Translations under genes and position numbers: made by a program
Part shown: positions 1 to 64,000 of the stretch, piece after piece
Layout of the letters: the number at the start of each line of letters is the position of its first letter
Position numbering within the stretch: the first letter of the stretch is position 1
Notes under the pieces: generated by a model
The model's input: only the letters and a program-made list of their open reading frames with translations
What the model was told of the DNA's origin: nothing
The model's database searches: none
Assembly (NCBI GenBank): GCA_902792535.1
Contig: CADAZU010000001.1
Location: 116,218 to 180,217 of the forward strand
Source of the DNA: an uncultured Bacteroidales bacterium
GTDB taxonomy: Bacteria; Bacteroidota; Bacteroidia; Bacteroidales; Paludibacteraceae
Direction: 5' to 3'
DNA: 64,000 nt

Positions 1-1
1 C

Positions 2-436
2 GTGCCGTATTTTGCCGCGTATCAAGGTGCGCCGATGGCTAACCAGACACAGCAAATATTCCAAGATGTTGTCATTACGGCAACTGCACCGGGTTCGGTA
101 AGCAGCAGCGATGTAGAGTACCGCGGTATCTTTAACCCTGTATATCTGACAAATTCTTCCGACTACTTGTATCTGGCAGCAGGCAATACCATCTATTGGC
201 CGGGCGCAGATAACAAGCAAGTGAAGGGCTTCCGCGCTTACTTCAAAGTCGTTACCGGTAACAATGCTCCTATCCGCCGCGGAATGCCGGTTCGCCTCGT
301 AGAGCGCGCAGAGGTAACTACCGGCGTAGAGAATGTACACGGCGAGGATCAGGCTCTCAAAGTGCTGGAGAACGGACAAGTAGTAATCATCCGCAACGGC
401 ATGAAGTACAACCTCCAAGGACAAAAAATACAATAA
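2..436 (+). CDS. C-terminal part of a secreted surface protein (5' truncated by window edge)
   Basis: Only the last ~144 residues are in the window; the open frame runs off the left edge, so the true start is not visible. No enzymatic domain is recognisable. The final ~27 residues (KVLENGQVVIIRNG, then YNLQGQKIQ) match a C-terminal tag found on five other secreted proteins here, which suggests the same export or surface fate. The function of that tag is inferred from its recurrence. A 42-residue peptide gene follows after 18 nt and is probably co-transcribed, ending at the hairpin at 644-679. Confidence 0.75.
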   Translation: MPYFAAYQGAPMANQTQQIFQDVVITATAPGSVSSSDVEYRGIFNPVYLTNSSDYLYLAAGNTIYWPGADNKQVKGFRAYFKVVTGNNAPIRRGMPVRLVERAEVTTGVENVHGEDQALKVLENGQVVIIRNGMKYNLQGQKIQ

Positions 437-454
437 TCTTAACAGAATACGACA

Positions 455-583
455 ATGAAAAAGGAAAATTATATTCAGCCCGCAGTAGAGGTTGTCCCCG
501 TATACTCCATGATGGTGATGAACTCGGAATCGAATCCGTTCATTTTCGGAGGAGAAGATATTGGAGATCATGAGCCTGTATAA
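455..583 (+). CDS. 42-residue MKKxxYIxPxxEVV peptide
   Basis: Short ORF starting ATG at 455 and ending TAA at 581-583. It begins MKKENYIQPAVEVVPVYSMM, continues with a Met/Ser/Asn stretch and ends in an acidic Gly-rich tail. A second 42-residue ORF at 42160-42288 (minus) has the same N-terminal pattern MKK-x2-YI-x-P-x2-EVV, so the frame is probably coding. Small peptides of this form are common in Bacteroidales and uncharacterised; they resemble precursor peptides (conserved leader, variable tail). That role is inference. It lies 18 nt after the upstream CDS and before an intrinsic terminator. Confidence 0.65.
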   Translation: MKKENYIQPAVEVVPVYSMMVMNSESNPFIFGGEDIGDHEPV

Positions 584-643
584 AAAGTGTTTATTCAGGT
601 TCCTCCCCTCTCCCCCATACCCCTACACCCTACTATGTATATT

Positions 644-679
644 AAAAACCCTTCCGAAAATGAAAACGGGAGGGTTTTT
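644..679 (+). terminator. Rho-independent terminator after the peptide gene
   Basis: Stem CCCTTCCG (649-656) pairs with CGGGAGGG (667-674) around a 10-nt A-rich loop, flanked by A5 on the left and T5 on the right, so it can work in both directions. Confidence 0.8.
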
Positions 680-827
680 GATGTGCCGTCGTCAAGCCGT
701 TCCCGGAAGATGATCCCGTGATGCTCCTGCGATTGAAAGCAAATAGATAGCAGAATGGTCATATTGTATGCTTTTCTGTCCTGTTTGCCCGATAAATGTT
801 CCATTTATTAAAAAATTGCACGAAAAA

Positions 828-859
828 TTTGGATATTTGAAGAAATATTCGTAACTTTG
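828..859 (+). promoter_or_regulatory. Bacteroidota promoter for the surface protein at 913
   Basis: TTTG (828-831), 20-nt spacer, TAACTTTG (852-859); predicted start of transcription about 7 nt downstream. Confidence 0.8.
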
Positions 860-912
860 CGCGCTTTTTGTCAGATTGACTTTACAAAACCACAAACAAA
901 TACAATCAATCA

Positions 913-3900
913 ATGAAAAAAATCTATGCATTTCTCGTAGCAGCATTGTTCTGCACGTACAGTTACGCCGATCAGGCAGTAACAGTAAACCCCAGCGGAA
1001 CTGCCACACAGGCGCATTTCCCTGTTTTTGGCAATAACGCCGACAGTCAAGGGCAAAAGATGCAAGCCATCTATCTGGCAAACCAACTCAAAGGTATCAC
1101 AGTAGGCAGCGAAATCAAAGCGCTGACCTTCTACTCCGCCAATCAAACCCAATCTTGGGGTAAAGCAGAGTTCAAAGTATCTCTCGCCAAGACGGATGAC
1201 AGTTTCTTCCAGAATGCTTCCGGAGCGTATGCCACCGTCTCGGAAGGAAGCACACTTACCGAAGTGTACGAAGGAACTCTGTCTGTAGCAGAGGGAGAAC
1301 TGACCATCAATTTCACCACCCCGTACACCTACGAAGGCGGTAACCTGCTGATTCAGGTAGTAATTACCAGGGCAGGCACCTATTCTGCTTCTTCTTTCTA
1401 TTCCGCGAATACGGATTACCTGATCAAGTACGCCAATAGTGGCTCTTCCCGTGATAACAAACAGCCGAAAGTCACCTTCGTGATTGCAGGCGGCAGCTCT
1501 GATCCCATCAGCCAGACCTGTGCTGCGCCTACCGCGGCTAAGGTAGAATCTGTAACGGAGTCAACAGCTACTATCTCATGGCAAGGCGAAGCTTCGCAGT
1601 ACCAATACTGCGTTGAATTCGAAGGCGACCTGCCCGACTGGACAGCCGCTACACTCACGAGCCAAAAGTCTGTAACCGTATCCGGTCTCTATGACGAGCA
1701 GAAATATTATCTCTATGTACGCTCCTATTGCTCCGCAACGGAAGTAAGCGAGAGCGTAAGAGTTGCTTTCAAGACTGCTTGCGCCCGTATGAACGTGCCT
1801 TGGATTGAGACCTTCACCCGCGACGCCTCCGGTAGCGCGACAGTTGGTGACGTAGCCCCTGAATGCTGGACTATTTCCTCCGCTGCTCCTGCCGTAACTA
1901 TCGTAGCAGAGAAAGTAGATGACGGTAGCGGAAATCAGATACCTACCGGCCAACAATATCTTACTGTACGTGGAGGTGGTGCCACTACCGCTCAGGTATT
2001 TGCACTTCCTCTCTTCAACGCCCAACTCGACACCTGCGAACTGGCGTTTGACTACCGTACCAGCGTGGTCAACGAGAGCTACGGTTCGTTGGAAATCGGC
2101 TATATGACCAACCCCGCAGACGCTTCCACTTTCGTTTCCTTGAAGACGTTTGCGCAGGTTACTACCAGCCAACACGTGGTATTCCCCTTGAATAACCTGC
2201 CCGCCGGAATAGAGTACATAGCCTTCCGCTTTGCCGGAGGTACCAGCAATTTCGGCAGTGTGGTAATGGATAACTTTATTTTAGCCGGTATCGGCAAATC
2301 CCAAGACGTAGATCCCTCGCAAGAGGAACTGTCGGACGCCAATATATTGGGTCTCTCCTACTGCCAGGCACAGTTCGCATGGTATTCGTACTCCGCAGAG
2401 GCATTTGCTATCGGTTTGTTTGACGAAAATGGCACTCTGATTGCCCGTATACCGGTTACTACCAGTGAGTGCGACCGCTTTGCGCAGGAAGATATGACTA
2501 ACGGTGAGTTCAGTGGTTTCTCGGATGGCGATGACGTTGACAACCACTATTATTGCTCCACCAAATGGATCCTTAACGCCGAAGTTATGCTGAAAGGTTC
2601 TGCATGGGAAGCAAGCGTGATCAACGTAGGTTCACAACTCGGACTCAAGCCGGGTACCTACCATGTAGAGGTGAACGCGATGAATTCAAGCACATATGAA
2701 ATCGGCGAAGAGTTGGCGAATATCCCGTTCACGCTGGTAGAGAAGAAAGTAGAGAACCTCACCGCCGTTGTTGCCGAGGACAAGACGAGCGCCACCCTCA
2801 GTTGGGTGGCTCCTGAATTCGATGCGGGCGAGCGTCTGTACGTTCGCGTATGGTCCGGCGAAACGGTAGCTTACGACAACTTTGATACCAAAGATCGTCC
2901 GGCAAGCCCGCTCACCGTCAACGTACAGGAAGGACTCTCCTACACCGCTATCGTGCAGGTAGTTGACAGGTATAATAACGCGATGGGTCAGGAAGTGATG
3001 ACTAACTTCACCGTAGGTGTCAATAAGTTCGAACCCACCAACCTCCATGCAGAGGTCTTCGGCGGAGACAACGTCACCTTCTCTTGGGAAGCAGCGTCTC
3101 TGGCTGACCGCTATGTGATCACCCTCTTCTGCAACGGCGAGTTCTACGCTACCCTGACCGTCAACGGTACCTCCAAAACAACCACCATGCCCAAGGACGG
3201 CACTTGGTCGTGGACCGTACAGGCGTTCTACGAAGGCACCAACGGCAACTATTTCGAGGCTTCGAATGCGATCGCCGGTGCGGACTTCGTCTCCAAAGCA
3301 GCAGACATCCCGGAGGACGCCATCGTCATGGACGTATGGGGCATGGAGGCGGCGTACCTCGATGAATACACCGCGCAGTTCCCGGAGGGCAAGTACGGAT
3401 GGTATATCACCTTCGCTACCAACGAAGCAGGCGGAACAGGCTACCCGATGCCTACTTTCCTCATCTACACCGACAAAGAGCGTGCGATCTCCGGCGTGTA
3501 TAATGTAGCTCGCGGCGGTATTGACGCAGAGAGCTGCTATATCAACGTCAACGGCAAACAAGCGGACGCTATCACAGCTACAGACGCTGAGCTCCGCCTC
3601 CAGTTCGACGGATATGACGAGGAGAAAGCAGAGAGCGGCTATGCATACGGCTACTACACCGGTTCGTTCCGTCTGGTAGGATCGGACGGCAAGACCTATG
3701 TAGGTAAGTTCATGGAGATGTTCTGCAACTCGTTCAATTTCTCCACCTATGGCACGATCCGCGACCACGTAGGCATGTACGACGAGGATCCGAACGCCCT
3801 CTGGGGAATAGAAAGCATTCAGCCGTCAGAAGTCAGCACGCAGAAAATCCTGCACGAAGGACAACTCTACATCGTCCGCCCGAATGGCACGATCTACAAC

Positions 3901-3924
3901 GCTACAGGCATAAGAGTAAAATAA
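913..3924 (+). CDS. Secreted FN3-domain surface protein
   Basis: 1003 residues. Signal peptide MKKIYAFLVAALFCTYSYA at 1-19. Residues ~200-285 look like a fibronectin type III domain (PTAAKVESVTESTATISW, then YYLYVRSYCS). A beta-rich segment from ~290 beginning CARMNVPWIETF resembles choice-of-anchor/MAM-like modules; further FN3-like repeats follow near 610-790. The last ~25 residues (QKILHEGQLYIVRPNG, IYNATGIRVK) carry the shared C-terminal tag. Probably an exported adhesin or binding protein; no catalytic motif seen. It has its own promoter at 828-859. A TCAGC heptad repeat at 3818-3837 is read in frame just before the tag. Confidence 0.8.
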   Translation: MKKIYAFLVAALFCTYSYADQAVTVNPSGTATQAHFPVFGNNADSQGQKMQAIYLANQLKGITVGSEIKALTFYSANQTQSWGKAEFKVSLAKTDDSFFQNASGAYATVSEGSTLTEVYEGTLSVAEGELTINFTTPYTYEGGNLLIQVVITRAGTYSASSFYSANTDYLIKYANSGSSRDNKQPKVTFVIAGGSSDPISQTCAAPTAAKVESVTESTATISWQGEASQYQYCVEFEGDLPDWTAATLTSQKSVTVSGLYDEQKYYLYVRSYCSATEVSESVRVAFKTACARMNVPWIETFTRDASGSATVGDVAPECWTISSAAPAVTIVAEKVDDGSGNQIPTGQQYLTVRGGGATTAQVFALPLFNAQLDTCELAFDYRTSVVNESYGSLEIGYMTNPADASTFVSLKTFAQVTTSQHVVFPLNNLPAGIEYIAFRFAGGTSNFGSVVMDNFILAGIGKSQDVDPSQEELSDANILGLSYCQAQFAWYSYSAEAFAIGLFDENGTLIARIPVTTSECDRFAQEDMTNGEFSGFSDGDDVDNHYYCSTKWILNAEVMLKGSAWEASVINVGSQLGLKPGTYHVEVNAMNSSTYEIGEELANIPFTLVEKKVENLTAVVAEDKTSATLSWVAPEFDAGERLYVRVWSGETVAYDNFDTKDRPASPLTVNVQEGLSYTAIVQVVDRYNNAMGQEVMTNFTVGVNKFEPTNLHAEVFGGDNVTFSWEAASLADRYVITLFCNGEFYATLTVNGTSKTTTMPKDGTWSWTVQAFYEGTNGNYFEASNAIAGADFVSKAADIPEDAIVMDVWGMEAAYLDEYTAQFPEGKYGWYITFATNEAGGTGYPMPTFLIYTDKERAISGVYNVARGGIDAESCYINVNGKQADAITATDAELRLQFDGYDEEKAESGYAYGYYTGSFRLVGSDGKTYVGKFMEMFCNSFNFSTYGTIRDHVGMYDEDPNALWGIESIQPSEVSTQKILHEGQLYIVRPNGTIYNATGIRVK
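3818..3837 (+). repeat. TCAGC heptad repeat inside the FN3 surface protein
   Basis: The 20-nt run TTCAGCCGTCAGAAGTCAGC is read in frame as part of QPSEVS. The identical 20 nt recurs inside dxs at 14104-14123. Confidence 0.75.
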
Positions 3925-3928
3925 CCAA

Positions 3929-3958
3929 CCCCACCCTAACCCTCCCCTCAAGGGAGGG
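3929..3958. repeat. CCCTCCC/GGGAGGG palindromic repeat
   Basis: C-rich left part followed by CCCTCCC-CTCAA-GGGAGGG. Related copies at 8259-8289, 58692-58721 and 61143-61172; two of those are inside coding sequence. Confidence 0.75.
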
Positions 3959-3961
3959 AAC

Positions 3962-3998
3962 AAAAAAAAAAAGCGCCCCGCAAGGGACGCTTTTTTTT
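3962..3998. terminator. Bidirectional terminator between convergent genes
   Basis: A-run, stem AAGCG-CCC / GGG-CGCTT with GCAA loop and one mismatch, then T-run. It overlaps the stop codon of the minus-strand DUF4301 gene and follows the plus-strand surface protein. Confidence 0.8.
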
Positions 3999-5358
3999 AT
4001 TGGTGTTGCTCGCGGAGCAAGTCGTTTACCGTCTTCACGGGGTTGAAGGTGCTCACCGGCACCTCGACGAAGATCGTGTTCCAGCGGCTCATAGCGCCGT
4101 TCCACAGACCCGGCAACTCCAGCGCCAGCAACTCCTTGCCATCCTTGCTCTTGTTGGAGATAAAGCCCGTCTGCGGGTCAACGAACGACGGCAGGTCAAA
4201 CGGTTTGCCTTCGTAGTCGCGGATAGCGCACACCAGATCCACCGGATTGAAATGGGTGCTCTGTTTCATCAGCTCCGGATCGCTGATCTGGCTGGACTCC
4301 AAGATCTGGCAAGAGATACTGCCGTCCGCCTCGCGCACCAGGAACGGACCGCCACCCGGCTCGCCGGTGTTCTTCACTACGCCGCAGACACGAATCGGTC
4401 GGTTCAACTTTGCGCGCTCCTCGTCGCTCAGGTTCGGATCCCGCAATGCCTCAAAGACGCGTTTCTGCTCGGTCACCAGCACACCCGCCAAGATCTGTTT
4501 GTAGCGGATCGTGTCCTTCTTCAGCCGGTCCGGCACCACATTGTCGATATTCTTGATAAAGACGATGTCGGCGTCCTGTTGGTTGAGGTTCTCAATGAGA
4601 GCTCCGTGTCCGCCCGGACGGAAAAGCAACTTGCCGTCTTTCGTCCTGAACGGCGTACCGTCCGGATTAGCCGCCAAGGTATCCGTGCTCGGCAACTGCT
4701 CGCTGAATGTAACGTCGTATTTCACACCGTACTTGGCTTCGAACTTAGGCAGGTTCTCCGCAATGTGCTGGCGGAAAAGAGGCAGATGGTCGTGGCTCAC
4801 CGTAAAATGCAGATAGACGGTCGGCTTCTCGCCTTCCGTCGCCGGTGCTACGCAGTACTGCGCTCCCTCTACCAAGTGCTCCAAGGCAGGCGTGCGCGCG
4901 CCATCGCGGTATTTATGGAATAAGAGCAGACCTTTCGGCAGCTCGCCGTAGTGCATGTCGTTCAGCAGGTAGCGAACCGCCTCCTGACCTTCCTTGCCCG
5001 CCAGCTGCGGACCGAATGCGAACTGGTCTTTGTGCGCCAGAAAATCCTGAATGAACGGCGTCTCAATGCCGTCCTCCAAGTATTGGAAGAGGTTCTTGAA
5101 CATCCGGCTGGCTGCACCCGAAGCAGGGACGAACTTCAGGATCTTGTGTCCCTCTTTCAGGTACTCCTGCCATGCTTCGATATATGCCTCCTGCTCGGCG
5201 CGCTTAGGTGCCAGAATACCTTTCTTCGTCGATGCCGGCGCTACGATGTCTAACTCGGGAAAACCGTTTCGGAAACACTCCAACTGCGCTTCCGCTTTCT
5301 CTACAGAAATGCCTCGAGCCTGTAATTGCTCCAGGTCTTGTGCACTAAAAATTGCCAT
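3997..5358 (-). CDS. DUF4301 family protein
   Basis: 453 residues, starting MAIFSAQDLEQLQARGIS. The N-terminal pattern (F-x2-DLxQxxxRGIS, then FxxGFPxL) and overall length fit DUF4301, a cytoplasmic family of unknown function largely restricted to Bacteroidota. A Lys/Gly-rich region near residues 75-90 (FVPASGAASRMFK) and a GGHGALIENLN motif mid-protein look like nucleotide or phosphate contacts, but no activity can be assigned. The start at 5358 is fixed by a promoter at 5399-5430. The stop codon lies in a bidirectional terminator shared with the convergent surface protein. Confidence 0.85.
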   Translation of the reverse strand: MAIFSAQDLEQLQARGISVEKAEAQLECFRNGFPELDIVAPASTKKGILAPKRAEQEAYIEAWQEYLKEGHKILKFVPASGAASRMFKNLFQYLEDGIETPFIQDFLAHKDQFAFGPQLAGKEGQEAVRYLLNDMHYGELPKGLLLFHKYRDGARTPALEHLVEGAQYCVAPATEGEKPTVYLHFTVSHDHLPLFRQHIAENLPKFEAKYGVKYDVTFSEQLPSTDTLAANPDGTPFRTKDGKLLFRPGGHGALIENLNQQDADIVFIKNIDNVVPDRLKKDTIRYKQILAGVLVTEQKRVFEALRDPNLSDEERAKLNRPIRVCGVVKNTGEPGGGPFLVREADGSISCQILESSQISDPELMKQSTHFNPVDLVCAIRDYEGKPFDLPSFVDPQTGFISNKSKDGKELLALELPGLWNGAMSRWNTIFVEVPVSTFNPVKTVNDLLREQHQ

Positions 5359-5398
5359 GGTATTATAAATTTTAAAATTGATGGGCTCATTTGCGCTG

Positions 5399-5430
5399 CA
5401 AATTTACGATAAAAATCGGACATACACAAA
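5399..5430 (-). promoter_or_regulatory. Promoter for DUF4301 gene
   Basis: On the minus strand: TTTG (5427-5430), 20-nt spacer, TAAATTTG (5399-5406). Confidence 0.75.
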
Positions 5431-5455
5431 TTTTTCAGCGATTTTAAGCGCTTTA

Positions 5456-5487
5456 TTTGCGTATTTGAAAAAAAAGCGTTAATTTTG
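5456..5487 (+). promoter_or_regulatory. Promoter for the 120-residue ORF and downstream cluster
   Basis: TTTG (5456-5459), 20-nt spacer, TAATTTTG (5480-5487). The upstream in-frame TTG at 5485 lies inside the -7 box, so translation must start further down, at ATG 5506. Confidence 0.8.
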
Positions 5488-5505
5488 CAGCAAAATTTGA
5501 GTGTT

Positions 5506-5868
5506 ATGTCCCAAAAAGATGATGCTTTTGAGTTTGTCCTGAACCGCATAGCCGAGAGAGCTGTGCGCCGGTTGGGTCTGGATGCCGGAGACCCGCGTTA
5601 TGCCTTTTTGCTCCGCAATCTGTTAATCAGCCTGTGCGGTCCCGATGGGGACGAATATATAGCCGCCGAGATGATGAGTTACCTCAACGAGGAAGGCTAC
5701 GACATGGAGCAGGAGGAGGTGCAGCGTATTGTTTCCGAAGCCCGTGTGCAATGCGACCCGCATGTGTTTGCTCTCCAGACGGCGTTTAACGACATCGAGG
5801 AATTGAACCTCTCCGGAGAAACAGCCTATGACAATATACGCGGTTTTCTGGACAGACACGAACATTAA
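5506..5868 (+). CDS. Conserved-looking hypothetical protein, 120 residues
   Basis: Starts MSQKDDAFEFVLNRIAERAV and is acidic and mostly helical, with no signal peptide or membrane segment; likely cytoplasmic. I do not recognise a family. It is the first gene of a run (kinase, glycosyltransferase, SpoIID-like protein, methyltransferase) with short gaps or overlaps, so it may be a small partner of that cluster. ATG at 5506 is chosen because an earlier in-frame TTG lies inside the promoter -7 element. Confidence 0.65.
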   Translation: MSQKDDAFEFVLNRIAERAVRRLGLDAGDPRYAFLLRNLLISLCGPDGDEYIAAEMMSYLNEEGYDMEQEEVQRIVSEARVQCDPHVFALQTAFNDIEELNLSGETAYDNIRGFLDRHEH

Positions 5869-5880
5869 ATTGCTACCCAT

Positions 5881-6744
5881 ATGATTCTAATTGCCGACAG
5901 CGGAAGTACCAAAGTTCATTGGTGTCTTGTGACCGCAAGCGGACAATGCTCCGACGTCTTTACGGACGGCATCAACCCGCTTTTCCAGACTACTATCGCG
6001 ATGCAGAATAGCATCTCGAACCAACTTCTCCCCCAGATCAGTTCGCTCCTCTGGGCGGGTACACTCACCCATGTCTTCTTCTACGGAGCGGGTTGTACGC
6101 CGGAGAAAAAAGTGTTTGTTCAGAAGGCCTTGGAGGCGATCTTCAAGAAAGCGGAAGTGTTCGTGGCGTCCGACATGTTAGGAGCAGCGCGAGGTCTGCT
6201 GAGCCGCAGCGCCGGAGTAGCTTGTATTCTCGGCACCGGCTCCGGCAGCTGTTTCTACGACGGAGAAAACATCGCGTGGGCTGTTCCTTCTCTGGGTTAT
6301 ATCCTCGGTGACGAAGGGTCAGCCGCTGTGCTCGGCAAACGGCTCGTCGGTGACCTGCTGAAAAACCAATTGGGAGACGATCTCAAAGAGGCATTCTTCG
6401 CCGAGTACCAGACCTCCATGGCGGACATTATTGAGAAAGTGTATCGCCAACCTTTCCCGAATCGTTTCTTGGCGAAGCTCTCGCGCTTCTGCGCAGACCA
6501 CATAGCAGACCCGCGCATTCACGACCTCGTCTATGACCACTTCGTCCAGTTCATCCGCCGCAACCTCAAGCAATACAACGCCGATGCACCTATTGGCTTT
6601 GTGGGCTCCATCGCCTATTATTACCGTCCGGTCTTGGAGGAAGCGATGGCGGCTGAAGGCTTGCCGCTGGGCGCTATCATGCAAGACCCCATCGAAGGAC
6701 TCAAAGAATTCCATAAATCTGCCGTAATTCCCACAACAGAATGA
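5881..6744 (+). CDS. BadF/BadG/BcrA/BcrD-type ATPase, N-acetylglucosamine-kinase-like
   Basis: 287 residues. The N-terminal [13 protein letters not shown] is the phosphate-1 motif of the ASKHA fold; [11 protein letters not shown] near residue 120 is the phosphate-2 region, followed by [14 protein letters not shown]. The C-terminal [17 protein letters not shown] fits the adenosine loop. Family members include N-acetylglucosamine kinases, so a cytoplasmic amino-sugar kinase, possibly in cell-wall sugar recycling, is likely but not proven. Its stop overlaps the next gene's start (ATGA), showing translational coupling with the glycosyltransferase. Confidence 0.8.
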
Positions 6745-8102
6745 TCAATACTTTTTATCTGCCGGGCCGCGTGTGCTCGACCGCTGCGATTCGCGAGATC
6801 GCCCAAAAAGCGACTGAACCCTACACCCTCATCTGTCTCAAACCCGACATTGAGTGGGTCTATTTGGGACAGGAGCGGATGATCCAAGTCCTCGAAATGA
6901 CCGGAGCAACCATGGTCTATGCCGACCATCTCAATAAAGTACAAAGGGACAATGTACAATATACAAAGGCAGACGGCGAATGGCTCATCTCCGAAGCGCC
7001 GGTCATTGACTACCAAGCCGGTGCGCTGCGGGACGACTTTGATTTCGGTGCTGTGCTCCTGTGGGACACTGCCAAACTCAAAGCGCTCGTCGCACAAATG
7101 GACACCGACTACGAATATGCCGGTCTTTACGACCTGCGGTTGCGGGCTGAACGGTTAGAGCATATTCCCGAGTATCTCTATTACGAGGTGGAGACCGACA
7201 CCCGCAAGTCCGGAGAGAAACTCTTTGACTATGTCGATCCGCGTAACAGAGCCGTTCAGATCGAGATGGAGGCTTGCGTCACAGCCCATCTCAAACGCAT
7301 CGGAGCATACCTTGCGCTGGGTGAATACCAACCCCTGCCGGAAGCCGGAGAGTTCCCTGTCACCGCCAGTGTCATTATTCCTTGTAAAAACCGCGCGCGT
7401 ACGATCGCGGACGCGGTACGCTCCGCACTTGCGCAGAAAGTACGGGCTCCCTACTCGTTCAACGTCATCGTCGTGGACGACAACTCCACCGACGGCACAG
7501 CGGAAATCCTTAATGACCTTAAAGCCCTTAATGACCCTAAAGACCTTATAGTCATTGCCCAGGACAAGACCTGGCACGCCATCGGCGGTAACTGGAACGT
7601 AGCAATCCACGACCCGCGTTGCGGTAAATATGCGATCCAGTTGGACTCCGACGACACCTATTTTGACGAACACACCGTGCAGAAATTCATTGACGCCTTT
7701 GAGTCCGGTCAGTACGGAATGGTCATTGGCACGTACCAACTGACCAACATGGCGGGCGAGATCTTACCTCCGGGCGTGATTGACCACCGCGAATGGACAA
7801 ACGAAAACGGGCGCAACAACGCCTTGCGAATCAACGGATTAGGTGCGCCGCGAGGCTTCTACGTACCGCTCCTTCGGACGATCAATTATCCCACCACCAA
7901 ATATGGCGAAGACTACGCCGTCGGACTGCGTATTAGCCGCGACTGGCGTATCGGGCGGATCTACGACGTGCTCTATAACTGCCGCCGGTGGGAAGACAAC
8001 TCCGACGCCAACTGCGACATCGTAGCCATGAACCGCAATAACTGGTACAAAGACCGCCTACGCACGTGGGAACTGATTGCACGGATAAAGAATAAGGAAT
8101 AA
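6741..8102 (+). CDS. Family 2 glycosyltransferase with extra N-terminal domain
   Basis: 453 residues. A central GT2 domain (~205-350) shows [26 protein letters not shown] and the metal-binding QLDSDDTYF. The first ~200 residues form a second sugar-nucleotide-fold-like domain ([15 protein letters not shown], then MVYADH) seen in Bacteroidales homologues. Probably cytoplasmic; acceptor unknown. It overlaps the kinase upstream by 4 nt and precedes a SpoIID-like gene by 6 nt. A GTAC-type repeat (6939-6969) is read in frame as [10 protein letters not shown] between the two domains. Confidence 0.85.
6939..6969 (+). repeat. GTAC-type repeat inside the GT2 gene
   Basis: GTACAAAGGGACAATGTAC followed by a second partial unit; read in frame. 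Similar copy in the methyltransferase gene at 9484-9513. Confidence 0.7.
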
Positions 8103-8112
8103 AGAATAATGA
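8086..8112 (+). repeat. AATAAAGAATA simple repeat at a gene junction
   Basis: Tandem AAGAATA-like units span the stop codon of the glycosyltransferase and the ATG of the next gene. Confidence 0.55.
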
Positions 8113-9137
8113 ATATCCGCATCGGTATATTGACTGCGCCCAAGATCGATTTTGAGCAGCGGGAACACTCTTTCGTACTGAAAAACGTGCGGATTGGCAT
8201 CGGCTTTCATTGGGACCGACACGAAGACCAGGAGTTCGCGGGCACGCTGGAGATAAAGCCCACCCCTACCCCCTCCCAAAAGGGAGGGGAACCTTGGCAG
8301 GTAGCCGTCAACACCATCGACTTGGAGGACTACCTCTGTTCGGTCATTTCTTCCGAGATGAACGCCAACAGCCCGATGGAGTTACTCAAAGCACATGCCA
8401 TCATCTCCCGCTCTTGGGCTATCCGCGCAATGGAAAACCCCAATCATGAAGGGTTTCATGTATGTGCCGACGACCATTGCCAGCGGTACGAAGGGCTCAG
8501 ACGGATGAACGAACGCGCCGTGGAAGCCGTGCGGGCAACTGCCGGACAAGTGCTGATGTACGATGGCAAAGTGTGCGACTGCCGCTATTACAAATGCTGC
8601 GGGGGAAAAACCGAAATATGGAGCACGTGCTGGGAAGACATTGACGTGCCCTATATACAATCCGTCGAATGTCCGTACTGCGGGCGGGTGAGCGAACGCA
8701 CTTTGCAACTCGTGCTGAATAATTACGACCAAGAGACCACGGATTTCCACGATTGGCAGGTCTCCTATACCGCTGACGAGTTGAGCGAGATCATCCGCTC
8801 TAAATCAGGGATCGACTTCGGGTCAATCCTAGACATTATTCCTCTCAAGCGAGGTGCTTCGGGGCGTATTTACCAACTCAAAATAGTGGGTACGAAGCAC
8901 ACCGAAATCATCGGCAAAGAGCTCAAGATCCGCCTCTGGCTTAGCCGCACCTGCCTCTATAGTTCTTGGTTTGAGGTGGAGAAAGGATCTTCGTCCTTCG
9001 TACTTCGCGGTCACGGTTGGGGTCACGGAGCAGGGCTATGCCAAATAGGCGCAGCTGTCATGGCGGCGGAAGGAAAAACATACGAAGAGATCTTATCCTA
9101 TTACTATCGTGGGGCAGTACTCCAACATATCCATTGA
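8109..9137 (+). CDS. SpoIID/LytB domain protein
   Basis: 342 residues without signal peptide. The SpoIID core is clear: VAVNTIDLEDYLCSVISSEM (~75-95), LLKAHAIISRSWAIRAM, and C-terminal GHGWGHGAGLCQIGA with A-AEGKTYEEILSYYY. Family members are peptidoglycan lytic transglycosylases or amidase enhancers; absence of an export signal is notable. Cys-rich segment (CADDHC, CDCRYYKCCGGKTE, CPYCG) may bind metal. The C-rich palindromic repeat at 8259-8289 is read in frame as TPTPSQKGG. The gene overlaps the methyltransferase by 29 nt. Confidence 0.85.
   Translation: MNIRIGILTAPKIDFEQREHSFVLKNVRIGIGFHWDRHEDQEFAGTLEIKPTPTPSQKGGEPWQVAVNTIDLEDYLCSVISSEMNANSPMELLKAHAIISRSWAIRAMENPNHEGFHVCADDHCQRYEGLRRMNERAVEAVRATAGQVLMYDGKVCDCRYYKCCGGKTEIWSTCWEDIDVPYIQSVECPYCGRVSERTLQLVLNNYDQETTDFHDWQVSYTADELSEIIRSKSGIDFGSILDIIPLKRGASGRIYQLKIVGTKHTEIIGKELKIRLWLSRTCLYSSWFEVEKGSSSFVLRGHGWGHGAGLCQIGAAVMAAEGKTYEEILSYYYRGAVLQHIH
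8259..8289. repeat. GGGAGGG palindromic repeat inside the SpoIID gene
   Basis: CCCCCTCCC-AAAA-GGGAGGGG hairpin preceded by CCCACCCCTA. Read in frame as a Pro/Thr-rich loop before the SpoIID core. Confidence 0.75.
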
Positions 9138-10356
9138 GCAACTGGCTCTGCAACGGAACCGCTACCGCCATCTCTCCGACGACGAATGGCGGTGGTTCTT
9201 GCAGCAAGTCGAAGGACGTGAACGGACAGCGGACAAACTGCCTACTTTTGCCGCCATGGACGATTGGTGGTACCCCGTCCGCCTCTCCTGCGAACAATGC
9301 TCCTCCGAACTAACCGCACGCTATAAGGCGCAAATAGTACTTAGTACTTCGTCACTTGGTACATGTCTTGACCTCACCGGCGGCTACGGCGTGGACACCT
9401 ATTTCCTCTCCGAACTTTTTGCTCATACGGACTACGTGGAGCAGAACCTTGAACTATGCCGCATTGCCACACATAACTTCAATGTACCAAGGGACAATGT
9501 ACAACGTACAACGAGACACATTGCCATCCATAACACCACCGCCGAAGATTTCCTTTCCTCCTCCCCGCGCTATGATCTCATCTTCCTTGACCCTGCAAGG
9601 CGAGATAGCCATGGAGGCAAAGTCTTCCGGCTGGCGGACTGCACACCCAACGTCGTAGAGTTACTTCCCTCGCTGTTGACCCACCTTGCCCCGGACGGAC
9701 GGATTCTTCTCAAACTCTCGCCGATGTTGGACATCACCCAGGCGATAAAAGAGCTGTCAGCCGTCAGCACTCAGCATTCAGGCATCATTTGGGATGTCCA
9801 TGTCGTAGCCGTCAAGAACGAAGTGAAAGAGGTCTTGTTGCTGAGTCGGAATACCGATATATCGAAATATCGAGATACAGAACCGACGATTACCGCCATC
9901 GACCTATCAAAAAAGGAGCAGGCGTTCACTTTCACCCGCGAGGAAGAGAAAGAAGCACAGCCACAAATAGTAAATGATACCTGGTCACATGGTGCTTTCC
10001 TTTATGAGCCCAACGCCGCCATCCTCAAAGCCGGTGCCTACAAACTCATTGCGCAACGCTTCGGGCTCCGCAAACTCGACCCGAACACCCACCTCTATAC
10101 CTCCGACACCCTCGTAGAGCACTTCCCCGGACGCGTCTGGCGAATAAAAGAAGCCCCTTTCCAACTTTCCCCTAAAGGCGCAAGAGATAAGCAAGCAAAT
10201 GTTCTTACACGCAACTACCCACTCACGCCGGAGCAGTTAAAGAAAAAACTGCACCTCCGCGATGGAGGCGCAGCCTATGTCATTGCGTGCCGGGTGGCAG
10301 GCAAGCCTACTATTTTCTTAGCAGAGCGGGTGGAAGATATCCATGCCGAAAGCTGA
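9109..10356 (+). CDS. THUMP-like class I SAM-dependent methyltransferase
   Basis: 415 residues; GTG start at 9109 inside the preceding gene (no ATG in frame until well inside the protein). Motif I is CLDLTGGYGVDTYFLSE (~85-101) and motif IV IFLDPARR (~158-165), the DPAR form typical of THUMP-like methyltransferases. The C-terminal third corresponds to a THUMP-like domain. Likely a cytoplasmic RNA or protein methylase; substrate unknown. It carries two GTAC-type repeats, a TCAGC heptad repeat (ELSAVSTQHSG) and an ATCGA repeat, all in frame. The 3' end overlaps a convergent ABC ATPase gene by 39 nt. Confidence 0.8.
   Translation: MGQYSNISIEQLALQRNRYRHLSDDEWRWFLQQVEGRERTADKLPTFAAMDDWWYPVRLSCEQCSSELTARYKAQIVLSTSSLGTCLDLTGGYGVDTYFLSELFAHTDYVEQNLELCRIATHNFNVPRDNVQRTTRHIAIHNTTAEDFLSSSPRYDLIFLDPARRDSHGGKVFRLADCTPNVVELLPSLLTHLAPDGRILLKLSPMLDITQAIKELSAVSTQHSGIIWDVHVVAVKNEVKEVLLLSRNTDISKYRDTEPTITAIDLSKKEQAFTFTREEEKEAQPQIVNDTWSHGAFLYEPNAAILKAGAYKLIAQRFGLRKLDPNTHLYTSDTLVEHFPGRVWRIKEAPFQLSPKGARDKQANVLTRNYPLTPEQLKKKLHLRDGGAAYVIACRVAGKPTIFLAERVEDIHAES
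9336..9362 (+). repeat. AGTACTT/CTTGGTAC repeat inside methyltransferase gene
   Basis: Tandem AGTACTTAGTACTT then CACTTGGTAC, in frame as VLSTSSLGT. Confidence 0.6.
9484..9513 (+). repeat. GTAC-type repeat inside methyltransferase gene
   Basis: GTACCAAGGGACAATGTAC plus a partial unit, in frame as VPRDNVQRTT; close match to 6939-6969. Confidence 0.7.
9755..9781 (+). repeat. TCAGC heptad repeat inside methyltransferase gene
   Basis: Four TCAGC units at 7-nt spacing, in frame as LSAVSTQHS. Confidence 0.75.
9851..9878 (+). repeat. ATCGA/ATACCGA repeat inside methyltransferase gene
   Basis: Units ATACCGAT, ATATCGAA, ATATCGAG, ATAC in tandem; a related copy occurs in dapB at 22396-22421. Confidence 0.6.
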
Positions 10357-11097
10357 GGTAAAAGCGTCTTTCTTTTTTAACTCTTCCGCCGTGTCTAACT
10401 GCACACCCTTGCCGGGTGTCATCAGCAGAATCCGGTCGCTCAACGTGAGAGCCAGATCCAGTTCGTGCGTCGAGATCAGGACTGTTTTGCCCTGCTCGTG
10501 CGCCAGTTGGCGTAACAGCCGCAGCACTAAGATCCTGTGCGGCAGATCCAAATGCGCCGTGGGTTCATCCAATAGGATGATCGGCGTCTGTTGCGCCAGC
10601 GCTTTAGCAATCAATATCCGCTGTTTCTCACCGTCCGAATGGGCGTTGAAGAACGACTCGCTCACTTCCTCTGCATTCGCAAAACCCACCTCGCGCAGCG
10701 ACTCTTTTATAATCCGTTCATCTTCGTCCGACAGCCCGTCCAGAAATGAAGTATAAGGATACCGCCCCATCGCCACCACGTCGTGTACCGTCGTGTTCTC
10801 CATCGACATCCGCTCCGTCAACACCAACGCCACGCTCTTTTCTGCTTTCTGATGCAGGTCTGAACTTGCTGACAGTTGATAAGTTCCCTCCAACGCCGGT
10901 TGCAGTCCTGCGAGGGTGCGCAACAGCGTGGACTTGCCACAACCGTTCGGACCCAGCATACACACCATCTCGCCCTCGTAGAGCGAGAAAGTGAGGTCGG
11001 TCTGTACTATCTTCTGACGGCTGACAGCTGATGGTTTTCGACCCTTGTCGGCATAGCCGATGGTCAGTTTATTCGTAGAAATAGAGACGTTGGACAC
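10318..11097 (-). CDS. ABC transporter ATP-binding protein, FecE/BtuD-like
   Basis: 259 residues, GTG start. Walker A GPNGCGKST (~47-55), Q-loop region VALVLTER, modified signature HSDGEKQR (family usually L-S-D/G-G-E), Walker B IILLDEPTAHLD, switch His in ISTHELDL. This composition fits ATPases of iron-siderophore/cobalamin importers. No permease or binding protein is adjacent, so the substrate is unknown. It overlaps murF-alr by 29 nt at its 5' end and the convergent methyltransferase by 39 nt at its 3' end. A TCAGC heptad repeat (KPSAVSRQK) lies in the loop before Walker A. Confidence 0.85.
   Translation of the reverse strand: MSNVSISTNKLTIGYADKGRKPSAVSRQKIVQTDLTFSLYEGEMVCMLGPNGCGKSTLLRTLAGLQPALEGTYQLSASSDLHQKAEKSVALVLTERMSMENTTVHDVVAMGRYPYTSFLDGLSDEDERIIKESLREVGFANAEEVSESFFNAHSDGEKQRILIAKALAQQTPIILLDEPTAHLDLPHRILVLRLLRQLAHEQGKTVLISTHELDLALTLSDRILLMTPGKGVQLDTAEELKKKDAFTSAFGMDIFHPLC
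11014..11034 (-). repeat. TCAGC heptad repeat inside ABC ATPase gene
   Basis: On the coding (minus) strand: CATCAGCTGTCAGCCGTCAG. TCAGC units again lie on the sense strand. Confidence 0.75.
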
Positions 11098-12910
11098 GGC
11101 GGCTGACAGAAGTTAAAATTTCATATGTGATCGTACCGAGTTTGTCGGCAAGTTCTTGCAGCGGCATATGTTCGCCGAACACCTCCACCGGGTCGCCCGG
11201 ACGTGCATCTGTTCCGGTCACATCGACCATCGATTGGTCCATGCACACATTGCCCACTACCGGACAGCGTTTGCCGCGCAGCCACACTTCGCCGCCATAA
11301 TTGGAGAAGCGTCGGTCGAAACCATCGGCGTAACCGATTGGGATCACAGCGATCGTGCGGTCTTCCTCCAGCTTGGTGTGACGTCCGTAACCGATCGTCT
11401 CGCCCGCCTTGACGGTCTTGACAGACAGGATGGTCGTCTCCAGCGAACAGACATTGCGCAACTTCGCTCCGGCGAACGAAAAACCGTACAGACCGATGCC
11501 CAAACGGCACATGTCAAATTGATAGTCCGTGAACCGTTCTATGCCGGCGGAGTTGCATATATGTTTGATCACCGTTGTACCTGGTACTTGGTCATTTAAT
11601 CCATTCTTCAACTCCTCCGCACACTCGTCGAAATACTTTATTTGTTGAAGGGTGAAATCGTCAAACTGCGCTTCGTCGCTACCTGCCAGATGCGAGAAGA
11701 CGGACGCCACACGTACCGCCTTATGTGCCTTCAATTTCTCCAGCAACCAAGGAATATCTTCTTTGTAGAAGCCCAACCGGTGCATGCCGGAGTCGATCTT
11801 GATATGGATCGGCACGTGTTCCAGCCCTTTCGCCTCCGCTGCTGCGATTACGGTCTTCAGCGACTGATGGCTATAAACGTTCGGCTCCAAGTTGTTCTCC
11901 AGAATCAAGTCCATCGCAGCCACTTCGGGATCCATAATAATGATCGGCAGCGTGATACCTGCCTTGCGCAACTCCACGCCTTCGTCCGCCACAGCGACCG
12001 CCAAATAATCCACCAAACCGCTTGCTTGGAGCGCTTTGGACACTTCGACGCTTCCTGCTCCGTACGCGAACGCTTTTACCATGCATGTCAGTTTCGTCTC
12101 CGGCTTCAGCAGTCCGCGGAAATAGCGCACATTCTCCACCAGCGCAGATAGGTTCACTTTGAGCACCGTCTCGTGCGTCTGGTGGAGTATTCGCGAAGCG
12201 ATCAACTCCTCGTCGTAACCCAATGCCCGCATCACAGCCGCGCACGTCCGCACGTTTTGGTGCGTCGGATCTTCGATGATCTGCTCCGAGTGAACAAACA
12301 GTTTCATCTTCTCCGCCCGTTTCTGCTCCAGCGAGACGAAGTTCTCGTCGTGTTCATGCCCGATATACGTGATTACGCCTATGGTCGGACGAATGATCGG
12401 TTCCAATTTCTCCATCTCACCCGGCTGCGAAATTCCAGCCTCGAAGATCGCCAATACCGGCTTCTCTGCCTTCTGACGGTTGACAGCAGACAGTTCCCAC
12501 ACACTCAGCGGCACGCCGATCTGCGAGTTATACGATTTGGGCGAACGGATGATGGTGTAGTCGTCCTTCAGCAGCTGGTACAACCACTCTTTGACCACGG
12601 TCTTTCCGTTCGAACCGGTAATACCGATCACGGTTCCTTTGAACTGCGCCCGCACATGCGCCGCGAGTGCCTGCAACGCCGCTATACTATCGCCGGTCAC
12701 AAAAGCCTGCACACCTTTTTCCCGCAAGTCCGGGATATATTTTGCTCCGTCGTTCTTCGCCGTCTTGATCGCAAAAAACAAGGTCTGACCTGCCTTTGTA
12801 TGTTGTACTAATTCCCTGCTGTCCGTCAGCAGGTAACGGATTTCGATATCGTCCGGTCCTTCCACTTGGGCGATCGACCCTATAACTTGTTTGATCTCAG
12901 ATAATTTCAT
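11069..12910 (-). CDS. MurF-Alr fusion with internally shortened MurF domain; alanine racemase intact
   Basis: 613 residues; Bacteroidota MurF-Alr fusions are usually about 820. The MurF part keeps the N-terminal domain, the P-loop GITGSNGKT (~96-104), SYNSQIGVPLSVWE and FEAGISQPGEMEKL, but after EQKRAEKMKLF (~205) most of the rest of the central domain and all of the C-terminal ligand domain are absent. The racemase part (~245-613) looks complete: PLP lysine in CMVKAFAYG (~279), GYGRH, IPIGYADGFDRR, CMDQSMVDVTG. It should therefore make D-alanine, while D-Ala-D-Ala ligation to the UDP-MurNAc peptide is doubtful. Promoter at 12932-12963. Two in-frame repeats. Confidence 0.85.
   Translation of the reverse strand: MKLSEIKQVIGSIAQVEGPDDIEIRYLLTDSRELVQHTKAGQTLFFAIKTAKNDGAKYIPDLREKGVQAFVTGDSIAALQALAAHVRAQFKGTVIGITGSNGKTVVKEWLYQLLKDDYTIIRSPKSYNSQIGVPLSVWELSAVNRQKAEKPVLAIFEAGISQPGEMEKLEPIIRPTIGVITYIGHEHDENFVSLEQKRAEKMKLFVHSEQIIEDPTHQNVRTCAAVMRALGYDEELIASRILHQTHETVLKVNLSALVENVRYFRGLLKPETKLTCMVKAFAYGAGSVEVSKALQASGLVDYLAVAVADEGVELRKAGITLPIIIMDPEVAAMDLILENNLEPNVYSHQSLKTVIAAAEAKGLEHVPIHIKIDSGMHRLGFYKEDIPWLLEKLKAHKAVRVASVFSHLAGSDEAQFDDFTLQQIKYFDECAEELKNGLNDQVPGTTVIKHICNSAGIERFTDYQFDMCRLGIGLYGFSFAGAKLRNVCSLETTILSVKTVKAGETIGYGRHTKLEEDRTIAVIPIGYADGFDRRFSNYGGEVWLRGKRCPVVGNVCMDQSMVDVTGTDARPGDPVEVFGEHMPLQELADKLGTITYEILTSVSRRVQRLYFYE
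11574..11596 (-). repeat. GACCAAGTACC repeat inside murF-alr
   Basis: On the coding strand: AATGACCAAGTACCAGGTAC, in frame as NDQVPGT within the racemase part; resembles the lepB copy at 23455-23480. Confidence 0.6.
12473..12493 (-). repeat. TCAGC-like heptad repeat inside murF-alr
   Basis: On the coding strand: CTGTCTGCTGTCAACCGTCAG, a degenerate copy in frame as LSAVNRQ in the MurF domain. Confidence 0.6.
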
Positions 12911-12931
12911 GATAAATTACTTTTGCGACTG

Positions 12932-12963
12932 CAAAATTACTACTTTTTGGGGACATGTGCAAA
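12932..12963 (-). promoter_or_regulatory. Promoter for murF-alr
   Basis: On the minus strand: TTTG (12960-12963), 20-nt spacer, TAATTTTG (12932-12939). Confidence 0.8.
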
Positions 12964-13064
12964 TCTTTATGCTTTTTTCTTCCGTTTTCGTGCCAATGTC
13001 CTGCCTGCAATCCTGTGTTAATCCTGTGTTGAAAAGAGGAAGGATGAAAAAAATCACTAATTTA

Positions 13065-13096
13065 TTTGCATATATGCAAAAAAAGCAGTAATTTTG
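13065..13096 (+). promoter_or_regulatory. Promoter for dxs
   Basis: TTTG (13065-13068), 20-nt spacer, TAATTTTG (13089-13096). Confidence 0.8.
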
Positions 13097-13151
13097 CAGC
13101 CGTAAATTGCGCAAGTATGCGCGTATGGAGCGATTTAGAGACGATTTAGAG

Positions 13152-15089
13152 ATGGAATATCGATATATCAATAAGATTGATTCGCCAGCGGATTTGAAGA
13201 AAATACCGCTTGATGAACTGCCGTCGGTGTGTGCGGAATTGAGACAGTTTATCATTGAGGCGCTCAGCAAAAATCCCGGACATTTGGCTTCTTCATTAGG
13301 CACGATCGAACTGACCGTTGCCTTGCACTATGTGTTCGATACGCCGAACGACAAACTGGTTTGGGACGTGGGACACCAGGCTTATGCGCATAAGATTCTC
13401 ACGGGACGGAGAGACCGCTTTCATACCAACCGACAGTTCAAAGGACTCTCGCCTTTCACCAACCCGGCGGAGAGCGAATACGATGCTTTTATCGCAGGAC
13501 ATGCGAGCAATTCTATCTCTGCCGCACTCGGAATAGATATAGCCATCAGCCATCAGCAGTCAGCTGCCGAAAGACGCAACGTGGTGGCAATCATCGGCGA
13601 CGGAGCTATGACGGGCGGATTGGCTTTCGAGGGACTGAACAACACCTCGATGGACAAGAACAACCTGCTCATCGTCCTCAACGACAACCACATGGCGATC
13701 GATCCGCTCAAAGGCGGTTTCACCCAATATCTGGTCGATTTGACGACCAGCGAACGATACAACCGCTGGAGATGGAACCTCTACCGCATTGCGGCTAAGT
13801 TGCACCTTGTGGACGAACGCAAGCGACGCGCTATGCTGCGACGTAACAACAGCCTAAAAGCCGTTCTTTCCAAACAAAGCAGTAATATCTTCACGGGTCT
13901 CAATATCCGCTATTTCGGTCCGACCGACGGACACGACGTAGTGGGATTGGTTCGTATATTGAGCGAGATCAAGAACCACCGCGGACCGAAAGTGCTGCAT
14001 ATCATAACCAAGAAAGGCAAAGGTTATGCACCCGCGGAGAACGACCAAACGGTTTGGCACGCTCCGGGAGAATTCAATGTAGAAACAGGGGAGCGGCAAA
14101 GCCTTCAGCCGTCAGAAGTCAGCGTTCCGCCGCTATGGCAGGAAGTGTTCGGCGAGACGCTCTTGGAGTTAGCGAAACAGAACGAGAAGATCGTGGGTAT
14201 CACGCCCGCTATGCCCAGCGGATGCAGCATGAGTATCATGCAGAAAGAGTTGCCGGATCGCGTCTTTGATGTCGGCATAGCCGAAGGACACGCGGTGACC
14301 TTCAGCGCAGGTTTGGCGAAAGCAGGCATGATCCCTTATTGCAATATCTACTCCACTTTCCTGCAACGGGCATACGACAATATCGTCCATGACGTGGCGC
14401 TCCAGAACCTGCACGTAGTGCTCTGTATCGACCGCGCAGGTATCGTCGGAAACGACGGCGCTACCCACCACGGACTGCTCGACCTCTCTTACTTGCGTCC
14501 TATTCCGAACATGCAGATCTGCGCTCCGCGCACAGCGGAAGACCTGAAAGAGATGCTTGCCCTTGCGGAGAAGATAGACGGACCTGTGGCGATTCGGTAT
14601 CCGAGAGGAAGAACCGCGATGGATGTACGAAGGAACGATGTACGATGTACGAAGGTGGAATACGGCAAGGGCATCCGACTCCGAGACGGAGAAGACGTAG
14701 CCGTACTGACCATCGGCGCAATCGGAAACGCGATGGCGGAAGCGATAGAGGAAGTGACAAAGGGACAAAGGACAAAGGACAAAGGGAGCTTTGCACACTA
14801 CGATATGCGATGGCTCAAACCGCTGGACGAAGAGATTCTGCACGAAGTCGGGAAGAAATACCAAACCATCGTGACCGCCGAAGACGGTATGATCGCAGGA
14901 GGATTAGGATCCGCCGTACTGGAATGGATGGCGGATCATGGTTACACCCCACGCGTCATTCGTCTCGGAGTGAACGACCAGTTCGTAGAACACGGCTCTA
15001 CCAAAGAGCTCTATCATATGCTTAAATTAGACAAAGAAGGACTATGCGAATCGTTATTGCAGGTGCCGGTGAAGTCGGCACGCACTTAG
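13152..15089 (+). CDS. dxs: 1-deoxy-D-xylulose-5-phosphate synthase
   Basis: Condenses pyruvate and glyceraldehyde 3-phosphate, using thiamine diphosphate, in the MEP isoprenoid pathway. Seen: GHLASSLGTIELTVALHYVF, WDVGHQAYAHKILTGR, the ThDP motif GDGAMTGG followed by NDNHMAIDP, the transketolase pyrimidine domain (DVGIAEGHAVTFSAGLA, GNDGATHHGLLDLSYLR) and IRYPRGR. Start at 13152 (MEYRYINKIDSPADL) matches the usual family N-terminus; the earlier in-frame ATG at 13125 would add residues encoded by a small tandem repeat (GATTTAGAGA twice). Four short repeats are read in frame in loops. The 3' end overlaps trkA by 46 nt. Confidence 0.92.
   Translation: MEYRYINKIDSPADLKKIPLDELPSVCAELRQFIIEALSKNPGHLASSLGTIELTVALHYVFDTPNDKLVWDVGHQAYAHKILTGRRDRFHTNRQFKGLSPFTNPAESEYDAFIAGHASNSISAALGIDIAISHQQSAAERRNVVAIIGDGAMTGGLAFEGLNNTSMDKNNLLIVLNDNHMAIDPLKGGFTQYLVDLTTSERYNRWRWNLYRIAAKLHLVDERKRRAMLRRNNSLKAVLSKQSSNIFTGLNIRYFGPTDGHDVVGLVRILSEIKNHRGPKVLHIITKKGKGYAPAENDQTVWHAPGEFNVETGERQSLQPSEVSVPPLWQEVFGETLLELAKQNEKIVGITPAMPSGCSMSIMQKELPDRVFDVGIAEGHAVTFSAGLAKAGMIPYCNIYSTFLQRAYDNIVHDVALQNLHVVLCIDRAGIVGNDGATHHGLLDLSYLRPIPNMQICAPRTAEDLKEMLALAEKIDGPVAIRYPRGRTAMDVRRNDVRCTKVEYGKGIRLRDGEDVAVLTIGAIGNAMAEAIEEVTKGQRTKDKGSFAHYDMRWLKPLDEEILHEVGKKYQTIVTAEDGMIAGGLGSAVLEWMADHGYTPRVIRLGVNDQFVEHGSTKELYHMLKLDKEGLCESLLQVPVKSART
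13544..13565 (+). repeat. TCAGC heptad repeat inside dxs (first)
   Basis: CATCAGCCATCAGCAGTCAGC, in frame as ISHQQSA just before the ThDP-binding GDG motif. Confidence 0.75.
14104..14123 (+). repeat. TCAGC heptad repeat inside dxs (second)
   Basis: Identical 20 nt to 3818-3837 in an unrelated gene; read as QPSEVS in the linker before the pyrimidine-binding domain. Confidence 0.8.
14623..14655 (+). repeat. ATGTACGAAGG repeat inside dxs
   Basis: 33-nt run, in frame as DVRRNDVRCTK. An identical 33-nt run occurs in the intergenic gap at 17828-17860. Confidence 0.8.
14756..14786 (+). repeat. GGACAAA tandem repeat inside dxs
   Basis: Four tandem units close to GGACAAA (7 nt), in frame as TKGQRTKDKG in the C-terminal domain. 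Confidence 0.7.
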
Positions 15090-16378
15090 CCAAGCTGCTG
15101 AGTCGCGAAGATATGGAAATCAGTCTGCTGGACGAGAGCCAGGAGCGGCTGGGAGACCTGAGTGCCAACTATGATATGTTGACCAAAGTCGGCAACCCCA
15201 CTTCTATCCACGATCTGCGCGAGATTGGCGTGAACGGCTGTGACCTGTTTATCTCCGTTACTCCTCATGAGACGGAGAACATGACGGCATGCCTGATTGC
15301 CAACTCATTAGGCGCCAAACGGACCCTCGCCCGCATCGACAACTACGAGTACCTGCTGCCGGAGAACAAACGGTTCTTTGAGAATATGGGTCTGAACCAC
15401 CTCATCTATCCGGAGGTGTTAGCCGCCAACGAGATCGAAGAGAGTCTTCGCACCAACTGGATGCGATACCACTTGCATCTGGGTCAAGGAGCGCTGGAAC
15501 TTTGCGTGGTCAAAGTGCGCTCGGGAGCGAAGATATTAGGGCAACCCTTCTCCTCCGGCATTTACAACCACGGCAAATACCGCATTGTGGCTATCAAACG
15601 CGGACAGAACACGATTATTCCGCGCGGAAACGACACCGTGGAAGAGAACGATATGGTCTATTGCGTGTGCGCCAAAGAGCACATGGAGTTCATGCGCGAG
15701 GAATTAGGCAAGTCGAAACGCGAGATCAAGAATATCATTTTCTTCGGCGGCGGACGTATAGCCCGCAAAGCAGCTACCGAACTGACGGACGAGATGAATA
15801 TCAAGATCATCGAGAAGGACCGTGAGTTATGCTATATCTTGAGCGAGAAAGTGCCAAACGCATTGATTATCAATGCCGATGGTAGTGACATGGATGTCCT
15901 TAAAGAAGAAGGTATCCAAGACACGGACGCGTTTGTAGCCGTGACCGACAGTAGCGAAGCCAACATCTTTGCATGCCTGGCGGCACAACGTTTCGGCGTA
16001 CGGAAGACCATCGCCGAGGTGGAGAACTTAGATTACATCCCGATGGCGGAAGGTCTGGATATCGGAACCGTACTGAATAAAAAGACCATCGCCGCCAGCT
16101 ATATCTACCAGATGTTATTGGACGCTTCCGTGCGCGGCGTACACAACCTCACCAGCGCAGATGCCGAGATCGTAGAGTTCTACGCCAAAGAAGGCAGTAC
16201 GATCACCCGCCACAAGGTGAAAGATCTGCTGCTGCCGAAAGAAGCCAATATAGGCGGTATCGTTCGTGCCGGAGAAGGTGTGCTCGTTAACGGCGAGACC
16301 CAGATTATTGCAGGAGACTTGGTAGTAGTATTCTGTAAGAGCCACGTCATCCGTAACTTAGAGCGATTCTTCAAATGA
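15044..16378 (+). CDS. trkA: Trk potassium uptake regulatory subunit TrkA
   Basis: 444 residues, cytoplasmic. Two RCK (TrkA-N plus TrkA-C) halves: RIVIAGAGEVGTHLAKLL at the N-terminus gives the first Rossmann nucleotide-binding motif, IIFFGGGRIARKAATEL near residue 230 the second; each is followed by a small C-terminal RCK lobe. It gates the TrkH potassium channel in response to bound nucleotide. The start overlaps dxs by 46 nt and the stop overlaps trkH by 4 nt, so trkA and trkH are translationally coupled. Confidence 0.92.
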   Translation: MRIVIAGAGEVGTHLAKLLSREDMEISLLDESQERLGDLSANYDMLTKVGNPTSIHDLREIGVNGCDLFISVTPHETENMTACLIANSLGAKRTLARIDNYEYLLPENKRFFENMGLNHLIYPEVLAANEIEESLRTNWMRYHLHLGQGALELCVVKVRSGAKILGQPFSSGIYNHGKYRIVAIKRGQNTIIPRGNDTVEENDMVYCVCAKEHMEFMREELGKSKREIKNIIFFGGGRIARKAATELTDEMNIKIIEKDRELCYILSEKVPNALIINADGSDMDVLKEEGIQDTDAFVAVTDSSEANIFACLAAQRFGVRKTIAEVENLDYIPMAEGLDIGTVLNKKTIAASYIYQMLLDASVRGVHNLTSADAEIVEFYAKEGSTITRHKVKDLLLPKEANIGGIVRAGEGVLVNGETQIIAGDLVVVFCKSHVIRNLERFFK

Positions 16379-17823
16379 CACGAACATTCAACTGGCGGCT
16401 GGTCTTCAAGACCATGGGAGTGTTAACCACTCTGGAGGCGTTTTTTCTACTCGTCCCCACGTTTGCCGCATGGTGGTATGACGAACCGGATCTGGGTGCT
16501 TGGGTGATCTCCAGCGGCATCACATGGCTGAGCAGCTGGTGGATGTTGCTGGCAGGTCGCAGAGCAGAGAGACGCGTGGGAGAACGGGAAGGATACGTCA
16601 TTGTAGCGACCGTCTGGCTCGTCTATTCGATCTTCGGCATGCTGCCCTATTGGTTAAGCGGAGCACTATCGTCTATCACGGACGCATGGTACGAGACCAT
16701 GGCGGGATTTACCACCACCGGTTCTACCGTCCTCACCGATGTAGCCGTACAGACCCACTCGATCCTCCTATGGCGCGCACTCTCCCAATGGATCGGCGGA
16801 ATGGGAATTATCGTACTGAGCGTAGCTATCCTGCCGATGTTCGGACTAGGAGGAATGCAGCTCTATAGCGCCGAAGTGACGGGTGTCAGTTACGAGAAAC
16901 TCAGTCCCCGCATCGCCGATACAGCGAAACACATGTGGCTGACCTATATAGGTCTGACCATCGGAGAAGGAATATTACTATGGCTCTTCGGAATGGGTAA
17001 GTTCGACTCCGTCTGCCACGCGATGGCGACCATCTCCACCGGAGGTTTTGCCACCCATAACGACAGCGTGATCTCTTTCTCTCCGGCGATCCAATGGATC
17101 ATCTTGATCTTCATGCTCCTGTCGGGTATCAATTTCACCCAACTGATCTATCTTTTCCGCGGCAAGCCGCAGCGACTGATACACGACGAAGAGACCAAAT
17201 GGTATATAGGCGCCTGCGCAGTAGCCGGAACAGCACTCGCAGCAGGTCTGTTGGTTCATACCGGCGCATGGGAGAATATCCGAATCGGTTTCTTTACCGC
17301 CGTAGCGATGATCACGAGCACGGGTTTTGTAGCTTCGGACTACATGGTCTGGCCACCGATACTATGGATGATTGTCTTCTTCCTTATGTTCCCGGGCGGA
17401 GCGAGCGGTTCTACCGCCGGAGGTATGAAATGGGTGCGTGTGGCTATTTTTGCCAAATCAGCTATCGCCGAGACCAAACGGCGTATCCATCCCAATGCCG
17501 TCATTCCGGTGCGGTTCAATGGACGAACGATACGCGAACAAACGACCAGTAATATTGTGGCATTCATGTTTTTCTATATTGTGATTATCGTGATGGCTTC
17601 GCTCTGGTTCTGCGGTTGCGGCATCGGCTTTGACGAAGCACTCGGTATCGCGGTCTCCATGATCGGCAATGTGGGAGTCTCCATCGGTCAATGGGGTTCC
17701 AGCGGCTGTTATGCTGCGCTCCCTGACGCCGCCAAATGGATGGCTACTTTTGTCATGCTGATCGGACGTCTGGAGATATTCACGGTTATTCTGCTGTTCA
17801 GCAGAGCGTTGTGGAAGAAATAA
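16375..17823 (+). CDS. trkH: Trk potassium uptake membrane subunit TrkH
   Basis: 482 residues with about ten hydrophobic segments. Selectivity-filter-like loops are visible: MAGFTTTGSTVL (~115), ATISTGGFATHN (~225), AMITSTGFVASDY (~315) and a fourth near IGNVGVSIG (~435). Typical length for TrkH. Inner-membrane potassium channel partnered with TrkA, whose gene overlaps by 4 nt. A repeat-filled gap (17828-17860) separates it from the SGNH gene. Confidence 0.92.
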   Translation: MTRTFNWRLVFKTMGVLTTLEAFFLLVPTFAAWWYDEPDLGAWVISSGITWLSSWWMLLAGRRAERRVGEREGYVIVATVWLVYSIFGMLPYWLSGALSSITDAWYETMAGFTTTGSTVLTDVAVQTHSILLWRALSQWIGGMGIIVLSVAILPMFGLGGMQLYSAEVTGVSYEKLSPRIADTAKHMWLTYIGLTIGEGILLWLFGMGKFDSVCHAMATISTGGFATHNDSVISFSPAIQWIILIFMLLSGINFTQLIYLFRGKPQRLIHDEETKWYIGACAVAGTALAAGLLVHTGAWENIRIGFFTAVAMITSTGFVASDYMVWPPILWMIVFFLMFPGGASGSTAGGMKWVRVAIFAKSAIAETKRRIHPNAVIPVRFNGRTIREQTTSNIVAFMFFYIVIIVMASLWFCGCGIGFDEALGIAVSMIGNVGVSIGQWGSSGCYAALPDAAKWMATFVMLIGRLEIFTVILLFSRALWKK

Positions 17824-17827
17824 AGAG

Positions 17828-17860
17828 ATGTACGAAGGAACGATGTACGATGTACGAAGG
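17828..17860 (+). repeat. Intergenic copy of the ATGTACGAAGG repeat
   Basis: 33 nt identical to 14623-14655 inside dxs; lies between trkH and the SGNH gene. Confidence 0.8.
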
Positions 17861-17876
17861 GAAGGATTAAGATAAA

Positions 17877-19172
17877 GTGAGACCATATAAAGTTCTGATA
17901 TTCATAGTCTGTGTAATGGCGGGTCTGGCTGCGCTATGTTTGGTATTGCCCGGACGGATTGCGTTCGGTGATAAAGAGCTACGCTGGCCCACGCTGGCGG
18001 AGGTGCTTGAGACAGAGGAAGCCATCGTTCCCCAGGATAGTCTGGAAAACCTAGGGTCTCTGGAAACTCCAGAAAGTCCGGTTCCCTCCGCCCCAAAAGA
18101 CACAGTTGTTCCTGCTATTCCCAAAGTGTCAGTCGATTCGGTCACAGACAGCCGCATGTTTCTTGCTGCGTTCTATGCTTCGCTGGCGGAGAGTAGCGAA
18201 CGGGTGGTGCGCGTGGTACACTATGGCGACAGCCAGATCGAGGAAGATCGGATGAGCCAGCAGATACGGGAGAAACTGCAGGCACTATACGGCGGCAAAG
18301 GTGTCGGTCTCGTGCCTCTGGCACAAACGATCCCTTCGCATTCGGTGCGCCAGGAACTACGCATGAACGGGCGTTTTACCGCTCCGGCGCAGGGTCCCAA
18401 GCGGTATTTGGTATATGGTCCTAAGCGCGATCAGCGGACGGATGGATTATATGGCGTAATGGGACAAGTGGCGGTTATGAACGACAGTCTGGTCAAAGGC
18501 AGCGAAGAGATTACTGCTATCGTCACACCTCTTATTCCGACCGCACGATATAGTCATTGGCGCGTGTTTGCAGACACGTCTGTCCATTATTCCTTTGCCG
18601 GCGACACGGTGCAACTCTCCGGTCGCGGAGCGGTGTATGGACTTTCGCAACAGAGTGAAACAGGTGTTATCGTAGATAATATCCCGATGCGCGGATGCCT
18701 CGGTCTGGTGTTCGAGAAAATGGACAGCGCGCAACTGGCAACTTTCTACCACCAAGAGAATGTCAAACTGATCATTATGCAGTTTGGCGGCAATGCCATT
18801 CCTTCCAATAACAACCCCGGCACGATCTCCGGCATCGTGAAAGGTCTGCGCGACCAAGTGCGTTATTTGCAAGCTTGCGCACCGGAAACGTCTATTCTCT
18901 TTATCGGTCCGAGCGATATGCTGACCCAATCAGAGGGAGAATGGATCACGTACCCGATGGTACCTTATATGGATCGGTTGTTGCGCAAAATGGCATTGGA
19001 AGAGAATATCGCCTATTTCAGTCTTTACCGCTGGATGGGTGGTGCTGGTAGTATGCTGAAATGGCAAGAGATCGGTTTAGCGGGTTCAGACGGAGTCCAT
19101 TTCACGCGAGCAGGAGCACGCAAAGCCGGCAATGCCGTAGCAGACTGGATGTTGGAGGGAATGGAGAATTGA
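17877..19172 (+). CDS. SGNH-hydrolase-like protein, partner of the MBOAT O-acyltransferase
   Basis: 431 residues, GTG start. One N-terminal membrane anchor (YKVLIFIVCVMAGLAALCLV), a Pro/Ser-rich linker to ~100, then an SGNH fold: block I VVHYGDSQIEEDR, block III-like MQFGGNAIP, block V GVHFTRAGARKAG. Such periplasmic proteins pair with AlgI-like MBOAT proteins to O-acetylate exported glycans, and an MBOAT gene follows directly. The polymer modified is unknown. The stop codon TGA is part of a GAGAATT tandem repeat that fills the gap to the next gene. Confidence 0.8.
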   Translation: MRPYKVLIFIVCVMAGLAALCLVLPGRIAFGDKELRWPTLAEVLETEEAIVPQDSLENLGSLETPESPVPSAPKDTVVPAIPKVSVDSVTDSRMFLAAFYASLAESSERVVRVVHYGDSQIEEDRMSQQIREKLQALYGGKGVGLVPLAQTIPSHSVRQELRMNGRFTAPAQGPKRYLVYGPKRDQRTDGLYGVMGQVAVMNDSLVKGSEEITAIVTPLIPTARYSHWRVFADTSVHYSFAGDTVQLSGRGAVYGLSQQSETGVIVDNIPMRGCLGLVFEKMDSAQLATFYHQENVKLIIMQFGGNAIPSNNNPGTISGIVKGLRDQVRYLQACAPETSILFIGPSDMLTQSEGEWITYPMVPYMDRLLRKMALEENIAYFSLYRWMGGAGSMLKWQEIGLAGSDGVHFTRAGARKAGNAVADWMLEGMEN

Positions 19173-19200
19173 GAATTGAGAATGGAGAATTGAGAATTGG
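19161..19200 (+). repeat. GAGAATT tandem repeat at gene junction
   Basis: Tandem GAGAATT units supply the TGA stop of the SGNH gene and the TTG start of the MBOAT gene. Shorter copies at 27201-27216 and 32558-32573. Confidence 0.7.
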
Positions 19201-21095
19201 ACTTTCTACGTCACATATTAGCTTTTAACTCGGAGAGCCCTCTGCTGTTCACCCAGTTCTATTTCTGGGCGTTCTTTGCGCTGGTCTTTGCGCTCTTTGC
19301 GCTGATCATGAGCGGCAAGTCAGCAGACGGAAAGAGCAGACTTCATCTGCGCAACGTCTATCTGCTGTTCGTCAGTTGGTTCTTCTATTACAAGACCAGC
19401 GGACTGTTTCTGCTTATTCTGGCGTTTGTAACCCTCTCCGACTGGATTATTGCGGGGCGGATAAAGGCTGCCATCAGCCGTCAGCAATCCGCTTTCAGCA
19501 AATTCCTTTTGGCGCTCTCTGTAACAATAGACTTGGGGCTGCTGGCTTATTTCAAGTACGCATATTTCTTCACGAACATGGTCAATGACCTGTTCGGAAC
19601 AGGTTTTCAGGTATTTGACATCTTCGCGTATATAGGCAACGGTTTTGCGGAAGCCGGACGTTTCAGCGTGGACACGATCGTGCTGCCGGTGGGTATCTCG
19701 TTCTATATCTTCCAAGTCATTTCTTATACAGCGGACGTCTATCGCGGGCGAATCCAGCCGGAGAAGAACATTCTGGACTTCGGGTTCTATGTATCGTTCT
19801 TTCCGCAGTTGGTGGCTGGTCCTATTGTGCGTGCAGAGGAGTTTATTCCGCAGCTCTACAAGCCTTACCGCCTCAGCCGAAGGGTATTCGGAGTAGCGGT
19901 ATTCTGGATATTGAATGGTTTGGCAAAGAAGATTATCATGTCGGATTACTTGGCGGTGAACCTGATAGACCGGGTGTTTGACAATCCGCTTCTGTTCTCC
20001 GGATTCGAGAACCTGTTTGCGCTCTTTGCTTATTCGCTGCAAGTCTATGCGGATTTCTCGGGCTACACAGATATTGCAATCGGCGTAGCCATGCTGATGG
20101 GATTTTATCTGCCGATGAACTTCAACAGCCCCTATAAATCGCAAAGTCCGCAGGAGTTCTGGCGGCGGTGGCACATGTCGCTCGGACGATGGCTGAAAAC
20201 ATATCTGTATATTCCGTTAGGCGGCAATAGAAAGATCGGATTAGGCACCTATTTCTGGCTGTCACTTATCGCATTTGTCTCTGCTGCTCTCACCGGCTGG
20301 TGGTGGATCCTACTGATAGTGGGAACAGGTTTAGCCTGCGTGTTCATTTGGGATAAAATTACCAATCACCAAGGACAACTCACCTCTCGTCAAAAACTGA
20401 TCTATGCAAATCTGAACTCCTTTATCACGCAAGTATTAGGCGGTTTATGGCATGGCGCAAGCTGGAATTTCATTATTTGGGGTGGTATCAACGGCATCGG
20501 AATGATTGTTGAGAAGATCTGGCGGGGTATGAACTGGCATGTCCGTATGGTGTGCATGAGTCTGTTAACCGGCGGTCTATGGCTGGCGGTCTATTATACG
20601 AACCTGCCGGCTTGGCGGCTCTTCGCCGTCTGGGCAAGTGCGCTATGGATCGGTACTACTATCCGGTATGTATATCACTTATGCAAAGGGGCAGACAACC
20701 GAACTACGAATGGTTTAAGTACTGCCTGGGCGGTTATACAGACCTTCACGTTTATCACCTTCACGCGTCTGTTCTTCCGTTCTTCCAGCAATCTGGATCC
20801 CGCTACGGCAAATGAGGTAGCTTGGGCTACGGCAAAGAATATGGTGAACCAGATCGGCGGCGCATGGAGCAATGCCATCATTCCTGATTTCCTATGGGAA
20901 TACCGATGGGTGGTAGCGATGTTCGTTGCCGGAATGGTCATTCACTGGCTTCCGACCAATTGGAAAAGGCGGTATCGTCTGGCATTCAGCGCTATGCCGC
21001 TATGGCTGATGGTGATTGCGGTATGTATTGCGATTGTCGTCATTTATCAGTTCGTTACGGCGGACATGCAACCGTTTATATATTTCCAGTTCTAA
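19197..21095 (+). CDS. MBOAT family membrane O-acyltransferase (AlgI-like)
   Basis: 632 residues, many membrane segments. MBOAT hallmarks: FWRRWHMSLGRWLKTYLYIPLGG (~322-345) and the catalytic His in GGLWHGASWNFIIWGG (~415). It likely moves acetyl groups across the inner membrane for glycan O-acetylation together with the SGNH protein upstream. Start is a TTG formed by the intergenic repeat; no in-frame ATG is available nearby and MDFLRHIL matches the expected family N-terminus. A TCAGC heptad repeat (19472-19499) is read in frame in a soluble loop. coaE begins 1 nt after the stop. Confidence 0.88.
   Translation: MDFLRHILAFNSESPLLFTQFYFWAFFALVFALFALIMSGKSADGKSRLHLRNVYLLFVSWFFYYKTSGLFLLILAFVTLSDWIIAGRIKAAISRQQSAFSKFLLALSVTIDLGLLAYFKYAYFFTNMVNDLFGTGFQVFDIFAYIGNGFAEAGRFSVDTIVLPVGISFYIFQVISYTADVYRGRIQPEKNILDFGFYVSFFPQLVAGPIVRAEEFIPQLYKPYRLSRRVFGVAVFWILNGLAKKIIMSDYLAVNLIDRVFDNPLLFSGFENLFALFAYSLQVYADFSGYTDIAIGVAMLMGFYLPMNFNSPYKSQSPQEFWRRWHMSLGRWLKTYLYIPLGGNRKIGLGTYFWLSLIAFVSAALTGWWWILLIVGTGLACVFIWDKITNHQGQLTSRQKLIYANLNSFITQVLGGLWHGASWNFIIWGGINGIGMIVEKIWRGMNWHVRMVCMSLLTGGLWLAVYYTNLPAWRLFAVWASALWIGTTIRYVYHLCKGADNRTTNGLSTAWAVIQTFTFITFTRLFFRSSSNLDPATANEVAWATAKNMVNQIGGAWSNAIIPDFLWEYRWVVAMFVAGMVIHWLPTNWKRRYRLAFSAMPLWLMVIAVCIAIVVIYQFVTADMQPFIYFQF
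19472..19499 (+). repeat. TCAGC heptad repeat inside MBOAT gene
   Basis: TCAGC units at 7- and 14-nt spacing, in frame as ISRQQSAFS in the loop after DWIIAGRIKA. Confidence 0.7.
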
Positions 21096-21096
21096 T

Positions 21097-21693
21097 ATGA
21101 TCATAGGAATAACAGGCGGCATAGGAAGTGGTAAATCCACGATAGCCCGCGCACTCGCGGCGCGAGGGTATGCTGTGTATGACTGCGACCAAGAAGCGAA
21201 GCGGATTATTGCCGAAAACAAAGAAGTGCAGCAACAGATTATTGCCCTTTTCGGCAAAAAAGCGTTTGTTAATGGGGTTTATAATACCGCTTATGTGGCG
21301 AGCCGTGTTTTTTCGGAACCGGGGCTGCTGGAGCAGTTGAACAGGATCGTTCATCCGGCGGTAAAGCGGGATATTGAGCGGTCAGCCAGCAGATTTCAGC
21401 ATTCAGAGTTCTTTTTCTTCGAATCGGCGATCCTGTATGAAGCAGGCTTGGACGGGATATGCGATCGGATTATTGTGGTGGAAGCGCCGGAGGAAGTGCG
21501 GATTGCCCGAACGATCCAACGGGACTACCACGGCGAAGCGACACAGGAGAATATCAATAAGGTACGCGCCCGCATACAGGCGCAAAAGGCAGTCAGCCAT
21601 CAGCAATCAGCAATCAGCAATCTCCTTGTGGTCAATAATGATGGCAAAGCATCTATTGAAGAATTAGTCTCCGTCATTCTCAAAGACCTCTGA
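21097..21693 (+). CDS. coaE: Dephospho-CoA kinase
   Basis: 198 residues. Phosphorylates the 3' hydroxyl of the ribose in dephospho-CoA, the last step of CoA synthesis. P-loop GITGGIGSGKST at 4-15, then YAVYDCDQEAKRI, and RDIERS/FFFFESAILYEAGLD and DRIIVVEAPEEVRIART typical of CoaE. ATG at 21097 sits 1 nt after the MBOAT stop and gives the canonical MIIGITGG start. Two TCAGC heptad repeats are read in frame, replacing the usual loop sequence before FFFFES and near the C-terminus (AVSHQQSAISN). A terminator follows at 21773-21799. Confidence 0.9.
   Translation: MIIGITGGIGSGKSTIARALAARGYAVYDCDQEAKRIIAENKEVQQQIIALFGKKAFVNGVYNTAYVASRVFSEPGLLEQLNRIVHPAVKRDIERSASRFQHSEFFFFESAILYEAGLDGICDRIIVVEAPEEVRIARTIQRDYHGEATQENINKVRARIQAQKAVSHQQSAISNLLVVNNDGKASIEELVSVILKDL
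21381..21406 (+). repeat. TCAGC heptad repeat inside coaE (first)
   Basis: GTCAGCCAGCAGATTTCAGC then ATTCAG, in frame as SASRFQHSE. Confidence 0.65.
21592..21621 (+). repeat. TCAGC heptad repeat inside coaE (second)
   Basis: Four consecutive 7-nt TCAGCAA/TCAGCCA units, in frame as VSHQQSAISN. Confidence 0.8.
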
Positions 21694-21772
21694 CTCTCCA
21701 CCCGAATAGTTTTGGACAGAGTTAACGGTGAAAATTACACATCGGATGTGGAAAAATTGACGGAAATGGGAT

Positions 21773-21799
21773 AAAAGGAGTGCTTCGGCACTCTTTTTG
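21773..21799 (+). terminator. Terminator after coaE
   Basis: Stem AGTGC-TTCG-GCACT flanked by AAAAGG and CTTTTT; strong UUCG-type hairpin with T-run. Confidence 0.85.
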
Positions 21800-21808
21800 C
21801 GTCAATCG

Positions 21809-21840
21809 TTTGCATATGTCAAAAAAAAGCAGTAAATTTG
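21809..21840 (+). promoter_or_regulatory. Promoter for dapB
   Basis: TTTG (21809-21812), 20-nt spacer, TAAATTTG (21833-21840). Confidence 0.8.
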
Positions 21841-21895
21841 TAGCCGATTTTGTGCGCACGTGTGAATATGCGCACGTATGTACATAATAAGGAAG

Positions 21896-22606
21896 ATGAA
21901 AATAGCAATTATCGGATACGGAAAGATGGGGCACATGATCGAAGATGTGGCTCGAAGCAGAGGACATGAAATCGTGGCGCGAATAGATGTCGGCGATGCG
22001 TTTGACTTGAAGGACGCAGATGTGGCGATTGAGTTTACAACTCCGGCTACGGCGAAGGACAATATTTTGCGCGCATGGGCGCAAGGTGTGCCGGTAGTGT
22101 GCGGCTCCACGGGGTGGAAACCGGAGGAGTTGAAAGGAGAGGGTTTGGAGTTGAAAGAAGTTGATAGTAAGAAGTTGATAGTTGAGAGCAAGACAGGCAA
22201 AGTGATGCTGGTGTGGAGCAGTAATTATTCCGTGGGAGTGAATATATTCTTTGAGTTGAACAAGTTCTTGGCGGAGCAAATGACGGTTCAGACGCAGTAC
22301 ATGCCTTCTATCAAAGAGATTCACCATATACACAAGTTGGACAAACCGAGCGGAACGGCAAAGACGCTGGCGGAACAGATCCGAGAGACCGATTTATCGA
22401 GATACCGAAATATCGAAGATATTGAAATTGAGTCGGTTCGCGAGGGAGAAGTGCCGGGGACGCACGAGGTGACATGGGACAGCGAAGAAGATACGATTGT
22501 TATTACCCATATCGCTAAAGGTCGCAGAGGGTTTGCTTTGGGAGCTGTTTTAGCAGCGGAAAAGTTGGCTTTATCTCCCGACGACGTCATACTAACAACC
22601 CACTAA
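21896..22606 (+). CDS. dapB: 4-hydroxy-tetrahydrodipicolinate reductase
   Basis: 236 residues. NAD(P)H-dependent step of diaminopimelate/lysine synthesis. Nucleotide-binding MKIAIIGYGKMGHMIE at the N-terminus, VVCGSTGW, SSNYSVGVNIFFELN, and the signature EIHHIHKLDKPSGTAK with catalytic His-His-Lys. Start ATG 21896 is preceded by an AAGGAAG ribosome-binding-like run; an upstream ATG at 21878 gives a non-family extension. Repeats GTTGATAGTAAGAAGTTGATAG near 22152 and ATCGA-type at 22396-22421 are read in frame. lepB follows after a gap filled with CACTAATCACC repeats. Confidence 0.92.
   Translation: MKIAIIGYGKMGHMIEDVARSRGHEIVARIDVGDAFDLKDADVAIEFTTPATAKDNILRAWAQGVPVVCGSTGWKPEELKGEGLELKEVDSKKLIVESKTGKVMLVWSSNYSVGVNIFFELNKFLAEQMTVQTQYMPSIKEIHHIHKLDKPSGTAKTLAEQIRETDLSRYRNIEDIEIESVREGEVPGTHEVTWDSEEDTIVITHIAKGRRGFALGAVLAAEKLALSPDDVILTTH
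22396..22421 (+). repeat. ATCGA/ATACCGA repeat inside dapB
   Basis: Units ATCGAG, ATACCGAA, ATATCGAAG, ATAT in frame as SRYRNIED; related to 9851-9878. Confidence 0.6.
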
Positions 22607-22637
22607 TCACCCACTAATCACCCACTAATCACCCACT
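22598..22637 (+). repeat. CACTAATCACC tandem repeat in the dapB-lepB gap
   Basis: Four ~12-nt units ACCCACTAATC in tandem, beginning at the dapB stop. Too short and without spacers for CRISPR. Confidence 0.75.
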
Positions 22638-22700
22638 CTTGAAAGGAAGATAAGAGGGAAACAAGGGTGGAAAAGAGAAAGAGAAGGAAATTAAATACGT

Positions 22701-24062
22701 ATGAAAAGTTTCAAAGACAGAATATCGGAAGTGACGCGCGGCGGATGGATCCGCGCAGGAATATGGGGAACGCTGTATGTGGCGTTCGTTATTTGGGTCG
22801 CATGGGGCGACTGGAAGAGTTTAGGGTGGCTGGTGTTGCTGCCGCTGATCGTGGACGCGTTTACAACCAAGTATATCAACTACAGCTGGTGGAGGAAATA
22901 CAAAGACAAAAATGCGTTTTTGTACACTTTGTTTTCATGGATAGACGCGATTGTGTTTGCGCTGGTGGCGGTGTATTTTATCAATCTGTATATTTTCCAG
23001 AACTACCAGATACCGAGTTCGAGTCTGGAGAAGAGTCTGCGTGTGGGCGATTTTCTGTACGTGAGCAAGATGGCTTACGGCGCGCGCGTGCCGCAGACGC
23101 CGCTGAGTATGCCGCTGGTGCAACACACGATGCCGGAATGGCTGGGCGGCGGAAAGAGTTATTTAGATTGGCCGCATTGGGAGTACAAGCGTCTCAAAGG
23201 CTGGACAAGTCCGCAGAAAGGCGATATTGTGGTATTCAATTTTCCTGCCGGAGACACGGTTTGCACGAAGATGCAGAATCCGGATTATTACACGCTGAAA
23301 CATTACTACGGCGAGGGGTTGATCAAAGCGCGGAAGGATGTGTTCGGTGAGATCGTGACGAGGCCTGTGGATAGGCGTGAGAACTACGTGAAGCGCTGTG
23401 TGGGCGAACCGGGAGACAGTTTGAAAATCGTGGACAACACGATTTTCACTAAGGGACCAAGTGACCAAGTACCAAGTACCACGGAGTGGGTTCGTGAGCC
23501 GGAGAAAGAAGGGCTGCAACTCAATTATTTTGTGCATACCGACGGACATGTGTTTGGGGCGAAATATCTGGAGAAGATCGGCATCAGCGTGGCAGACAGA
23601 ATGCAGGTAGATCCGCAGACATGGCATTTTCCTTTGACGGAGGCTATGAAGGCTGAGATAGAGAAGAATCCGCATGTGCTGGCTGTGGCTGTTGAGCCGG
23701 AGAAACAAGGCGGAGACGTGTATCCGTTGGGCCACAACGAATGGACGCGGGACAATTACGGACCGATTTACATTCCGCGGAAGGGCGACAAGATCCTGAT
23801 TACCGAGGAGAATTATTGGGTCTATAAGCGTATTGCGGAGGCGTATGAGTTCCAGCCGATGGCGATTGGCGAGGAGTATACGTTCCAGATGGATTATTAC
23901 TGGATGCAAGGCGACAATCGGCATAACAGCGCGGACAGCCGATATTGGGGATTTGTGCCGGAGGACCATATTGTCGGACGGCCGGTGTTCATCTGGCTAA
24001 GTATCGACAAAGATAAGCATGGTATTCGCTGGGAGCGGATTGGCAGAGGAGCGAAGAGGTAG
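22701..24062 (+). CDS. lepB: Signal peptidase I
   Basis: 453 residues, long as usual for Bacteroidota LepB. Two or three N-terminal hydrophobic segments (~20-55, ~76-98), then YQIPSSSLEKSLRVGDFLYVSK holding the nucleophile Ser, and ENYVKRCVGEPGDSLKI holding the catalytic Lys; C-terminal MQGDNRHNSADSRYWGFVPEDHIVGR is the conserved box E region. Cleaves signal peptides at the periplasmic face of the inner membrane. A GACCAAGTACC repeat (23455-23480) is read in frame as PSDQVPST after the Lys box. Overlaps the WbqC-like gene by up to 44 nt. Confidence 0.92.
   Translation: MKSFKDRISEVTRGGWIRAGIWGTLYVAFVIWVAWGDWKSLGWLVLLPLIVDAFTTKYINYSWWRKYKDKNAFLYTLFSWIDAIVFALVAVYFINLYIFQNYQIPSSSLEKSLRVGDFLYVSKMAYGARVPQTPLSMPLVQHTMPEWLGGGKSYLDWPHWEYKRLKGWTSPQKGDIVVFNFPAGDTVCTKMQNPDYYTLKHYYGEGLIKARKDVFGEIVTRPVDRRENYVKRCVGEPGDSLKIVDNTIFTKGPSDQVPSTTEWVREPEKEGLQLNYFVHTDGHVFGAKYLEKIGISVADRMQVDPQTWHFPLTEAMKAEIEKNPHVLAVAVEPEKQGGDVYPLGHNEWTRDNYGPIYIPRKGDKILITEENYWVYKRIAEAYEFQPMAIGEEYTFQMDYYWMQGDNRHNSADSRYWGFVPEDHIVGRPVFIWLSIDKDKHGIRWERIGRGAKR
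23455..23480 (+). repeat. GACCAAGT/ACC repeat inside lepB
   Basis: Units GACCAAGT, GACCAAGT, ACCAAGT, ACC, in frame as GPSDQVPST. Confidence 0.7.
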
Positions 24063-24609
24063 TGCGGAGGTTTTAGAAAAAAACATTGTTGAATTGATAC
24101 TACCGACTGCATATTTGCCGCCCTTGTCGTACATGGAAGCGCTGATGCGCGAGCCGGCTACGATCGAACAGATGGAGACGTTTGAGAAACAGACGTTCCG
24201 CAACAGGGCGATTATAAGAGACGCCAAAGACGAGTTGGTGCGGCTGACGATACCGGTGAAGAAAGTGGAACACAAACAGCTCACGCGGGACATCGAGATC
24301 AGTTACCAGACGCGATGGCAACACCAACATTGGATTACGCTCGTAAGTGCCTACCAACACACACCGTATTTCATGTATTTCGCGGACTACCTGAAGCCGT
24401 TCTACGAACGCGAGTACAAATGGCTGATTGACCTGAATGACGAACTGAACGCGACAATTGTGAGTTTGCTGAACAGGCAAAGGCCGTCAGCATTCAGCCG
24501 TCAGCATTCAGCCCGCACGGAGGATTGGAGCGGACAGATTTGGACAGACAAACATCCGTGGCAAACGGAGATAAGTATATTAGATAGATTATTTGATGAA
24601 AGAGATTGA
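24019..24609 (+). CDS. WbqC-like family protein
   Basis: Up to 196 residues. The conserved part begins LILPTAYLPPLSYM and continues with ETFEKQTFRNRAII, LTIPVKK, YQTRWQHQHWITLVSAYQHTPYF and FYEREYKWLIDLN, matching the WbqC family, found in polysaccharide loci but of unknown activity. The start is uncertain: ATG 24019 lies inside lepB and gives a non-family leader, while TTG 24094 would begin directly at the conserved block. A TCAGC heptad repeat near the C-terminus is in frame (RPSAFSRQHSAR). The end overlaps ilvE by 14 nt. Confidence 0.75.
   Translation: MVFAGSGLAEERRGSAEVLEKNIVELILPTAYLPPLSYMEALMREPATIEQMETFEKQTFRNRAIIRDAKDELVRLTIPVKKVEHKQLTRDIEISYQTRWQHQHWITLVSAYQHTPYFMYFADYLKPFYEREYKWLIDLNDELNATIVSLLNRQRPSAFSRQHSARTEDWSGQIWTDKHPWQTEISILDRLFDERD
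24486..24512 (+). repeat. TCAGC heptad repeat inside WbqC-like gene
   Basis: Four 7-nt units GTCAGCATTCAGC twice over, in frame as SAFSRQHSA. Confidence 0.8.
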
Positions 24610-25636
24610 TTGGAGTAAATTGGGATTTCATTATACCGAACCGGACTACATCGTCCGCTCGGCATACCATGACGGCGTGTGGGAAGAACCGTACGCCACG
24701 CAGGACAAGTTTTTGCATTTGCATGTATCCGCCACTTGTCTGCAATACGGACAAGAGGCTTTTGAGGGGCTGAAAGCATTCCGCGGAGTAGATGGGAAGA
24801 TCCGTATTTTCCGCTGGCGCGAGAACGCCAAACGAATGGCGCGGAGTGCGGAAGGGCTGTATATGGCTCCTGTGCCAGAGGAGATTTTCGGCAAAGCGAT
24901 TCATTTGGCGTTGAAGAAGAATATGGATTTTGTTCCGCCTTACGGAACAGGAGCAACGCTGTATTTCCGTCCGCTGCTGATTGGCACGACGCCGCGGCTG
25001 GGTGTGGGTCCGGGCAGGGATTTTGAGTTTATCGTCATTCCTTCGCCGATTGGTCCGTACTATCCGGGCAAGTTCCATTGCACAACGTTTGTGGTGAACC
25101 GGCATGTGGACAGGGCGGCTCCTTTCGGAACGGGTACATTCAAAGTCGGAGGCAATTATGCTTCTTCGTTCCGCGCGACAGAACCGGCGCACGCGCAAGG
25201 AATGGATTGTCTGTTCCTCGACGCCAAATATCATCGGTATATTGATGAGTGCTCGGCGGCGAATTTTATTGGAATTAAGAAGCTTTCAGCTGTCAGCCAT
25301 CAGCCGTCAGAGATTGAATACCTGACACCGCGGAGTAGTGCAATTCTGCCGAGTATCACGAATGACAGTCTGATGACATTGGCGCGTGATAAGGGGTATA
25401 AAGTGACGCGGCGGCATATACGGCTGGAGGAGTTGGAGGAGATGAGCGAAGCGGCAGCTTGCGGCACGGCTTGCGTGATCAGTCCGATCGACAAAGTGAT
25501 CGACCCGGAGAAGAATAAGATCTACCACCTGAGCGACCAGCCGGGACCGGTTTTGACGGATCTGTACCACACGCTGAAGGATATTCAGTATGGACGGGCG
25601 GAAGACACGCATGGATGGTGCGAAGTGATTAACTAG
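24596..25636 (+). CDS. ilvE: Branched-chain amino acid aminotransferase
   Basis: 346 residues, PLP-dependent class IV fold. Seen: YGQEAFEGLKAFRG, IRIFRWRENAKRMARSAEGLYM, LYFRPLLIGT, the PLP lysine in GTGTFKVGGNYA, LFLDAKYHRYIDECSAANFIGI, and ACGTACVISPIDKV. Transfers amino groups between glutamate and branched-chain 2-oxo acids in the cytoplasm. ATG 24596 chosen over an adjacent TTG. A TCAGC heptad repeat at 25284-25310 is read in frame as LSAVSHQPSE in the loop just after FIGIKK. Confidence 0.92.
   Translation: MKEIDWSKLGFHYTEPDYIVRSAYHDGVWEEPYATQDKFLHLHVSATCLQYGQEAFEGLKAFRGVDGKIRIFRWRENAKRMARSAEGLYMAPVPEEIFGKAIHLALKKNMDFVPPYGTGATLYFRPLLIGTTPRLGVGPGRDFEFIVIPSPIGPYYPGKFHCTTFVVNRHVDRAAPFGTGTFKVGGNYASSFRATEPAHAQGMDCLFLDAKYHRYIDECSAANFIGIKKLSAVSHQPSEIEYLTPRSSAILPSITNDSLMTLARDKGYKVTRRHIRLEELEEMSEAAACGTACVISPIDKVIDPEKNKIYHLSDQPGPVLTDLYHTLKDIQYGRAEDTHGWCEVIN
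25284..25310 (+). repeat. TCAGC heptad repeat inside ilvE
   Basis: Four 7-nt units, in frame as LSAVSHQPS. Confidence 0.8.
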
Positions 25637-25661
25637 AAAACAAAAATAAAATCAATACATT

Positions 25662-27200
25662 ATGTTTAAGAATCAACCTAAAGGGCTTTTTGCTCTGGCG
25701 TTGGCCAACACGGGCGAACGCTTCGGCTACTACACGATGTTAGCCGTTTTTGCGCTGTTCCTGCGCGCTAATTTTGGTTTGTCGGCTTCTGCCGCAGGCG
25801 CTATTTATTCCACTTTTTTGGCATTTGTATATTTCCTGCCGCTGATCGGCGGTATCGTAGCCGACAAGATCGGTTACGGCAAATGCGTGACGATCGGAAT
25901 TATCATTATGTTTCTGGGCTACGTGCTTCTGGCGCTTCCGATGGGTGGCGTAGAGAGCGGCAGTACGGCTGTAGCGATGACAGGCATGATCGCTGCGCTG
26001 GTGCTGATCAGTTTCGGAACGGGTCTTTTCAAAGGAAACTTGCAAGTGATGGTGGGCAATCTATACGACGATCCGCAGTACGCCGACCGCCGCGACGCAG
26101 CTTTCTCGCTGTTCTATATGGCAATCAACATCGGCGCTATGTTCGCTCCGACGGCAGCTGTGAAAATCATGGCTTGGGCTCAGGATTCGCTGGGTGTGAG
26201 CGTCAATGACAGTTACCATTTCGCGTTCGCGGTAGCCTGCGCTTCGCTGGTATTGAGTATCGCGATTTATTATGCTTGCCGTCCTTGGTTCAAACACGTG
26301 GAGAACACCGCCAAACAAGCTGCAGCCAGCGGTCAGAAAGTAGAGACGCTGACTCCGGAACAGACCAAGAAACGTATCGTGGCGCTGTGTCTGGTGTTCG
26401 CCGTTGTGCTGTTCTTCTGGATGGCATTCCACCAGAACGGTCTGACGCTGACTTATTTCGCCAATGAGTTTGTGAACCCGGTTGTGACGGGTGTTCAGAC
26501 GATGGCGTTTGATATTATCAACCTGGTATTGGTGGCTATTCTGGTGTATGCGCTGTTCGGTATTTTCGGCGAAGGCAGCCGCAAAGCGAAGACGATCTGG
26601 AGCTGCGTGGGTATTGCTGTGATCGGAGCGCTGGCTTATAAATATCTCAGCCACCCGGCAGAGTTGGGTATCTCCGCTCCTATTTTCCAACAATTCAACC
26701 CGTTCTACGTAGTAGCTCTGACTCCGGTGAGCATGGCTATTTTCGGTGCGTTGGCGAAGAAAGGCAAAGAGCCGAGTGCTCCGCGTAAAATCGCCTATGG
26801 TATGCTGGTAGCCGCAGCAGCTTATGCGGTAATGGCATTCTGTTCGGTTGGGCTGTTGAGTCCGGCAGAGCAAGAGTTGGCTCGCGTTTCCGGCGAAGGT
26901 ACGTTTGTCAATGCCAATGTGCTGATTTTGACGTATCTGGTACTCACTTTCGGCGAGTTACTGCTCAGCCCGATGGGTATCTCGTTCGTCAGCAAAGTGG
27001 CACCTCCGCAATACAAAGGAATGATGATGGGTGGCTGGTTTGTAGCTACTGCGCTGGGTAACTTCCTTGTTTCCGTTGGCGGTTTCCTCTGGGGCAGTCT
27101 GCCTCTGTGGCTCGTTTGGAGCGTGTTCATCGGCGTGTGCCTGATTGCCGCTATCTTCATGTTTGCAATGATGGGCAAGCTGGAGGACGCGACGAAATAA
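25662..27200 (+). CDS. POT/PTR-family peptide:proton symporter
   Basis: 512 residues, about 12-14 membrane segments. The N-terminal ANTGERFGYYTM is the POT ExxERFxYY motif; VADKIGYGKC and a PTR2 region FYMAINIGAMFAP follow. Imports di- and tripeptides driven by the proton gradient across the inner membrane. It starts 25 nt after ilvE and is followed by a GAGAATT repeat and a coiled-coil protein gene. Exact substrate range cannot be read from sequence. Confidence 0.88.
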   Translation: MFKNQPKGLFALALANTGERFGYYTMLAVFALFLRANFGLSASAAGAIYSTFLAFVYFLPLIGGIVADKIGYGKCVTIGIIIMFLGYVLLALPMGGVESGSTAVAMTGMIAALVLISFGTGLFKGNLQVMVGNLYDDPQYADRRDAAFSLFYMAINIGAMFAPTAAVKIMAWAQDSLGVSVNDSYHFAFAVACASLVLSIAIYYACRPWFKHVENTAKQAAASGQKVETLTPEQTKKRIVALCLVFAVVLFFWMAFHQNGLTLTYFANEFVNPVVTGVQTMAFDIINLVLVAILVYALFGIFGEGSRKAKTIWSCVGIAVIGALAYKYLSHPAELGISAPIFQQFNPFYVVALTPVSMAIFGALAKKGKEPSAPRKIAYGMLVAAAAYAVMAFCSVGLLSPAEQELARVSGEGTFVNANVLILTYLVLTFGELLLSPMGISFVSKVAPPQYKGMMMGGWFVATALGNFLVSVGGFLWGSLPLWLVWSVFIGVCLIAAIFMFAMMGKLEDATK

Positions 27201-27216
27201 TTGAGAATTGAGAATT
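27201..27216 (+). repeat. GAGAATT repeat between POT transporter and coiled-coil gene
   Basis: TTGAGAATTGAGAATT, two units. Confidence 0.6.
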
Positions 27217-27220
27217 TTTT

Positions 27221-27784
27221 ATGGAGGAAGTAATTAAATATTTTGAGTCTCTGGAGGCGCGGATAGCGGAAAACGAAAAACGCATCGCGGCTATGGAGGA
27301 GGCTCAGCAGACCAACGAAGCAGTTATTGCTTCGCTGGAAGCGGAGATAGAGGAACTGAAAGGTCGTCCTCTGCCGGAGCCACAAGTGGTTGAGAAAGTG
27401 GTGGAAAAGGTTGTGGAGAAGGTTGTAGAGAAGCCGGTTGTGGCAGCCGCTCCAGCTGAGCCGGAGAGTCCGGCAGAGCCCGTCAAAGAGGAGCCGGCAC
27501 CCGTCAAAGAGGAACCGGTGAAGGAAGAAGTGGCATCTCCGAAAGCGGCTATCTACGGCAAGGCTGTGACGGACATCCGTCAGGCAATCTCATTAGGCGA
27601 CCGGTTCTTGTATCAACGTGAGCTGTTCGGTCAGAACGCCGAACTGATGCAAAAGACGCTGACGGAGTTGAACGAGTTGGGTTCGTTTGACGAGGCGATG
27701 AACTATATCAGCCGCTTCAGATGGGACACCGAGAGTAATTCATACCAGCAGTTTATTGTAACTCTGCATCGGAGGTTCGGGTAA
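27221..27784 (+). CDS. Coiled-coil protein with VEKVVEK repeats, unknown function
   Basis: 187 residues, soluble. N-terminal coiled coil (1-50, acidic heptads), then a repeat of VVEK four times, a Pro/Ala/Glu-rich linker (~72-110), and a conserved-looking C-terminal domain beginning IYGKAVTDIRQAISLGDRF and containing YQRELFGQNAEL and YISRFRWD. Proteins with this C-terminal block occur widely in Bacteroidota without known function. The next gene, rsmI, starts 25 nt downstream after a GTTAAACTGTTAA repeat. Confidence 0.7.
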   Translation: MEEVIKYFESLEARIAENEKRIAAMEEAQQTNEAVIASLEAEIEELKGRPLPEPQVVEKVVEKVVEKVVEKPVVAAAPAEPESPAEPVKEEPAPVKEEPVKEEVASPKAAIYGKAVTDIRQAISLGDRFLYQRELFGQNAELMQKTLTELNELGSFDEAMNYISRFRWDTESNSYQQFIVTLHRRFG

Positions 27785-27785
27785 A

Positions 27786-27809
27786 CCGTTAAACTGTTAA
27801 ATTGTTAAG
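27786..27809 (+). repeat. GTTAAAC/TGTTAAAT repeat upstream of rsmI
   Basis: Three units of CGTTAAACT-type sequence fill the gap directly before the rsmI ATG. Confidence 0.55.
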
Positions 27810-28481
27810 ATGCTTTATATTGTTCCGACACCGGTTGGCAATCTGCAGGACATGACGTTTCGCGCGATTGAGGTGCTGAAATCAGTGGATCTGATTTTGG
27901 CGGAAGACACGCGCACGAGCGGCATTCTGCTGCAACATTACGATATCCATACGCCGCTGAAGAGCCATCATAAATTCAACGAGCATGAGACCTCTGCGGA
28001 CATCGTGGAGCGGCTGAAAGCGGGTGCTAACATCGCGCTCATTTCCGATGCGGGCACACCTGCTATCAGCGATCCGGGGTTCTTTCTGGTGCGCGCAGCT
28101 GCCGAAGCGGAGATAGAGATTCAGACGCTGCCCGGAGCGACCGCTTTTGTGCCGGCGCTGGTGGACAGCGGACTGCCGAACAACCATTTCTATTTCGAAG
28201 GTTTCCTGCCGCAAAAGAAAGGCCGGCAGACGCGCTTGCAATACCTTGCTGCGCTGGATCAGACGTTTATCGTCTATGAGTCACCCTTCCGGCTGGTGAA
28301 AACGCTGGAACAGCTGGCGGCGGTATGCGGCGAAGAGCGCAAGGCGAGTGTGACGCGCGAGATCAGCAAAGTGCATGAAGAGACGGTGAGAGGGACGCTG
28401 GCAGAACTGGTCGCACATTTCAAAGCGAAAGCGCCTAAAGGCGAGATTGTGATCTGCGTTGCAGGAGCAGAGGAAATTTGA
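27810..28481 (+). CDS. rsmI: 16S rRNA (cytidine1402-2'-O)-methyltransferase
   Basis: 223 residues. MLYIVPTPVGNLQDMTFRAIEVL at the start, LILAEDTRTSGILLQHY, ALISDAGTPAISDPGFFLVR and PGATAFVPALVDSGLP are diagnostic for the RsmI tetrapyrrole-methylase fold. Methylates C1402 in the ribosomal decoding centre using SAM; cytoplasmic. The stop codon lies in a GAAGATTTGAA repeat that runs to the next gene. Confidence 0.92.
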   Translation: MLYIVPTPVGNLQDMTFRAIEVLKSVDLILAEDTRTSGILLQHYDIHTPLKSHHKFNEHETSADIVERLKAGANIALISDAGTPAISDPGFFLVRAAAEAEIEIQTLPGATAFVPALVDSGLPNNHFYFEGFLPQKKGRQTRLQYLAALDQTFIVYESPFRLVKTLEQLAAVCGEERKASVTREISKVHEETVRGTLAELVAHFKAKAPKGEIVICVAGAEEI

Positions 28482-28509
28482 AGATTTGAAGATTTGAAAA
28501 TTTGAAGAT
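28476..28509 (+). repeat. GAAGATTT/GAAAATTT tandem repeat after rsmI
   Basis: 8-nt units GAAGATTT and GAAAATTT spanning the rsmI stop; the same units fill 30539-30575. Confidence 0.7.
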
Positions 28510-28511
28510 CG

Positions 28512-29966
28512 ATGAGTGAGATGAAATCATTGGCGAAGGACACCGTGATCTACGGTGCGAGTTCGATCATAGGCAAGTTTTTGAACTACCTATTGGTGCC
28601 GCTGTACACCTATGCATTGGCGCGCACGTCGGACTACGGAATCGTCACCAATATCTACGCTTGGACGGCTCTGCTGCTGGTCATTCTGACTTATGGCATG
28701 GAGACTGGATTCTTCCGTTTCGCCAACCGCGAAGACTATGATCCGAAGACCGTGTATAAAACGGCGTTTCTGACGCTGCTATGCTCCAGCGCGGTGTTTA
28801 CCATGCTGGTGGTCGTTTTCCACCAGCCGATCGCCAATGTATTGGGCTATCCCGATCATTCGGAGTTTATCGAGATGATGTTTGCGACGGTAGCGATTGA
28901 TGCGTTTGCGTGCATTCCGTTTGCGTACCTGCGGTACCAGAAACGTCCGATTGCCTTTGCGGCGCTCAAGCTGCTGTTCGTCGTTCTCAATATCTCGTTC
29001 AACCTGCTGTTTCTCGTTGTGCTGGGCAAGAATGATGTATTCTATATCTTTCTCAGTAATATATTGGCGACGTGCATTCAGACGCTGTGCCTGCTGCCGC
29101 TGACGATGCCGAAAGGCGGACAATTCAGCGCGCCGGTGCTGAAAGAGATGCTGCATTATTCGCTGCCGCTGCTGGTGCTCGGCGTAGCGGGAATAATGAA
29201 CCAGACGCTGGACCGAATCCTTTTTCCATATCTATACTCGGGTGTCGATGCACAAGCGCAGTTGGGTATTTATGGTGCATGCTTCAAAGTGGCGATGGTG
29301 ATGATGATGTTCACCCAGGCCTTCCGCTACGCGTACGAACCGTTCGTCTTTGCCAAACATAAGGACCGCCAATCGGTGGAGGCGTATGCCGATGCGATGA
29401 AGTACTATATCATCTTCTCGTACCTCATTCTGCTGGGTGTGATCTTCTATCTGGATATATTCCGGTACATCGTTTCCAGCGCGTATTGGGAGGGGCTGAA
29501 GATCGTTCCGGTGGTGCTCTGGACGTATGTTTTCCAAGGGATTTATTTCAATCTCAGTTTCTGGTACAAACTGACGGACGAGACCAAATGGGGTGCTTAT
29601 TTCTCGCTGATCGGTCTGGCAATCACGCTGGTGCTGCAGATTGTGGGCGTACCGCGGATCGGGTATTGGGCAAGTTGCGGCAGCAGCCTTGTGTGCTATT
29701 TCGTGATCATGCTGCTGTCCTATTTCATCGGTCAGAAGAAAGCGCCAATCCCGTATGACCTGAAAAGTATCGGCGGCTATACGGCAATGACGATTGGGCT
29801 GCTGGCGGTCTATTATGCGCTCCGGCTGTATTATATCCACAATATGTGGGTGATGATGGCTGTCGGAACGGGACTGATCGGTATTTATTTAATTGTATTA
29901 ACTCATAAAGATTTTCCTATTCAAAATGTTCTCAGGAATCGTAGAAACCATGGCTCAGGTCGTTAA
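28512..29966 (+). CDS. Oligosaccharide flippase (Wzx/MATE-like)
   Basis: 484 residues, about 12-14 hydrophobic segments. N-terminal LAKDTVIYGASSIIGKFLNYLLVPLYT is typical of polysaccharide-biosynthesis flippases of the MVF superfamily. Expected to move lipid-linked sugars across the inner membrane; substrate unknown. MKSLAKD at 28521 is an alternative start. Its 3' end overlaps ribE by 41 nt. A second flippase lies 2.6 kb downstream. Confidence 0.85.
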   Translation: MSEMKSLAKDTVIYGASSIIGKFLNYLLVPLYTYALARTSDYGIVTNIYAWTALLLVILTYGMETGFFRFANREDYDPKTVYKTAFLTLLCSSAVFTMLVVVFHQPIANVLGYPDHSEFIEMMFATVAIDAFACIPFAYLRYQKRPIAFAALKLLFVVLNISFNLLFLVVLGKNDVFYIFLSNILATCIQTLCLLPLTMPKGGQFSAPVLKEMLHYSLPLLVLGVAGIMNQTLDRILFPYLYSGVDAQAQLGIYGACFKVAMVMMMFTQAFRYAYEPFVFAKHKDRQSVEAYADAMKYYIIFSYLILLGVIFYLDIFRYIVSSAYWEGLKIVPVVLWTYVFQGIYFNLSFWYKLTDETKWGAYFSLIGLAITLVLQIVGVPRIGYWASCGSSLVCYFVIMLLSYFIGQKKAPIPYDLKSIGGYTAMTIGLLAVYYALRLYYIHNMWVMMAVGTGLIGIYLIVLTHKDFPIQNVLRNRRNHGSGR

Positions 29967-30546
29967 GATAGAGACCGAGCAAACGAATAAACATTTCACA
30001 CTTCGCAATCCGTTTGGCGAACCGCTGAGTATTGACCAATCCATCGCGCATAACGGCGTGTGTCTGACGGTTGTGAAGACCGAAGGCGACCTCTACACCG
30101 TGACGGCAATGCAGGAGAGTTTAAGGCTGACGAACCTCGATCTGCTCAAAGAGGGCGATTGGGTCAACGTAGAGCGGTCGATGATGATGGGCGGTCGTCT
30201 GGACGGGCACATCGTACAAGGGCATGTGGATCAGAAAGCCGTTTGCATCGAGGCGAAAGAGACCGACGGCAGTTGGTATTACCGCTTCGAATATGACAGT
30301 TCGCGCGAGATGGTGGAGCGCGGCTATTTCTGCGTGGACAAAGGATCGGTGTCGATCAACGGCGTCAGTCTGACGGTATGCGAACCGGATGTCAAAGACG
30401 GCAAAGGTTATGTCTCCGTCTGCATCATTCCGTACACCCACGAAGAGACCAATTTCAAATATATCGAGGTCGGCACGGTGGTCAACATCGAGTTTGACAT
30501 CCTCGGCAAATACCTGAGCCGCTATGCGGCGATTCTAAAGATTTGA
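29926..30546 (+). CDS. ribE: Riboflavin synthase, alpha subunit
   Basis: 206 residues with two lumazine-binding barrels. MFSGIVETMAQV, NGVCLTVV, MMGGRLDGHIVQGHVD in the first half and KGSVSINGVSLTV in the second half are diagnostic. Dismutates two 6,7-dimethyl-8-ribityllumazine molecules to riboflavin. Starts inside the flippase gene (41-nt overlap). The stop lies in a GAAAATTTGAAGATTT repeat. Confidence 0.92.
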   Translation: MFSGIVETMAQVVKIETEQTNKHFTLRNPFGEPLSIDQSIAHNGVCLTVVKTEGDLYTVTAMQESLRLTNLDLLKEGDWVNVERSMMMGGRLDGHIVQGHVDQKAVCIEAKETDGSWYYRFEYDSSREMVERGYFCVDKGSVSINGVSLTVCEPDVKDGKGYVSVCIIPYTHEETNFKYIEVGTVVNIEFDILGKYLSRYAAILKI

Positions 30547-30575
30547 AAATTTGAAGATTTGAAAATTTGAAGATT
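30539..30575 (+). repeat. GAAAATTT/GAAGATTT tandem repeat after ribE
   Basis: Four alternating 8-nt units, overlapping the ribE stop codon. Confidence 0.7.
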
Positions 30576-30598
30576 AAATTTAGACAAAATTATATATT

Positions 30599-31183
30599 AT
30601 GGACAAAATCAGTTATGCATTAGGCCTTTCAATGGGTCAGAACCTCATGAGCAGCGGCGTAGAGAGCCTGAATTATCAGGACCTCGCAGCCGGTATCGAA
30701 GATGTGCTCACAAAACAGCAGCCGAAGATCAGTTATCAGGAGGCGCAACAAGTATTGAATCAATTCTTCCAGGAGCTGGAAGCCAAAGTAGCCGGTGCGG
30801 CAAAGGCAGAGGGCGAGAAATTCCTTGCCGAGAACGCCAAACGCGAGGGCGTCAAAGTGACTGCCAGCGGTTTGCAGTACGAGATATTGGAGCCGTCGCT
30901 GGGTCAGAAACCTAAAGCAACCGACACCGTGCGCGTTCATTATGAGGGTACACTGATTGACGGCACTGTTTTCGACAGTTCCTATCGCCGCGGCGAGTCG
31001 ATAACCTTCCCGTTGAACGGTGTGATTGCCGGTTGGACGGAAGGATTGCAGTTGATGTCTATCGGTTCGAAATACAAATTCTTCATTCCGTACAATCTGG
31101 CATACGGCGAGCGCGGTGCAGGTCAATCCATTCCGCCGTACGCTGCGCTGATCTTCACGGTTGAGTTATTAGGGATCGAGTAA
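30599..31183 (+). CDS. FKBP-type peptidyl-prolyl isomerase
   Basis: 194 residues, no signal peptide visible. N-terminal FKBP_N dimerisation segment (MDKISYALGLSMGQNL, then long helix to ~85) and C-terminal FKBP domain: [55 protein letters not shown]. Catalyses proline cis-trans isomerisation. It is followed by a lipoprotein paralogue sharing nearly the same FKBP domain, so the pair probably arose by duplication. Confidence 0.9.
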   Translation: MDKISYALGLSMGQNLMSSGVESLNYQDLAAGIEDVLTKQQPKISYQEAQQVLNQFFQELEAKVAGAAKAEGEKFLAENAKREGVKVTASGLQYEILEPSLGQKPKATDTVRVHYEGTLIDGTVFDSSYRRGESITFPLNGVIAGWTEGLQLMSIGSKYKFFIPYNLAYGERGAGQSIPPYAALIFTVELLGIE

Positions 31184-31205
31184 TCGTTTTTGTACCTGAA
31201 ATTTA

Positions 31206-31263
31206 CGAGAGAAATACGGGACACATACGAGACGATAGACCGACGGGATACCGACGAGATACC
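31206..31263 (+). repeat. ACGAGA/GATACCGAC simple repeat upstream of FKBP lipoprotein
   Basis: Degenerate units ACGAGAGAAATACGGGAC, ATACGAGACGATAG, ATACCGACGAGATACC. A very similar run is inside the 2,918-residue protein's N-terminal coding region (50943-50982). Confidence 0.65.
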
Positions 31264-31309
31264 GTAATTACAAACATATATATATATTACAAAATAAAAA
31301 CAACTACAA

Positions 31310-32557
31310 ATGAAAAAATTAAGTATTGTTTTGCTTGCCGCACTGGCAATGATATCCTGCGGCAACAGTTACAAAGCACAAGACGCCGTACTGACCAACG
31401 AGAGCGACTCTGTCAACTACGCGCTGGGTGTGCTGAATGGTCTGCAAATCAAGATGTATTATCTGGCAAACGACAGCAGCGACGAAGCTGTAACGGAGTT
31501 TGTCGATGCATTGGAAAAAGCGTATCTGAACAAAGAAGAGGAGCTGAACGACATTGAGAAAGCAGGTCGTCAGTTCGGTTCGTCCGTTAAGGGCTTTGAG
31601 AAGACGGGGTTGGCAGAGAATAAATCTTGGGCGCTGAACGAGAAGATGTTCTTCCAAGGTATGGTAAACGGGCTGTACGAGGACACCACGGTGATGGATG
31701 CGAAGGTAGCCGAGAGCTATCTGATGCAGCAATACCAGAACCGCGCGCAGAGCGAAGAGGCAGCCAAACCGATCACCGGCAAATGTCCGAAGAAAGCCAA
31801 AACCGTTGCGCTGAGCAATGATGTGGATTCGCTCAACTACGCGCTTGGTTTGATGAACGGTGTTCAAATCCGCGCCTATATTATGAAAGAAGACACCACC
31901 GGCGAAGCGATGGATGAGTTTATCGAGAATGTGAATATCGGTCTGAAAGAGAATGTCCGCAACCCGAAAGTAGTAGAAGCCGCAAAGAATATCGGTACTG
32001 CTATTCGTGAACAGGAGCCGGTCGGTCTGCTGGGCGTTTCCGGTCTGGAGACCAACTACGACCTGATCAAACAAGGCTTCATCAACGGTCTGTACAACTA
32101 CACCGAGCAATTCGACATGCAGTCCGCAAACCACTATGTAGATTCTGTTATCTCGAATAAGAAATTCGGTGACGCCAAGGCTGAGGGCGAGAAATTCCTG
32201 CAGGAGAACGCTCTGCGCGAGGAAGTCAAAGTGACCGAGAGCGGTTTGCAGTACGAAGTACTGGTACAAGGCAAAGGTCCGAAACCGACCGCTGAGCAGA
32301 CCGTCAAAGTTCACTATGAGGGTACGCTGATTGACGGTACTGTCTTCGATAGTTCTTACCAGCGCGGCGAGCCGATCGAGTTCCCGCTGAACGGTGTGAT
32401 CAAAGGTTGGACCGAAGGTCTGCAGTTGATGCCGAAGGGCTCGAAATACAAACTGTATATCCCGTACGAGTTAGGTTACGGCGAGCGCGGCGCAGGTCAG
32501 TCTATTCCGCCGTACGCTACGCTGATCTTCACCGTTGAGCTGCTGGATATCAAATAA
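31310..32557 (+). CDS. Lipoprotein FKBP-type isomerase with duplicated N-terminal domain
   Basis: 415 residues. Lipobox ALAMISC (Cys at ~17). Two tandem FKBP_N-like segments are seen: [18 protein letters not shown] (~35) and [18 protein letters not shown] (~170), then the FKBP domain (~310-415) with [16 protein letters not shown] and [18 protein letters not shown]. Likely a periplasmic folding factor anchored to a membrane. The second N-domain plus FKBP domain closely resembles the preceding gene; the first N-domain is extra. Confidence 0.88.
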
Positions 32558-32573
32558 TTGAGAATTGAAGATT
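32558..32573 (+). repeat. GAGAATTGAAGATT repeat at flippase start
   Basis: TTGAGAATTGAAGATT between the FKBP stop and the GTG start of the flippase gene. Confidence 0.55.
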
Positions 32574-34067
32574 GTGGGCGTCATTGCTAAACAATCCATA
32601 CGTGGCACGATCGTGACCTACCTCGGCATTGCCGTTGGGGTCATCACCACGTTCTTCGTGTTAACCCGTTTCCTCACTACCGAGGAAATCGGGTTGGCAC
32701 GGGTGCTTGTTGACGCCGCCACACTCTTCATCGGTCTGGCGCAGCTGGGCACGTGCGCCAGCGTGATCCGTTTCTATCCGTATTTTAAGGAGAAGGAGAG
32801 CAACGAGGACCACGGATTCTTCTTCTGGGCGATGGTGGTTCCGTTCATCGGATTTGTCCTTCTCGCCCTGATCTATTGGGCATGCCGTGTGCCGCTGGGT
32901 GCTTGGTTCGGGGACAAATCGCCGCAGTTTGTGGAGTACTATTATTTTGTGCTCCCGCTGGCGTTCTTTATGCTCTACCAAACGATCTGCGAGAGTACAT
33001 GCAATGTGCTGATGCATATTGTGGTGCCGCGGGCGGTGCGCGAACTGGTGGTGCGGGTAGGACTGCTGGTGATCTATCTGCTGTACGCTTTCCGCGTGAT
33101 TTCCATCGACGGAATGGTCATCGGCATTTGTATCAACTATGCTATAGCAGCGATCATTAACCTGTGCTATTTTTTCTCGCTCCAGCCTATCCGTTTACGT
33201 CCGGACCGGTCTTTCCTGCGGGCGAACAAAGGACTCGTCCGACGCTATCTGGTTTACACCGGATTTCTGTTGCTCTCTGCGGTCACAACGGTTCTGGCGC
33301 CTACCCTGTCGTCTTTCTTCGTGACCGCCAAAATGGGACTGGACAACACCGGTATTTTTGCGATAGCGACCTATATGGCGGTGATGGTGAGTGTACCGAA
33401 CCGCTCCGTTTCGGCGATTGCTTCGCCGCAACTGGCACGAGCAATCAAAGAGCAGAACCGCGAAGAGTGTTCTTTCCTGATTCGCCAGGTGACGAGAAAC
33501 ATGCTACTCATCGGCGGGTTTATTCTGGTGGCTATATGGCTCAATATCGATTTGATTTTCCATATTCTGCCGAATGGCGCTACTTTCGCTACGGCGAAGA
33601 ATGTAGTGCTTATTTTGGGCGTCAGCCAATTGATTTTGGGGACGTTCACTATCTGTCTGACCGCATTGAACTATTCGCGGTACTATGCGTTCAGCCTGAT
33701 CTTGTCGCTGGTTTTGACAGTCAGCGCCATTATGCTCAATAACTATCTGGTACCGCGTTATGGCATGGAGGGCGCGGCGTTCAGCAATCTGATTTCGTAC
33801 GGGCTGTATTACCTGCTGATCATTGCGACGTTGGTGCCGCTGGGGCGTTTCCACGTAGTGGATCGCCGATGGGTGTATATACTGGTATTGCTCGTCGGTA
33901 TTTTCGGACTGAATGTCCTTTGGCAGACCTATCTGCCGGCGATGAATATATGGCTGGACAGCCTCTGCCGGAGCGCGGTGCTGCTCGGCGGCGGCGCTTG
34001 GATCGCCTACAAAGCAAAGTTCTCGCCGGAGATCAATGCCCAAATAGCCCAATGGCACAATAAATAA
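32574..34067 (+). CDS. Oligosaccharide flippase (Wzx/MATE-like), second copy
   Basis: About 497 residues with 12-14 hydrophobic segments. Begins VGVIAKQSIRGTIVTYLGIAV, then FLTTEEIGLARVLVDAATLF, typical of polysaccharide flippases. GTG 32574 chosen because it begins the family-like MGVIxKQSxxGTIVTY; a TTG at 32565 lies in the intergenic repeat. Likely moves a lipid-linked glycan across the inner membrane. It differs strongly from the flippase at 28512. truA follows after AATTGTAAAT repeats. Confidence 0.82.
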   Translation: MGVIAKQSIRGTIVTYLGIAVGVITTFFVLTRFLTTEEIGLARVLVDAATLFIGLAQLGTCASVIRFYPYFKEKESNEDHGFFFWAMVVPFIGFVLLALIYWACRVPLGAWFGDKSPQFVEYYYFVLPLAFFMLYQTICESTCNVLMHIVVPRAVRELVVRVGLLVIYLLYAFRVISIDGMVIGICINYAIAAIINLCYFFSLQPIRLRPDRSFLRANKGLVRRYLVYTGFLLLSAVTTVLAPTLSSFFVTAKMGLDNTGIFAIATYMAVMVSVPNRSVSAIASPQLARAIKEQNREECSFLIRQVTRNMLLIGGFILVAIWLNIDLIFHILPNGATFATAKNVVLILGVSQLILGTFTICLTALNYSRYYAFSLILSLVLTVSAIMLNNYLVPRYGMEGAAFSNLISYGLYYLLIIATLVPLGRFHVVDRRWVYILVLLVGIFGLNVLWQTYLPAMNIWLDSLCRSAVLLGGGAWIAYKAKFSPEINAQIAQWHNK

Positions 34068-34096
34068 CAAATTGTAAATGAATAAATTGTAAATAG
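34067..34096 (+). repeat. AATTGTAAAT repeat before truA
   Basis: AAATTGTAAATGAATAAATTGTAAAT-type direct repeat; the complementary motif occurs at 52734-52764. Confidence 0.55.
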
Positions 34097-34098
34097 CT

Positions 34099-34842
34099 GT
34101 GCGTTATTTCATTACCTTTGCATATTGCGGTACGGATTTCCACGGCTCGCAGACGCAGCCGAACGGAAACACGGTTCAGGCAGAGATGGAAGCTGCATTT
34201 GCTACCATTCTCCGGACGCCTGTAGCGCTGACGTTTGCCGGCAGGACGGACGCAGGTGTGCATGCAGAGAAGATGGTGGCGCATTTCGAGATTGAAAGAA
34301 CGATCCCGGAGAATTTCACGGGACGGCTCAATAATCTGCTGCCCGCATCTATCGCCGTCACCGGTCTGCAGCGCGTGAGGGATGGAGCGCACGCGCGGTT
34401 TGACGCCATCGCGCGGACTTATCGCTATCGCATCACCACTCGCAAGGATCCGTTCCTCTATATCACTCATACGCGGGTGGCGGACGGACTGGATTTTGAA
34501 GCGATGAACAGAGCGGCGGAGAGGTTGATCGGCGAGAGGGACTTTTCCTCTTTCTGCCGCGCTCACACGGACGCAAAGACCACTATATGCCGGGTAACGG
34601 AAGCGCGGTGGGTGCGCGAGAACGAGACGGAGGCTTATTTTGAAATCACCGCCAACCGGTTCTTGCGCAATATGGTGCGCGCAGTAGTCGGCACCCTTTT
34701 TGAGGTAGGGCGAGGCAAGATGAGCGAGGAGGAGTTCGAGCAAGTGATCGCTGCACACAACCGATGCCGCGCAGGACACTCCGCTCCCGCAGAAGGGCTG
34801 GCTTTAGTAGAAATCATTTATCCCACAAATATATATCTATGA
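34099..34842 (+). CDS. truA: tRNA pseudouridine(38-40) synthase
   Basis: 247 residues, GTG start. MRYFITFAYCGTDFHGSQ, catalytic Asp in TFAGRTDAGVHAEKM, FDAIARTYRYRI, and FLRNMVRAVVGTLFEVGRG match TruA. Isomerises uridines 38-40 in the tRNA anticodon arm. The stop overlaps the start of the GH28 lipoprotein gene by 4 nt (ATGA), so the two are translationally coupled despite unrelated roles. Confidence 0.92.
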   Translation: MRYFITFAYCGTDFHGSQTQPNGNTVQAEMEAAFATILRTPVALTFAGRTDAGVHAEKMVAHFEIERTIPENFTGRLNNLLPASIAVTGLQRVRDGAHARFDAIARTYRYRITTRKDPFLYITHTRVADGLDFEAMNRAAERLIGERDFSSFCRAHTDAKTTICRVTEARWVRENETEAYFEITANRFLRNMVRAVVGTLFEVGRGKMSEEEFEQVIAAHNRCRAGHSAPAEGLALVEIIYPTNIYL

Positions 34843-36392
34843 AACACAAATTTTCCTTTTTGCTGCTTGTAGCAGTTGTCATCGGCGCTTGCACCTCTGC
34901 GCCGCAGTATCAAACCACCAAGCAGGGCGACATCGACCGACTGACCAAAGCGGCGTCCTTTGCGATGCCGAAAGTGAAAGTTCCTTCGTTCCCGAGCCGC
35001 ACATTCAATGTGCTGGATTTCGGGGCTGACCCAACGGGCGTAGCGCTGGCTACCGAGGCGATCCAGAAAGCCATCGACGAATGTACAGCCGCCGGAGGCG
35101 GAACGGTAGTCATCCCTGCCGGTATCTACACCACCGGTCCGCTCACGCTGAAATCCAACGTCCGTCTCTATACCGAGGCGAACAGTTTCATCGTCTTCAG
35201 CCATGATCTGGACCTCTATGAGATCTACGACGAGTGGTTTGAGGGCATTCCGACCAAGCGTTGCACCTCTCCGCTGAATGCACGCGGAGCTGAGAATATC
35301 GCCATCACCGGCCATGGTACGTTCAACGGCAACGGCGACTGGTGGCGTCCGCTCAAGAAAGGCAAGATGGCTCCGAGCCAATGGAAGAAGCACCTGCAGG
35401 AGAAAGGCGGCGTAGTGACCGAGAAAGACATCTGGTATCCGGACAGCGCATCGATCCTGGCGCAGACTTATTGCGTGGACCAGAACGTGCCGGTCATCAC
35501 CGACGACAGCCTCTGGCAGGTAGTCAAATCCTTCCTCCGCCCCGTGCTGCTCCATTTCGTGGACTGCAAAGGCATCCTCTTGGAGGGCGTGACGTTTGAG
35601 AACAGCCCGGCATGGAACCTCCATCCGATGTGCTGCGAGAACCTTATCCTGCGCGACCTCAATGTCCGCAACCCGTGGTACAGCCAGAACGGCGACGGCG
35701 TGGATGTAGAGAGTTGCAAAAACGTAGTGATCAGCCATTGCTCGTTTGACGTAGGCGACGACGCCATCTGCATGAAGTCCGGCAAAGACAAACCCGGTCG
35801 CGACAGAGGCATCCCGACGGAGAACGTAGTGGTGGACGACTGCGTCGTTTATCACGGCCATGGCGGGTTTGTATGCGGCTCCGAGATGTCCGGCGGTATC
35901 AAGAATGTGCAGGTGAGCAACAACCTCTATATCGGTACCGATGTAGGTCTGCGGTTCAAATCCACCCGCGGACGCGGAGGCGTGGTTGAGAATATCTATA
36001 TCCGCGACGTCAACATGGCGAATATCCCGAACGAGGGTCTGCTGTTTGACCTCTTCTACGGCGGTAAAGGCGCCGGCGAGGAGACCGAAGAAGAGCTCGC
36101 TGCGCGCATGAATGCAGAGGCTCCGGCGGTAAGCGAAGAGACGCCGGCGTTCAAGAATATCGTGATTGAGAACGTCAAGGGTAACAACATCAAACGCGCT
36201 ATCTATTTCAACGGTCTGCCGGAGATGAAGATCCGGAATGTCACCCTGCGCGACATCACGATGAATGCCACCGAGGGGGCACTCTTCCGCCAGACGAACG
36301 GGCTGGTGATTGATAATGTGAATATCCATGTGCAGAAAGGCGAAGCCTTCTCGTTGGCTCCGACGGTTGAGAATGTCACGATCAATAAATAA
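34839..36392 (+). CDS. GH28 family polygalacturonase-like lipoprotein
   Basis: 517 residues. Lipoprotein signal MKHKFSFLLLVAVVIGAC with Cys at 18. Right-handed beta-helix: FNVLDFGADPTGVA, GGGTVVIPAGIYTTGP, NSPAWNLHPMCCEN, and the GH28 catalytic motifs NGDGVDVESC, VGDDAICMKSG, HGGFVCGSEMSGG and LRFKSTRGRGG. Likely hydrolyses pectic galacturonan or related linkages at the cell surface or periplasm. Start at 34839 overlaps truA by 4 nt. The next gene overlaps by 20 nt and encodes a DUF4861 lipoprotein, forming a pectin-degradation pair. Confidence 0.9.
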   Translation: MKHKFSFLLLVAVVIGACTSAPQYQTTKQGDIDRLTKAASFAMPKVKVPSFPSRTFNVLDFGADPTGVALATEAIQKAIDECTAAGGGTVVIPAGIYTTGPLTLKSNVRLYTEANSFIVFSHDLDLYEIYDEWFEGIPTKRCTSPLNARGAENIAITGHGTFNGNGDWWRPLKKGKMAPSQWKKHLQEKGGVVTEKDIWYPDSASILAQTYCVDQNVPVITDDSLWQVVKSFLRPVLLHFVDCKGILLEGVTFENSPAWNLHPMCCENLILRDLNVRNPWYSQNGDGVDVESCKNVVISHCSFDVGDDAICMKSGKDKPGRDRGIPTENVVVDDCVVYHGHGGFVCGSEMSGGIKNVQVSNNLYIGTDVGLRFKSTRGRGGVVENIYIRDVNMANIPNEGLLFDLFYGGKGAGEETEEELAARMNAEAPAVSEETPAFKNIVIENVKGNNIKRAIYFNGLPEMKIRNVTLRDITMNATEGALFRQTNGLVIDNVNIHVQKGEAFSLAPTVENVTINK

Positions 36393-37392
36393 TATCGGCT
36401 TAGCGATAGTCGGTCTGCTGCTCGCAGGGTGCGCCCCGCGGGTAGCGACCTCGTTTTGGAAGATCGGCACGCCTGCGGATTCGGTTCGTCCGGGGTATAA
36501 AGTTATTTATGCAGAAGGCAAGACACGCCACTGCTACCCTATCACGGAATGGACGTCCACCGACGAGAAAGCGGACACCTACCACCAGCTTCACCACCAT
36601 GGCGTGGCGGTGGAGAACGAGTTGATGGCGTATCGCATCTATTTCGACAAGAAACAGACGATTGATCCTTATTGCAAACGGAAGCCGCAGCTGGAGTTGG
36701 CTGAGAGCCATTGGTACCCCAACGACAGTCTGCTGGCAGCGGGTTACGGCGACGATATTCTCCGCGTCAGCGGAACGGTCGGCGTCGGTTCTGTCAAATA
36801 CTGGAACGGCAAGAAGCAGATCCACATTGAGAACATCCGCGAACGCAGCCAGCGCATCGTCTCGTCAAAAAAGGATCAGGCTACTATAGAAGTTGCCGTC
36901 AAGGGATGGGAGGTGCCCAATCAGTCTGAATCCAAAGTGGACTTTGCTGTCCAATATACTCTCCGCGCCGGACACCGCGATATGCGATGCGATGTCTTCT
37001 GCTCTGCGCCTGTCGAAGGCCTCTGCACCGGCGTACAGACCATTCCGGCGAAGGGCGGAAAAGACACAATCTCGATTGTCCTGCCGAACGGCGTTCTGTT
37101 GGCTTCATGGGGCACCGACTGGCCTGTGAACGATAGTGCCATGTACGCCAAAGAGACCGTCGGGCTGGGTGCCTTCATTCCGAAAGAGTATGCCGGCGAG
37201 TTGGTTCACGACAAGCAGAACAACTTGTGTTTGTTAAAGCTGTCAGCTTTCAGCCATCAGCCGTCAGCCTTGCCCCGCACCGCTCATTTCTACCTCACCT
37301 GCTGCGGAGCGACCAAAGAAAACCACCCCGTGGCAAGGACTGCCGAGGAGTGGTATGCCTATCTGAAGAAATGGGCGAAAGGATTAAAGTAA
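36373..37392 (+). CDS. DUF4861 family lipoprotein (pectin-degradation context)
   Basis: 339 residues. Lipobox IVGLLLAGC, Cys at ~20. DUF4861-like features: YHQLHHHGVAVENELMAYRIYFDKK, YGDDILRVSGTVGVGSV, and a C-terminal VGLGAFIPKEYAG region. The family accompanies pectin- and rhamnogalacturonan-degrading enzymes; its activity is not settled. ATG 36373 chosen because it directly precedes the signal sequence; it overlaps GH28 by 20 nt. A TCAGC heptad repeat (LSAFSHQPSAL) is in frame near the C-terminus. The last 24 codons recur as relics at 40325 and 41972. Convergent with fic (9-nt overlap). Confidence 0.82.
   Translation: MSRSINNIGLAIVGLLLAGCAPRVATSFWKIGTPADSVRPGYKVIYAEGKTRHCYPITEWTSTDEKADTYHQLHHHGVAVENELMAYRIYFDKKQTIDPYCKRKPQLELAESHWYPNDSLLAAGYGDDILRVSGTVGVGSVKYWNGKKQIHIENIRERSQRIVSSKKDQATIEVAVKGWEVPNQSESKVDFAVQYTLRAGHRDMRCDVFCSAPVEGLCTGVQTIPAKGGKDTISIVLPNGVLLASWGTDWPVNDSAMYAKETVGLGAFIPKEYAGELVHDKQNNLCLLKLSAFSHQPSALPRTAHFYLTCCGATKENHPVARTAEEWYAYLKKWAKGLK
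37241..37269 (+). repeat. TCAGC heptad repeat inside DUF4861 gene
   Basis: Four 7-nt units, in frame as LSAFSHQPSA; closely similar to the ilvE copy. Confidence 0.8.
37321..37392 (+). repeat. Island-boundary repeat C1: 3' end of the DUF4861 gene
   Basis: Last 24 codons of the DUF4861 gene, NHPVARTAEEWYAYL onward to stop. Similar sequence recurs after each AAA ATPase gene (C2, C3). Confidence 0.7.
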
Positions 37393-38664
37393 GGTTAGAT
37401 AAGCAAAATATTTATACGCCAAGTCTTCTAATGAGCGCTCTGCTTGCGCTAAACTTTGCATATCCCCTTCACTCAGACGCTCACGATACAATTGCTTTTT
37501 ATAGACCATACAGATATATTTCTGTTCTTCGCTTTCCTCTATATGTATATCTTCAAACGGCAGCGAACTATGCGGATCATATACCATATTATACACGATG
37601 TTTCGGACGTTTCCTGGAACCGGACGCAACATTTTTTTCTCCACTAAATCCGTTATATCGCGATTGGCAGTATCCAAGGACACCTCTGCCAACTTCGCCC
37701 AATTCTTTGCCGTCAGTTTACCATCGTATCCGCTAAGATATATATTCAAAATCTTCTTCTGCCGCTCTGAGCACACAATATCTTCATGAACATGCCAGAA
37801 ATAGGTCTTATTCAGTACATTTCCTATCACCGTATCGGAGTCCTTTATCGCGACCAACAAGGTATTCAAAAACCACATCAACCAATTGGTGATATCCGTT
37901 CCGCGCTGGGCGCGCTCCAGCTCCAAATAATAGTTCTTTCGGTCAGCATAAATCGCCTTGGACATACTATAGTATCGCAGATTGCTATCTTCAACGCGCG
38001 CCAAAACCATATCCGATAGAGCACGAGTAATACGTCCGTTCCCATCATCAAAAGGATGGATACATACAAACCGGAAATGCGCTATAGCTGCTTTTATAGG
38101 TGTAGCAGGGAGACCGGGATCATTAAACCAATCTATAAACCGCTCCATCTCTCCCGGTACACGTTCCGGAGCCGGAGCCTCGTAGCATACTCGTTCACGC
38201 CCCATATTACCGGACACAACCTGCATTCCCACCTGACGATACTGTCCCACATCAATAGGATATAGCCGTGTCCGCTCAACCGGGAACAGTTCACTATGCC
38301 ACGCAAAAAGACGCTCTTCTGTCAGCGGTTGTCTGTAATTACGCGTTGCATCCAGCGAAACACTCACCATGCCTTCCACATAGTGCGACATTGTATCATT
38401 GGTATCTTCGTAGGGTACACCTAAACGGCGCGCCACAGATGAACGAACCGATCGGGTATTAAGCGTTACACCTTCTATCTCTGAGGACGAAACAATATCT
38501 TGCGTCACACTCTCGGCAGTTGCTTTCAGCTGCTCATCGAAGCCAACCATACTCAGACGTCCACGCATATACCCTAAAGCTTGCGACACTTCTGCCAGCT
38601 TTGCATCTACTATATCATGATTCCACGCAAATTGCGTCCAATTGTCTAATTCGTGAATAAACAT
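37384..38664 (-). CDS. Fic family protein with N-terminal inhibitory motif
   Basis: About 426 residues. N-terminal DUF4172-like helices (FIHELDNWTQFAWNHD), inhibitory motif SSEIEG near residue 65, Fic core HPFDDGNGRITR (~200), and a C-terminal winged-helix-like region (LTAKNWAKLAEVSLDTANRDI). Fic proteins transfer AMP or related groups to target proteins; the in-cis SxxxEG helix keeps the site inhibited. Start 38664 is chosen because an upstream in-frame ATG (38694) precedes the transcription start predicted from the promoter at 38692-38723. First gene of the accessory island. Confidence 0.9.
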   Translation of the reverse strand: MFIHELDNWTQFAWNHDIVDAKLAEVSQALGYMRGRLSMVGFDEQLKATAESVTQDIVSSSEIEGVTLNTRSVRSSVARRLGVPYEDTNDTMSHYVEGMVSVSLDATRNYRQPLTEERLFAWHSELFPVERTRLYPIDVGQYRQVGMQVVSGNMGRERVCYEAPAPERVPGEMERFIDWFNDPGLPATPIKAAIAHFRFVCIHPFDDGNGRITRALSDMVLARVEDSNLRYYSMSKAIYADRKNYYLELERAQRGTDITNWLMWFLNTLLVAIKDSDTVIGNVLNKTYFWHVHEDIVCSERQKKILNIYLSGYDGKLTAKNWAKLAEVSLDTANRDITDLVEKKMLRPVPGNVRNIVYNMVYDPHSSLPFEDIHIEESEEQKYICMVYKKQLYRERLSEGDMQSLAQAERSLEDLAYKYFAYLTLL

Positions 38665-38691
38665 ATGATATGCCCCTTCCAAAATTCGATG

Positions 38692-38723
38692 CAAAGATAC
38701 AACTTTTGCGGCATATATGCAAA
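38692..38723 (-). promoter_or_regulatory. Promoter for fic
   Basis: On the minus strand: TTTG (38720-38723), 20-nt spacer, TATCTTTG (38692-38699). Confidence 0.8.
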
Positions 38724-38824
38724 TTTAAGCCGCATTTTTTGCGGTTTATTTTTTATTTTAAGCCGCATCTTACAGTTTAATGCAGTTACTATGCAGTCGC
38801 TACCGGTACCACTTCGTTACCACT

Positions 38825-38860
38825 ACGGACATCTTTGTACAATTTGATGTCCGTTTTTTA
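38825..38860 (+). terminator. Hairpin with T-run upstream of the AAA ATPase
   Basis: ACGGACATC (38825-38833) pairs with GATGTCCGT (38846-38854), followed by T6. No plus-strand gene precedes it, so it may be a relic of a lost gene or insulate the ATPase. Confidence 0.7.
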
Positions 38861-38899
38861 TATAAAATCACACTTTTGGAAGTCTTTTTTAGAAATAAA

Positions 38900-38931
38900 T
38901 TTGCTCTTTCAAAACTTTTTTTGTACCTTTG
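38900..38931 (+). promoter_or_regulatory. Promoter for DUF234-type AAA ATPase
   Basis: TTTG (38900-38903), 20-nt spacer, TACCTTTG (38924-38931). Confidence 0.8.
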
Positions 38932-38978
38932 CAGCCGAATTATGTAAATGACCATTTATATAAATATAGATTAACATT

Positions 38979-40292
38979 ATGAGATTCTACGACAGAGACA
39001 AAGAATTAGATGTACTGCAACAGACAGAGTTACAATCACGTACCAATGCCACCTTTACAGTACTGATGGGACGCAGACGAGTAGGAAAAACCGCGCTTTT
39101 GATGCATGCATTTGACCATGATGAGTTTGCCTATCTGTTTGTCTCAAAAGATAGCGAAGCCATGCTTTGCCGGAAATTCCAAGATGCGTTGGAACAGCAG
39201 TTGCAATTATCGGTATTTGGTACGATAACCCGGTTTCGGGATTTATTTGAGTTAATCATGCGCGCTTCCGTTCAGCGGCATTTCACCATTATTATCGATG
39301 AATTTCAGAACTTGCAGAAGATTAATCCAGCCATCTTTAGCGAGATTCAGGACGTATGGGATAGATACCACACGGAGTCGCACATCAATCTCATTGTATC
39401 GGGCAGCATCACTTCACTAATGAAGCGGATTTTTGAGAATGAGAGTGAACCACTATACGGACGGCCTACCTCCAAGTTTACACTTCGCCCTTTCAGCATA
39501 CATGTGCTGAAAAGCATATTTGCAGACCACTGTCCCGAATATACCAACGAAGATCTGCTATGTCTCTATATGATAACCGGAGGAGTGGCAAAATATGTGG
39601 AGTTGCTGATGGATGCCGGATGCTATACGAAAGCGCAAATGCTTGATTATGTTTGCCGAATGGATTCATATTTTCTCACGGAAGGAAGGGATATTATCAA
39701 TAATGAATTCGGCTCGGATTATAATACCTACTATTCCATCTTGCAACTTATTGCAGGAGGTGCCAACAGACGGGGAGAGATAGATGGGGCTTTGCAAAAG
39801 GACTGCGGAGTATATTTGTCCAACTTGGAACGCAATTTCAACATGATCACACGCATCAAACCCATGTTGGCGTCTGCATATTCGAAAACATCTTCCTATG
39901 AAATATCAGACCCCTTCCTGCGTTTTTGGTTCCGTTTCATTTGTCCTTTTCAGGCTCTTATAGAGAGTGGGCAAATGCAGCTGCTACGAGCAAATATTGA
40001 TTCGCACTATGACCAATTCACCGGTATTACTTTGGAGCGATATTTCCAGACGCTATTGATGGAAAGCGGACAGTTTACCCAAGTAGGCAATTGGTGGGAC
40101 AGAAAGGGAGAGAACGAGATTGATATTATTGCCCTGAATGAATTTACCCATGAAGCCCTTGCTGCAGAGGTCAAACGCAACGAGAATAAAATCAGTTTGG
40201 ATGTCTTGAAAGATAAGGTGAACCATTTGCCTCATGCGCAGTTCGGCAAATATCGCTTTGCATTCAAAAGCTTCTCTATAAAACAAATGTAA
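38979..40292 (+). CDS. AAA ATPase with C-terminal DUF234 nuclease-like domain
   Basis: 437 residues. MRFYDRDKELDVLQQ at the start, Walker A MGRRRVGKTALL (~30), Walker B TIIIDEFQNL (~110), sensor-like LIVSGSITSLMK. The C-terminal region (~300-437) carries ENEIDIIALNE and AAEVKRNENKIS, a D-x-ExK arrangement like the PD-(D/E)XK fold proposed for DUF234. The family is frequent, accessory and of unknown role; nucleic-acid processing or toxin-like functions are speculative. Own promoter at 38900-38931. Followed by boundary repeat C2. Confidence 0.85.
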   Translation: MRFYDRDKELDVLQQTELQSRTNATFTVLMGRRRVGKTALLMHAFDHDEFAYLFVSKDSEAMLCRKFQDALEQQLQLSVFGTITRFRDLFELIMRASVQRHFTIIIDEFQNLQKINPAIFSEIQDVWDRYHTESHINLIVSGSITSLMKRIFENESEPLYGRPTSKFTLRPFSIHVLKSIFADHCPEYTNEDLLCLYMITGGVAKYVELLMDAGCYTKAQMLDYVCRMDSYFLTEGRDIINNEFGSDYNTYYSILQLIAGGANRRGEIDGALQKDCGVYLSNLERNFNMITRIKPMLASAYSKTSSYEISDPFLRFWFRFICPFQALIESGQMQLLRANIDSHYDQFTGITLERYFQTLLMESGQFTQVGNWWDRKGENEIDIIALNEFTHEALAAEVKRNENKISLDVLKDKVNHLPHAQFGKYRFAFKSFSIKQM

Positions 40293-40324
40293 AATCTTCT
40301 ACCGAACATTATTGGGGCTTTCAA

Positions 40325-40396
40325 CAAACCACCCTGCGGCAGGTTGCCACGGGGTGGTTTGTATATCTTCGCCGATAGGCGAAGGGGTTGAAATAG
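40325..40396 (+). repeat. Island-boundary repeat C2: degraded DUF4861 3'-end copy
   Basis: Matches C3 closely over TGGTTTGTATATCTTCGCCG and the following GGCGAAG, but the frame is disrupted. Its ends can also form a CAAACCACCC/GGGTGGTTTG stem and may terminate the preceding gene. Confidence 0.65.
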
Positions 40397-40435
40397 ATAA
40401 AAAGTGCAGGTAGGACGTCTTTTTTTGCCCAAAAA

Positions 40436-40467
40436 CTTGCATGTATAAAAGATTTTTTGTACCTTTG
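40436..40467 (+). promoter_or_regulatory. Promoter for DUF4143-type AAA ATPase
   Basis: CTTG (40436-40439), 20-nt spacer, TACCTTTG (40460-40467). Confidence 0.75.
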
Positions 40468-40471
40468 CAGC

Positions 40472-40569
40472 GATTTTTTGTTTGTATTTTGTACAAAAAC
40501 GACAAATTATTTGTTTGTATTTTGTCCGAAATCGCTAAATTATTTACTTGTATTTTATCCAATATACTG
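40472..40569 (+). repeat. Three 32-33 nt tandem repeats in the leader of the DUF4143 gene
   Basis: Units 40472-40503, 40504-40536 and 40537-40569 share TTTGTATTTTGT/ACTTGTATTTTAT cores followed by an A-rich tail ending ACGAC/TCGCT. They lie between the promoter and the ATG, so they could be operators or leader-RNA elements. Confidence 0.7.
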
Positions 40570-40579
40570 ATAAACAGTA

Positions 40580-41950
40580 ATGTACAAAGAACGCAACATC
40601 GATGCCGCGCTATATACATGGAGCAAGCGTAGCAACCACAAGACATTACTACTGCGTGGGGCACGTCAAGTAGGAAAATCTACTGCTGTTCGCCATTTAG
40701 GGGAACGGTTTGAGAGTTTTGTAGAGATCAACTTTGACAAGCAGAAATCATTTCATGCCCTTTTCAACGGCGATTTAGACGCACATGTGATTGCGTCGCA
40801 GATTGCCAATATTACCGGTAAAACCGTACTGCCGGGTAAGACCTTGCTATTTTTTGATGAAATACAAGCGTGCCCTAATGCCATTCTCAGTTTGCGCTTT
40901 TTCTATGAGGACTATCCGGAATTACATGTTATAGCTGCCGGATCACTATTGGAATTTGCGTTAGCGGAGTTGCCTACTTTTGGTGTCGGACGACTGCAAT
41001 CACTCTTCATGTATCCGATGTGCTTTGATGAGTTTCTCAAAGCGACTGGTAACGCCGGACTTATCATAGAACGGGAAAAGGCAGCCTCTACTCTCCCCCT
41101 TAATGAGGCTTTTCATAAAAAACTGGTGCAGCAATTCCGCAATTATATTATGATAGGAGGCCTTCCCGAGGTAGTTTGCAAATGGGAAGAAACAGGAGAC
41201 TATCTGCAATGCCAGGAATTGCAAGACCAACTGGTTATCTCTTATGAAGACGACTTCGCCAAATACAAGAAGAAAGCCAATCCTGAACTTTTGAGACGGG
41301 TATTACGTAGTGCGGCGGTGCAGATAACCAACAAATTCATCTACGCACAAGCTTCCTCTGAAAAGTCCGAAAAGATCCGTGAGGCACTCAATCTGCTGAC
41401 TATGGCAGGTCTACTGATTCCTGTAACACGCACAGACGCTAACGGTCTGCCGTTAGGAAGCGAGGCAGACAGTACTTATCAGAAAATATTGGTTTTCGAT
41501 AGCGGTATATTACTCCGCTTGCTCAATTTGTCGCTGGGTTCCATTCAACATATAACCGAAGAAATCCTGACTGCCAATGAGGCAGATTTAGTGAACAAAG
41601 GAAAGATTGTGGAGATGATTGCCGGATTGGAAATAATGAAACATATGCCCGACACTCTGCGCCATGAGATGTATTATTGGGTGAGACAGGAAAAAAGCAG
41701 CCAAGCCGAAGTGGACTATCTTGAACCGTATAAAGGACAGATACTACCAATAGAAATCAAAGCAGAAACACAAGGCGGAATGAAAAGTTTATGGACCTTT
41801 ATGCGCAACAAGAAGCTTGACTATGCATTACGCTGTTCATTGGAGAATTTCGGACAGTTTGACTATACTGACAAAGAAACAGAAAACGCTATTCGACACG
41901 TTGACGTCTATCCTCTATATGCCATTTCACAGATGCCGATCTTTAAATAA
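40580..41950 (+). CDS. AAA ATPase with DUF4143 domain
   Basis: 456 residues. Walker A LLRGARQVGKSTAVRHL (~25-40), Walker B TLLFFDEIQACPNA (~92), AAGSLLEFAL sensor region, MYPMCFDEFLKATG. The C-terminal DUF4143 part ends with EVDYLEPYKGQILPIEIKAE, a D-x-ExK pattern of PD-(D/E)XK type. Very common accessory ATPase family of unknown role, often variably present between strains. Own promoter and an unusual triple tandem repeat in its leader. Followed by boundary repeat C3 and a shared terminator hairpin. Confidence 0.88.
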   Translation: MYKERNIDAALYTWSKRSNHKTLLLRGARQVGKSTAVRHLGERFESFVEINFDKQKSFHALFNGDLDAHVIASQIANITGKTVLPGKTLLFFDEIQACPNAILSLRFFYEDYPELHVIAAGSLLEFALAELPTFGVGRLQSLFMYPMCFDEFLKATGNAGLIIEREKAASTLPLNEAFHKKLVQQFRNYIMIGGLPEVVCKWEETGDYLQCQELQDQLVISYEDDFAKYKKKANPELLRRVLRSAAVQITNKFIYAQASSEKSEKIREALNLLTMAGLLIPVTRTDANGLPLGSEADSTYQKILVFDSGILLRLLNLSLGSIQHITEEILTANEADLVNKGKIVEMIAGLEIMKHMPDTLRHEMYYWVRQEKSSQAEVDYLEPYKGQILPIEIKAETQGGMKSLWTFMRNKKLDYALRCSLENFGQFDYTDKETENAIRHVDVYPLYAISQMPIFK

Positions 41951-41971
41951 TCTTATACCGTCAATAATACA

Positions 41972-42043
41972 AACCACCCCGTGGCAACAAGTGCCGAGGA
42001 GTGGTTTGTATATCTTCGCCGATGGGCGAAGAACCTGAGATAA
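41972..42043 (+). pseudogene. Island-boundary repeat C3: relic of a DUF4861 3' end
   Basis: 72 nt encode NHPVATSAEEWFVYL and on to WAKNLR-stop, 24 codons exactly like the end of the DUF4861 gene (37321-37392). Fifteen of 23 residues are identical and several differences are conservative (K/R, Y/F, T/S), so the sequence probably diverged while still coding. No upstream part of such a gene is present. Confidence 0.7.
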
Positions 42044-42061
42044 TTCGTTTCCTCTAAACAA

Positions 42062-42094
42062 AGTAAACGACAACTTCATCAGTTGTCGTTTACT
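42062..42094. terminator. Strong bidirectional terminator hairpin
   Basis: Perfect 14-bp stem AGTAAACGACAACT / AGTTGTCGTTTACT with a 5-nt loop. Ends the DUF4143 gene on the plus strand and the 42-residue peptide transcript on the minus strand. Confidence 0.75.
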
Positions 42095-42159
42095 TGTATT
42101 TTAGCGGTCATTTACGTGACCATGTCGTGACCATTACGTACGTCTCTGTAGGGTTTGTA

Positions 42160-42288
42160 TCAGAATGCAGGATCACGCCGCTTGGGAGCACTGACTGACC
42201 CATGAGGGCTGCCGGGCAGCGCCATTATATAGTCTGTCTCTAAACAAACAACCTCTAATGTGGGCACTATGTAATGCTTCTTTTTCAT
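42160..42288 (-). CDS. 42-residue MKKxxYIxPxxEVV peptide, second member
   Basis: ATG at 42288, TGA at 42160-42162. Begins MKKKHYIVPTLEVVCLETDY and has a Gly/Pro/Ser- and Arg/Lys-rich tail. Same length and N-terminal pattern as the peptide at 455-583; the tails differ completely. It has a private promoter (42299-42330), a leader of only a few nucleotides and a strong terminator (42062-42094), so it is a monocistronic unit. The pattern suits a leader-plus-variable-core precursor, but function is unknown. Confidence 0.75.
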   Translation of the reverse strand: MKKKHYIVPTLEVVCLETDYIMALPGSPHGSVSAPKRRDPAF

Positions 42289-42298
42289 TTTTCGACTG

Positions 42299-42330
42299 CA
42301 AAGGTACTGCTTTTTTTTCGAACCAGCAAA
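42299..42330 (-). promoter_or_regulatory. Promoter for the second 42-residue peptide
   Basis: On the minus strand: TTTG (42327-42330), 20-nt spacer, TACCTTTG (42299-42306). The -33 box lies just outside the stop codon of the giant gene. Confidence 0.8.
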
Positions 42331-42332
42331 TT

Positions 42333-45300
42333 TTATTTCACTTTTTTGCCGGTTGCATTAAATATTGCGCCCTCTTTCGTAATAATATAAATCTCATTCC
42401 CGATCAGAACCTTGCGATTGCCGTCCTTTTCGCCGTTAATCTCATCCATTCCGGTGGTGACTTGCGGAGCGTTGACAACCTCCATCTGCAGACCGTAGCC
42501 TTCCGTCGTTCCCTTCGTCAGGTCAAGGCTGTACGGGCTTGCCGTCAGATCCCAAATCACGTTGCCGTTATAAGTCAGATAGAGATTAGCATCTTCCGGT
42601 GCCTTCTCTATAGCAAGGGAGTACGTCATTGCCTTCGGCGCGTAAAGTTTCAAATCACAGATAGCATTATTATCCGTCAGAGTCAGATTATTGCTACATA
42701 GATTCATACCGTTACGCACACTCCAGATACGTGCCACATTGGATTCGTTCATTGTCCCCATCTTGAGAACATCACGACCTATGATATAGTCACCTGTAGC
42801 CTCTTCGTCCGCCGAAACCCATAAATAATCAGAAGCATATGTATTTCCATCAGCGGTCAATGACAAGCGGAAATTATCAACATTTCTGCCTTCGCGGGAA
42901 GGTGCGAGGAATTTCGTATTCCCTACTGCTTGCACTAATTCTACTGTTTCATCTTGAGCGAGTTGGGTAAAGAATGTCATTCCAACAACTATAGTGAAAT
43001 CCTTAGCTTCACGCGGTTGATAACACATATTGGCATGATCATATACTTGAATAATCTGGGTTTCTCCATCAACATTCAACTCTGTATGATGCAATGTGCC
43101 GTTTCCAAATCCATTCCAGCCATTATCTTTTGCTTCGGCTCCCAAACCTGAGTATTCCGTTACTAATGTGCGGTCACCCGTTAGTGCGGCACTCGCCTTC
43201 TTCTTGAAAACAACGGTATTCCAGTCATAGTCATCGTCCAATGCGATGGTATATACCTTGCCGGGTTTCATTGTTCCTTGGAATTTATTCCAATCCTTTC
43301 CTTTTACGGCGCGTTTTGACTCCGTATAATCCATCACAGCATAGTTGACATTGAATTTCATTACAGCAGAAGGATCTTCAGCGATACTTATGCCACCTAT
43401 TACATCCACTTCGAAAGGAACAGTAAAGTCATACCATCCGTATGTATTGCGCCCTGACGGATCAAGTGCCAACTGGAAATATGCATCTCCATTGACTTCG
43501 AGTTGATTCTCTTGAAGAACTTGACCGGAGTTCGCAGATGTACTTGCGTCATTGGTGTTAATGCCCAACTTGGCATCCAGTATAAAGTCGCGCACTTTCA
43601 ATTTGGCATTGTTGCCTAAGATGAGTGAACCGGTTTCCTGAACATGTACATCTCCGTATTCCTCCAGTTCGGCGCTCTTTCCGTTCACAGTCAGCGTGCC
43701 GTTCAATGTCATCGTTACACTTCCGCCGCCCTCAATAGTCATGTTGTGCACCTCTACATCGCTGGTGATTGTCACATGACCTTGGATAATCACATCCTCC
43801 GCATTGCTCGGTGCTACGCCTTCTGCCCAGTTACTGCCGGTATTCCAATCGCCGTCACCGGTGAAGATATAGCCTGTCGTGTTAATCGTGATGTCTACCG
43901 GGATTTCTACCTCGTCATACCACTCGGTTCGTTCCGGACGGAAGACAAGAATAGCGCTTGTCTCGCGACAGTACGGAATATGGGTAGGATTCTTCCACTC
44001 GAATACGCCGGCTATTTCCGGTTTCGCCGGATCGATATAGTCAATAGCCTTTCCGGAGCCATTAAGCACTAATTCCGATACCTTAACGCCGTAATCGGCC
44101 GGCTCGGTAGTAAAGTTATGGTCGATAGCCGGAGCAAAACGACGTACCTCCACGCTGAATGCACATGCCTTCGGCTCATAGATATTTTTGTTATACGGAA
44201 TAAAGACTGCCTCGCAAGTATTCATACCCGGATTGTCCATCAGTTTCTCCGGCTCCAGCCATGTGAAGCTTCCATATACCTCCTGTCCGCCGGTATAAGC
44301 CTGTCCGGTCGGAGTGGAATTACTCAGGAAGTGGTGAACGTACATGTAGGTAGCGGACAGATTATCCAGCGTCAACTGATTGCGCTTGAGCGTAATCTGC
44401 TTGCTTACATTCTCCGCCGGCGCATAGGTATCATCGCCTGCTTGCGTTGCCGTGATGGTAACTACGCCGTATTTCAGCACTTTCAAATGATCCCCCTCGG
44501 CATAAGCAATCGTACTATCGGAGGAGTGATATACAACCGCCAATCCGCTGGTGGCGGTAGCATCCAATGCGATGACATCGGCGCACCACTCTTCGCTTTC
44601 TGCCGCACGGCTCCATGTGATAGTCTGCGGAGTCTTCAATATCTCTACCTCTACCTCAAATGCAACGGTCTCATAATAATCGTCATCCTCCGGATCAAAG
44701 ACTGCCGTATAAGTGGCAACACCCTTGGTCACGCTAATGGTCGCATCCTGCCAACGGAACGTTCCCGCAATGCCGCCATCTACGCTTCCGCCTTCTAATG
44801 TCGAGCCTGCCAATGTATTCGGCAGAACGACACCTGTTGCTGTCGGATAACTCAAGATATTCGGTGTCACGCGGCTGATATGGTATGTCAACGTCTTATC
44901 CGTTGCGGCACTCCAGTTCTCGTTGCCTGTCTGATGAGCCGTGATCTCCACATCGCCGTATTTCTTAATATCCAGCGAATAAACTCCGCCCTCACATACT
45001 ACATCAGCTATATCCGTATTACCCGAAGTGAAACTTACCGGCAACTCACTCGTAGCCGTTGCGCTCAATACGACTTCATCGGTTGTCAGCACATCCAGTT
45101 CCGGCTCCCAAGTAATCGTCTGCGAAGGCAGTACTACCGTAGCCGATACCGGAATACGGAGACTCTGGTCTGCATTATGAACGATTATGGTATTATTCTC
45201 TGTACCTAACGTACTTCCCGTACAACTGATATCAATACGTACATTCTTTGCTGCGTCACCGCAGTCCTCACCAACTGTAGTAGTAACTACCGTAAACTGC

Positions 45301-48300
45301 GTATTCTCCTTATTCTCCATCTCTACATCCAACACACCACTTAGGTTCGAATAGTTGATGTAGAAACTCTGCGTCTTGGTCGAGCCCTTATCCACCTGCG
45401 AGAAATTCATCGTATTCTCTGCCAACTCCAGATACTTAGCCAGCGGAATTTCCACATTCTTGAAAGTACGAGTCATCGTTGCACCCGTCTTGGTATAGAG
45501 TCTCACAGCAGTAGCATTACGATGCAACGGGAAACTATAGTACTGATAGTCCGATGTGATATTGGGTTTGCCTGTTCGCGAGATTTCCTGAATGTCATGG
45601 AAAGCCCCATTATACTCTTCAGCAACCCACATTCCCCATAAAGCATCCCAATCACACTTAGCCCAGAATGTTACGGAATCCGGTTCTCCATAAATAGGAA
45701 TATCTTTTACAGCCAGAGTATGCAGAGTATACGCATCTTTGTATTCACCAACTAACGGACGGCATTTCGCATTCGGGTTTCTCGATACCAAACTCTTCGA
45801 TGCCTGAACTGCCACATATTCCTCGTTACCTACTTGCTTGGCAATTACCTGACCGCTTCCCCAGTCTGTCAACGACAACACATTACCGTTGATGGAAGCG
45901 AAAGTTTGTGCATCTTCATCCAACTCATACGTAATTGGCAGACCTGCCGACGAAGTAGCCGTCAACTCAATCTCTACCGTCTGACCTTCTTTGCGTTTTC
46001 TATTGGATAAGTTATCTGTCCAGGTGATATATTGTACTTTCAAGGTCGTTACCTCTATATCCATGTAGTCTGTTGTCTCTGCCCATTTGGTACTACCTGC
46101 CGCAGTCGCTGTCACACGCGCCGTACCTGCAGATACAGGTTCCAAAGTAGTATTGTTCACTACGCGTACAATCTCCGGATGATCCGATTCCAGCGTCACA
46201 GCCTGACCCGTGGAAACCATCGCTGCATTCTGGAATGAACCTTCTATCGGCATCGGCGTCAAGTCATTACGCCAGATAATAGTCTGCGGAGCAGGAGTCG
46301 TCTGACCATTCAGCGTAACATCGGCATAATTACCATCCACATCCTCGATACGCAACGTAGCGGTATGCGTGGTCTCAGAATTGGTCTCGTGTTTGTACGA
46401 CACCAATAAATCTACCGTACCATAGTGATCCAACTGCGAATTTATCGTCTTAGATCCCTCGTCCAGCACAAACTTATCTGCATCCGTTCCGGTAATAGTT
46501 ACCGTACACGGCTTCACGTTGTACCAATCTACCGTGATCGCACGCATGGTTGGATCGTTTCCATTATAGCCCAGACCAAAGTCCTTCGTAGCATCTCGCG
46601 GCGCAATCTCCTTACGCTCCGTAACATGCACATTCTTAAATCGGCCACCATAGTTACCATGATACTCCAATTTGATATACTGCGTAGCCGGATCCAACTG
46701 TAGATTACTCTCACTTCCCGAAGAGGTACCACCGGACGCATTCATCAACAGATCTTGATACTCCTTGATCAACTCCCAATCCGAACCATTACTACTCTGG
46801 TAAAAATGCCAACCATATTGGGTTGCGATACTTGATGCATTCTCAAAATCAAAACTCAGTTTATCCGGAACACCCACAAATTTAAGGATAATATATTTTG
46901 CTGACCAATCGAAATAATCTCCGGTTGTCGGCAAAAGTACTGATGTATTGGGCTTTCCGCATAGCACACCATCATTCCATGAAACATTTCCTGCATATCC
47001 GCCTTTATAATCCTCAAAATTGCTGTTATCCAACGTCATCGGCAGTCGGTTATTCGGCTGGAAGATCTCAAACGTCTTCTGGTAGTTCACTACCGCATTG
47101 TACTTATAGTTAGCATCCTGATTAACCGTAAAGGTCACATTGCCCGAAGTTCCATATACAAAAATCTTATCTTCCTCTTTGATGTATTTTGCCAAGCTCT
47201 CATTGCTCGAAGTTATCTGCAACTCCTTCTCTGTATTCAGCGACTTGAACGGATGCTCGATAATCGAGTACCACGCATGGCGGTTGTTCAGCTCGGTCGA
47301 TACCTTCGGATCACGTTTGTTGACGGTAATTGTCTTGCTCTGACTGATTCCCGTCCAGTATTCCGTAGCGGGCTGCGAGAATGTAACGGTGTTCGTTCCA
47401 GCCAGCAGAGCAATCAGCTTGCCGTCCTCGTATTTCATGCTGCCCTCCGGCGTACAGGAGAACTGTACCGCATCGGTCGTATTTGCCAAACCGGTATAGG
47501 ACACCTCAATCGTATCTTCCACAAGCATGGTTGCCGTATTCGTCAGCGTCATTGCCGACGTATTGCGCTGTACGGTAAACGTATATACTATCTCGCGAGG
47601 GAAGAGACGCTCCGTTCCGGGCTGCGAGAGGGTCAAGGTCTGCACACCGTTGCCGACGATTGCACCCTTCTCGGCACGAACCGTTATGGTGCGGTGCTCC
47701 GCATCATGAGTATAGCTGATGTAAGCAAGCTCCGATGCCGTACCGATAGCGAAAAGATTATCCGTATTCTCGTTATAGGTGATGGTAGCGGTCTCGCCGA
47801 TAGGCAGAGTCTTGGATACGGCTTTATCGGTATGACCGTCCATCGTGAAATGCGGCGAACGCTTTGCACGAACGGCATAGTTGTGGGTGGTTTCCACTAC
47901 AGCATAATACAAGTCGTCTTCTTTCGTAGAAGCCGTAATCATTACATTCACAGCACTACCTTCTTCTTCGACCACGTCACGAGCCTTCAAGTAAGGATAC
48001 TTATTCGAATCTGTAGTCGATCCTACATAGATAGCGATATCATTCGACTCATATTGTACCTTACGGTCAATTACCTTATCGTTATACATTCTGGCAGCCG
48101 GTTCACCGATACTATCGCCCGAATAGATGATTTGCGGATCATCCGTGTTGTCGAATACAATCGTCGGAGTCAGTTTATTCACCGTCACCGTAAACTCAGC
48201 TGAATCTGCCTTATAATAAGAGGTTTGCGCCTGCGTCGCGCGTATAGTGTAAGTGCCCACTTGCGTAGCAGAGAACTTATTCTCGCCGTCTATCGCTGCT

Positions 48301-51089
48301 TTCGCCTTATTTTCGCTGATCACCTTGTACGATACGACTCCTGCACGGCTGGAAACAGCATCTACTACCTTCTCTTTTACTAAATCATCCAAATCAATCT
48401 TGCACTCATTGAGATCATCGTTGATGCCAGAAACTTTCACAAGAACCTCACCGTTATTCATCTCAATACCGCCATCTGCACGACTAACCGTCACACTCTG
48501 CGCAAAGGTCGAACTTTTGTACATGCCGCCATCCGTCGGAGTGAAAGTAATCATATAATCATGACTTCCCGCAGCATCATTAACAGTTGTTCCATTAAGC
48601 GTTTTCCAAGTAAACGTACCATCCACCTTTGTATCAGGCACACCTCTCAGCGTTACTGTTGCCAAGCCTTCACTCAACTGACTATTTGCAAAAGTTCCCT
48701 TGTACTTAATCTCTGCAACACTCGGATTCGTTGCAATATTAGGAGTAACTTTATTAATCGTAATATCATGTGTCGTTTCAAATTCCTGAGAAATAGCATC
48801 TCCCGGCTGATAAGCACGGATAGTTGCTGTACCCGAACCCGTAAATGTCATTACACCCGTATTCGTAATAGTTACGATATTTGCAGGATTGGAAGTGGTC
48901 GGAGTAAAAGTAAAGTCCGTATTATCTACCGTTGTAGATGCTTGCAATGTAACTTGGTCTGTTGTATTATACGTATTGGCAATATTCCATGACTTTAAGA
49001 ATTGCTCCTGTGCCGTTACAGACGCCGACAAATCAATTGTATGCAGCAAGTCACCTACATTATTGCGGACATACAGTTTATCCGTATACTCACCCTTTGC
49101 ATTCGAAAGGAATGTAACCGTCACAAGCTGCGAACCTTTCTTTCCACAACCGCCAAAATGCGAAGTGTTTACACTCCACAAACTCTTACCAGACGAAACG
49201 CCTGCATCCTCATCCGATTTGAAAGAAAGGAATACCGGAATATTAGAATAAGTCACCGTTATTTGCTTGCCTAATGATTGACCAGGATCTGTTGAGTAGG
49301 AAAGTGTATTTAACGAAACCGAAGAAGTGGTATTTCTGGTCGTTTGAACATTGCTGATAGTATATGAATATCCCAGATATGCACCTGCATTGAAACGAAT
49401 ACGAGTCGTATTGGCATTGCAGTTTATACTACGATTTGTTCCGGATGTACTAATATCTCCGTATCCTATAGTCGTCTTTTCAAGTTGGGTTCCGCTTGCG
49501 TTATATTGAATAACCTCAAGATCAGCCAAGAATGCAATACTCGATTTTGTCACTCTAAATGTAAGTTGTTTTGGTACAGTTGGATAAATATCAAAATTCT
49601 TGCTATCTCTATTCAGTGTACCGCCGCTATGGTTATCCGAAGTAGCACACGGATCGGTCATGTTAATCACCGTAGCATATTTGGTAACAGAAGCGGGGGC
49701 GTAACTTGCATTTCCGGCAACGGAAGCAGTAATAGCTACCGGACCACCTAATGCACGAACGGTCAGCACATTGCCCGACAAACTCAACGATGCGTTGGAT
49801 GCCATCGAATAGGTCACAGGCAAGCCTGATGCCGCTCCTGTTTTGGCATTCTTTGCTACGGCACTCAATGTAATTGTGTAAGGCATATTCTCGTTACTCA
49901 AGTCCGCAATATCATCCGTCCATTCTATTTCTTGCGGAGTAAGATTAGTCACATTCAGCGTAAATGCCTCAGAATATGCAGCATAATAAGTCTTTGTATT
50001 CTTTGCAAGATTTGCCGTTACAGACAAGTTATTGATTGTGCCGCTAATATCTTCACGAACAGTCAAAATAGGATTTCCTTCTCCGTCTGTTCCTGACGTA
50101 AAATAACTTGAGTTGAAATCGCTATAAGAAATCGTTTGTCCCGTTGTGCAACTTGCACGCAGCACATCGCCTGCACTAAGCGTCGTCTCTCCACTCGTCA
50201 ATTCATTACCATCTCCATCTACCCAAGTAATCGAAGGTTTGTTATAACCGGTCCCTTTCAGATAATAGGTAAGCGACGAAAGTCCATTATCGCTACTTAC
50301 GGTAAGCGTACAAGTGCGCAAACCATTGGAAGTCGGCTTAAATGTAATGGTAATATTCTTTGTATCTTCTGCAACAGAAGTAAAGGAGCTCTCCGAAAGT
50401 ACAAAATCATCACTGTGACCTGATTTTGACAAACTAACTGTCCCCGCATGAGCATGATTAATCGTCAAAGTCTGAGTCCCTGACTCTTCTCCTACTACTA
50501 TATCACCAAATTGGAATGTACCCCCGCTTGCCGTTGTACTTGCCAAACGAGCAAAAATAGCATAATAATCATATGATTCACCACCTATGCCCAAAACTTT
50601 TGCGGTACCATGTACAGTAACTTTATATGGTACAGCCGTAGAACCACTCAAAACTGTATTCGATTTATCAGTATTCCAACCTTTAAAGGTATAACCTGAA
50701 TTAGCTTTGGCACATAACCACAAATTAACGTCGCCACTAGAATGCCAACTTTTTGAAGCTGAATTTTCTCCGTCATCTGTTGATTTTGTCGCATTGGAAG
50801 CACTACAATTTGAACTAGTGCCTACATATACATAACCTCCATCAGACGGATTAGCCGCTGCATTTATCTTAGCATACCACGTTCCACCCCACGCCTGCGT
50901 ATTCCAGCCGCCCAAAAAGAGCAGCAGAAGGGCTATTAGCGAAACACGAGACAGATACGAGACAGATACGAGACGATAGACAGAGTGATTCATCACTCGG
51001 TCTTCTCTCGGTTGTCGGTCGCTCATCGCTCGGTCGAGCGTTTTAGCGTAAAGCCAATTGAATATACTTCTAAAACTCATCTTTTTCAT
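42333..51089 (-). CDS. Giant secreted multi-domain Ig-like surface protein (2,918 residues)
   Basis: An unusually long N-terminus precedes the hydrophobic export segment VSLIALLLLFLGGWNTQAWG (~50-68), after which the mature protein starts near GTWYAK. An InlB-like region (GYTFKGWNTD), a choice-of-anchor-D-like module (TLTINHAHAGTVSLS), and many Big/MBG-type Ig repeats marked by recurring QTITW, VTITATQAGD and IAxNPSVAEI-like phrases follow. A discoidin-like segment sits near 1,370, and TGDGDWNTGSNWAEG starts a late beta-helical domain near 2,530. The end (KVLIGNEIYIITKEG, FNATGKKVK) is the shared C-terminal tag. Likely an adhesin. A simple repeat encodes part of the leader region, so ATG 51089 may not be the ancestral start. 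Confidence 0.85.
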   Translation of the reverse strand: MKKMSFRSIFNWLYAKTLDRAMSDRQPREDRVMNHSVYRLVSVSYLSRVSLIALLLLFLGGWNTQAWGGTWYAKINAAANPSDGGYVYVGTSSNCSASNATKSTDDGENSASKSWHSSGDVNLWLCAKANSGYTFKGWNTDKSNTVLSGSTAVPYKVTVHGTAKVLGIGGESYDYYAIFARLASTTASGGTFQFGDIVVGEESGTQTLTINHAHAGTVSLSKSGHSDDFVLSESSFTSVAEDTKNITITFKPTSNGLRTCTLTVSSDNGLSSLTYYLKGTGYNKPSITWVDGDGNELTSGETTLSAGDVLRASCTTGQTISYSDFNSSYFTSGTDGEGNPILTVREDISGTINNLSVTANLAKNTKTYYAAYSEAFTLNVTNLTPQEIEWTDDIADLSNENMPYTITLSAVAKNAKTGAASGLPVTYSMASNASLSLSGNVLTVRALGGPVAITASVAGNASYAPASVTKYATVINMTDPCATSDNHSGGTLNRDSKNFDIYPTVPKQLTFRVTKSSIAFLADLEVIQYNASGTQLEKTTIGYGDISTSGTNRSINCNANTTRIRFNAGAYLGYSYTISNVQTTRNTTSSVSLNTLSYSTDPGQSLGKQITVTYSNIPVFLSFKSDEDAGVSSGKSLWSVNTSHFGGCGKKGSQLVTVTFLSNAKGEYTDKLYVRNNVGDLLHTIDLSASVTAQEQFLKSWNIANTYNTTDQVTLQASTTVDNTDFTFTPTTSNPANIVTITNTGVMTFTGSGTATIRAYQPGDAISQEFETTHDITINKVTPNIATNPSVAEIKYKGTFANSQLSEGLATVTLRGVPDTKVDGTFTWKTLNGTTVNDAAGSHDYMITFTPTDGGMYKSSTFAQSVTVSRADGGIEMNNGEVLVKVSGINDDLNECKIDLDDLVKEKVVDAVSSRAGVVSYKVISENKAKAAIDGENKFSATQVGTYTIRATQAQTSYYKADSAEFTVTVNKLTPTIVFDNTDDPQIIYSGDSIGEPAARMYNDKVIDRKVQYESNDIAIYVGSTTDSNKYPYLKARDVVEEEGSAVNVMITASTKEDDLYYAVVETTHNYAVRAKRSPHFTMDGHTDKAVSKTLPIGETATITYNENTDNLFAIGTASELAYISYTHDAEHRTITVRAEKGAIVGNGVQTLTLSQPGTERLFPREIVYTFTVQRNTSAMTLTNTATMLVEDTIEVSYTGLANTTDAVQFSCTPEGSMKYEDGKLIALLAGTNTVTFSQPATEYWTGISQSKTITVNKRDPKVSTELNNRHAWYSIIEHPFKSLNTEKELQITSSNESLAKYIKEEDKIFVYGTSGNVTFTVNQDANYKYNAVVNYQKTFEIFQPNNRLPMTLDNSNFEDYKGGYAGNVSWNDGVLCGKPNTSVLLPTTGDYFDWSAKYIILKFVGVPDKLSFDFENASSIATQYGWHFYQSSNGSDWELIKEYQDLLMNASGGTSSGSESNLQLDPATQYIKLEYHGNYGGRFKNVHVTERKEIAPRDATKDFGLGYNGNDPTMRAITVDWYNVKPCTVTITGTDADKFVLDEGSKTINSQLDHYGTVDLLVSYKHETNSETTHTATLRIEDVDGNYADVTLNGQTTPAPQTIIWRNDLTPMPIEGSFQNAAMVSTGQAVTLESDHPEIVRVVNNTTLEPVSAGTARVTATAAGSTKWAETTDYMDIEVTTLKVQYITWTDNLSNRKRKEGQTVEIELTATSSAGLPITYELDEDAQTFASINGNVLSLTDWGSGQVIAKQVGNEEYVAVQASKSLVSRNPNAKCRPLVGEYKDAYTLHTLAVKDIPIYGEPDSVTFWAKCDWDALWGMWVAEEYNGAFHDIQEISRTGKPNITSDYQYYSFPLHRNATAVRLYTKTGATMTRTFKNVEIPLAKYLELAENTMNFSQVDKGSTKTQSFYINYSNLSGVLDVEMENKENTQFTVVTTTVGEDCGDAAKNVRIDISCTGSTLGTENNTIIVHNADQSLRIPVSATVVLPSQTITWEPELDVLTTDEVVLSATATSELPVSFTSGNTDIADVVCEGGVYSLDIKKYGDVEITAHQTGNENWSAATDKTLTYHISRVTPNILSYPTATGVVLPNTLAGSTLEGGSVDGGIAGTFRWQDATISVTKGVATYTAVFDPEDDDYYETVAFEVEVEILKTPQTITWSRAAESEEWCADVIALDATATSGLAVVYHSSDSTIAYAEGDHLKVLKYGVVTITATQAGDDTYAPAENVSKQITLKRNQLTLDNLSATYMYVHHFLSNSTPTGQAYTGGQEVYGSFTWLEPEKLMDNPGMNTCEAVFIPYNKNIYEPKACAFSVEVRRFAPAIDHNFTTEPADYGVKVSELVLNGSGKAIDYIDPAKPEIAGVFEWKNPTHIPYCRETSAILVFRPERTEWYDEVEIPVDITINTTGYIFTGDGDWNTGSNWAEGVAPSNAEDVIIQGHVTITSDVEVHNMTIEGGGSVTMTLNGTLTVNGKSAELEEYGDVHVQETGSLILGNNAKLKVRDFILDAKLGINTNDASTSANSGQVLQENQLEVNGDAYFQLALDPSGRNTYGWYDFTVPFEVDVIGGISIAEDPSAVMKFNVNYAVMDYTESKRAVKGKDWNKFQGTMKPGKVYTIALDDDYDWNTVVFKKKASAALTGDRTLVTEYSGLGAEAKDNGWNGFGNGTLHHTELNVDGETQIIQVYDHANMCYQPREAKDFTIVVGMTFFTQLAQDETVELVQAVGNTKFLAPSREGRNVDNFRLSLTADGNTYASDYLWVSADEEATGDYIIGRDVLKMGTMNESNVARIWSVRNGMNLCSNNLTLTDNNAICDLKLYAPKAMTYSLAIEKAPEDANLYLTYNGNVIWDLTASPYSLDLTKGTTEGYGLQMEVVNAPQVTTGMDEINGEKDGNRKVLIGNEIYIITKEGAIFNATGKKVK
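50943..50982 (-). repeat. ACGAGACAGATACGAGAC repeat in the giant gene's leader region
   Basis: Tandem GATACGAGACA units within the codons for the extended signal-peptide N-region (HSVYRLVSVSYLSRVS); related to 31206-31263. Confidence 0.65.
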
Positions 51090-51189
51090 ACCATTCTATT
51101 TTTTGTTCCTTAAATTGCTATATTGAGTTAATTTTATTTCTTTTGGTCAAAAATTACCAAAAATTATAAAAAATGTATTTTTCTTTCTT

Positions 51190-52062
51190 TTATTTGAGCG
51201 ATTTAGGATATTTAGTTGCTATCCTCTTAAACTGCTGTTCCACATTTGTCTTGTTAAGAGACTCCAATTCTTCTTGAGCCATTTGCTGAAGGAATGTATA
51301 ACGCTCTACTCTTTCCACGCCACGTTTAATCATCTCTGCGTTAATTACCTCCATATTTGACAAAACTATCAATTGATTGATGGTTGCCGTGTCCCGTAAA
51401 TTCAATCCCTTACTTGCCAACTCCGGGTTATGCGCTTCCCAATCCTTTGCTCGGCAACCGAATAAAGCCATATTTAACATATCTGCTTCGGAAGCATACA
51501 CAATGTATTCCTTCTTTTTCTCAATAGAGAGCTGCGGGATAATATTATCTTTTATTGCGTCCGTATGCAGTTGATAATTTGTCTTTGAGAGTATTCGGGA
51601 AATATCCCATTGAAACAACAAAGGATTATTCTCCGCCTCTACTAACCTCTGGAACTCTTTTACCACTAATAAGTTGAACTCCGGAGATAACCACATTCCA
51701 AAATGGTAGGCTATATCCTTATGGGCATAAGTTCCACCATATCTGCCTGCTTTTGCAAATATACCAATCGCACCTGTTCGTTCAATGAATTTATTGACAG
51801 ACATATAGAATCGATTGCTACCTGCTTCCATTCTAATTCCCCCGAATTCGGGGGTTTTAAAATCAGGGTTATTCAATTGTTCCCATACACCCAAGAAGTC
51901 AATGGTACTCTTATTATTGAGCCATTTCTCTATCAAACGTGCGCCTTCTTCAAAATTTTTAGTCATATCTGTCAAACAGATATAATCATTCTGATTTTTA
52001 TTAAGCAACACATTGATGCGTGTATCATTAACTTGTATAGTGCGATTGATCATATTTATCAA
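51190..52062 (-). CDS. KilA-N domain protein
   Basis: About 290 residues. The N-terminal half matches KilA-N: LTDMTKNFEEGARLIEKWL, then GRYGGTYAHKDIAYHFGMWL and FNLLVVKEFQRL, a DNA-binding module common in phages and plasmids. The C-terminal half is helical with ASEADMLNMALFG and a coiled-coil-like end. Two near-adjacent ATGs (52062, 52053) are possible starts. Monocistronic with its own promoter (52163-52194). Probably acquired through a mobile element; no other phage gene is nearby. Confidence 0.85.
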   Translation of the reverse strand: MINMINRTIQVNDTRINVLLNKNQNDYICLTDMTKNFEEGARLIEKWLNNKSTIDFLGVWEQLNNPDFKTPEFGGIRMEAGSNRFYMSVNKFIERTGAIGIFAKAGRYGGTYAHKDIAYHFGMWLSPEFNLLVVKEFQRLVEAENNPLLFQWDISRILSKTNYQLHTDAIKDNIIPQLSIEKKKEYIVYASEADMLNMALFGCRAKDWEAHNPELASKGLNLRDTATINQLIVLSNMEVINAEMIKRGVERVERYTFLQQMAQEELESLNKTNVEQQFKRIATKYPKSLK

Positions 52063-52162
52063 TTTTTGTCTTTTTTGCGGGTTTTGCTATGTCGGTTTTG
52101 CAAATTTACTATTTTTAAGCAAATCTACATATTTGTACTGCAAAACAATGCAAATTTGGGTG

Positions 52163-52194
52163 CAAAATTAATATATTCCTTTGGAATATGCAAA
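52163..52194 (-). promoter_or_regulatory. Promoter for KilA-N gene
   Basis: On the minus strand: TTTG (52191-52194), 20-nt spacer, TAATTTTG (52163-52170). A second TAAATTTG at 52101-52108 lacks a -33 box at the right distance. Confidence 0.7.
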
Positions 52195-52310
52195 TTTTAG
52201 TCCCTTTTACGCGCGCGAATAATAATAAGGTGTAGCCGTTTCTTAAAAAACAACCTCTTTTGGATTATAATATATGCTTTTTCAATCACTTACGGCATAT
52301 GACACAAAAA

Positions 52311-52328
52311 CAGCGTCCGAAGACGCTG
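52311..52328. terminator. Terminator hairpin downstream of the PqqD gene
   Basis: Stem CAGCGTC-CGAA-GACGCTG flanked by AAAAA and CTTTT; can act in both directions. Confidence 0.8.
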
Positions 52329-52335
52329 CTTTTAG

Positions 52336-52440
52336 TTATTTCAAATCTCTATATTGAGTGGTTGTTCGGAATTTTCGAATTACCACTTCGCGAACCAATT
52401 CACCTTCTGCGAAGATGTTAGAGACAAGCCTCGCTAGGCA
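52336..52440 (-). pseudogene. Relic of a RhuM-like virulence-family protein (tentative)
   Basis: Directly after the TAG stop of the PqqD gene, the same frame stays open for 34 codons up to a TAA at 52336-52338, reading LVSNIFAEGELVREVVIRKF and RTTTQYRDLK. The phrase NIFxEGEL...FxTTTQ resembles the conserved core of RhuM-family proteins. It lacks a start and the rest of the domain, so it is a fragment; the family call rests on this short match only. Confidence 0.4.
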
Positions 52441-52725
52441 CTACGCATCGATGATGCCAGCTTGGCGCCAGGAGTCAACGGTGGCAGAGACATCGGTCAT
52501 GGCTTGGTCGGGAGAGACTTCGTACTCATCGCAGAGGGTTTTGCAAAGTGCAGGGATGTCGAAAGAGCCATGTGAACGGGTCATTTCTTCCGCCTTTTCC
52601 CAAAGGAAAGCCGCAGTTTCGTTGAGGGTGATCATTTTGTTGAAATTGATGAGCGCCATCGATTCGCCCACCAGAATATACTCATTGCCCAACTTGCGCA
52701 ATTTAAATCCTTCAATCGTTTTCAT
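52441..52725 (-). CDS. PqqD family protein (RiPP recognition element-like)
   Basis: 94 residues. Begins MKTIEGFKLRKLGNEYILVG; the central ITLNETAAFLWEKAEEM and C-terminal LCDEYEVSPDQAMTDV, SWRQAGIID are typical of PqqD-like winged-helix domains, which bind leader peptides of ribosomally made, modified peptides. Immediately upstream is an S24/S26 peptidase-like gene, an arrangement recurrent in Bacteroidales. No radical-SAM enzyme is adjacent, so any modification chemistry is unidentified. The gap between the two genes is a TTTACAATT repeat. Confidence 0.85.
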   Translation of the reverse strand: MKTIEGFKLRKLGNEYILVGESMALINFNKMITLNETAAFLWEKAEEMTRSHGSFDIPALCKTLCDEYEVSPDQAMTDVSATVDSWRQAGIIDA

Positions 52726-52733
52726 AAAGATAT

Positions 52734-52764
52734 TTTACAATTTAGATATTTACAATTTACAATT
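52734..52764 (-). repeat. TTTACAATT simple repeat between PqqD and S24/S26 genes
   Basis: TTTACAATTTAGATATTTAC then AATTTACAATT; complementary to the motif at 34067-34096. Confidence 0.55.
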
Positions 52765-53224
52765 AATACAACCATTTGAGTATGGTATGGCGGTAGATTT
52801 TGAGGAGGTATTTGCGGACGGGGAGGAGGAGGTGCCAAAGGCGGGCGCGGGTGAGGGGTTTGGAGCGCCCGGAAGGGCTCTCGATGCGTATGACACGTCC
52901 GATGATGTCCTCGCAAGCACAAGACTCTTCGCCCGCCGGATTGCCGTCTCCCATTAGGATATAAAGCGGTTCACCGATCTCGCTGCGCTCAATGCGGATG
53001 AGGCGATGGAGGACGTATTTCTTATGTCCGTTCAAGACCGTTGCATCCGCAAGAATGATGTCTCCTATTTGTGGCAACCGCTGCATCGGGGAGAGGATGA
53101 CCGAGTCTCTGTCGCCCTCGATAAACGGGCGCATGCTGACGCCGGAAGGCGTGAAACGCACTTCCTTTCCTTCCGCCAGCAGTCGTGCCAGCTCCGGGAT
53201 CAATATGTTATTCTCTATTCGCAC
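52763..53224 (-). CDS. S24/S26 (LexA/signal peptidase) fold protein paired with PqqD
   Basis: 153 residues, GTG start. Residues ~8-22 (IPELARLLAEGKEVRF), then SGVSMRPFIEGDRDSVIL with the expected nucleophile Ser, GDIILADATV, KYVLHRLIRIE and MGDGNPAGEE follow the S24/S26 beta-fold. A lysine general base is not obvious: the corresponding position reads VLHRL, so a catalytic dyad is uncertain. The last ~35 residues are Arg/Leu-rich and may associate with membrane. Likely acts with the adjacent PqqD protein on a peptide substrate; that is inference from gene pairing. Confidence 0.8.
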   Translation of the reverse strand: MRIENNILIPELARLLAEGKEVRFTPSGVSMRPFIEGDRDSVILSPMQRLPQIGDIILADATVLNGHKKYVLHRLIRIERSEIGEPLYILMGDGNPAGEESCACEDIIGRVIRIESPSGRSKPLTRARLWHLLLPVRKYLLKIYRHTILKWLY

Positions 53225-53265
53225 CCTGTTTATTTTATAGAATTATAGAAAAAACCTACAAAACC

Positions 53266-53385
53266 CTTTTAAATGCTTTTGCATTACGTGCTTTGCGTTA
53301 TTGCCCGATAAACCTCCTTGTGAGTAAACTCCCAGATAGTTTTATCGTCCAATCCCGCCCCCTGAAGGGTTTAAGCATTTAAAAG
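53266..53385. repeat. Long-stem element B1
   Basis: CTTTTAAATGCTT (53266-53278) pairs perfectly with AAGCATTTAAAAG (53373-53385). Interior has smaller arms. The left side starts AAACCCTTTT and the right side continues CAATAAACATAAA, as in element B2 at 56438-56557, where the stem bases differ but still pair. Confidence 0.7.
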
Positions 53386-53420
53386 CAATAAACATAAAAA
53401 ATATATTGTTCGTATTGATA

Positions 53421-53990
53421 CTACTCTGGTCTGTAAATGAAGCAGTTCGGGCAGGCGGAGAGGTCGAGGCGGCAATACTCTACTGCCTTAATATATGTAT
53501 TCGTTGTGCCATTTCGCCTAATCCTTATATAATAATCCCCTACTGATGGCACGTTATATATTTTAGCAGTCGAAAGAAAATTTGTAGGGGTCAAGTTGAT
53601 CCAGCCACCTTCTCCGGTAGTAGAAATTGCAACTTTGGGAGGATTTGCGTCTGTAGCGGGCAAATAAGTAACTATTATCTGGGTCAAATTCTTAATTAGT
53701 GTTGTTTCTACTTGCGCAGAATCAGCGTCTAGGTAAATAGCCAACTCCCCAGGTTTTCCTCCGTAATAGAAAAACTTCGCTCCATAAGAACATGTATATA
53801 CTATTCCATCATCTACAGACCTGCCTGTCTGGTTAGAATCAGTAACCTTAAGTTTAGCTTCCGGCGAAGCACTAAACATTTCGTGTAGATTATGTATTTT
53901 ACACTTCACCTCAGCCCGGCAGGGAGCGGGGCTGAGAGTGAGGAAGAGAGCAGTAGAGCAGAGCAATATAGACCGAGTGATCGTTTTCAT
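53421..53990 (-). CDS. Small secreted protein of unknown function
   Basis: 189 residues. Signal peptide MKTITRSILLCSTALFLTLS with likely cleavage after CRA (~26). The mature part is beta-rich (AKLKVTDSNQTG, GIVYTCSYGAKFFYYGGKPG, VGDYYIRIRRNGTTNTYI) and ends with a Cys-containing tail LSACPNCFIYRPE. It does not carry the shared C-terminal tag. The ATG directly abuts the stop of the metalloprotease gene, so it is co-translated; it could be a cofactor, inhibitor or substrate of that protease. I do not recognise a family. Confidence 0.7.
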   Translation of the reverse strand: MKTITRSILLCSTALFLTLSPAPCRAEVKCKIHNLHEMFSASPEAKLKVTDSNQTGRSVDDGIVYTCSYGAKFFYYGGKPGELAIYLDADSAQVETTLIKNLTQIIVTYLPATDANPPKVAISTTGEGGWINLTPTNFLSTAKIYNVPSVGDYYIRIRRNGTTNTYIKAVEYCRLDLSACPNCFIYRPE

Positions 53991-56303
53991 TTACTGAAGG
54001 CGTACGCCGGTGAGGGAGTAAACTTCGTTGCCGCGAAGGATCACTAACTGACCGTTTCGGATGGCTTTGACAGCCGCCGGTTGCTCTGCAATCGTGTTTT
54101 CTATCGCTGTTCCACTGCCGCCACCGCAGGAGGTAGTGTAGTTGCTGTACGAAGCGCCACCGGTTGCAGTGATGGCGACGGAGTGGATATAGATGGAGTT
54201 GGTGGTACAAGTCACTTCGATACCCACTTTGCCTGACGCGTTAGAGAAGGTATATTCCAAGTTACGCAAGTCCGCACCTCCTGTTTTGGTCACTTCCTGC
54301 GACAGTTTGGTTGAGCCGACCGACATGGTAATACTTCCTGCTCCGTTTTTGGCGTTGGTGCAATAGGTGACTACTATTTTAGTGACGTCACTCATAGCTG
54401 TTTTGGTCTCTGCGCTTGCGCCGGAAACGCCGGCAGTTACTTGCACACCATCTTTGGTGCTGTCATAGGCATGGCCGTCCTGATTGCTGTTCCAGCTGTT
54501 GGTTTCGTCCGCCCAAGCCTTGGAGGTAAAGGTATAAGTGGTCGTTTGTACGGATCCGCCTTCACCGCTTTGGGTTGCAAAGACTGCATAGAAGGTTGCG
54601 CCTTCCGAAACCGCGTCACCGGCATTGACGAGCGTCGGAGCGGTTGTTTCGGAGCTGTAGTTCTCCGTAGCGGTCCAGCCTACGAATACTTTTCCTTCGC
54701 AGGGTGTCGGTTCGTTGGTTGGAAGAACGATCGTACCGGTAGAAGAAGTGGTAGCGAAATCAGCTCCGTTGGCTTTCCATGTGATGTCAAAAGGATCTAC
54801 TACGGGTGTCGGTTCTTCTATGTAGGTGAGGGTTATGAGTTGGTTGGACTCCGCGATATTGAGCAGCGGTTTTCCGGTAACGACGGTATAGGAAGTTTTG
54901 TTTCCCGTACCGGGGAAAGTGTTTTTGGGGCAGTTATCCGTTGAACCATCATTGCCGATCTTGGTTTCTGTAGCGGAAACGATGGTATAGAGCGGAGAAC
55001 CAGAGGTATTTGTGTTATTCGGGGCGTTATTCTCCCAAGCCGATGCATTGAAATTGACTTTCCAGATGAGCATACCGTGCCCTGTCAAGGGTCTATCCCA
55101 TCCTACCGCCTGGCGGTTCTCTATGAAATAGCACCATCCGGATGTAGTAGGACCTTGCTGTGTACCGGAAGCGTTGATCTGGTAAGCCTGATAGTTATCC
55201 GTTCCATTTGGATAGAGCGTGAGGTTAGCAGGTGTGTTGCCTAAGTTGAGCGGTGTGTGCCATCCAAAGAAATACTTCTCCCACGGGCTGTAGTTGGGCG
55301 GGCAGTGTCCGTCTCCGTTGTATGCGCCGCCGTCCATGACATCCCAGTCACCCGGGGTGAGACAGTTGTTATAGTTAGTACTGTATTCGGTGTCATACCA
55401 ATCGGGCAGACCAAGTACATGTCCGAACTCATGGCAGAGGGTGCCAATACCTGTGAGCGTATTGGCAAAATTGTCCAATTCGCAGGAGATAGCATAGTTC
55501 TCGAGTTTCTTACCGTCCAGCGTAGCTTGTGCTCTTGTGTAGGTGCAATACCCAGATTGGATAGCAGAAGAGACCTCCCAGTTATGCGGCCAGATGGTGT
55601 TGGCAGCCCCTCCGTCCGCCTGACCGTATCCGGCGTGGATGACATAGACAAAATCGACAAATCCGTCATTATCGGAATCGTAATCCGCCCAGTTGATGTC
55701 AAACTTTTCGTTCGCCAATATACAGGCTTCGACCACGGCGTCGGTGGCGTGCTGATCGTCTCCTTCTTCTCTACCGTCGGTGCCGTAATAAGACAGATTG
55801 CGGCTGAGTGTCACCGGTCCGAAGACATCAAAAACAGGTCGGTACGCACCGTTGGATTGGTCTGCAAAATACTGCGCAGCAGAAGGATAGCCCTCGTTGA
55901 CGGTACAGCTGGTAGCGTTGCATAACTGGTCAAAGACCGCCTTGGTATGGGATGATTGCATGCTTTTGTCCTTGAAATTGGCTAATATGACCACTCCTTT
56001 TGGTGCCAGATTGGGTTCTACTCCTATTCCTTTTCTCTGCCGTCTCGCGGCAACTTTGGCTCGGCGTGCTTGCGCTTTGGCAGGCGAGGGAACTTCGCCG
56101 ACGACCTCATACATGCCGTTGATTTCGCGTACTTCTTGTCCATCGCGGTTAATCATATAATGGTAGAACTCATCTCCGAATTGCTGTACTTCGATTGTAG
56201 TACCATCAGTTTGAACACGTGTCTGCCATCCGCGGCGGGCAGGAACTGCGTTTGCTGTCACAGCAAAAACGCAGAGTAAAAGAAATGTTAAAATCTTCCT
56301 CAT
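53991..56303 (-). CDS. M6-type secreted metalloprotease with C-terminal repeat and tag
   Basis: 770 residues. Signal peptide MRKILTFLLLCVFAVTANA. A propeptide-like region (~20-95) precedes the M6 domain: GVVILANFKDKSMQ, FADQSNGAYRPVFDVFGPV, NWADYDSDNDGFVDFVYVIHAGYGQ, zinc motif LCHEFGHVLGLPDWYD, and DVMDGGAYNG. An InlB/Listeria-Bacteroides-like repeat (~520-580, VFVGWTATENY) and a carbohydrate-binding-like segment follow. The last residues (AVKAIRNGQLVILRG, YSLTGVRLQ) are the shared tag. Likely a surface or secreted protease. Promoter at 56338-56369. Confidence 0.88.
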   Translation of the reverse strand: MRKILTFLLLCVFAVTANAVPARRGWQTRVQTDGTTIEVQQFGDEFYHYMINRDGQEVREINGMYEVVGEVPSPAKAQARRAKVAARRQRKGIGVEPNLAPKGVVILANFKDKSMQSSHTKAVFDQLCNATSCTVNEGYPSAAQYFADQSNGAYRPVFDVFGPVTLSRNLSYYGTDGREEGDDQHATDAVVEACILANEKFDINWADYDSDNDGFVDFVYVIHAGYGQADGGAANTIWPHNWEVSSAIQSGYCTYTRAQATLDGKKLENYAISCELDNFANTLTGIGTLCHEFGHVLGLPDWYDTEYSTNYNNCLTPGDWDVMDGGAYNGDGHCPPNYSPWEKYFFGWHTPLNLGNTPANLTLYPNGTDNYQAYQINASGTQQGPTTSGWCYFIENRQAVGWDRPLTGHGMLIWKVNFNASAWENNAPNNTNTSGSPLYTIVSATETKIGNDGSTDNCPKNTFPGTGNKTSYTVVTGKPLLNIAESNQLITLTYIEEPTPVVDPFDITWKANGADFATTSSTGTIVLPTNEPTPCEGKVFVGWTATENYSSETTAPTLVNAGDAVSEGATFYAVFATQSGEGGSVQTTTYTFTSKAWADETNSWNSNQDGHAYDSTKDGVQVTAGVSGASAETKTAMSDVTKIVVTYCTNAKNGAGSITMSVGSTKLSQEVTKTGGADLRNLEYTFSNASGKVGIEVTCTTNSIYIHSVAITATGGASYSNYTTSCGGGSGTAIENTIAEQPAAVKAIRNGQLVILRGNEVYSLTGVRLQ

Positions 56304-56337
56304 GATATAATTAATGTTTTATTTTCAAATTAGCGTG

Positions 56338-56369
56338 CAAAGGTACGTTTTTTTTTTGAGATACACAAA
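56338..56369 (-). promoter_or_regulatory. Promoter for the M6 metalloprotease gene
   Basis: On the minus strand: TTTG (56366-56369), 20-nt spacer, TACCTTTG (56338-56345). Confidence 0.8.
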
Positions 56370-56437
56370 TAAAATTGCAGTTTTTACGAAAATAAACATA
56401 GTTTAATAGTTTTTTAAGAAAATAAACATATAAAACC

Positions 56438-56557
56438 CTTTTGAAGGCTTTGAGCTTTGCTCTTGCGTACTTTGCTGCTAAAAACTCCTCGCAAGCAAGC
56501 TTTCGGATAATTTTTACCAACAAACTCCGCAACTCTGCGAGTAAAAGCCTTCAAAAG
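56438..56557. repeat. Long-stem element B2
   Basis: CTTTTGAAGGCTTT (56438-56451) pairs perfectly with AAAGCCTTCAAAAG (56544-56557). The interior contains GCAAGCAAGCTTTC, close to the AAGCAAGCTT core of the A elements. Flanks match B1 (AAACCC left, CAATAAACATAAA right). Confidence 0.75.
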
Positions 56558-56720
56558 CAATAAACATAAATAAACATTTAATTTAGTCAAAAATTGCCAA
56601 CAATGATTCCAAAATTATTTATACAGGTCAATCTCAGTTATATTTTAATGGGAGAGAACGGTGGATTTATGTAGAAAAATTGACGTTTTTTGGAGAAAAT
56701 ACGATTTTTACACCTATTTA

Positions 56721-56752
56721 TTTGCGTATATGCGCGGAAAGATGTAATTTTG
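56721..56752 (+). promoter_or_regulatory. Promoter for the secreted protein at 56822
   Basis: TTTG (56721-56724), 20-nt spacer, TAATTTTG (56745-56752). Confidence 0.8.
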
Positions 56753-56821
56753 CAGTCTGTTTTGCAAAGTAGATATAGCAAAATACCCAATTTATTCATT
56801 TAACTTAAAACACAAAAACAC

Positions 56822-58687
56822 ATGAAGAAATTTTTCACATTAGCCGCTGCCGTGATTGCAAGCATGGCAATGATGGCGCAGACAACCGCTTTCCTATGGC
56901 AGTATGACGGTTCTTCGGTTTACGGAGACAAAAGCAACAATGGTGTCTTTGAGGTAACTCCTGCTGCTTCTACGGGCTCCATTGCTTTTGTTACTTATGA
57001 GAAAAAGCAAACATCTGCTGATGGAACCAGTGCTTATGCAGAATCAGTAACAGACGCAGATTTGAAGCCTGCTATCACTAAAGTTTGTAAGTTAGGTAAC
57101 AACGGCGCACACATGCGCATCTCTCCGGCTTCCGGTAATTTCCTGGCCGGCGACACTATTTACATCTGCGGTTACAAGGATTTTATTGTATCTACCTCAA
57201 CAGACCCGACCTCTACGGCTAAGATTAATTCAGCGGACGGCGGTGCTACCATCATTGCATCAGCCCTCGCAACGGGTAGCGGAAAAGGCGCTTGCGAAGT
57301 TGGCTATGTTGTTCTTCCCGAGGACTTTGTTGAGACCAATGAAATTTATATCTCGCGTGCTAACGGATCATCCGCAGGTATTGCTGCTATCAAGGTTGTA
57401 CGCCCCGAACAAAGAGAGGTTGACCATGTGGTAGAGACCCTTACCGGCGCGGCTGTCAACGGCGTGGCACTGGACGAAACGGAGATGTCAACATTGCTTA
57501 ATAACGGTGAGTTTGAAGACCCCGCTTACTATGTAGAGGCTCCGACCGTTACCTTCACCGTTCAGACTGCCACCTATTATGTAGGCGAAGAAGATACTCC
57601 TTACACCAAGAGCGAGGACATCGATGTGGTAGCTGCACTGAACCCCGATGGCAAATGGCAGGCTCAACAAACTGTAGGCGAGCAAACCTACACCATCACC
57701 GCCGTTAAGCCCGCAACGGCTACCGTTACTTACATGGACGGTGCAACCGTGCTGGGCGAGGAGATTGTAAAGGTAGGCGAGAGCGCAACCAAGCATGGCG
57801 AGTATGAGGTTAAGCCGCTGGCTGAGTTCCAAGGCTGGTACACCGATGCAGAGTTGACCGTTCCTGCAGACCTCACCGCTGCCGTCAACGCAGACAAGAC
57901 CCTTTATGGCAAGTTCGTGAAGGCATATGCTCAGTCGCTCAACATTGAGCAGTTGGTAGTAACAAACGGCAAGAGCTATGGCATCAAAGATGCACTGACC
58001 GCAGCTGGTTATGAGTACAGCAATCTGGATGCTCTGGATTCTCTCAACAACGCAAAAGGCGCCGCACGTAATGAACCATATCTTGGTCTGAAGATCAAGA
58101 CACAAGGCGGTTTCATTGCTTGCAACGTAAAGGCAGGTAAGACTATCCGCGTTAAGTTCGGTTATGTAGAGAATAACGTGCTGGCAATTGCCGGAAACGA
58201 CACCATGACTCTGACCCCGGCTAACAAGACCCTCGATGTATTGGAATTCACCGCTGCAGCAGATACCTACGTGAAGATCCAAACGACGAGCGGCAAAACC
58301 GTTGTGATCAAACAAATCATGGTTGACGAAGCTATCGCTGACGTAATGTACAAGATCACGTATGTTGCTGCTGAGAACGGCGAGGTAAGCGGTTGGACCG
58401 TAGCTTATCCGGGCGAGAGCGTAGAACTGAATTTTGCTCCGGCTGAAGGCTATATTGTAATGCACTGCTACGTGAACGGGACCGAGATCCATCAGTCCGC
58501 TCCGCGCGAGCCTATCACGTTCGAGATGCCGGCAGAGGATGTTACTATCACAACCAATTTCTCCGCTCCGACCGCTATCGACAACACCGATGCATCGGTT
58601 AAGGCAACCAAGCGCGTGATCGACGGCGTTCTCTTCATCGAGAAGAACGGCGTGAAATACAACGCACAGGGCGCTATCGTCAAGTAA
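56822..58687 (+). CDS. Secreted protein with Listeria-Bacteroides (InlB-type) repeats
   Basis: 621 residues. Signal peptide MKKFFTLAAAVIASMAMMAQ. The first ~200 residues are beta-rich with no named domain (FLWQYDGSSVYGDKSN). TVTYMDGATVLGEEIVKVG ... FQGWYTDAEL (~300-355) is a Listeria-Bacteroides repeat; a second such region TYVAAENGEVSGWTVAYPGE is near 525. A segment between (KIKTQGGFIACNVKAGKTI) resembles carbohydrate-binding modules. The end (KRVIDGVLFIEKNG, YNAQGAIVK) is the shared tag. Likely surface-exposed; no catalytic motif. Own promoter and terminator. Confidence 0.8.
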   Translation: MKKFFTLAAAVIASMAMMAQTTAFLWQYDGSSVYGDKSNNGVFEVTPAASTGSIAFVTYEKKQTSADGTSAYAESVTDADLKPAITKVCKLGNNGAHMRISPASGNFLAGDTIYICGYKDFIVSTSTDPTSTAKINSADGGATIIASALATGSGKGACEVGYVVLPEDFVETNEIYISRANGSSAGIAAIKVVRPEQREVDHVVETLTGAAVNGVALDETEMSTLLNNGEFEDPAYYVEAPTVTFTVQTATYYVGEEDTPYTKSEDIDVVAALNPDGKWQAQQTVGEQTYTITAVKPATATVTYMDGATVLGEEIVKVGESATKHGEYEVKPLAEFQGWYTDAELTVPADLTAAVNADKTLYGKFVKAYAQSLNIEQLVVTNGKSYGIKDALTAAGYEYSNLDALDSLNNAKGAARNEPYLGLKIKTQGGFIACNVKAGKTIRVKFGYVENNVLAIAGNDTMTLTPANKTLDVLEFTAAADTYVKIQTTSGKTVVIKQIMVDEAIADVMYKITYVAAENGEVSGWTVAYPGESVELNFAPAEGYIVMHCYVNGTEIHQSAPREPITFEMPAEDVTITTNFSAPTAIDNTDASVKATKRVIDGVLFIEKNGVKYNAQGAIVK

Positions 58688-58691
58688 GAAA

Positions 58692-58721
58692 CCCCACCCC
58701 GACCCTCCCCTCTAGGGAGGG
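58692..58721. repeat. GGGAGGG palindromic repeat after the 56822 gene
   Basis: CCCTCCC-CTCTA-GGGAGGG preceded by CCCCACCCCGA, starting just after the stop codon. Confidence 0.75.
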
Positions 58722-58728
58722 AGGAATG

Positions 58729-58760
58729 ACAGCTCCGCGGAATGCGGGGCTGTTTTTTTG
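58729..58760 (+). terminator. Terminator after the 56822 gene
   Basis: ACAGCTCCGC (58729-58738) pairs with GCGGGGCTGT (58744-58753) with one T-G pair, followed by a T-run. Confidence 0.8.
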
Positions 58761-58809
58761 TGCGGAGAGGTATTATGAAGCCGCTGTGGTACGCTTGTGA
58801 GGCGCTTAC

Positions 58810-58890
58810 TAACCTACGAATCACCTACGAATCACCTATGAATCACCTAAGTATCACCTATGTATCACCTAAGAATCACCTAAGAATCGC
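58810..58890 (+). repeat. CACCTA(C/T/A)GAAT tandem repeats
   Basis: About seven ~11-nt units such as CACCTACGAAT, CACCTATGAAT, CACCTAAGAAT. No spacers, so not CRISPR. Similar in style to 22598-22637. Confidence 0.75.
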
Positions 58891-59047
58891 TAATAGTTTA
58901 CAGCATGCAAACAGGGAGGGAAGAGGGCGGAACGGACGGAAGAGGGACGGCGGAAGGTATCGTTCGAGCAGAGCGAGATAAGAATACCACCGGAAACAGG
59001 ACAATAAGAGGGGAAAAGGATGCAAAAAGGAGAAAAAAACACAAAGA

Positions 59048-59079
59048 TTTGCATATGTCAAAAAAAAGTTGTAAATTTG
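59048..59079 (+). promoter_or_regulatory. Promoter for the SGNH esterase gene
   Basis: TTTG (59048-59051), 20-nt spacer, TAAATTTG (59072-59079). The transcript has a ~300-nt leader that includes structured element A1. Confidence 0.8.
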
Positions 59080-59162
59080 CACGCTTTTTGTATTTTTATA
59101 CAAAAGTAATAGTACATAAACATAGATAAACCCTTTTGAAAGCTTTAGGAAATCGAAAATAC

Positions 59163-59286
59163 GCAGCCCCCGAGCCAAATGGCTCTTGCGCCCAAGTCCC
59201 TGTATGCCGGTCAGTAAGCAAGCTTCCTGCCGTCATTCATGCCCTTGGTCTCCATCGATTTGCCTAAATAGGCACCGATGGGCTGC
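59163..59286 (+). ncRNA. Structured element A1 (leader of SGNH esterase)
   Basis: Closing stem GCAGCCC (59163-59169) / GGGCTGC (59280-59286). Arms: P2 GAGCC-AAAT-GGCTC; P3 CCAAG (59192-59196)/CTTGG (59244-59248) enclosing TATGCCGG/CCGTCATT and an AAGCAAGCTT core; P4 TGCCTA-AA-TAGGCA. Flanked on the left by an AAACCCTTTTGAAAGC run and on the right by TTACAAAAATAT and AAGAAAATAAG. Three more copies follow with compensatory changes. Whether it acts as RNA (leader, sRNA) or as DNA repeat is not known. Confidence 0.6.
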
Positions 59287-59385
59287 TTACAAAAATATAT
59301 AAGAAAATAAGAAAAATCTATGCAGCGCGTAGGTCGGAGTATATCGCAACAATAGTATTACAAAACCATTAAAACACACATTAAG

Positions 59386-61254
59386 ATGAAGAAATTATTT
59401 ACAATTCTGATGGCGGCGGTGATGGGACTGCCGATGGTGAACGGGGCAATCAAAGTACACACGATCGGAGATTCGACGATGGCTGAGTACGACGAGAACA
59501 CCACCGACAAACGAGGCTGGGGAATGTATCTGGGTTCGTTCTTCGATCCCGCCTTTGTGACGGTGAACAACCGCGGCAAGTCCGGCGCAGACACCCGCGG
59601 TTTCTACACAGGTGCGGGTTACTGGCCAAGCGTGAAGAGCCAGATGAGCGCAGGCGATTACCTGATTATTCAGTTTGCGCACAACGACGAAGGAACCGTG
59701 ACCAACGGAATGGATAATTTAGAGTACGCTGAATATTGTCAGGCGAAGGGTTTGCCGGCTCCGACGGACGCACGCGGAACGAATCCGCAGACGACTTACC
59801 GTGAGTTCCTGCGGCTGTTTATCGACGAGGCAAGGGCATTGGGCGTGAACCCGATTTTGGTAGGTCCGATCTGCCGCAAGTATTTCAGCGGCAACACGAT
59901 CCGCCGAAACGGTCAGCACGACTTGGGCGACAAGTTCAGCAAGATTGAGAACGGCGTGCTGTACGAGAACCAGAGTCTGCCTGCGGGTGACTCGACGATG
60001 AGTTATGTGAAGGCAATGAAAGTGGTAGCAGCGGAGAAGGGAGTGCCTTTCATTGACCTGACGGCGGCGACGAGAGATATGTATCTGGAGTACGGCGAGG
60101 CGCAATGTACGCAGTTGCTGTTCTGCAACGGCGATAATACGCACACGAACGCGATGGGCGGAAACCTGATTGCAAGGCAGGCTGCGCAGATGATGAAAGA
60201 GGCCGGAATCTTAGCAGAATATATCACGATTCCGACTTCCATTACGGCGAACCCTGCGTCGATCGAAATCGGCGAGACGTACAGCGGCGTAGCACAGAAC
60301 AAAGAGTTTCTGTTGACAGGCTTCGGTCTGGAGCCCGCCAGCGGAACGATATCGCTTCATGCGACAGGCGCTTTGACGATTTCGACAGACAAAGAGAACT
60401 ACGACAAGACGCTGCATGTCAGTTATGCCGGCAGTACCTTATTCCAAAAGATTTACGTGCGCGCAAGCTATGAGAACGAGGGTGAGAACAAGGATTCAGT
60501 TGTTGTTACGTTCGGCGAGAATAGTGTGTGCGTGCCGGTAAGCGCGAGTGTTATTTCGCTGGCAGGCGGAAGTGCGGTGAGTGCGACATGGGCGATCGAC
60601 GCGAAGCCTGTTCCAGAGGCAGTAGTAAGCGGTCCGATCAGCGCGGCGTTCAGCATGAGCAATATGATGGCAGCGGATGTGAAGAGCGAGTTCAGCGACG
60701 GAACGGCAAATGATATTGCGATGGTTCGTTTCCACAACGCGGACGCATCGGGTGCGAAGACGGCATGGCCGGCAGGCGAGATCGACGAGAACGCAAGCCG
60801 GTACCTGGATTTCGCGATTACTGCTCCGGCGACGATGGAAGTGCGTATAACCGGTATCTCTATGGACATCGCTTCGCACAGCACCTCGACCATGTGCTAT
60901 CATATCAACACCGGTTTCGGAGAGGATTTCACGGGCGTGAAGACGATTGCGGAGAAAGTACACATCCCCAACAAGTCGATCGAGCATTTGGCGATTACTC
61001 CGACGCTGACCGTAGCTGTGGGCGAGACGCTGCATGTACGGATTCTGCCGTGGCACGATTTAGGCGAAGAGAAAAGCGGCAAGTACATCTGCGTGAAGAA
61101 CGTGGTGATCGAAGGTCAGGCTTTTGAGCCGGTACAAGGAAACCTCACCCCGACCCTCCCCTCAAGGGAGGGAGTGAAGATACTCCGGGACGGCGTGCTG
61201 CTGATCGAACGAAACGGCGTGGTTTACAATGCGCAGGGCATGGAAGTGAGATAA
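59386..61254 (+). CDS. SGNH-type (rhamnogalacturonan) acetylesterase, secreted
   Basis: 622 residues. Signal peptide MKKLFTILMAAVMGLPMVNG. SGNH domain (~22-285): block I HTIGDSTMAEY, block II NRGKSGADTRGF, block III LIIQFAHNDEG, block V DNTHTNAMGGNLIA. This matches CE12-like rhamnogalacturonan acetylesterases that remove acetyl groups from pectin. Two beta domains follow (ITANPASIEIGETYSG, LHVSYAG). The end (VKILRDGVLLIERNG, YNAQGMEVR) is the shared tag. A palindromic repeat just before the tag is read in frame as LTPTLPSREG. Fits the GH28/DUF4861 pectin theme upstream. Confidence 0.88.
   Translation: MKKLFTILMAAVMGLPMVNGAIKVHTIGDSTMAEYDENTTDKRGWGMYLGSFFDPAFVTVNNRGKSGADTRGFYTGAGYWPSVKSQMSAGDYLIIQFAHNDEGTVTNGMDNLEYAEYCQAKGLPAPTDARGTNPQTTYREFLRLFIDEARALGVNPILVGPICRKYFSGNTIRRNGQHDLGDKFSKIENGVLYENQSLPAGDSTMSYVKAMKVVAAEKGVPFIDLTAATRDMYLEYGEAQCTQLLFCNGDNTHTNAMGGNLIARQAAQMMKEAGILAEYITIPTSITANPASIEIGETYSGVAQNKEFLLTGFGLEPASGTISLHATGALTISTDKENYDKTLHVSYAGSTLFQKIYVRASYENEGENKDSVVVTFGENSVCVPVSASVISLAGGSAVSATWAIDAKPVPEAVVSGPISAAFSMSNMMAADVKSEFSDGTANDIAMVRFHNADASGAKTAWPAGEIDENASRYLDFAITAPATMEVRITGISMDIASHSTSTMCYHINTGFGEDFTGVKTIAEKVHIPNKSIEHLAITPTLTVAVGETLHVRILPWHDLGEEKSGKYICVKNVVIEGQAFEPVQGNLTPTLPSREGVKILRDGVLLIERNGVVYNAQGMEVR
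61143..61172. repeat. GGGAGGG palindromic repeat inside SGNH esterase gene
   Basis: CCCTCCC-CTCAA-GGGAGGG preceded by CCTCACCCCGA; in frame as LTPTLPSREG between the last domain and the C-terminal tag. Confidence 0.8.
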
Positions 61255-61277
61255 GATGTTTTAGAAATCGAAAATGC

Positions 61278-61401
61278 GCAGCCTACCGAGCCTGATGGCT
61301 CTCGCGCCCAAGCCCCTGAATGTCGGAAAGTAAGCAAGCTTCCTGCCGCCATTCATGCCCTTGGACACCACCGAACGCCTTAATAGGCGTCGATGGGCTG
61401 C
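61278..61401 (+). ncRNA. Structured element A2 (between SGNH esterase and mlaE)
   Basis: Closing stem GCAGCC(T) / (G)GGCTGC; P2 GAGCC-TGAT-GGCTC; P3 CCAAG/CTTGG enclosing TGAATGTCGG/CCGCCATTCA, nearly fully paired, with the AAGCAAGCTT core; P4 ACGCCT-TAAT-AGGCGT, different bases from A1 but still paired. Right flank TTACAAAAATATAAGAAAAT as in A1. Confidence 0.6.
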
Positions 61402-61464
61402 TTACAAAAATATAAGAAAATAAGAAAAATGAATAGAAGGAGAGAAGTCGAAAGACATTAAACG

Positions 61465-62202
61465 ATGCGAATATTACAACATATAGGTGAGTATTTTCTG
61501 CTGATGGGTCGGGTGCTACGGCTGCCCGACCGTCAGCGGATGTTCTGGCGGCAATACAGCCGCGAGTTGGAGAAGCAGGGTCTGCAGAGTCTGCCGATCG
61601 TGCTGATCATTTCTGTTTTTATCGGTGCAATCCTGACCATTCAGGCGAAGACGAATACCGAGAACCCGCTGCTGCCGACTTACACGGTGGGACTGCTGAC
61701 GAGAGAGACGCTGCTGCTGGAGTTTTCGAGCACGATATTGTGTCTGATTCTGGCAGGAAAGGTGGGTTCGAATATCGCTTCGGAGATCGGCACGATGCGG
61801 ATCACAGAGCAGATCGACGCTATGGAGATTATGGGTGTGAACAGCGCCAATTACCTGATTCTGCCGAAGATTTTAGCGTTTGTGACGATGATGCCGATGC
61901 TGGTGATCATTTCGACGGCTGTGGGTCTGGTCGGCGGCTGGGCTGTGGGTGCGTTCACAGATATCATCACCGTGCATGACTACCTTGTTGGCGTGCAGTA
62001 CGCGTTCAATCCGTATTACGTGTGGTATGGGATTATCAAGAGTCTGGTGTTTGCGTTTGTGATTACGAGCATGAGCAGTTACTACGGCTACAACGTACAC
62101 GGCGGAGCTTTGGATGTTGGACGGGCGAGTACGAATGCAGTCGTTAACTCGAATATAATGATACTGTTTTTGGACCTCGTTTTGAGTAAGTTGCTGCTAT
62201 GA
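61465..62202 (+). CDS. mlaE: MlaE family lipid-transport ABC permease
   Basis: 245 residues, five or six membrane segments. LQSLPIVLIISVFIGAILTIQ, LLLEFSSTILCLILAGKVGSNIASEIGTMR and ITEQIDAMEIMGVN are hallmark MlaE sequences. Inner-membrane permease of an Mla-type phospholipid transporter that maintains outer-membrane lipid asymmetry; partner ATPase is encoded at 62977 but a GxxExxY gene and repeats are inserted between. Element A2 lies directly upstream. Confidence 0.9.
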   Translation: MRILQHIGEYFLLMGRVLRLPDRQRMFWRQYSRELEKQGLQSLPIVLIISVFIGAILTIQAKTNTENPLLPTYTVGLLTRETLLLEFSSTILCLILAGKVGSNIASEIGTMRITEQIDAMEIMGVNSANYLILPKILAFVTMMPMLVIISTAVGLVGGWAVGAFTDIITVHDYLVGVQYAFNPYYVWYGIIKSLVFAFVITSMSSYYGYNVHGGALDVGRASTNAVVNSNIMILFLDLVLSKLLL

Positions 62203-62523
62203 TGGGATTAAACGAAAATGCGCAGCCATTTTGGCCTATACGGCCTTGAGCGTAAACGACTATTAATTCGCGTCTTTGAGCAAGCTCAATACGCGCCTTA
62301 ATAATCATTTTCGCTCGTTGACGCCCCAAAGGGGCGACAACATGGCTGCTTACAAAAATATAAGAAAATAAGAAAAATAATAATTACTGACGGCTGAAGA
62401 GAGACTGATGTTAGCAGATGTATCCAGAGGAGGGCGAATATGCGTAGCCTATTTGAGAGGAAGTCGAAAATGCACAGCCCATTGAGTACAAATCAAAATA
62501 ATAGAAATAAGAAAAATAAAGAA
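62203..62523. other. Repeat-containing gap inside the mla operon
   Basis: Holds element A4, a short TGACGGCTGA motif (62387-62397, reverse of the TCAGC repeat) and a partial A-like start/tail (CGAAAATGCACAGCCC at ~62465 and AAATAAGAAAAAT at ~62506). No gene seen before ATG 62524. Confidence 0.6.
62222..62349 (+). ncRNA. Structured element A4 (divergent copy, between mlaE and GxxExxY gene)
   Basis: Closing stem GCAGCCAT / ATGGCTGC (8 bp, extended relative to A1 by matched changes); P2 GGCC-TATAC-GGCC; P3 with GAGCG/CGCTC, GCGT/ACGC and a TTGAGCAAGCTCAA core; P4 GTTG-A-CGCCCC-AAA-GGGGCG-A-CAAC. The same architecture as A1-A3 with almost wholly different arm sequences. Right flank TTACAAAAATATAAGAAAAT is conserved. 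Confidence 0.6.
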
Positions 62524-62976
62524 ATGGAAACGAAAGAGAGGACAAGTATACGAATTGTGGAGGAGCCTAAACGGCAGGAATTGAAGGAGTTATGCTATGG
62601 AATAATCGGTTGCATGCAAGAAGTACACAATCAATTGGGCGCAGGTTTGCCGGAATATATCTATCAGGAAGCATTGGCTACCGAATTAACCGCAAACGGT
62701 TATACCATCCATAAAGAGTTTGAATACCACCCTGTTTACAAAGGGAAAGAGATGAAAAGCCATCTTCGGATGGATTTAGTGGCAGAGAGCGAAAAAGGAA
62801 ATATTATCATCGAATGCAAAGCACTAAGCGATCTGACCGAGAAAGAGCGCTATCAGGCATTGGGATACCTTCGTGCGACCGGATGGTCTATCGCTTTATT
62901 GGTCAATTTCGGGGCTAGTCCAAAGGCTCAGATTGAGCGATATTACTATGACAGAGAAACCATATACGTTTTTTAG
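62524..62976 (+). CDS. GxxExxY protein (PD-(D/E)XK nuclease superfamily)
   Basis: 150 residues. Signature GAGLPEYIYQEAL contains GxxExxY; RMDLVAESEKGNIIIECKAL gives the D...ExK active-site pattern, and LGYLRATGWSIALLVNFG the typical C-terminal part. Function of the family is unknown; it is often found in repeats or inserted among unrelated genes. ATG 62524 chosen because the upstream in-frame ATG (62440) lies in repeat-derived sequence. The stop TAG is directly followed by the mlaF ATG, so insertion retained tight coupling with the operon. Confidence 0.85.
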   Translation: METKERTSIRIVEEPKRQELKELCYGIIGCMQEVHNQLGAGLPEYIYQEALATELTANGYTIHKEFEYHPVYKGKEMKSHLRMDLVAESEKGNIIIECKALSDLTEKERYQALGYLRATGWSIALLVNFGASPKAQIERYYYDRETIYVF

Positions 62977-63741
62977 ATGATAGAAGTAAAAGATATCGTA
63001 AAGAGTTTTGACGGGAATGTGGTGCTGGACCATGTTTCGACGGAGATGCGGGACGGAGAGGTGAATATGATCATCGGTCAGTCCGGCAGCGGTAAGACCG
63101 TTCTGATGAAAAGCCTGATCGGTCTGCATGCCGTGGATAGCGGACAGATATTATATGACGGTCGGGACTTAGCCAAAATGCGGAGCAATGACATCCGGAT
63201 GTTACACCGCGAGGTGGGAATGTTGTTCCAAGGCAGCGCGCTGTTCGACAGCATGACCGTGATGGAGAATGTGCTGTTTCCGATGGAGATGTTTTCGCAC
63301 AAGAGCCGCGAAGAGATGCAGGAACGTGCAGCGTTCTGTTTGCGACGGGTGGAGATGCCGGAACGGGTTTGGAACCTGATGCCGAGCGAGATCAGCGGCG
63401 GTCAACAGAAACGTGTGGCAATCGCACGCGCGATTGTGTTAGAGCCCAAATACCTGTTCTGCGACGAGCCGAACTCGGGTCTGGACCCGAAGACGAGTCT
63501 GGTGATCGATGCGCTGATCCAGGACATTACCAAGGAGTACAACATCTGCACGATTGTGAACAGCCACGACATGAACTCGATCATGGAGATCGGGGACAAT
63601 ATCGTATTCCTGAAAGGCGGGAAGAAAGAATGGCAGGGCAGCCGGCACGAGATCATGGACAGCGAGAACGAAGCGCTGAATGACTTTGTGTTTGCGAGCG
63701 AGTTGTTCAAGCGGGTAAGAACCGCTTCGCTAAATGAATAA
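62977..63741 (+). CDS. mlaF: MlaF family lipid-transport ABC ATPase
   Basis: 254 residues. Walker A GQSGSGKTVL (~32-41), Q-loop MLFQGSALFD, signature ISGGQQKRVAIARAI, Walker B YLFCDEPNSGLDP, switch His NSHDMNSI. DPKTSLVIDALI after Walker B and FQGSALFDSMTV are typical of MlaF. Energises phospholipid transport with MlaE. Starts immediately after the GxxExxY stop. Element A3 follows. Confidence 0.92.
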   Translation: MIEVKDIVKSFDGNVVLDHVSTEMRDGEVNMIIGQSGSGKTVLMKSLIGLHAVDSGQILYDGRDLAKMRSNDIRMLHREVGMLFQGSALFDSMTVMENVLFPMEMFSHKSREEMQERAAFCLRRVEMPERVWNLMPSEISGGQQKRVAIARAIVLEPKYLFCDEPNSGLDPKTSLVIDALIQDITKEYNICTIVNSHDMNSIMEIGDNIVFLKGGKKEWQGSRHEIMDSENEALNDFVFASELFKRVRTASLNE

Positions 63742-63821
63742 TGAATAATTAGTAGTGTTGCGATAATTTTAAGAAAAAAAATATAAAAACCCTTTTGAAG
63801 GCTTTAGGAAATCGAAAATGC

Positions 63822-63944
63822 GCAGCCCCCGAGCCTAATGGCTCTTGCGCCCAAGTCCCTATATGCCGGTCAGTAAGCAAGCTTCCTGCCGCCATTCATG
63901 ACCTTGGTCTCCATCGATTGCCTAAATAGGCACCGATGGGCTGC
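63822..63944 (+). ncRNA. Structured element A3 (downstream of mlaF)
   Basis: Closing stem GCAGCCC / GGGCTGC; P2 GAGCC-TAAT-GGCTC; P3 CCAAG-type arm with AAGCAAGCTT core; P4 TGCCTA-AA-TAGGCA. Very close to A1 including both flanks (AAACCCTTTTGAAGGC left; AATCTATGCAGCGCGTAGG right), apart from a CCCTTCGGGATTGG insertion after AAAAATAT. It probably leads into a gene beyond the window. Confidence 0.6.
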
Positions 63945-64000
63945 TTACAAAAATATCCCTTCGGGATTGGAAAATAAGAAAAATCTATGCAGCGCGTAGG

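Follow-up and report, generated by a model that had tools for sequence, protein, structure and literature searches.

Four-way-junction elements and a GxxExxY nuclease gene as parts of a probable compact mobile element in Bacteroidales

What are the structured elements of about 125 nt that recur between the genes of an uncultured Bacteroidales bacterium, in the 64,000-nt stretch of DNA analyzed here (the window)? An earlier note on this DNA described four copies, A1 to A4, and offered a leader regulator, a family of small RNAs, or a mobile structured element as explanations. We consider it probable that these copies, with two more that we call X1 and X2, represent the structured end of a compact mobile element of Bacteroidales, in which the sole recognizable gene encodes a GxxExxY nuclease. 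The features concerned are as follows.

A1, 59163-59286, minus strand: four-way-junction element, found by descriptor, covariance model, and shuffle folding.
A2, 61278-61401, minus strand: four-way-junction element, found by descriptor and covariance model.
A4, 62222-62349, minus strand: four-way-junction element upstream of the GxxExxY gene, with a minus-strand energy of -74.5 kcal/mol.
A3, 63822-63944, minus strand: four-way-junction element 3' of an ABC ATPase gene, found by descriptor, covariance model, and shuffle folding.
X2, 56438-56557, minus strand: sister copy with closing stem CTTTTGAAGGCTTT/AAAGCCTTCAAAAG, descriptor energy -48.1 kcal/mol.
X1, 53266-53385, minus strand: probable sister copy with closing stem CTTTTAAATGCTT/AAGCATTTAAAAG, descriptor energy -40.7 kcal/mol on the minus strand.
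62213-62221, plus strand: conserved outer end of A4, CGAAAATGC, on the 3' side of the better-folding strand.
62350-62379, plus strand: conserved inner tail of A4, TTACAAAAATATAAGAAAATAAGAAAAAT.
62460-62486, plus strand: degenerate copy of the element's outer end, GTCGAAAATGCACAGCC, repeat family D5.
62440-62976, plus strand: gene for a GxxExxY protein (TIGR04256 / PDDEXK_3), matching PF13366 (E 3.1e-29) and TIGR04256 (E 9.3e-31).

The four copies are real. A descriptor using no sequence information regained exactly the limits first given for them, and the conserved parts named in the earlier note, including the alternative pairings of helix P4, are present in the sequences. X1 and X2, overlooked there, are likely two sister-family copies nearby, X1 being the less secure. 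A covariance model built on the A copies matched X2 with 21 bits (E 0.019). By its energy alone, X1 could be a false positive of the kind that coding sequence gives; its support is the long closing stem, whose 13-nt arms set its limits, and the flanks that it has in common with X2 (repeat families D4 and D6). Four other descriptor matches in the window below -46 kcal/mol (the best, at 24969-25111, reaching -52.2) and two more below -44 were taken as coding false positives. The source genome, which is 82.65% complete, holds 11 matches to A1, and a strict pattern search of it returned 10 matches, against 0 with the reversed pattern.

The element folds into a four-way junction that consists, in order, of a closing stem, a short hairpin, a long imperfect hairpin of about 57-70 nt, and another short hairpin. 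When four outer pairs were forced, exactly three branches were found in 43 of 44 cores. Even on the plus strand, A1 to A4 had folding z-scores of -4.5 to -9.3, and for each copy none of 200 shuffles folded as well. Pairing is conserved while the sequence varies, which bears out the earlier claim of a selected fold with compensatory changes. For example, across 39 rows with limits taken from flanking sequence and not from the fold, closing-stem arms were 95.3% paired, compared with 64.0% after arms were reassigned (0/5000). The 12 distinct closing-arm pairs gave 93.1% versus 63.2% (0/5000), and the flanks of the apex 77.1% versus 51.9% (0/5000). In a nine-sequence alignment with the structure taken from A4, the covariation score was 0.183 versus 0.112 in shuffles (0/500), and slid structures reached at most 0.131; 67.5% of the cells in this alignment pair, because the sequence aligner shifts two helices out of register. 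A sequence alignment of all variants likewise loses the register of the last helices; the covariance model built on it had 26 pairs only and served just for finding copies. No Rfam family reached its gathering threshold in the window, nor did any apart from tRNAs in 10 related loci; at E values up to 5, the only hit was a chance match to RUF1, whose 19.4 bits fall short of the gathering score, 70.

All four copies had been described as lying in gene direction, which is probably the wrong strand, as the fold is stronger on the minus strand. Across 35 distinct copies, this strand was the more stable in 34 by energy and in 28 by z-score, with A1 and A3 among the seven exceptions to the latter. 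Mismatches on the better-folding strand favor G·T over A·C by 17:3, and G·T and purine-purine pairs together account for 74 of its 100 single mismatches. We suggest that the junction would be selected chiefly on the strand running outwards from the gene, most likely as RNA, and as judged from sequence A1 to A4 may be a family of small RNAs. The selected molecule could instead be single-stranded DNA, a bottom-strand hairpin or cruciform serving as substrate for a junction-cutting enzyme. This is a possibility that we take seriously but consider doubtful: the four-way topology, the Hjc-like fold matches of the nuclease described below, and the fact that no transcript is known all speak for it, whereas the strand asymmetry with its mismatches of the G·T and purine-purine types, and the C(TTCG)G loop of one lineage (G175), fit RNA better while still being compatible with DNA.

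Close species differ in the presence or absence of the element at the same site. In the source genome, A4 and the GxxExxY gene lie between mlaE and mlaF; the element alone is found there in G267, and the two genes touch in a close relative with identical MlaE (G275). In G304 and G201, this position is occupied by a four-helix-bundle gene. A2 is missing between the SGNH gene and mlaE in the relative G247, and a second site is filled in the source genome and G304 and lacks the element in G275, G319, G201, and G267. The sequence ATGAT at mlaE-mlaF is a possible, at most suggestive, target-site duplication; flanks inspected by eye showed no consistent one. The mobile structured element, last of the three original explanations, gains support from this, and we infer mobility itself.

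Presence and absence also bear on any reading of the element as a host regulator. Some copies follow stop codons, others precede the starts of divergent genes or separate convergent ones, and others again flank GxxExxY genes. A leader regulator acting in gene direction finds no support in the strand, the mismatch bias, or these varied gene positions; strand and position, together with the differences between close species, lead us to reject it as the main explanation. More broadly, structured RNA ends might stop or process transcripts and be kept for host control. Such a cis regulator or terminator would agree with the intergenic position of the copies and with the T-rich sequence that often follows the closing stem on the better-folding strand. 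However, we find it improbable, given the variation between close species, given that the better-folding strand of A1, A2, and A4 runs antisense to the gene that follows, and given that GxxExxY is the sole fixed gene partner.

Relatives suggest that the GxxExxY gene starts at 62524, and its product scores 106.6 bits against TIGR04256, where the curated cut-off is 35. The D, E, and K of the ExK motif are invariant among 12 and among 57 aligned relatives. The structure model is confident (mean pLDDT 94.6), and the modelled nuclease resembles SSO0001 (Foldseek E 2.6e-4) and, more weakly, Hjc resolvases (1.8e-3), with the R2 retrotransposon nuclease domain among the weaker matches. The likeness to Hjc may reflect just membership of the PD-(D/E)XK superfamily (TM-scores 0.35-0.53). 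Matches to GxxExxY were found in 167 of the 295 genomes of the order searched, and the source genome has one such gene only. GxxExxY proteins are thus common and, to our knowledge, have no assigned function. A published study places GxxExxY next to a reverse transcriptase (PMC8934634).

To relate junction and gene, we relied on the sequence-free descriptor. In the genomes of related gut bacteria, at E<-40, a junction was found upstream of GxxExxY in 34/78 loci and downstream in 34/77, compared with 2/78 and 0/77 in shuffles and 6/73 and 4/70 in distal controls. Relaxing the threshold to E<-35 placed a junction in at least one flank at 59 of 80 loci and in both flanks at 22; distal controls then also match (14/73 and 12/70), because coding stretches yield false positives. 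Upstream copies fold better antisense to the gene in 20/22 cases, and downstream copies fold better in the sense direction in only 10/20. In genomes picked for carrying the element (E<-35), GxxExxY genes had junctions in 14/20 and 8/18 cases versus 4/26 and 3/25 for four-helix-bundle genes, whose own association with the junction does not rise above background. Many junction copies are far from any GxxExxY gene. In several families GxxExxY is repeatedly the gene enclosed by junction pairs; no other gene was seen between the pairs examined.

The fuller units, of 740-995 nt, run from an inverted repeat through a junction, GxxExxY, and an inverted junction to a second inverted repeat. Terminal inverted repeats, as expected of insertion sequences and MITEs, score 11 or more outside the junctions in 12 of 16 compared units; only 6 of the 16 have arms that match each other better than any foreign arm, because an A-rich motif is common to the inverted repeats of the units. 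Judged by the better-folding strand, the junctions are clearly inverted in just 10 of these 16. A4 with its GxxExxY gene would be a unit without the right junction, and A1, A2, A3, X1, and X2 would be gene-less, MITE-like derivatives. Alternatively, all of these may be MITE-like elements that depend for their movement on an ordinary transposase from another part of the genome, with GxxExxY a passenger. The terminal inverted repeats, the many gene-less copies, and the frequent lack of GxxExxY beside them make this conceivable, if unlikely; what counts against it is that only GxxExxY was seen inside the junction pairs examined, in several families, and that the Y1 (HUH) transposase domain, which REP/RAYT systems would require, gave weak, partial matches (28.6 bits at most) in 8 of the 11 genomes that bear the element, 6 of them over the cut-off, and none in 3. 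It is very improbable that the junction RNA is inserted SINE-like by a reverse transcriptase acting in trans, the conserved outer end then forming the 3' end of the RNA. The RNA-like strand asymmetry, the R2 domain among the weaker fold matches, and two shortened copies of the source genome that lack the RNA 5' side and keep the 3' end (L005, L007) are in its favor. However, only those two copies show the truncation, as a third short one (L006) has an internal deletion instead. In addition, RVT_1 was found in only 2 of the 11 element-bearing genomes, some of them incomplete; it was found neither in the source genome nor in any of the 4 genomes with a completeness of 90% or more.

The unit has the look of a previously undescribed mobile element of very compact form, which would be transcribed and served by its own nuclease. 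HEARO/IscB-omegaRNA and TnpB-reRNA likewise combine a compact structured RNA with a nuclease gene and have gene-less copies. The GxxExxY product, however, is a small PD-(D/E)XK protein and not HNH/RuvC, and the junction lies at both sides of the gene; the Rfam model of HEARO gave no match, and the adjacent gene is PDDEXK_3 / TIGR04256 in place of HNH/IscB. MITEs and insertion sequences share the terminal inverted repeats, a single gene or none, and intergenic copies, but our units have junction-forming subterminal elements and, in those read, no recognized transposase. REP/BIME sequences with RAYT are also intergenic palindromic copies, often in tail-to-tail pairs, but form a single hairpin and not a four-way junction, and the Y1 domain here is weak and partial. 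Integron attC sites have a similar size range and fold as single strands; their RYYYAAC / GTTRRRY core pair occurs near the ends in 0/35 elements, and we reject attC as an explanation. Intervening sequences of 23S rRNA with four-helix-bundle (S23) genes are likewise selfish inserts that carry one small gene between palindromic flanks, but the four-helix-bundle genes here lack junction flanks beyond background.

In the proposed mobile element, GxxExxY would bind the junction in the form of RNA or of single-stranded DNA that has been extruded. By cutting DNA, it would let the unit be copied into intergenic sites rich in A+T, or be maintained there. A bolder version, which we hold only tentatively and think unlikely, is a new class of mobile element in which the PD-(D/E)XK nuclease pairs with a four-way-junction RNA made from both unit ends, being either RNA-guided to DNA or junction-recognizing. 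If so, a family of unassigned role would turn out to supply mobility nucleases that have a structured RNA of their own. Linking one GxxExxY branch to a strongly covarying element makes its function testable, and a pair that works as a unit would represent a mobile system of nuclease and RNA, or of nuclease and junction, beyond the families that we tested. The link would also account for intergenic repeats of rumen Bacteroidales that could otherwise be read as host regulatory RNA. A literature search, limited in subscription papers, returned nothing on this element; an unnamed entry among published candidate RNAs is possible. One survey reportedly lists thousands of candidate RNAs from human microbiomes.

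The association does not extend to the whole family. The 30 best-scoring GxxExxY genes of the order, which are of a more classical form, had a junction upstream in 1/28 and downstream in 2/28 cases (E<-35), and therefore most of the family does not need it. Some classical genes are instead accompanied by palindromic CACAGAGTT-type repeats. Hairpins of this type scoring at least 12 occurred upstream in 6/27 and downstream in 3/28 cases, versus 0/26 at 700-1000 nt away, the corresponding shuffles giving 0/27, 2/28, and 0/26.

The earlier note had reported four structured copies of about 125 nt, and all four stood where it had put them, with the same limits regained by a descriptor of topology only (a closing stem of at least five pairs, three single hairpins and size limits). 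The features concerned are:

53266-53385, X1, probable sister copy nearby
56438-56557, X2, likely sister copy nearby
59163-59286, A1, structured copy
61278-61401, A2, structured copy
62222-62349, A4, structured copy
62440-62976, + strand, GxxExxY gene (small nuclease family), next to A4
63822-63944, A3, structured copy

Folding z-scores of A1-A4 on the + strand ran from -4.5 to -9.3. The genome's own assembly (2.37 Mb, 82.65% complete) held 11 matches to A1 and, at a loose threshold, 15 to A4, many of them of the tail only; a strict pattern gave 10, three of them very divergent. Within the family, 11/300 genomes carried that pattern, and all 11 fall in a single genus of the 33. A1-type copies in the flanks of three loci (L002, L004, L006) were nested within a larger repeat. 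Its outer arms, CTTTTGAAGGCTTT/AAAGCCTTCAAAAG, are the closing stem of X2, and one repeat family was apparently inserted into the other. Solo copies between genes also occurred as tail-to-tail pairs of 320-440 nt.

The element is tied to one branch of GxxExxY. The 11 element-bearing genomes gave 20 GxxExxY matches, and most loci read there carried the element upstream, downstream or on both sides, with three (L109-L111) where it was absent. At folding energies (E, kcal/mol) below -35, the descriptor found the junction (closing stem plus three hairpins) upstream of 14/20 and downstream of 8/18 of these genes, and at 4/26 and 3/25 four-helix-bundle genes from the same genomes and two further ones. 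An independent set comprised 80 loci (the best 80 of 138) from named genome records, chosen by protein similarity alone; most were from rumen Bacteroidales and Paludibacteraceae, with Prevotella, Prevotellaceae, Bacteroidaceae and Muribaculaceae also represented. Among these best 80 of 138, a junction at E<-40 lay upstream in 34/78 and downstream in 34/77, versus 2/78 and 0/77 in shuffles and 6/73 and 4/70 in stretches 1.1-1.5 kb away. At E<-35 there were 40 upstream and 41 downstream, versus 5 and 4 in shuffles and 14 and 12 in the distal stretches; at least one flank was positive at 59/80 loci and both at 22/80. The order's 30 best-scoring GxxExxY genes, a classical form, lack the junction, with descriptor hits at E<-35 upstream in 1/28 and downstream in 2/28. 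Several classical genes in other Bacteroidales families (L279-L308, such as L287 and L302) had low-complexity palindrome flanks of CACAGAGTTACACAAAG or CCACAGATTACACAGAT type.

Presence of the element also varies at fixed sites. In G275, a related genome with an identical MlaE, mlaE and mlaF overlap; in the window's genome, A4 and the GxxExxY gene stand between them. This gene overlap is an insertion hot spot: G175 likewise has element and GxxExxY, G267 the element without the gene, G288 an element with degenerate tail repeats, and G304 and G201 a four-helix-bundle gene. A 5-base duplication at this site is possible. At a second site, the element was present in the window's genome and G304 and absent from G275, G319, G201 and G267, with G275 holding a different insert. 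The four-helix-bundle genes at mlaE-mlaF (L061, L062) were of 23S IVS type (PF05635), with GACCGC-hairpin flanks.

The element is structurally conserved and covarying. Forty-four cores were folded, 35 from the pattern and nine cut by eye from GxxExxY gene flanks; with the four outer pairs forced, exactly three branches left the closing stem in 43/44, and branch 2 stayed at ~51-70 nt despite sequence change. Pairing in closing stem and apex flanks was assessed with limits set by flanking sequence, independent of the fold. Closing-stem arms paired in 95.3% of cells over 39 rows versus 64.0% with arms reassigned (0/5000), and in 93.1% versus 63.2% over 12 distinct arm pairs (0/5000); 12 distinct apex flanks gave 77.1% versus 51.9% (0/5000). 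Different GxxExxY loci had no closing-stem sequence in common. In a nine-sequence alignment with A4's structure imposed, 19 pairs had changed on both sides versus 11.7 (0/500), and the covariation score was 0.183 versus 0.112 (0/500); further pair types were no more than chance (148/500). Only 67.5% of its cells paired, because two of the helices were aligned out of register.

Energy was lower on the - strand in 34/35 distinct copies (mean -55.9 versus -46.7 kcal/mol), and z-scores favoured it in 28/35 (mean -5.3 versus -4.1), A1 and A3 being exceptions. To put the two strands on an equal footing, G·U pairs were disallowed for the mismatch count. Single mismatches in all 44 cores, read on the - strand, were G·T in 17 cases versus A·C in 3, and folding the other strand gave 18 to 2; over 23 representatives, the two folding strands gave 7 to 3 and 7 to 2. 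Purine-purine mismatches made up 74/100 on the - strand reading. This bias points to the - strand and RNA as the selected form, with single-stranded DNA still compatible, and the RNA form probably matters.

The window's GxxExxY protein matched TIGR04256 (106.6 bits) and PF13366, and its D and ExK residues were unchanged in 12 and in 57 relatives. A PDB sequence search with it returned no match, and PADLOC gave a weak Cas4 match (E 0.0011). A confident model (149 residues, pLDDT 94.6, pTM 0.88) was closest in Foldseek to SSO0001, a Cas4 (E 2.6e-4 to 7e-4), followed by Hjc Holliday-junction resolvases (E from 1.8e-3) and, more weakly, R2 retrotransposon proteins (E 6.6e-3). TM-scores were moderate; the fold matches therefore give the superfamily and a hint only. 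We infer that GxxExxY acts on or together with the junction.

Descriptor calls below -33 fell on both sides at 24/80 loci, of which at least one (L129, downstream) lay within coding sequence. Among 16 compared units (740-995 nt), outer flanks aligned as inverted repeats with a score of at least 11 in 12, as with ACAAAAACAATAAAAACA at either side of L208. A unit's own arms beat every foreign pair in only 6/16, because an A-rich motif is common to the units. Junctions were inverted in 10/16, judged by the better-folding strand. We read the A4-GxxExxY pair as the local unit in the window and the remaining copies as derivatives; the unit is probably mobile. Y1 transposase domains gave weak partial matches in 8/11 element-bearing genomes and none in three, a reverse transcriptase was present in 2/11, and attC cores were found in 0/35 elements.

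Elsewhere in the window, at least seven in-register 11-nt units (ACCTAYGAATC) are arrayed in tandem at 58801-58899, downstream of an InlB-repeat domain gene. A 36-nt repeat containing the palindrome GGGAGGGAG occurs at 58688-58723 and 61139-61174 (94% identical), the latter copy inside the SGNH gene and in frame. The longest open frame spans 42333-51089 on the - strand (2918 aa).
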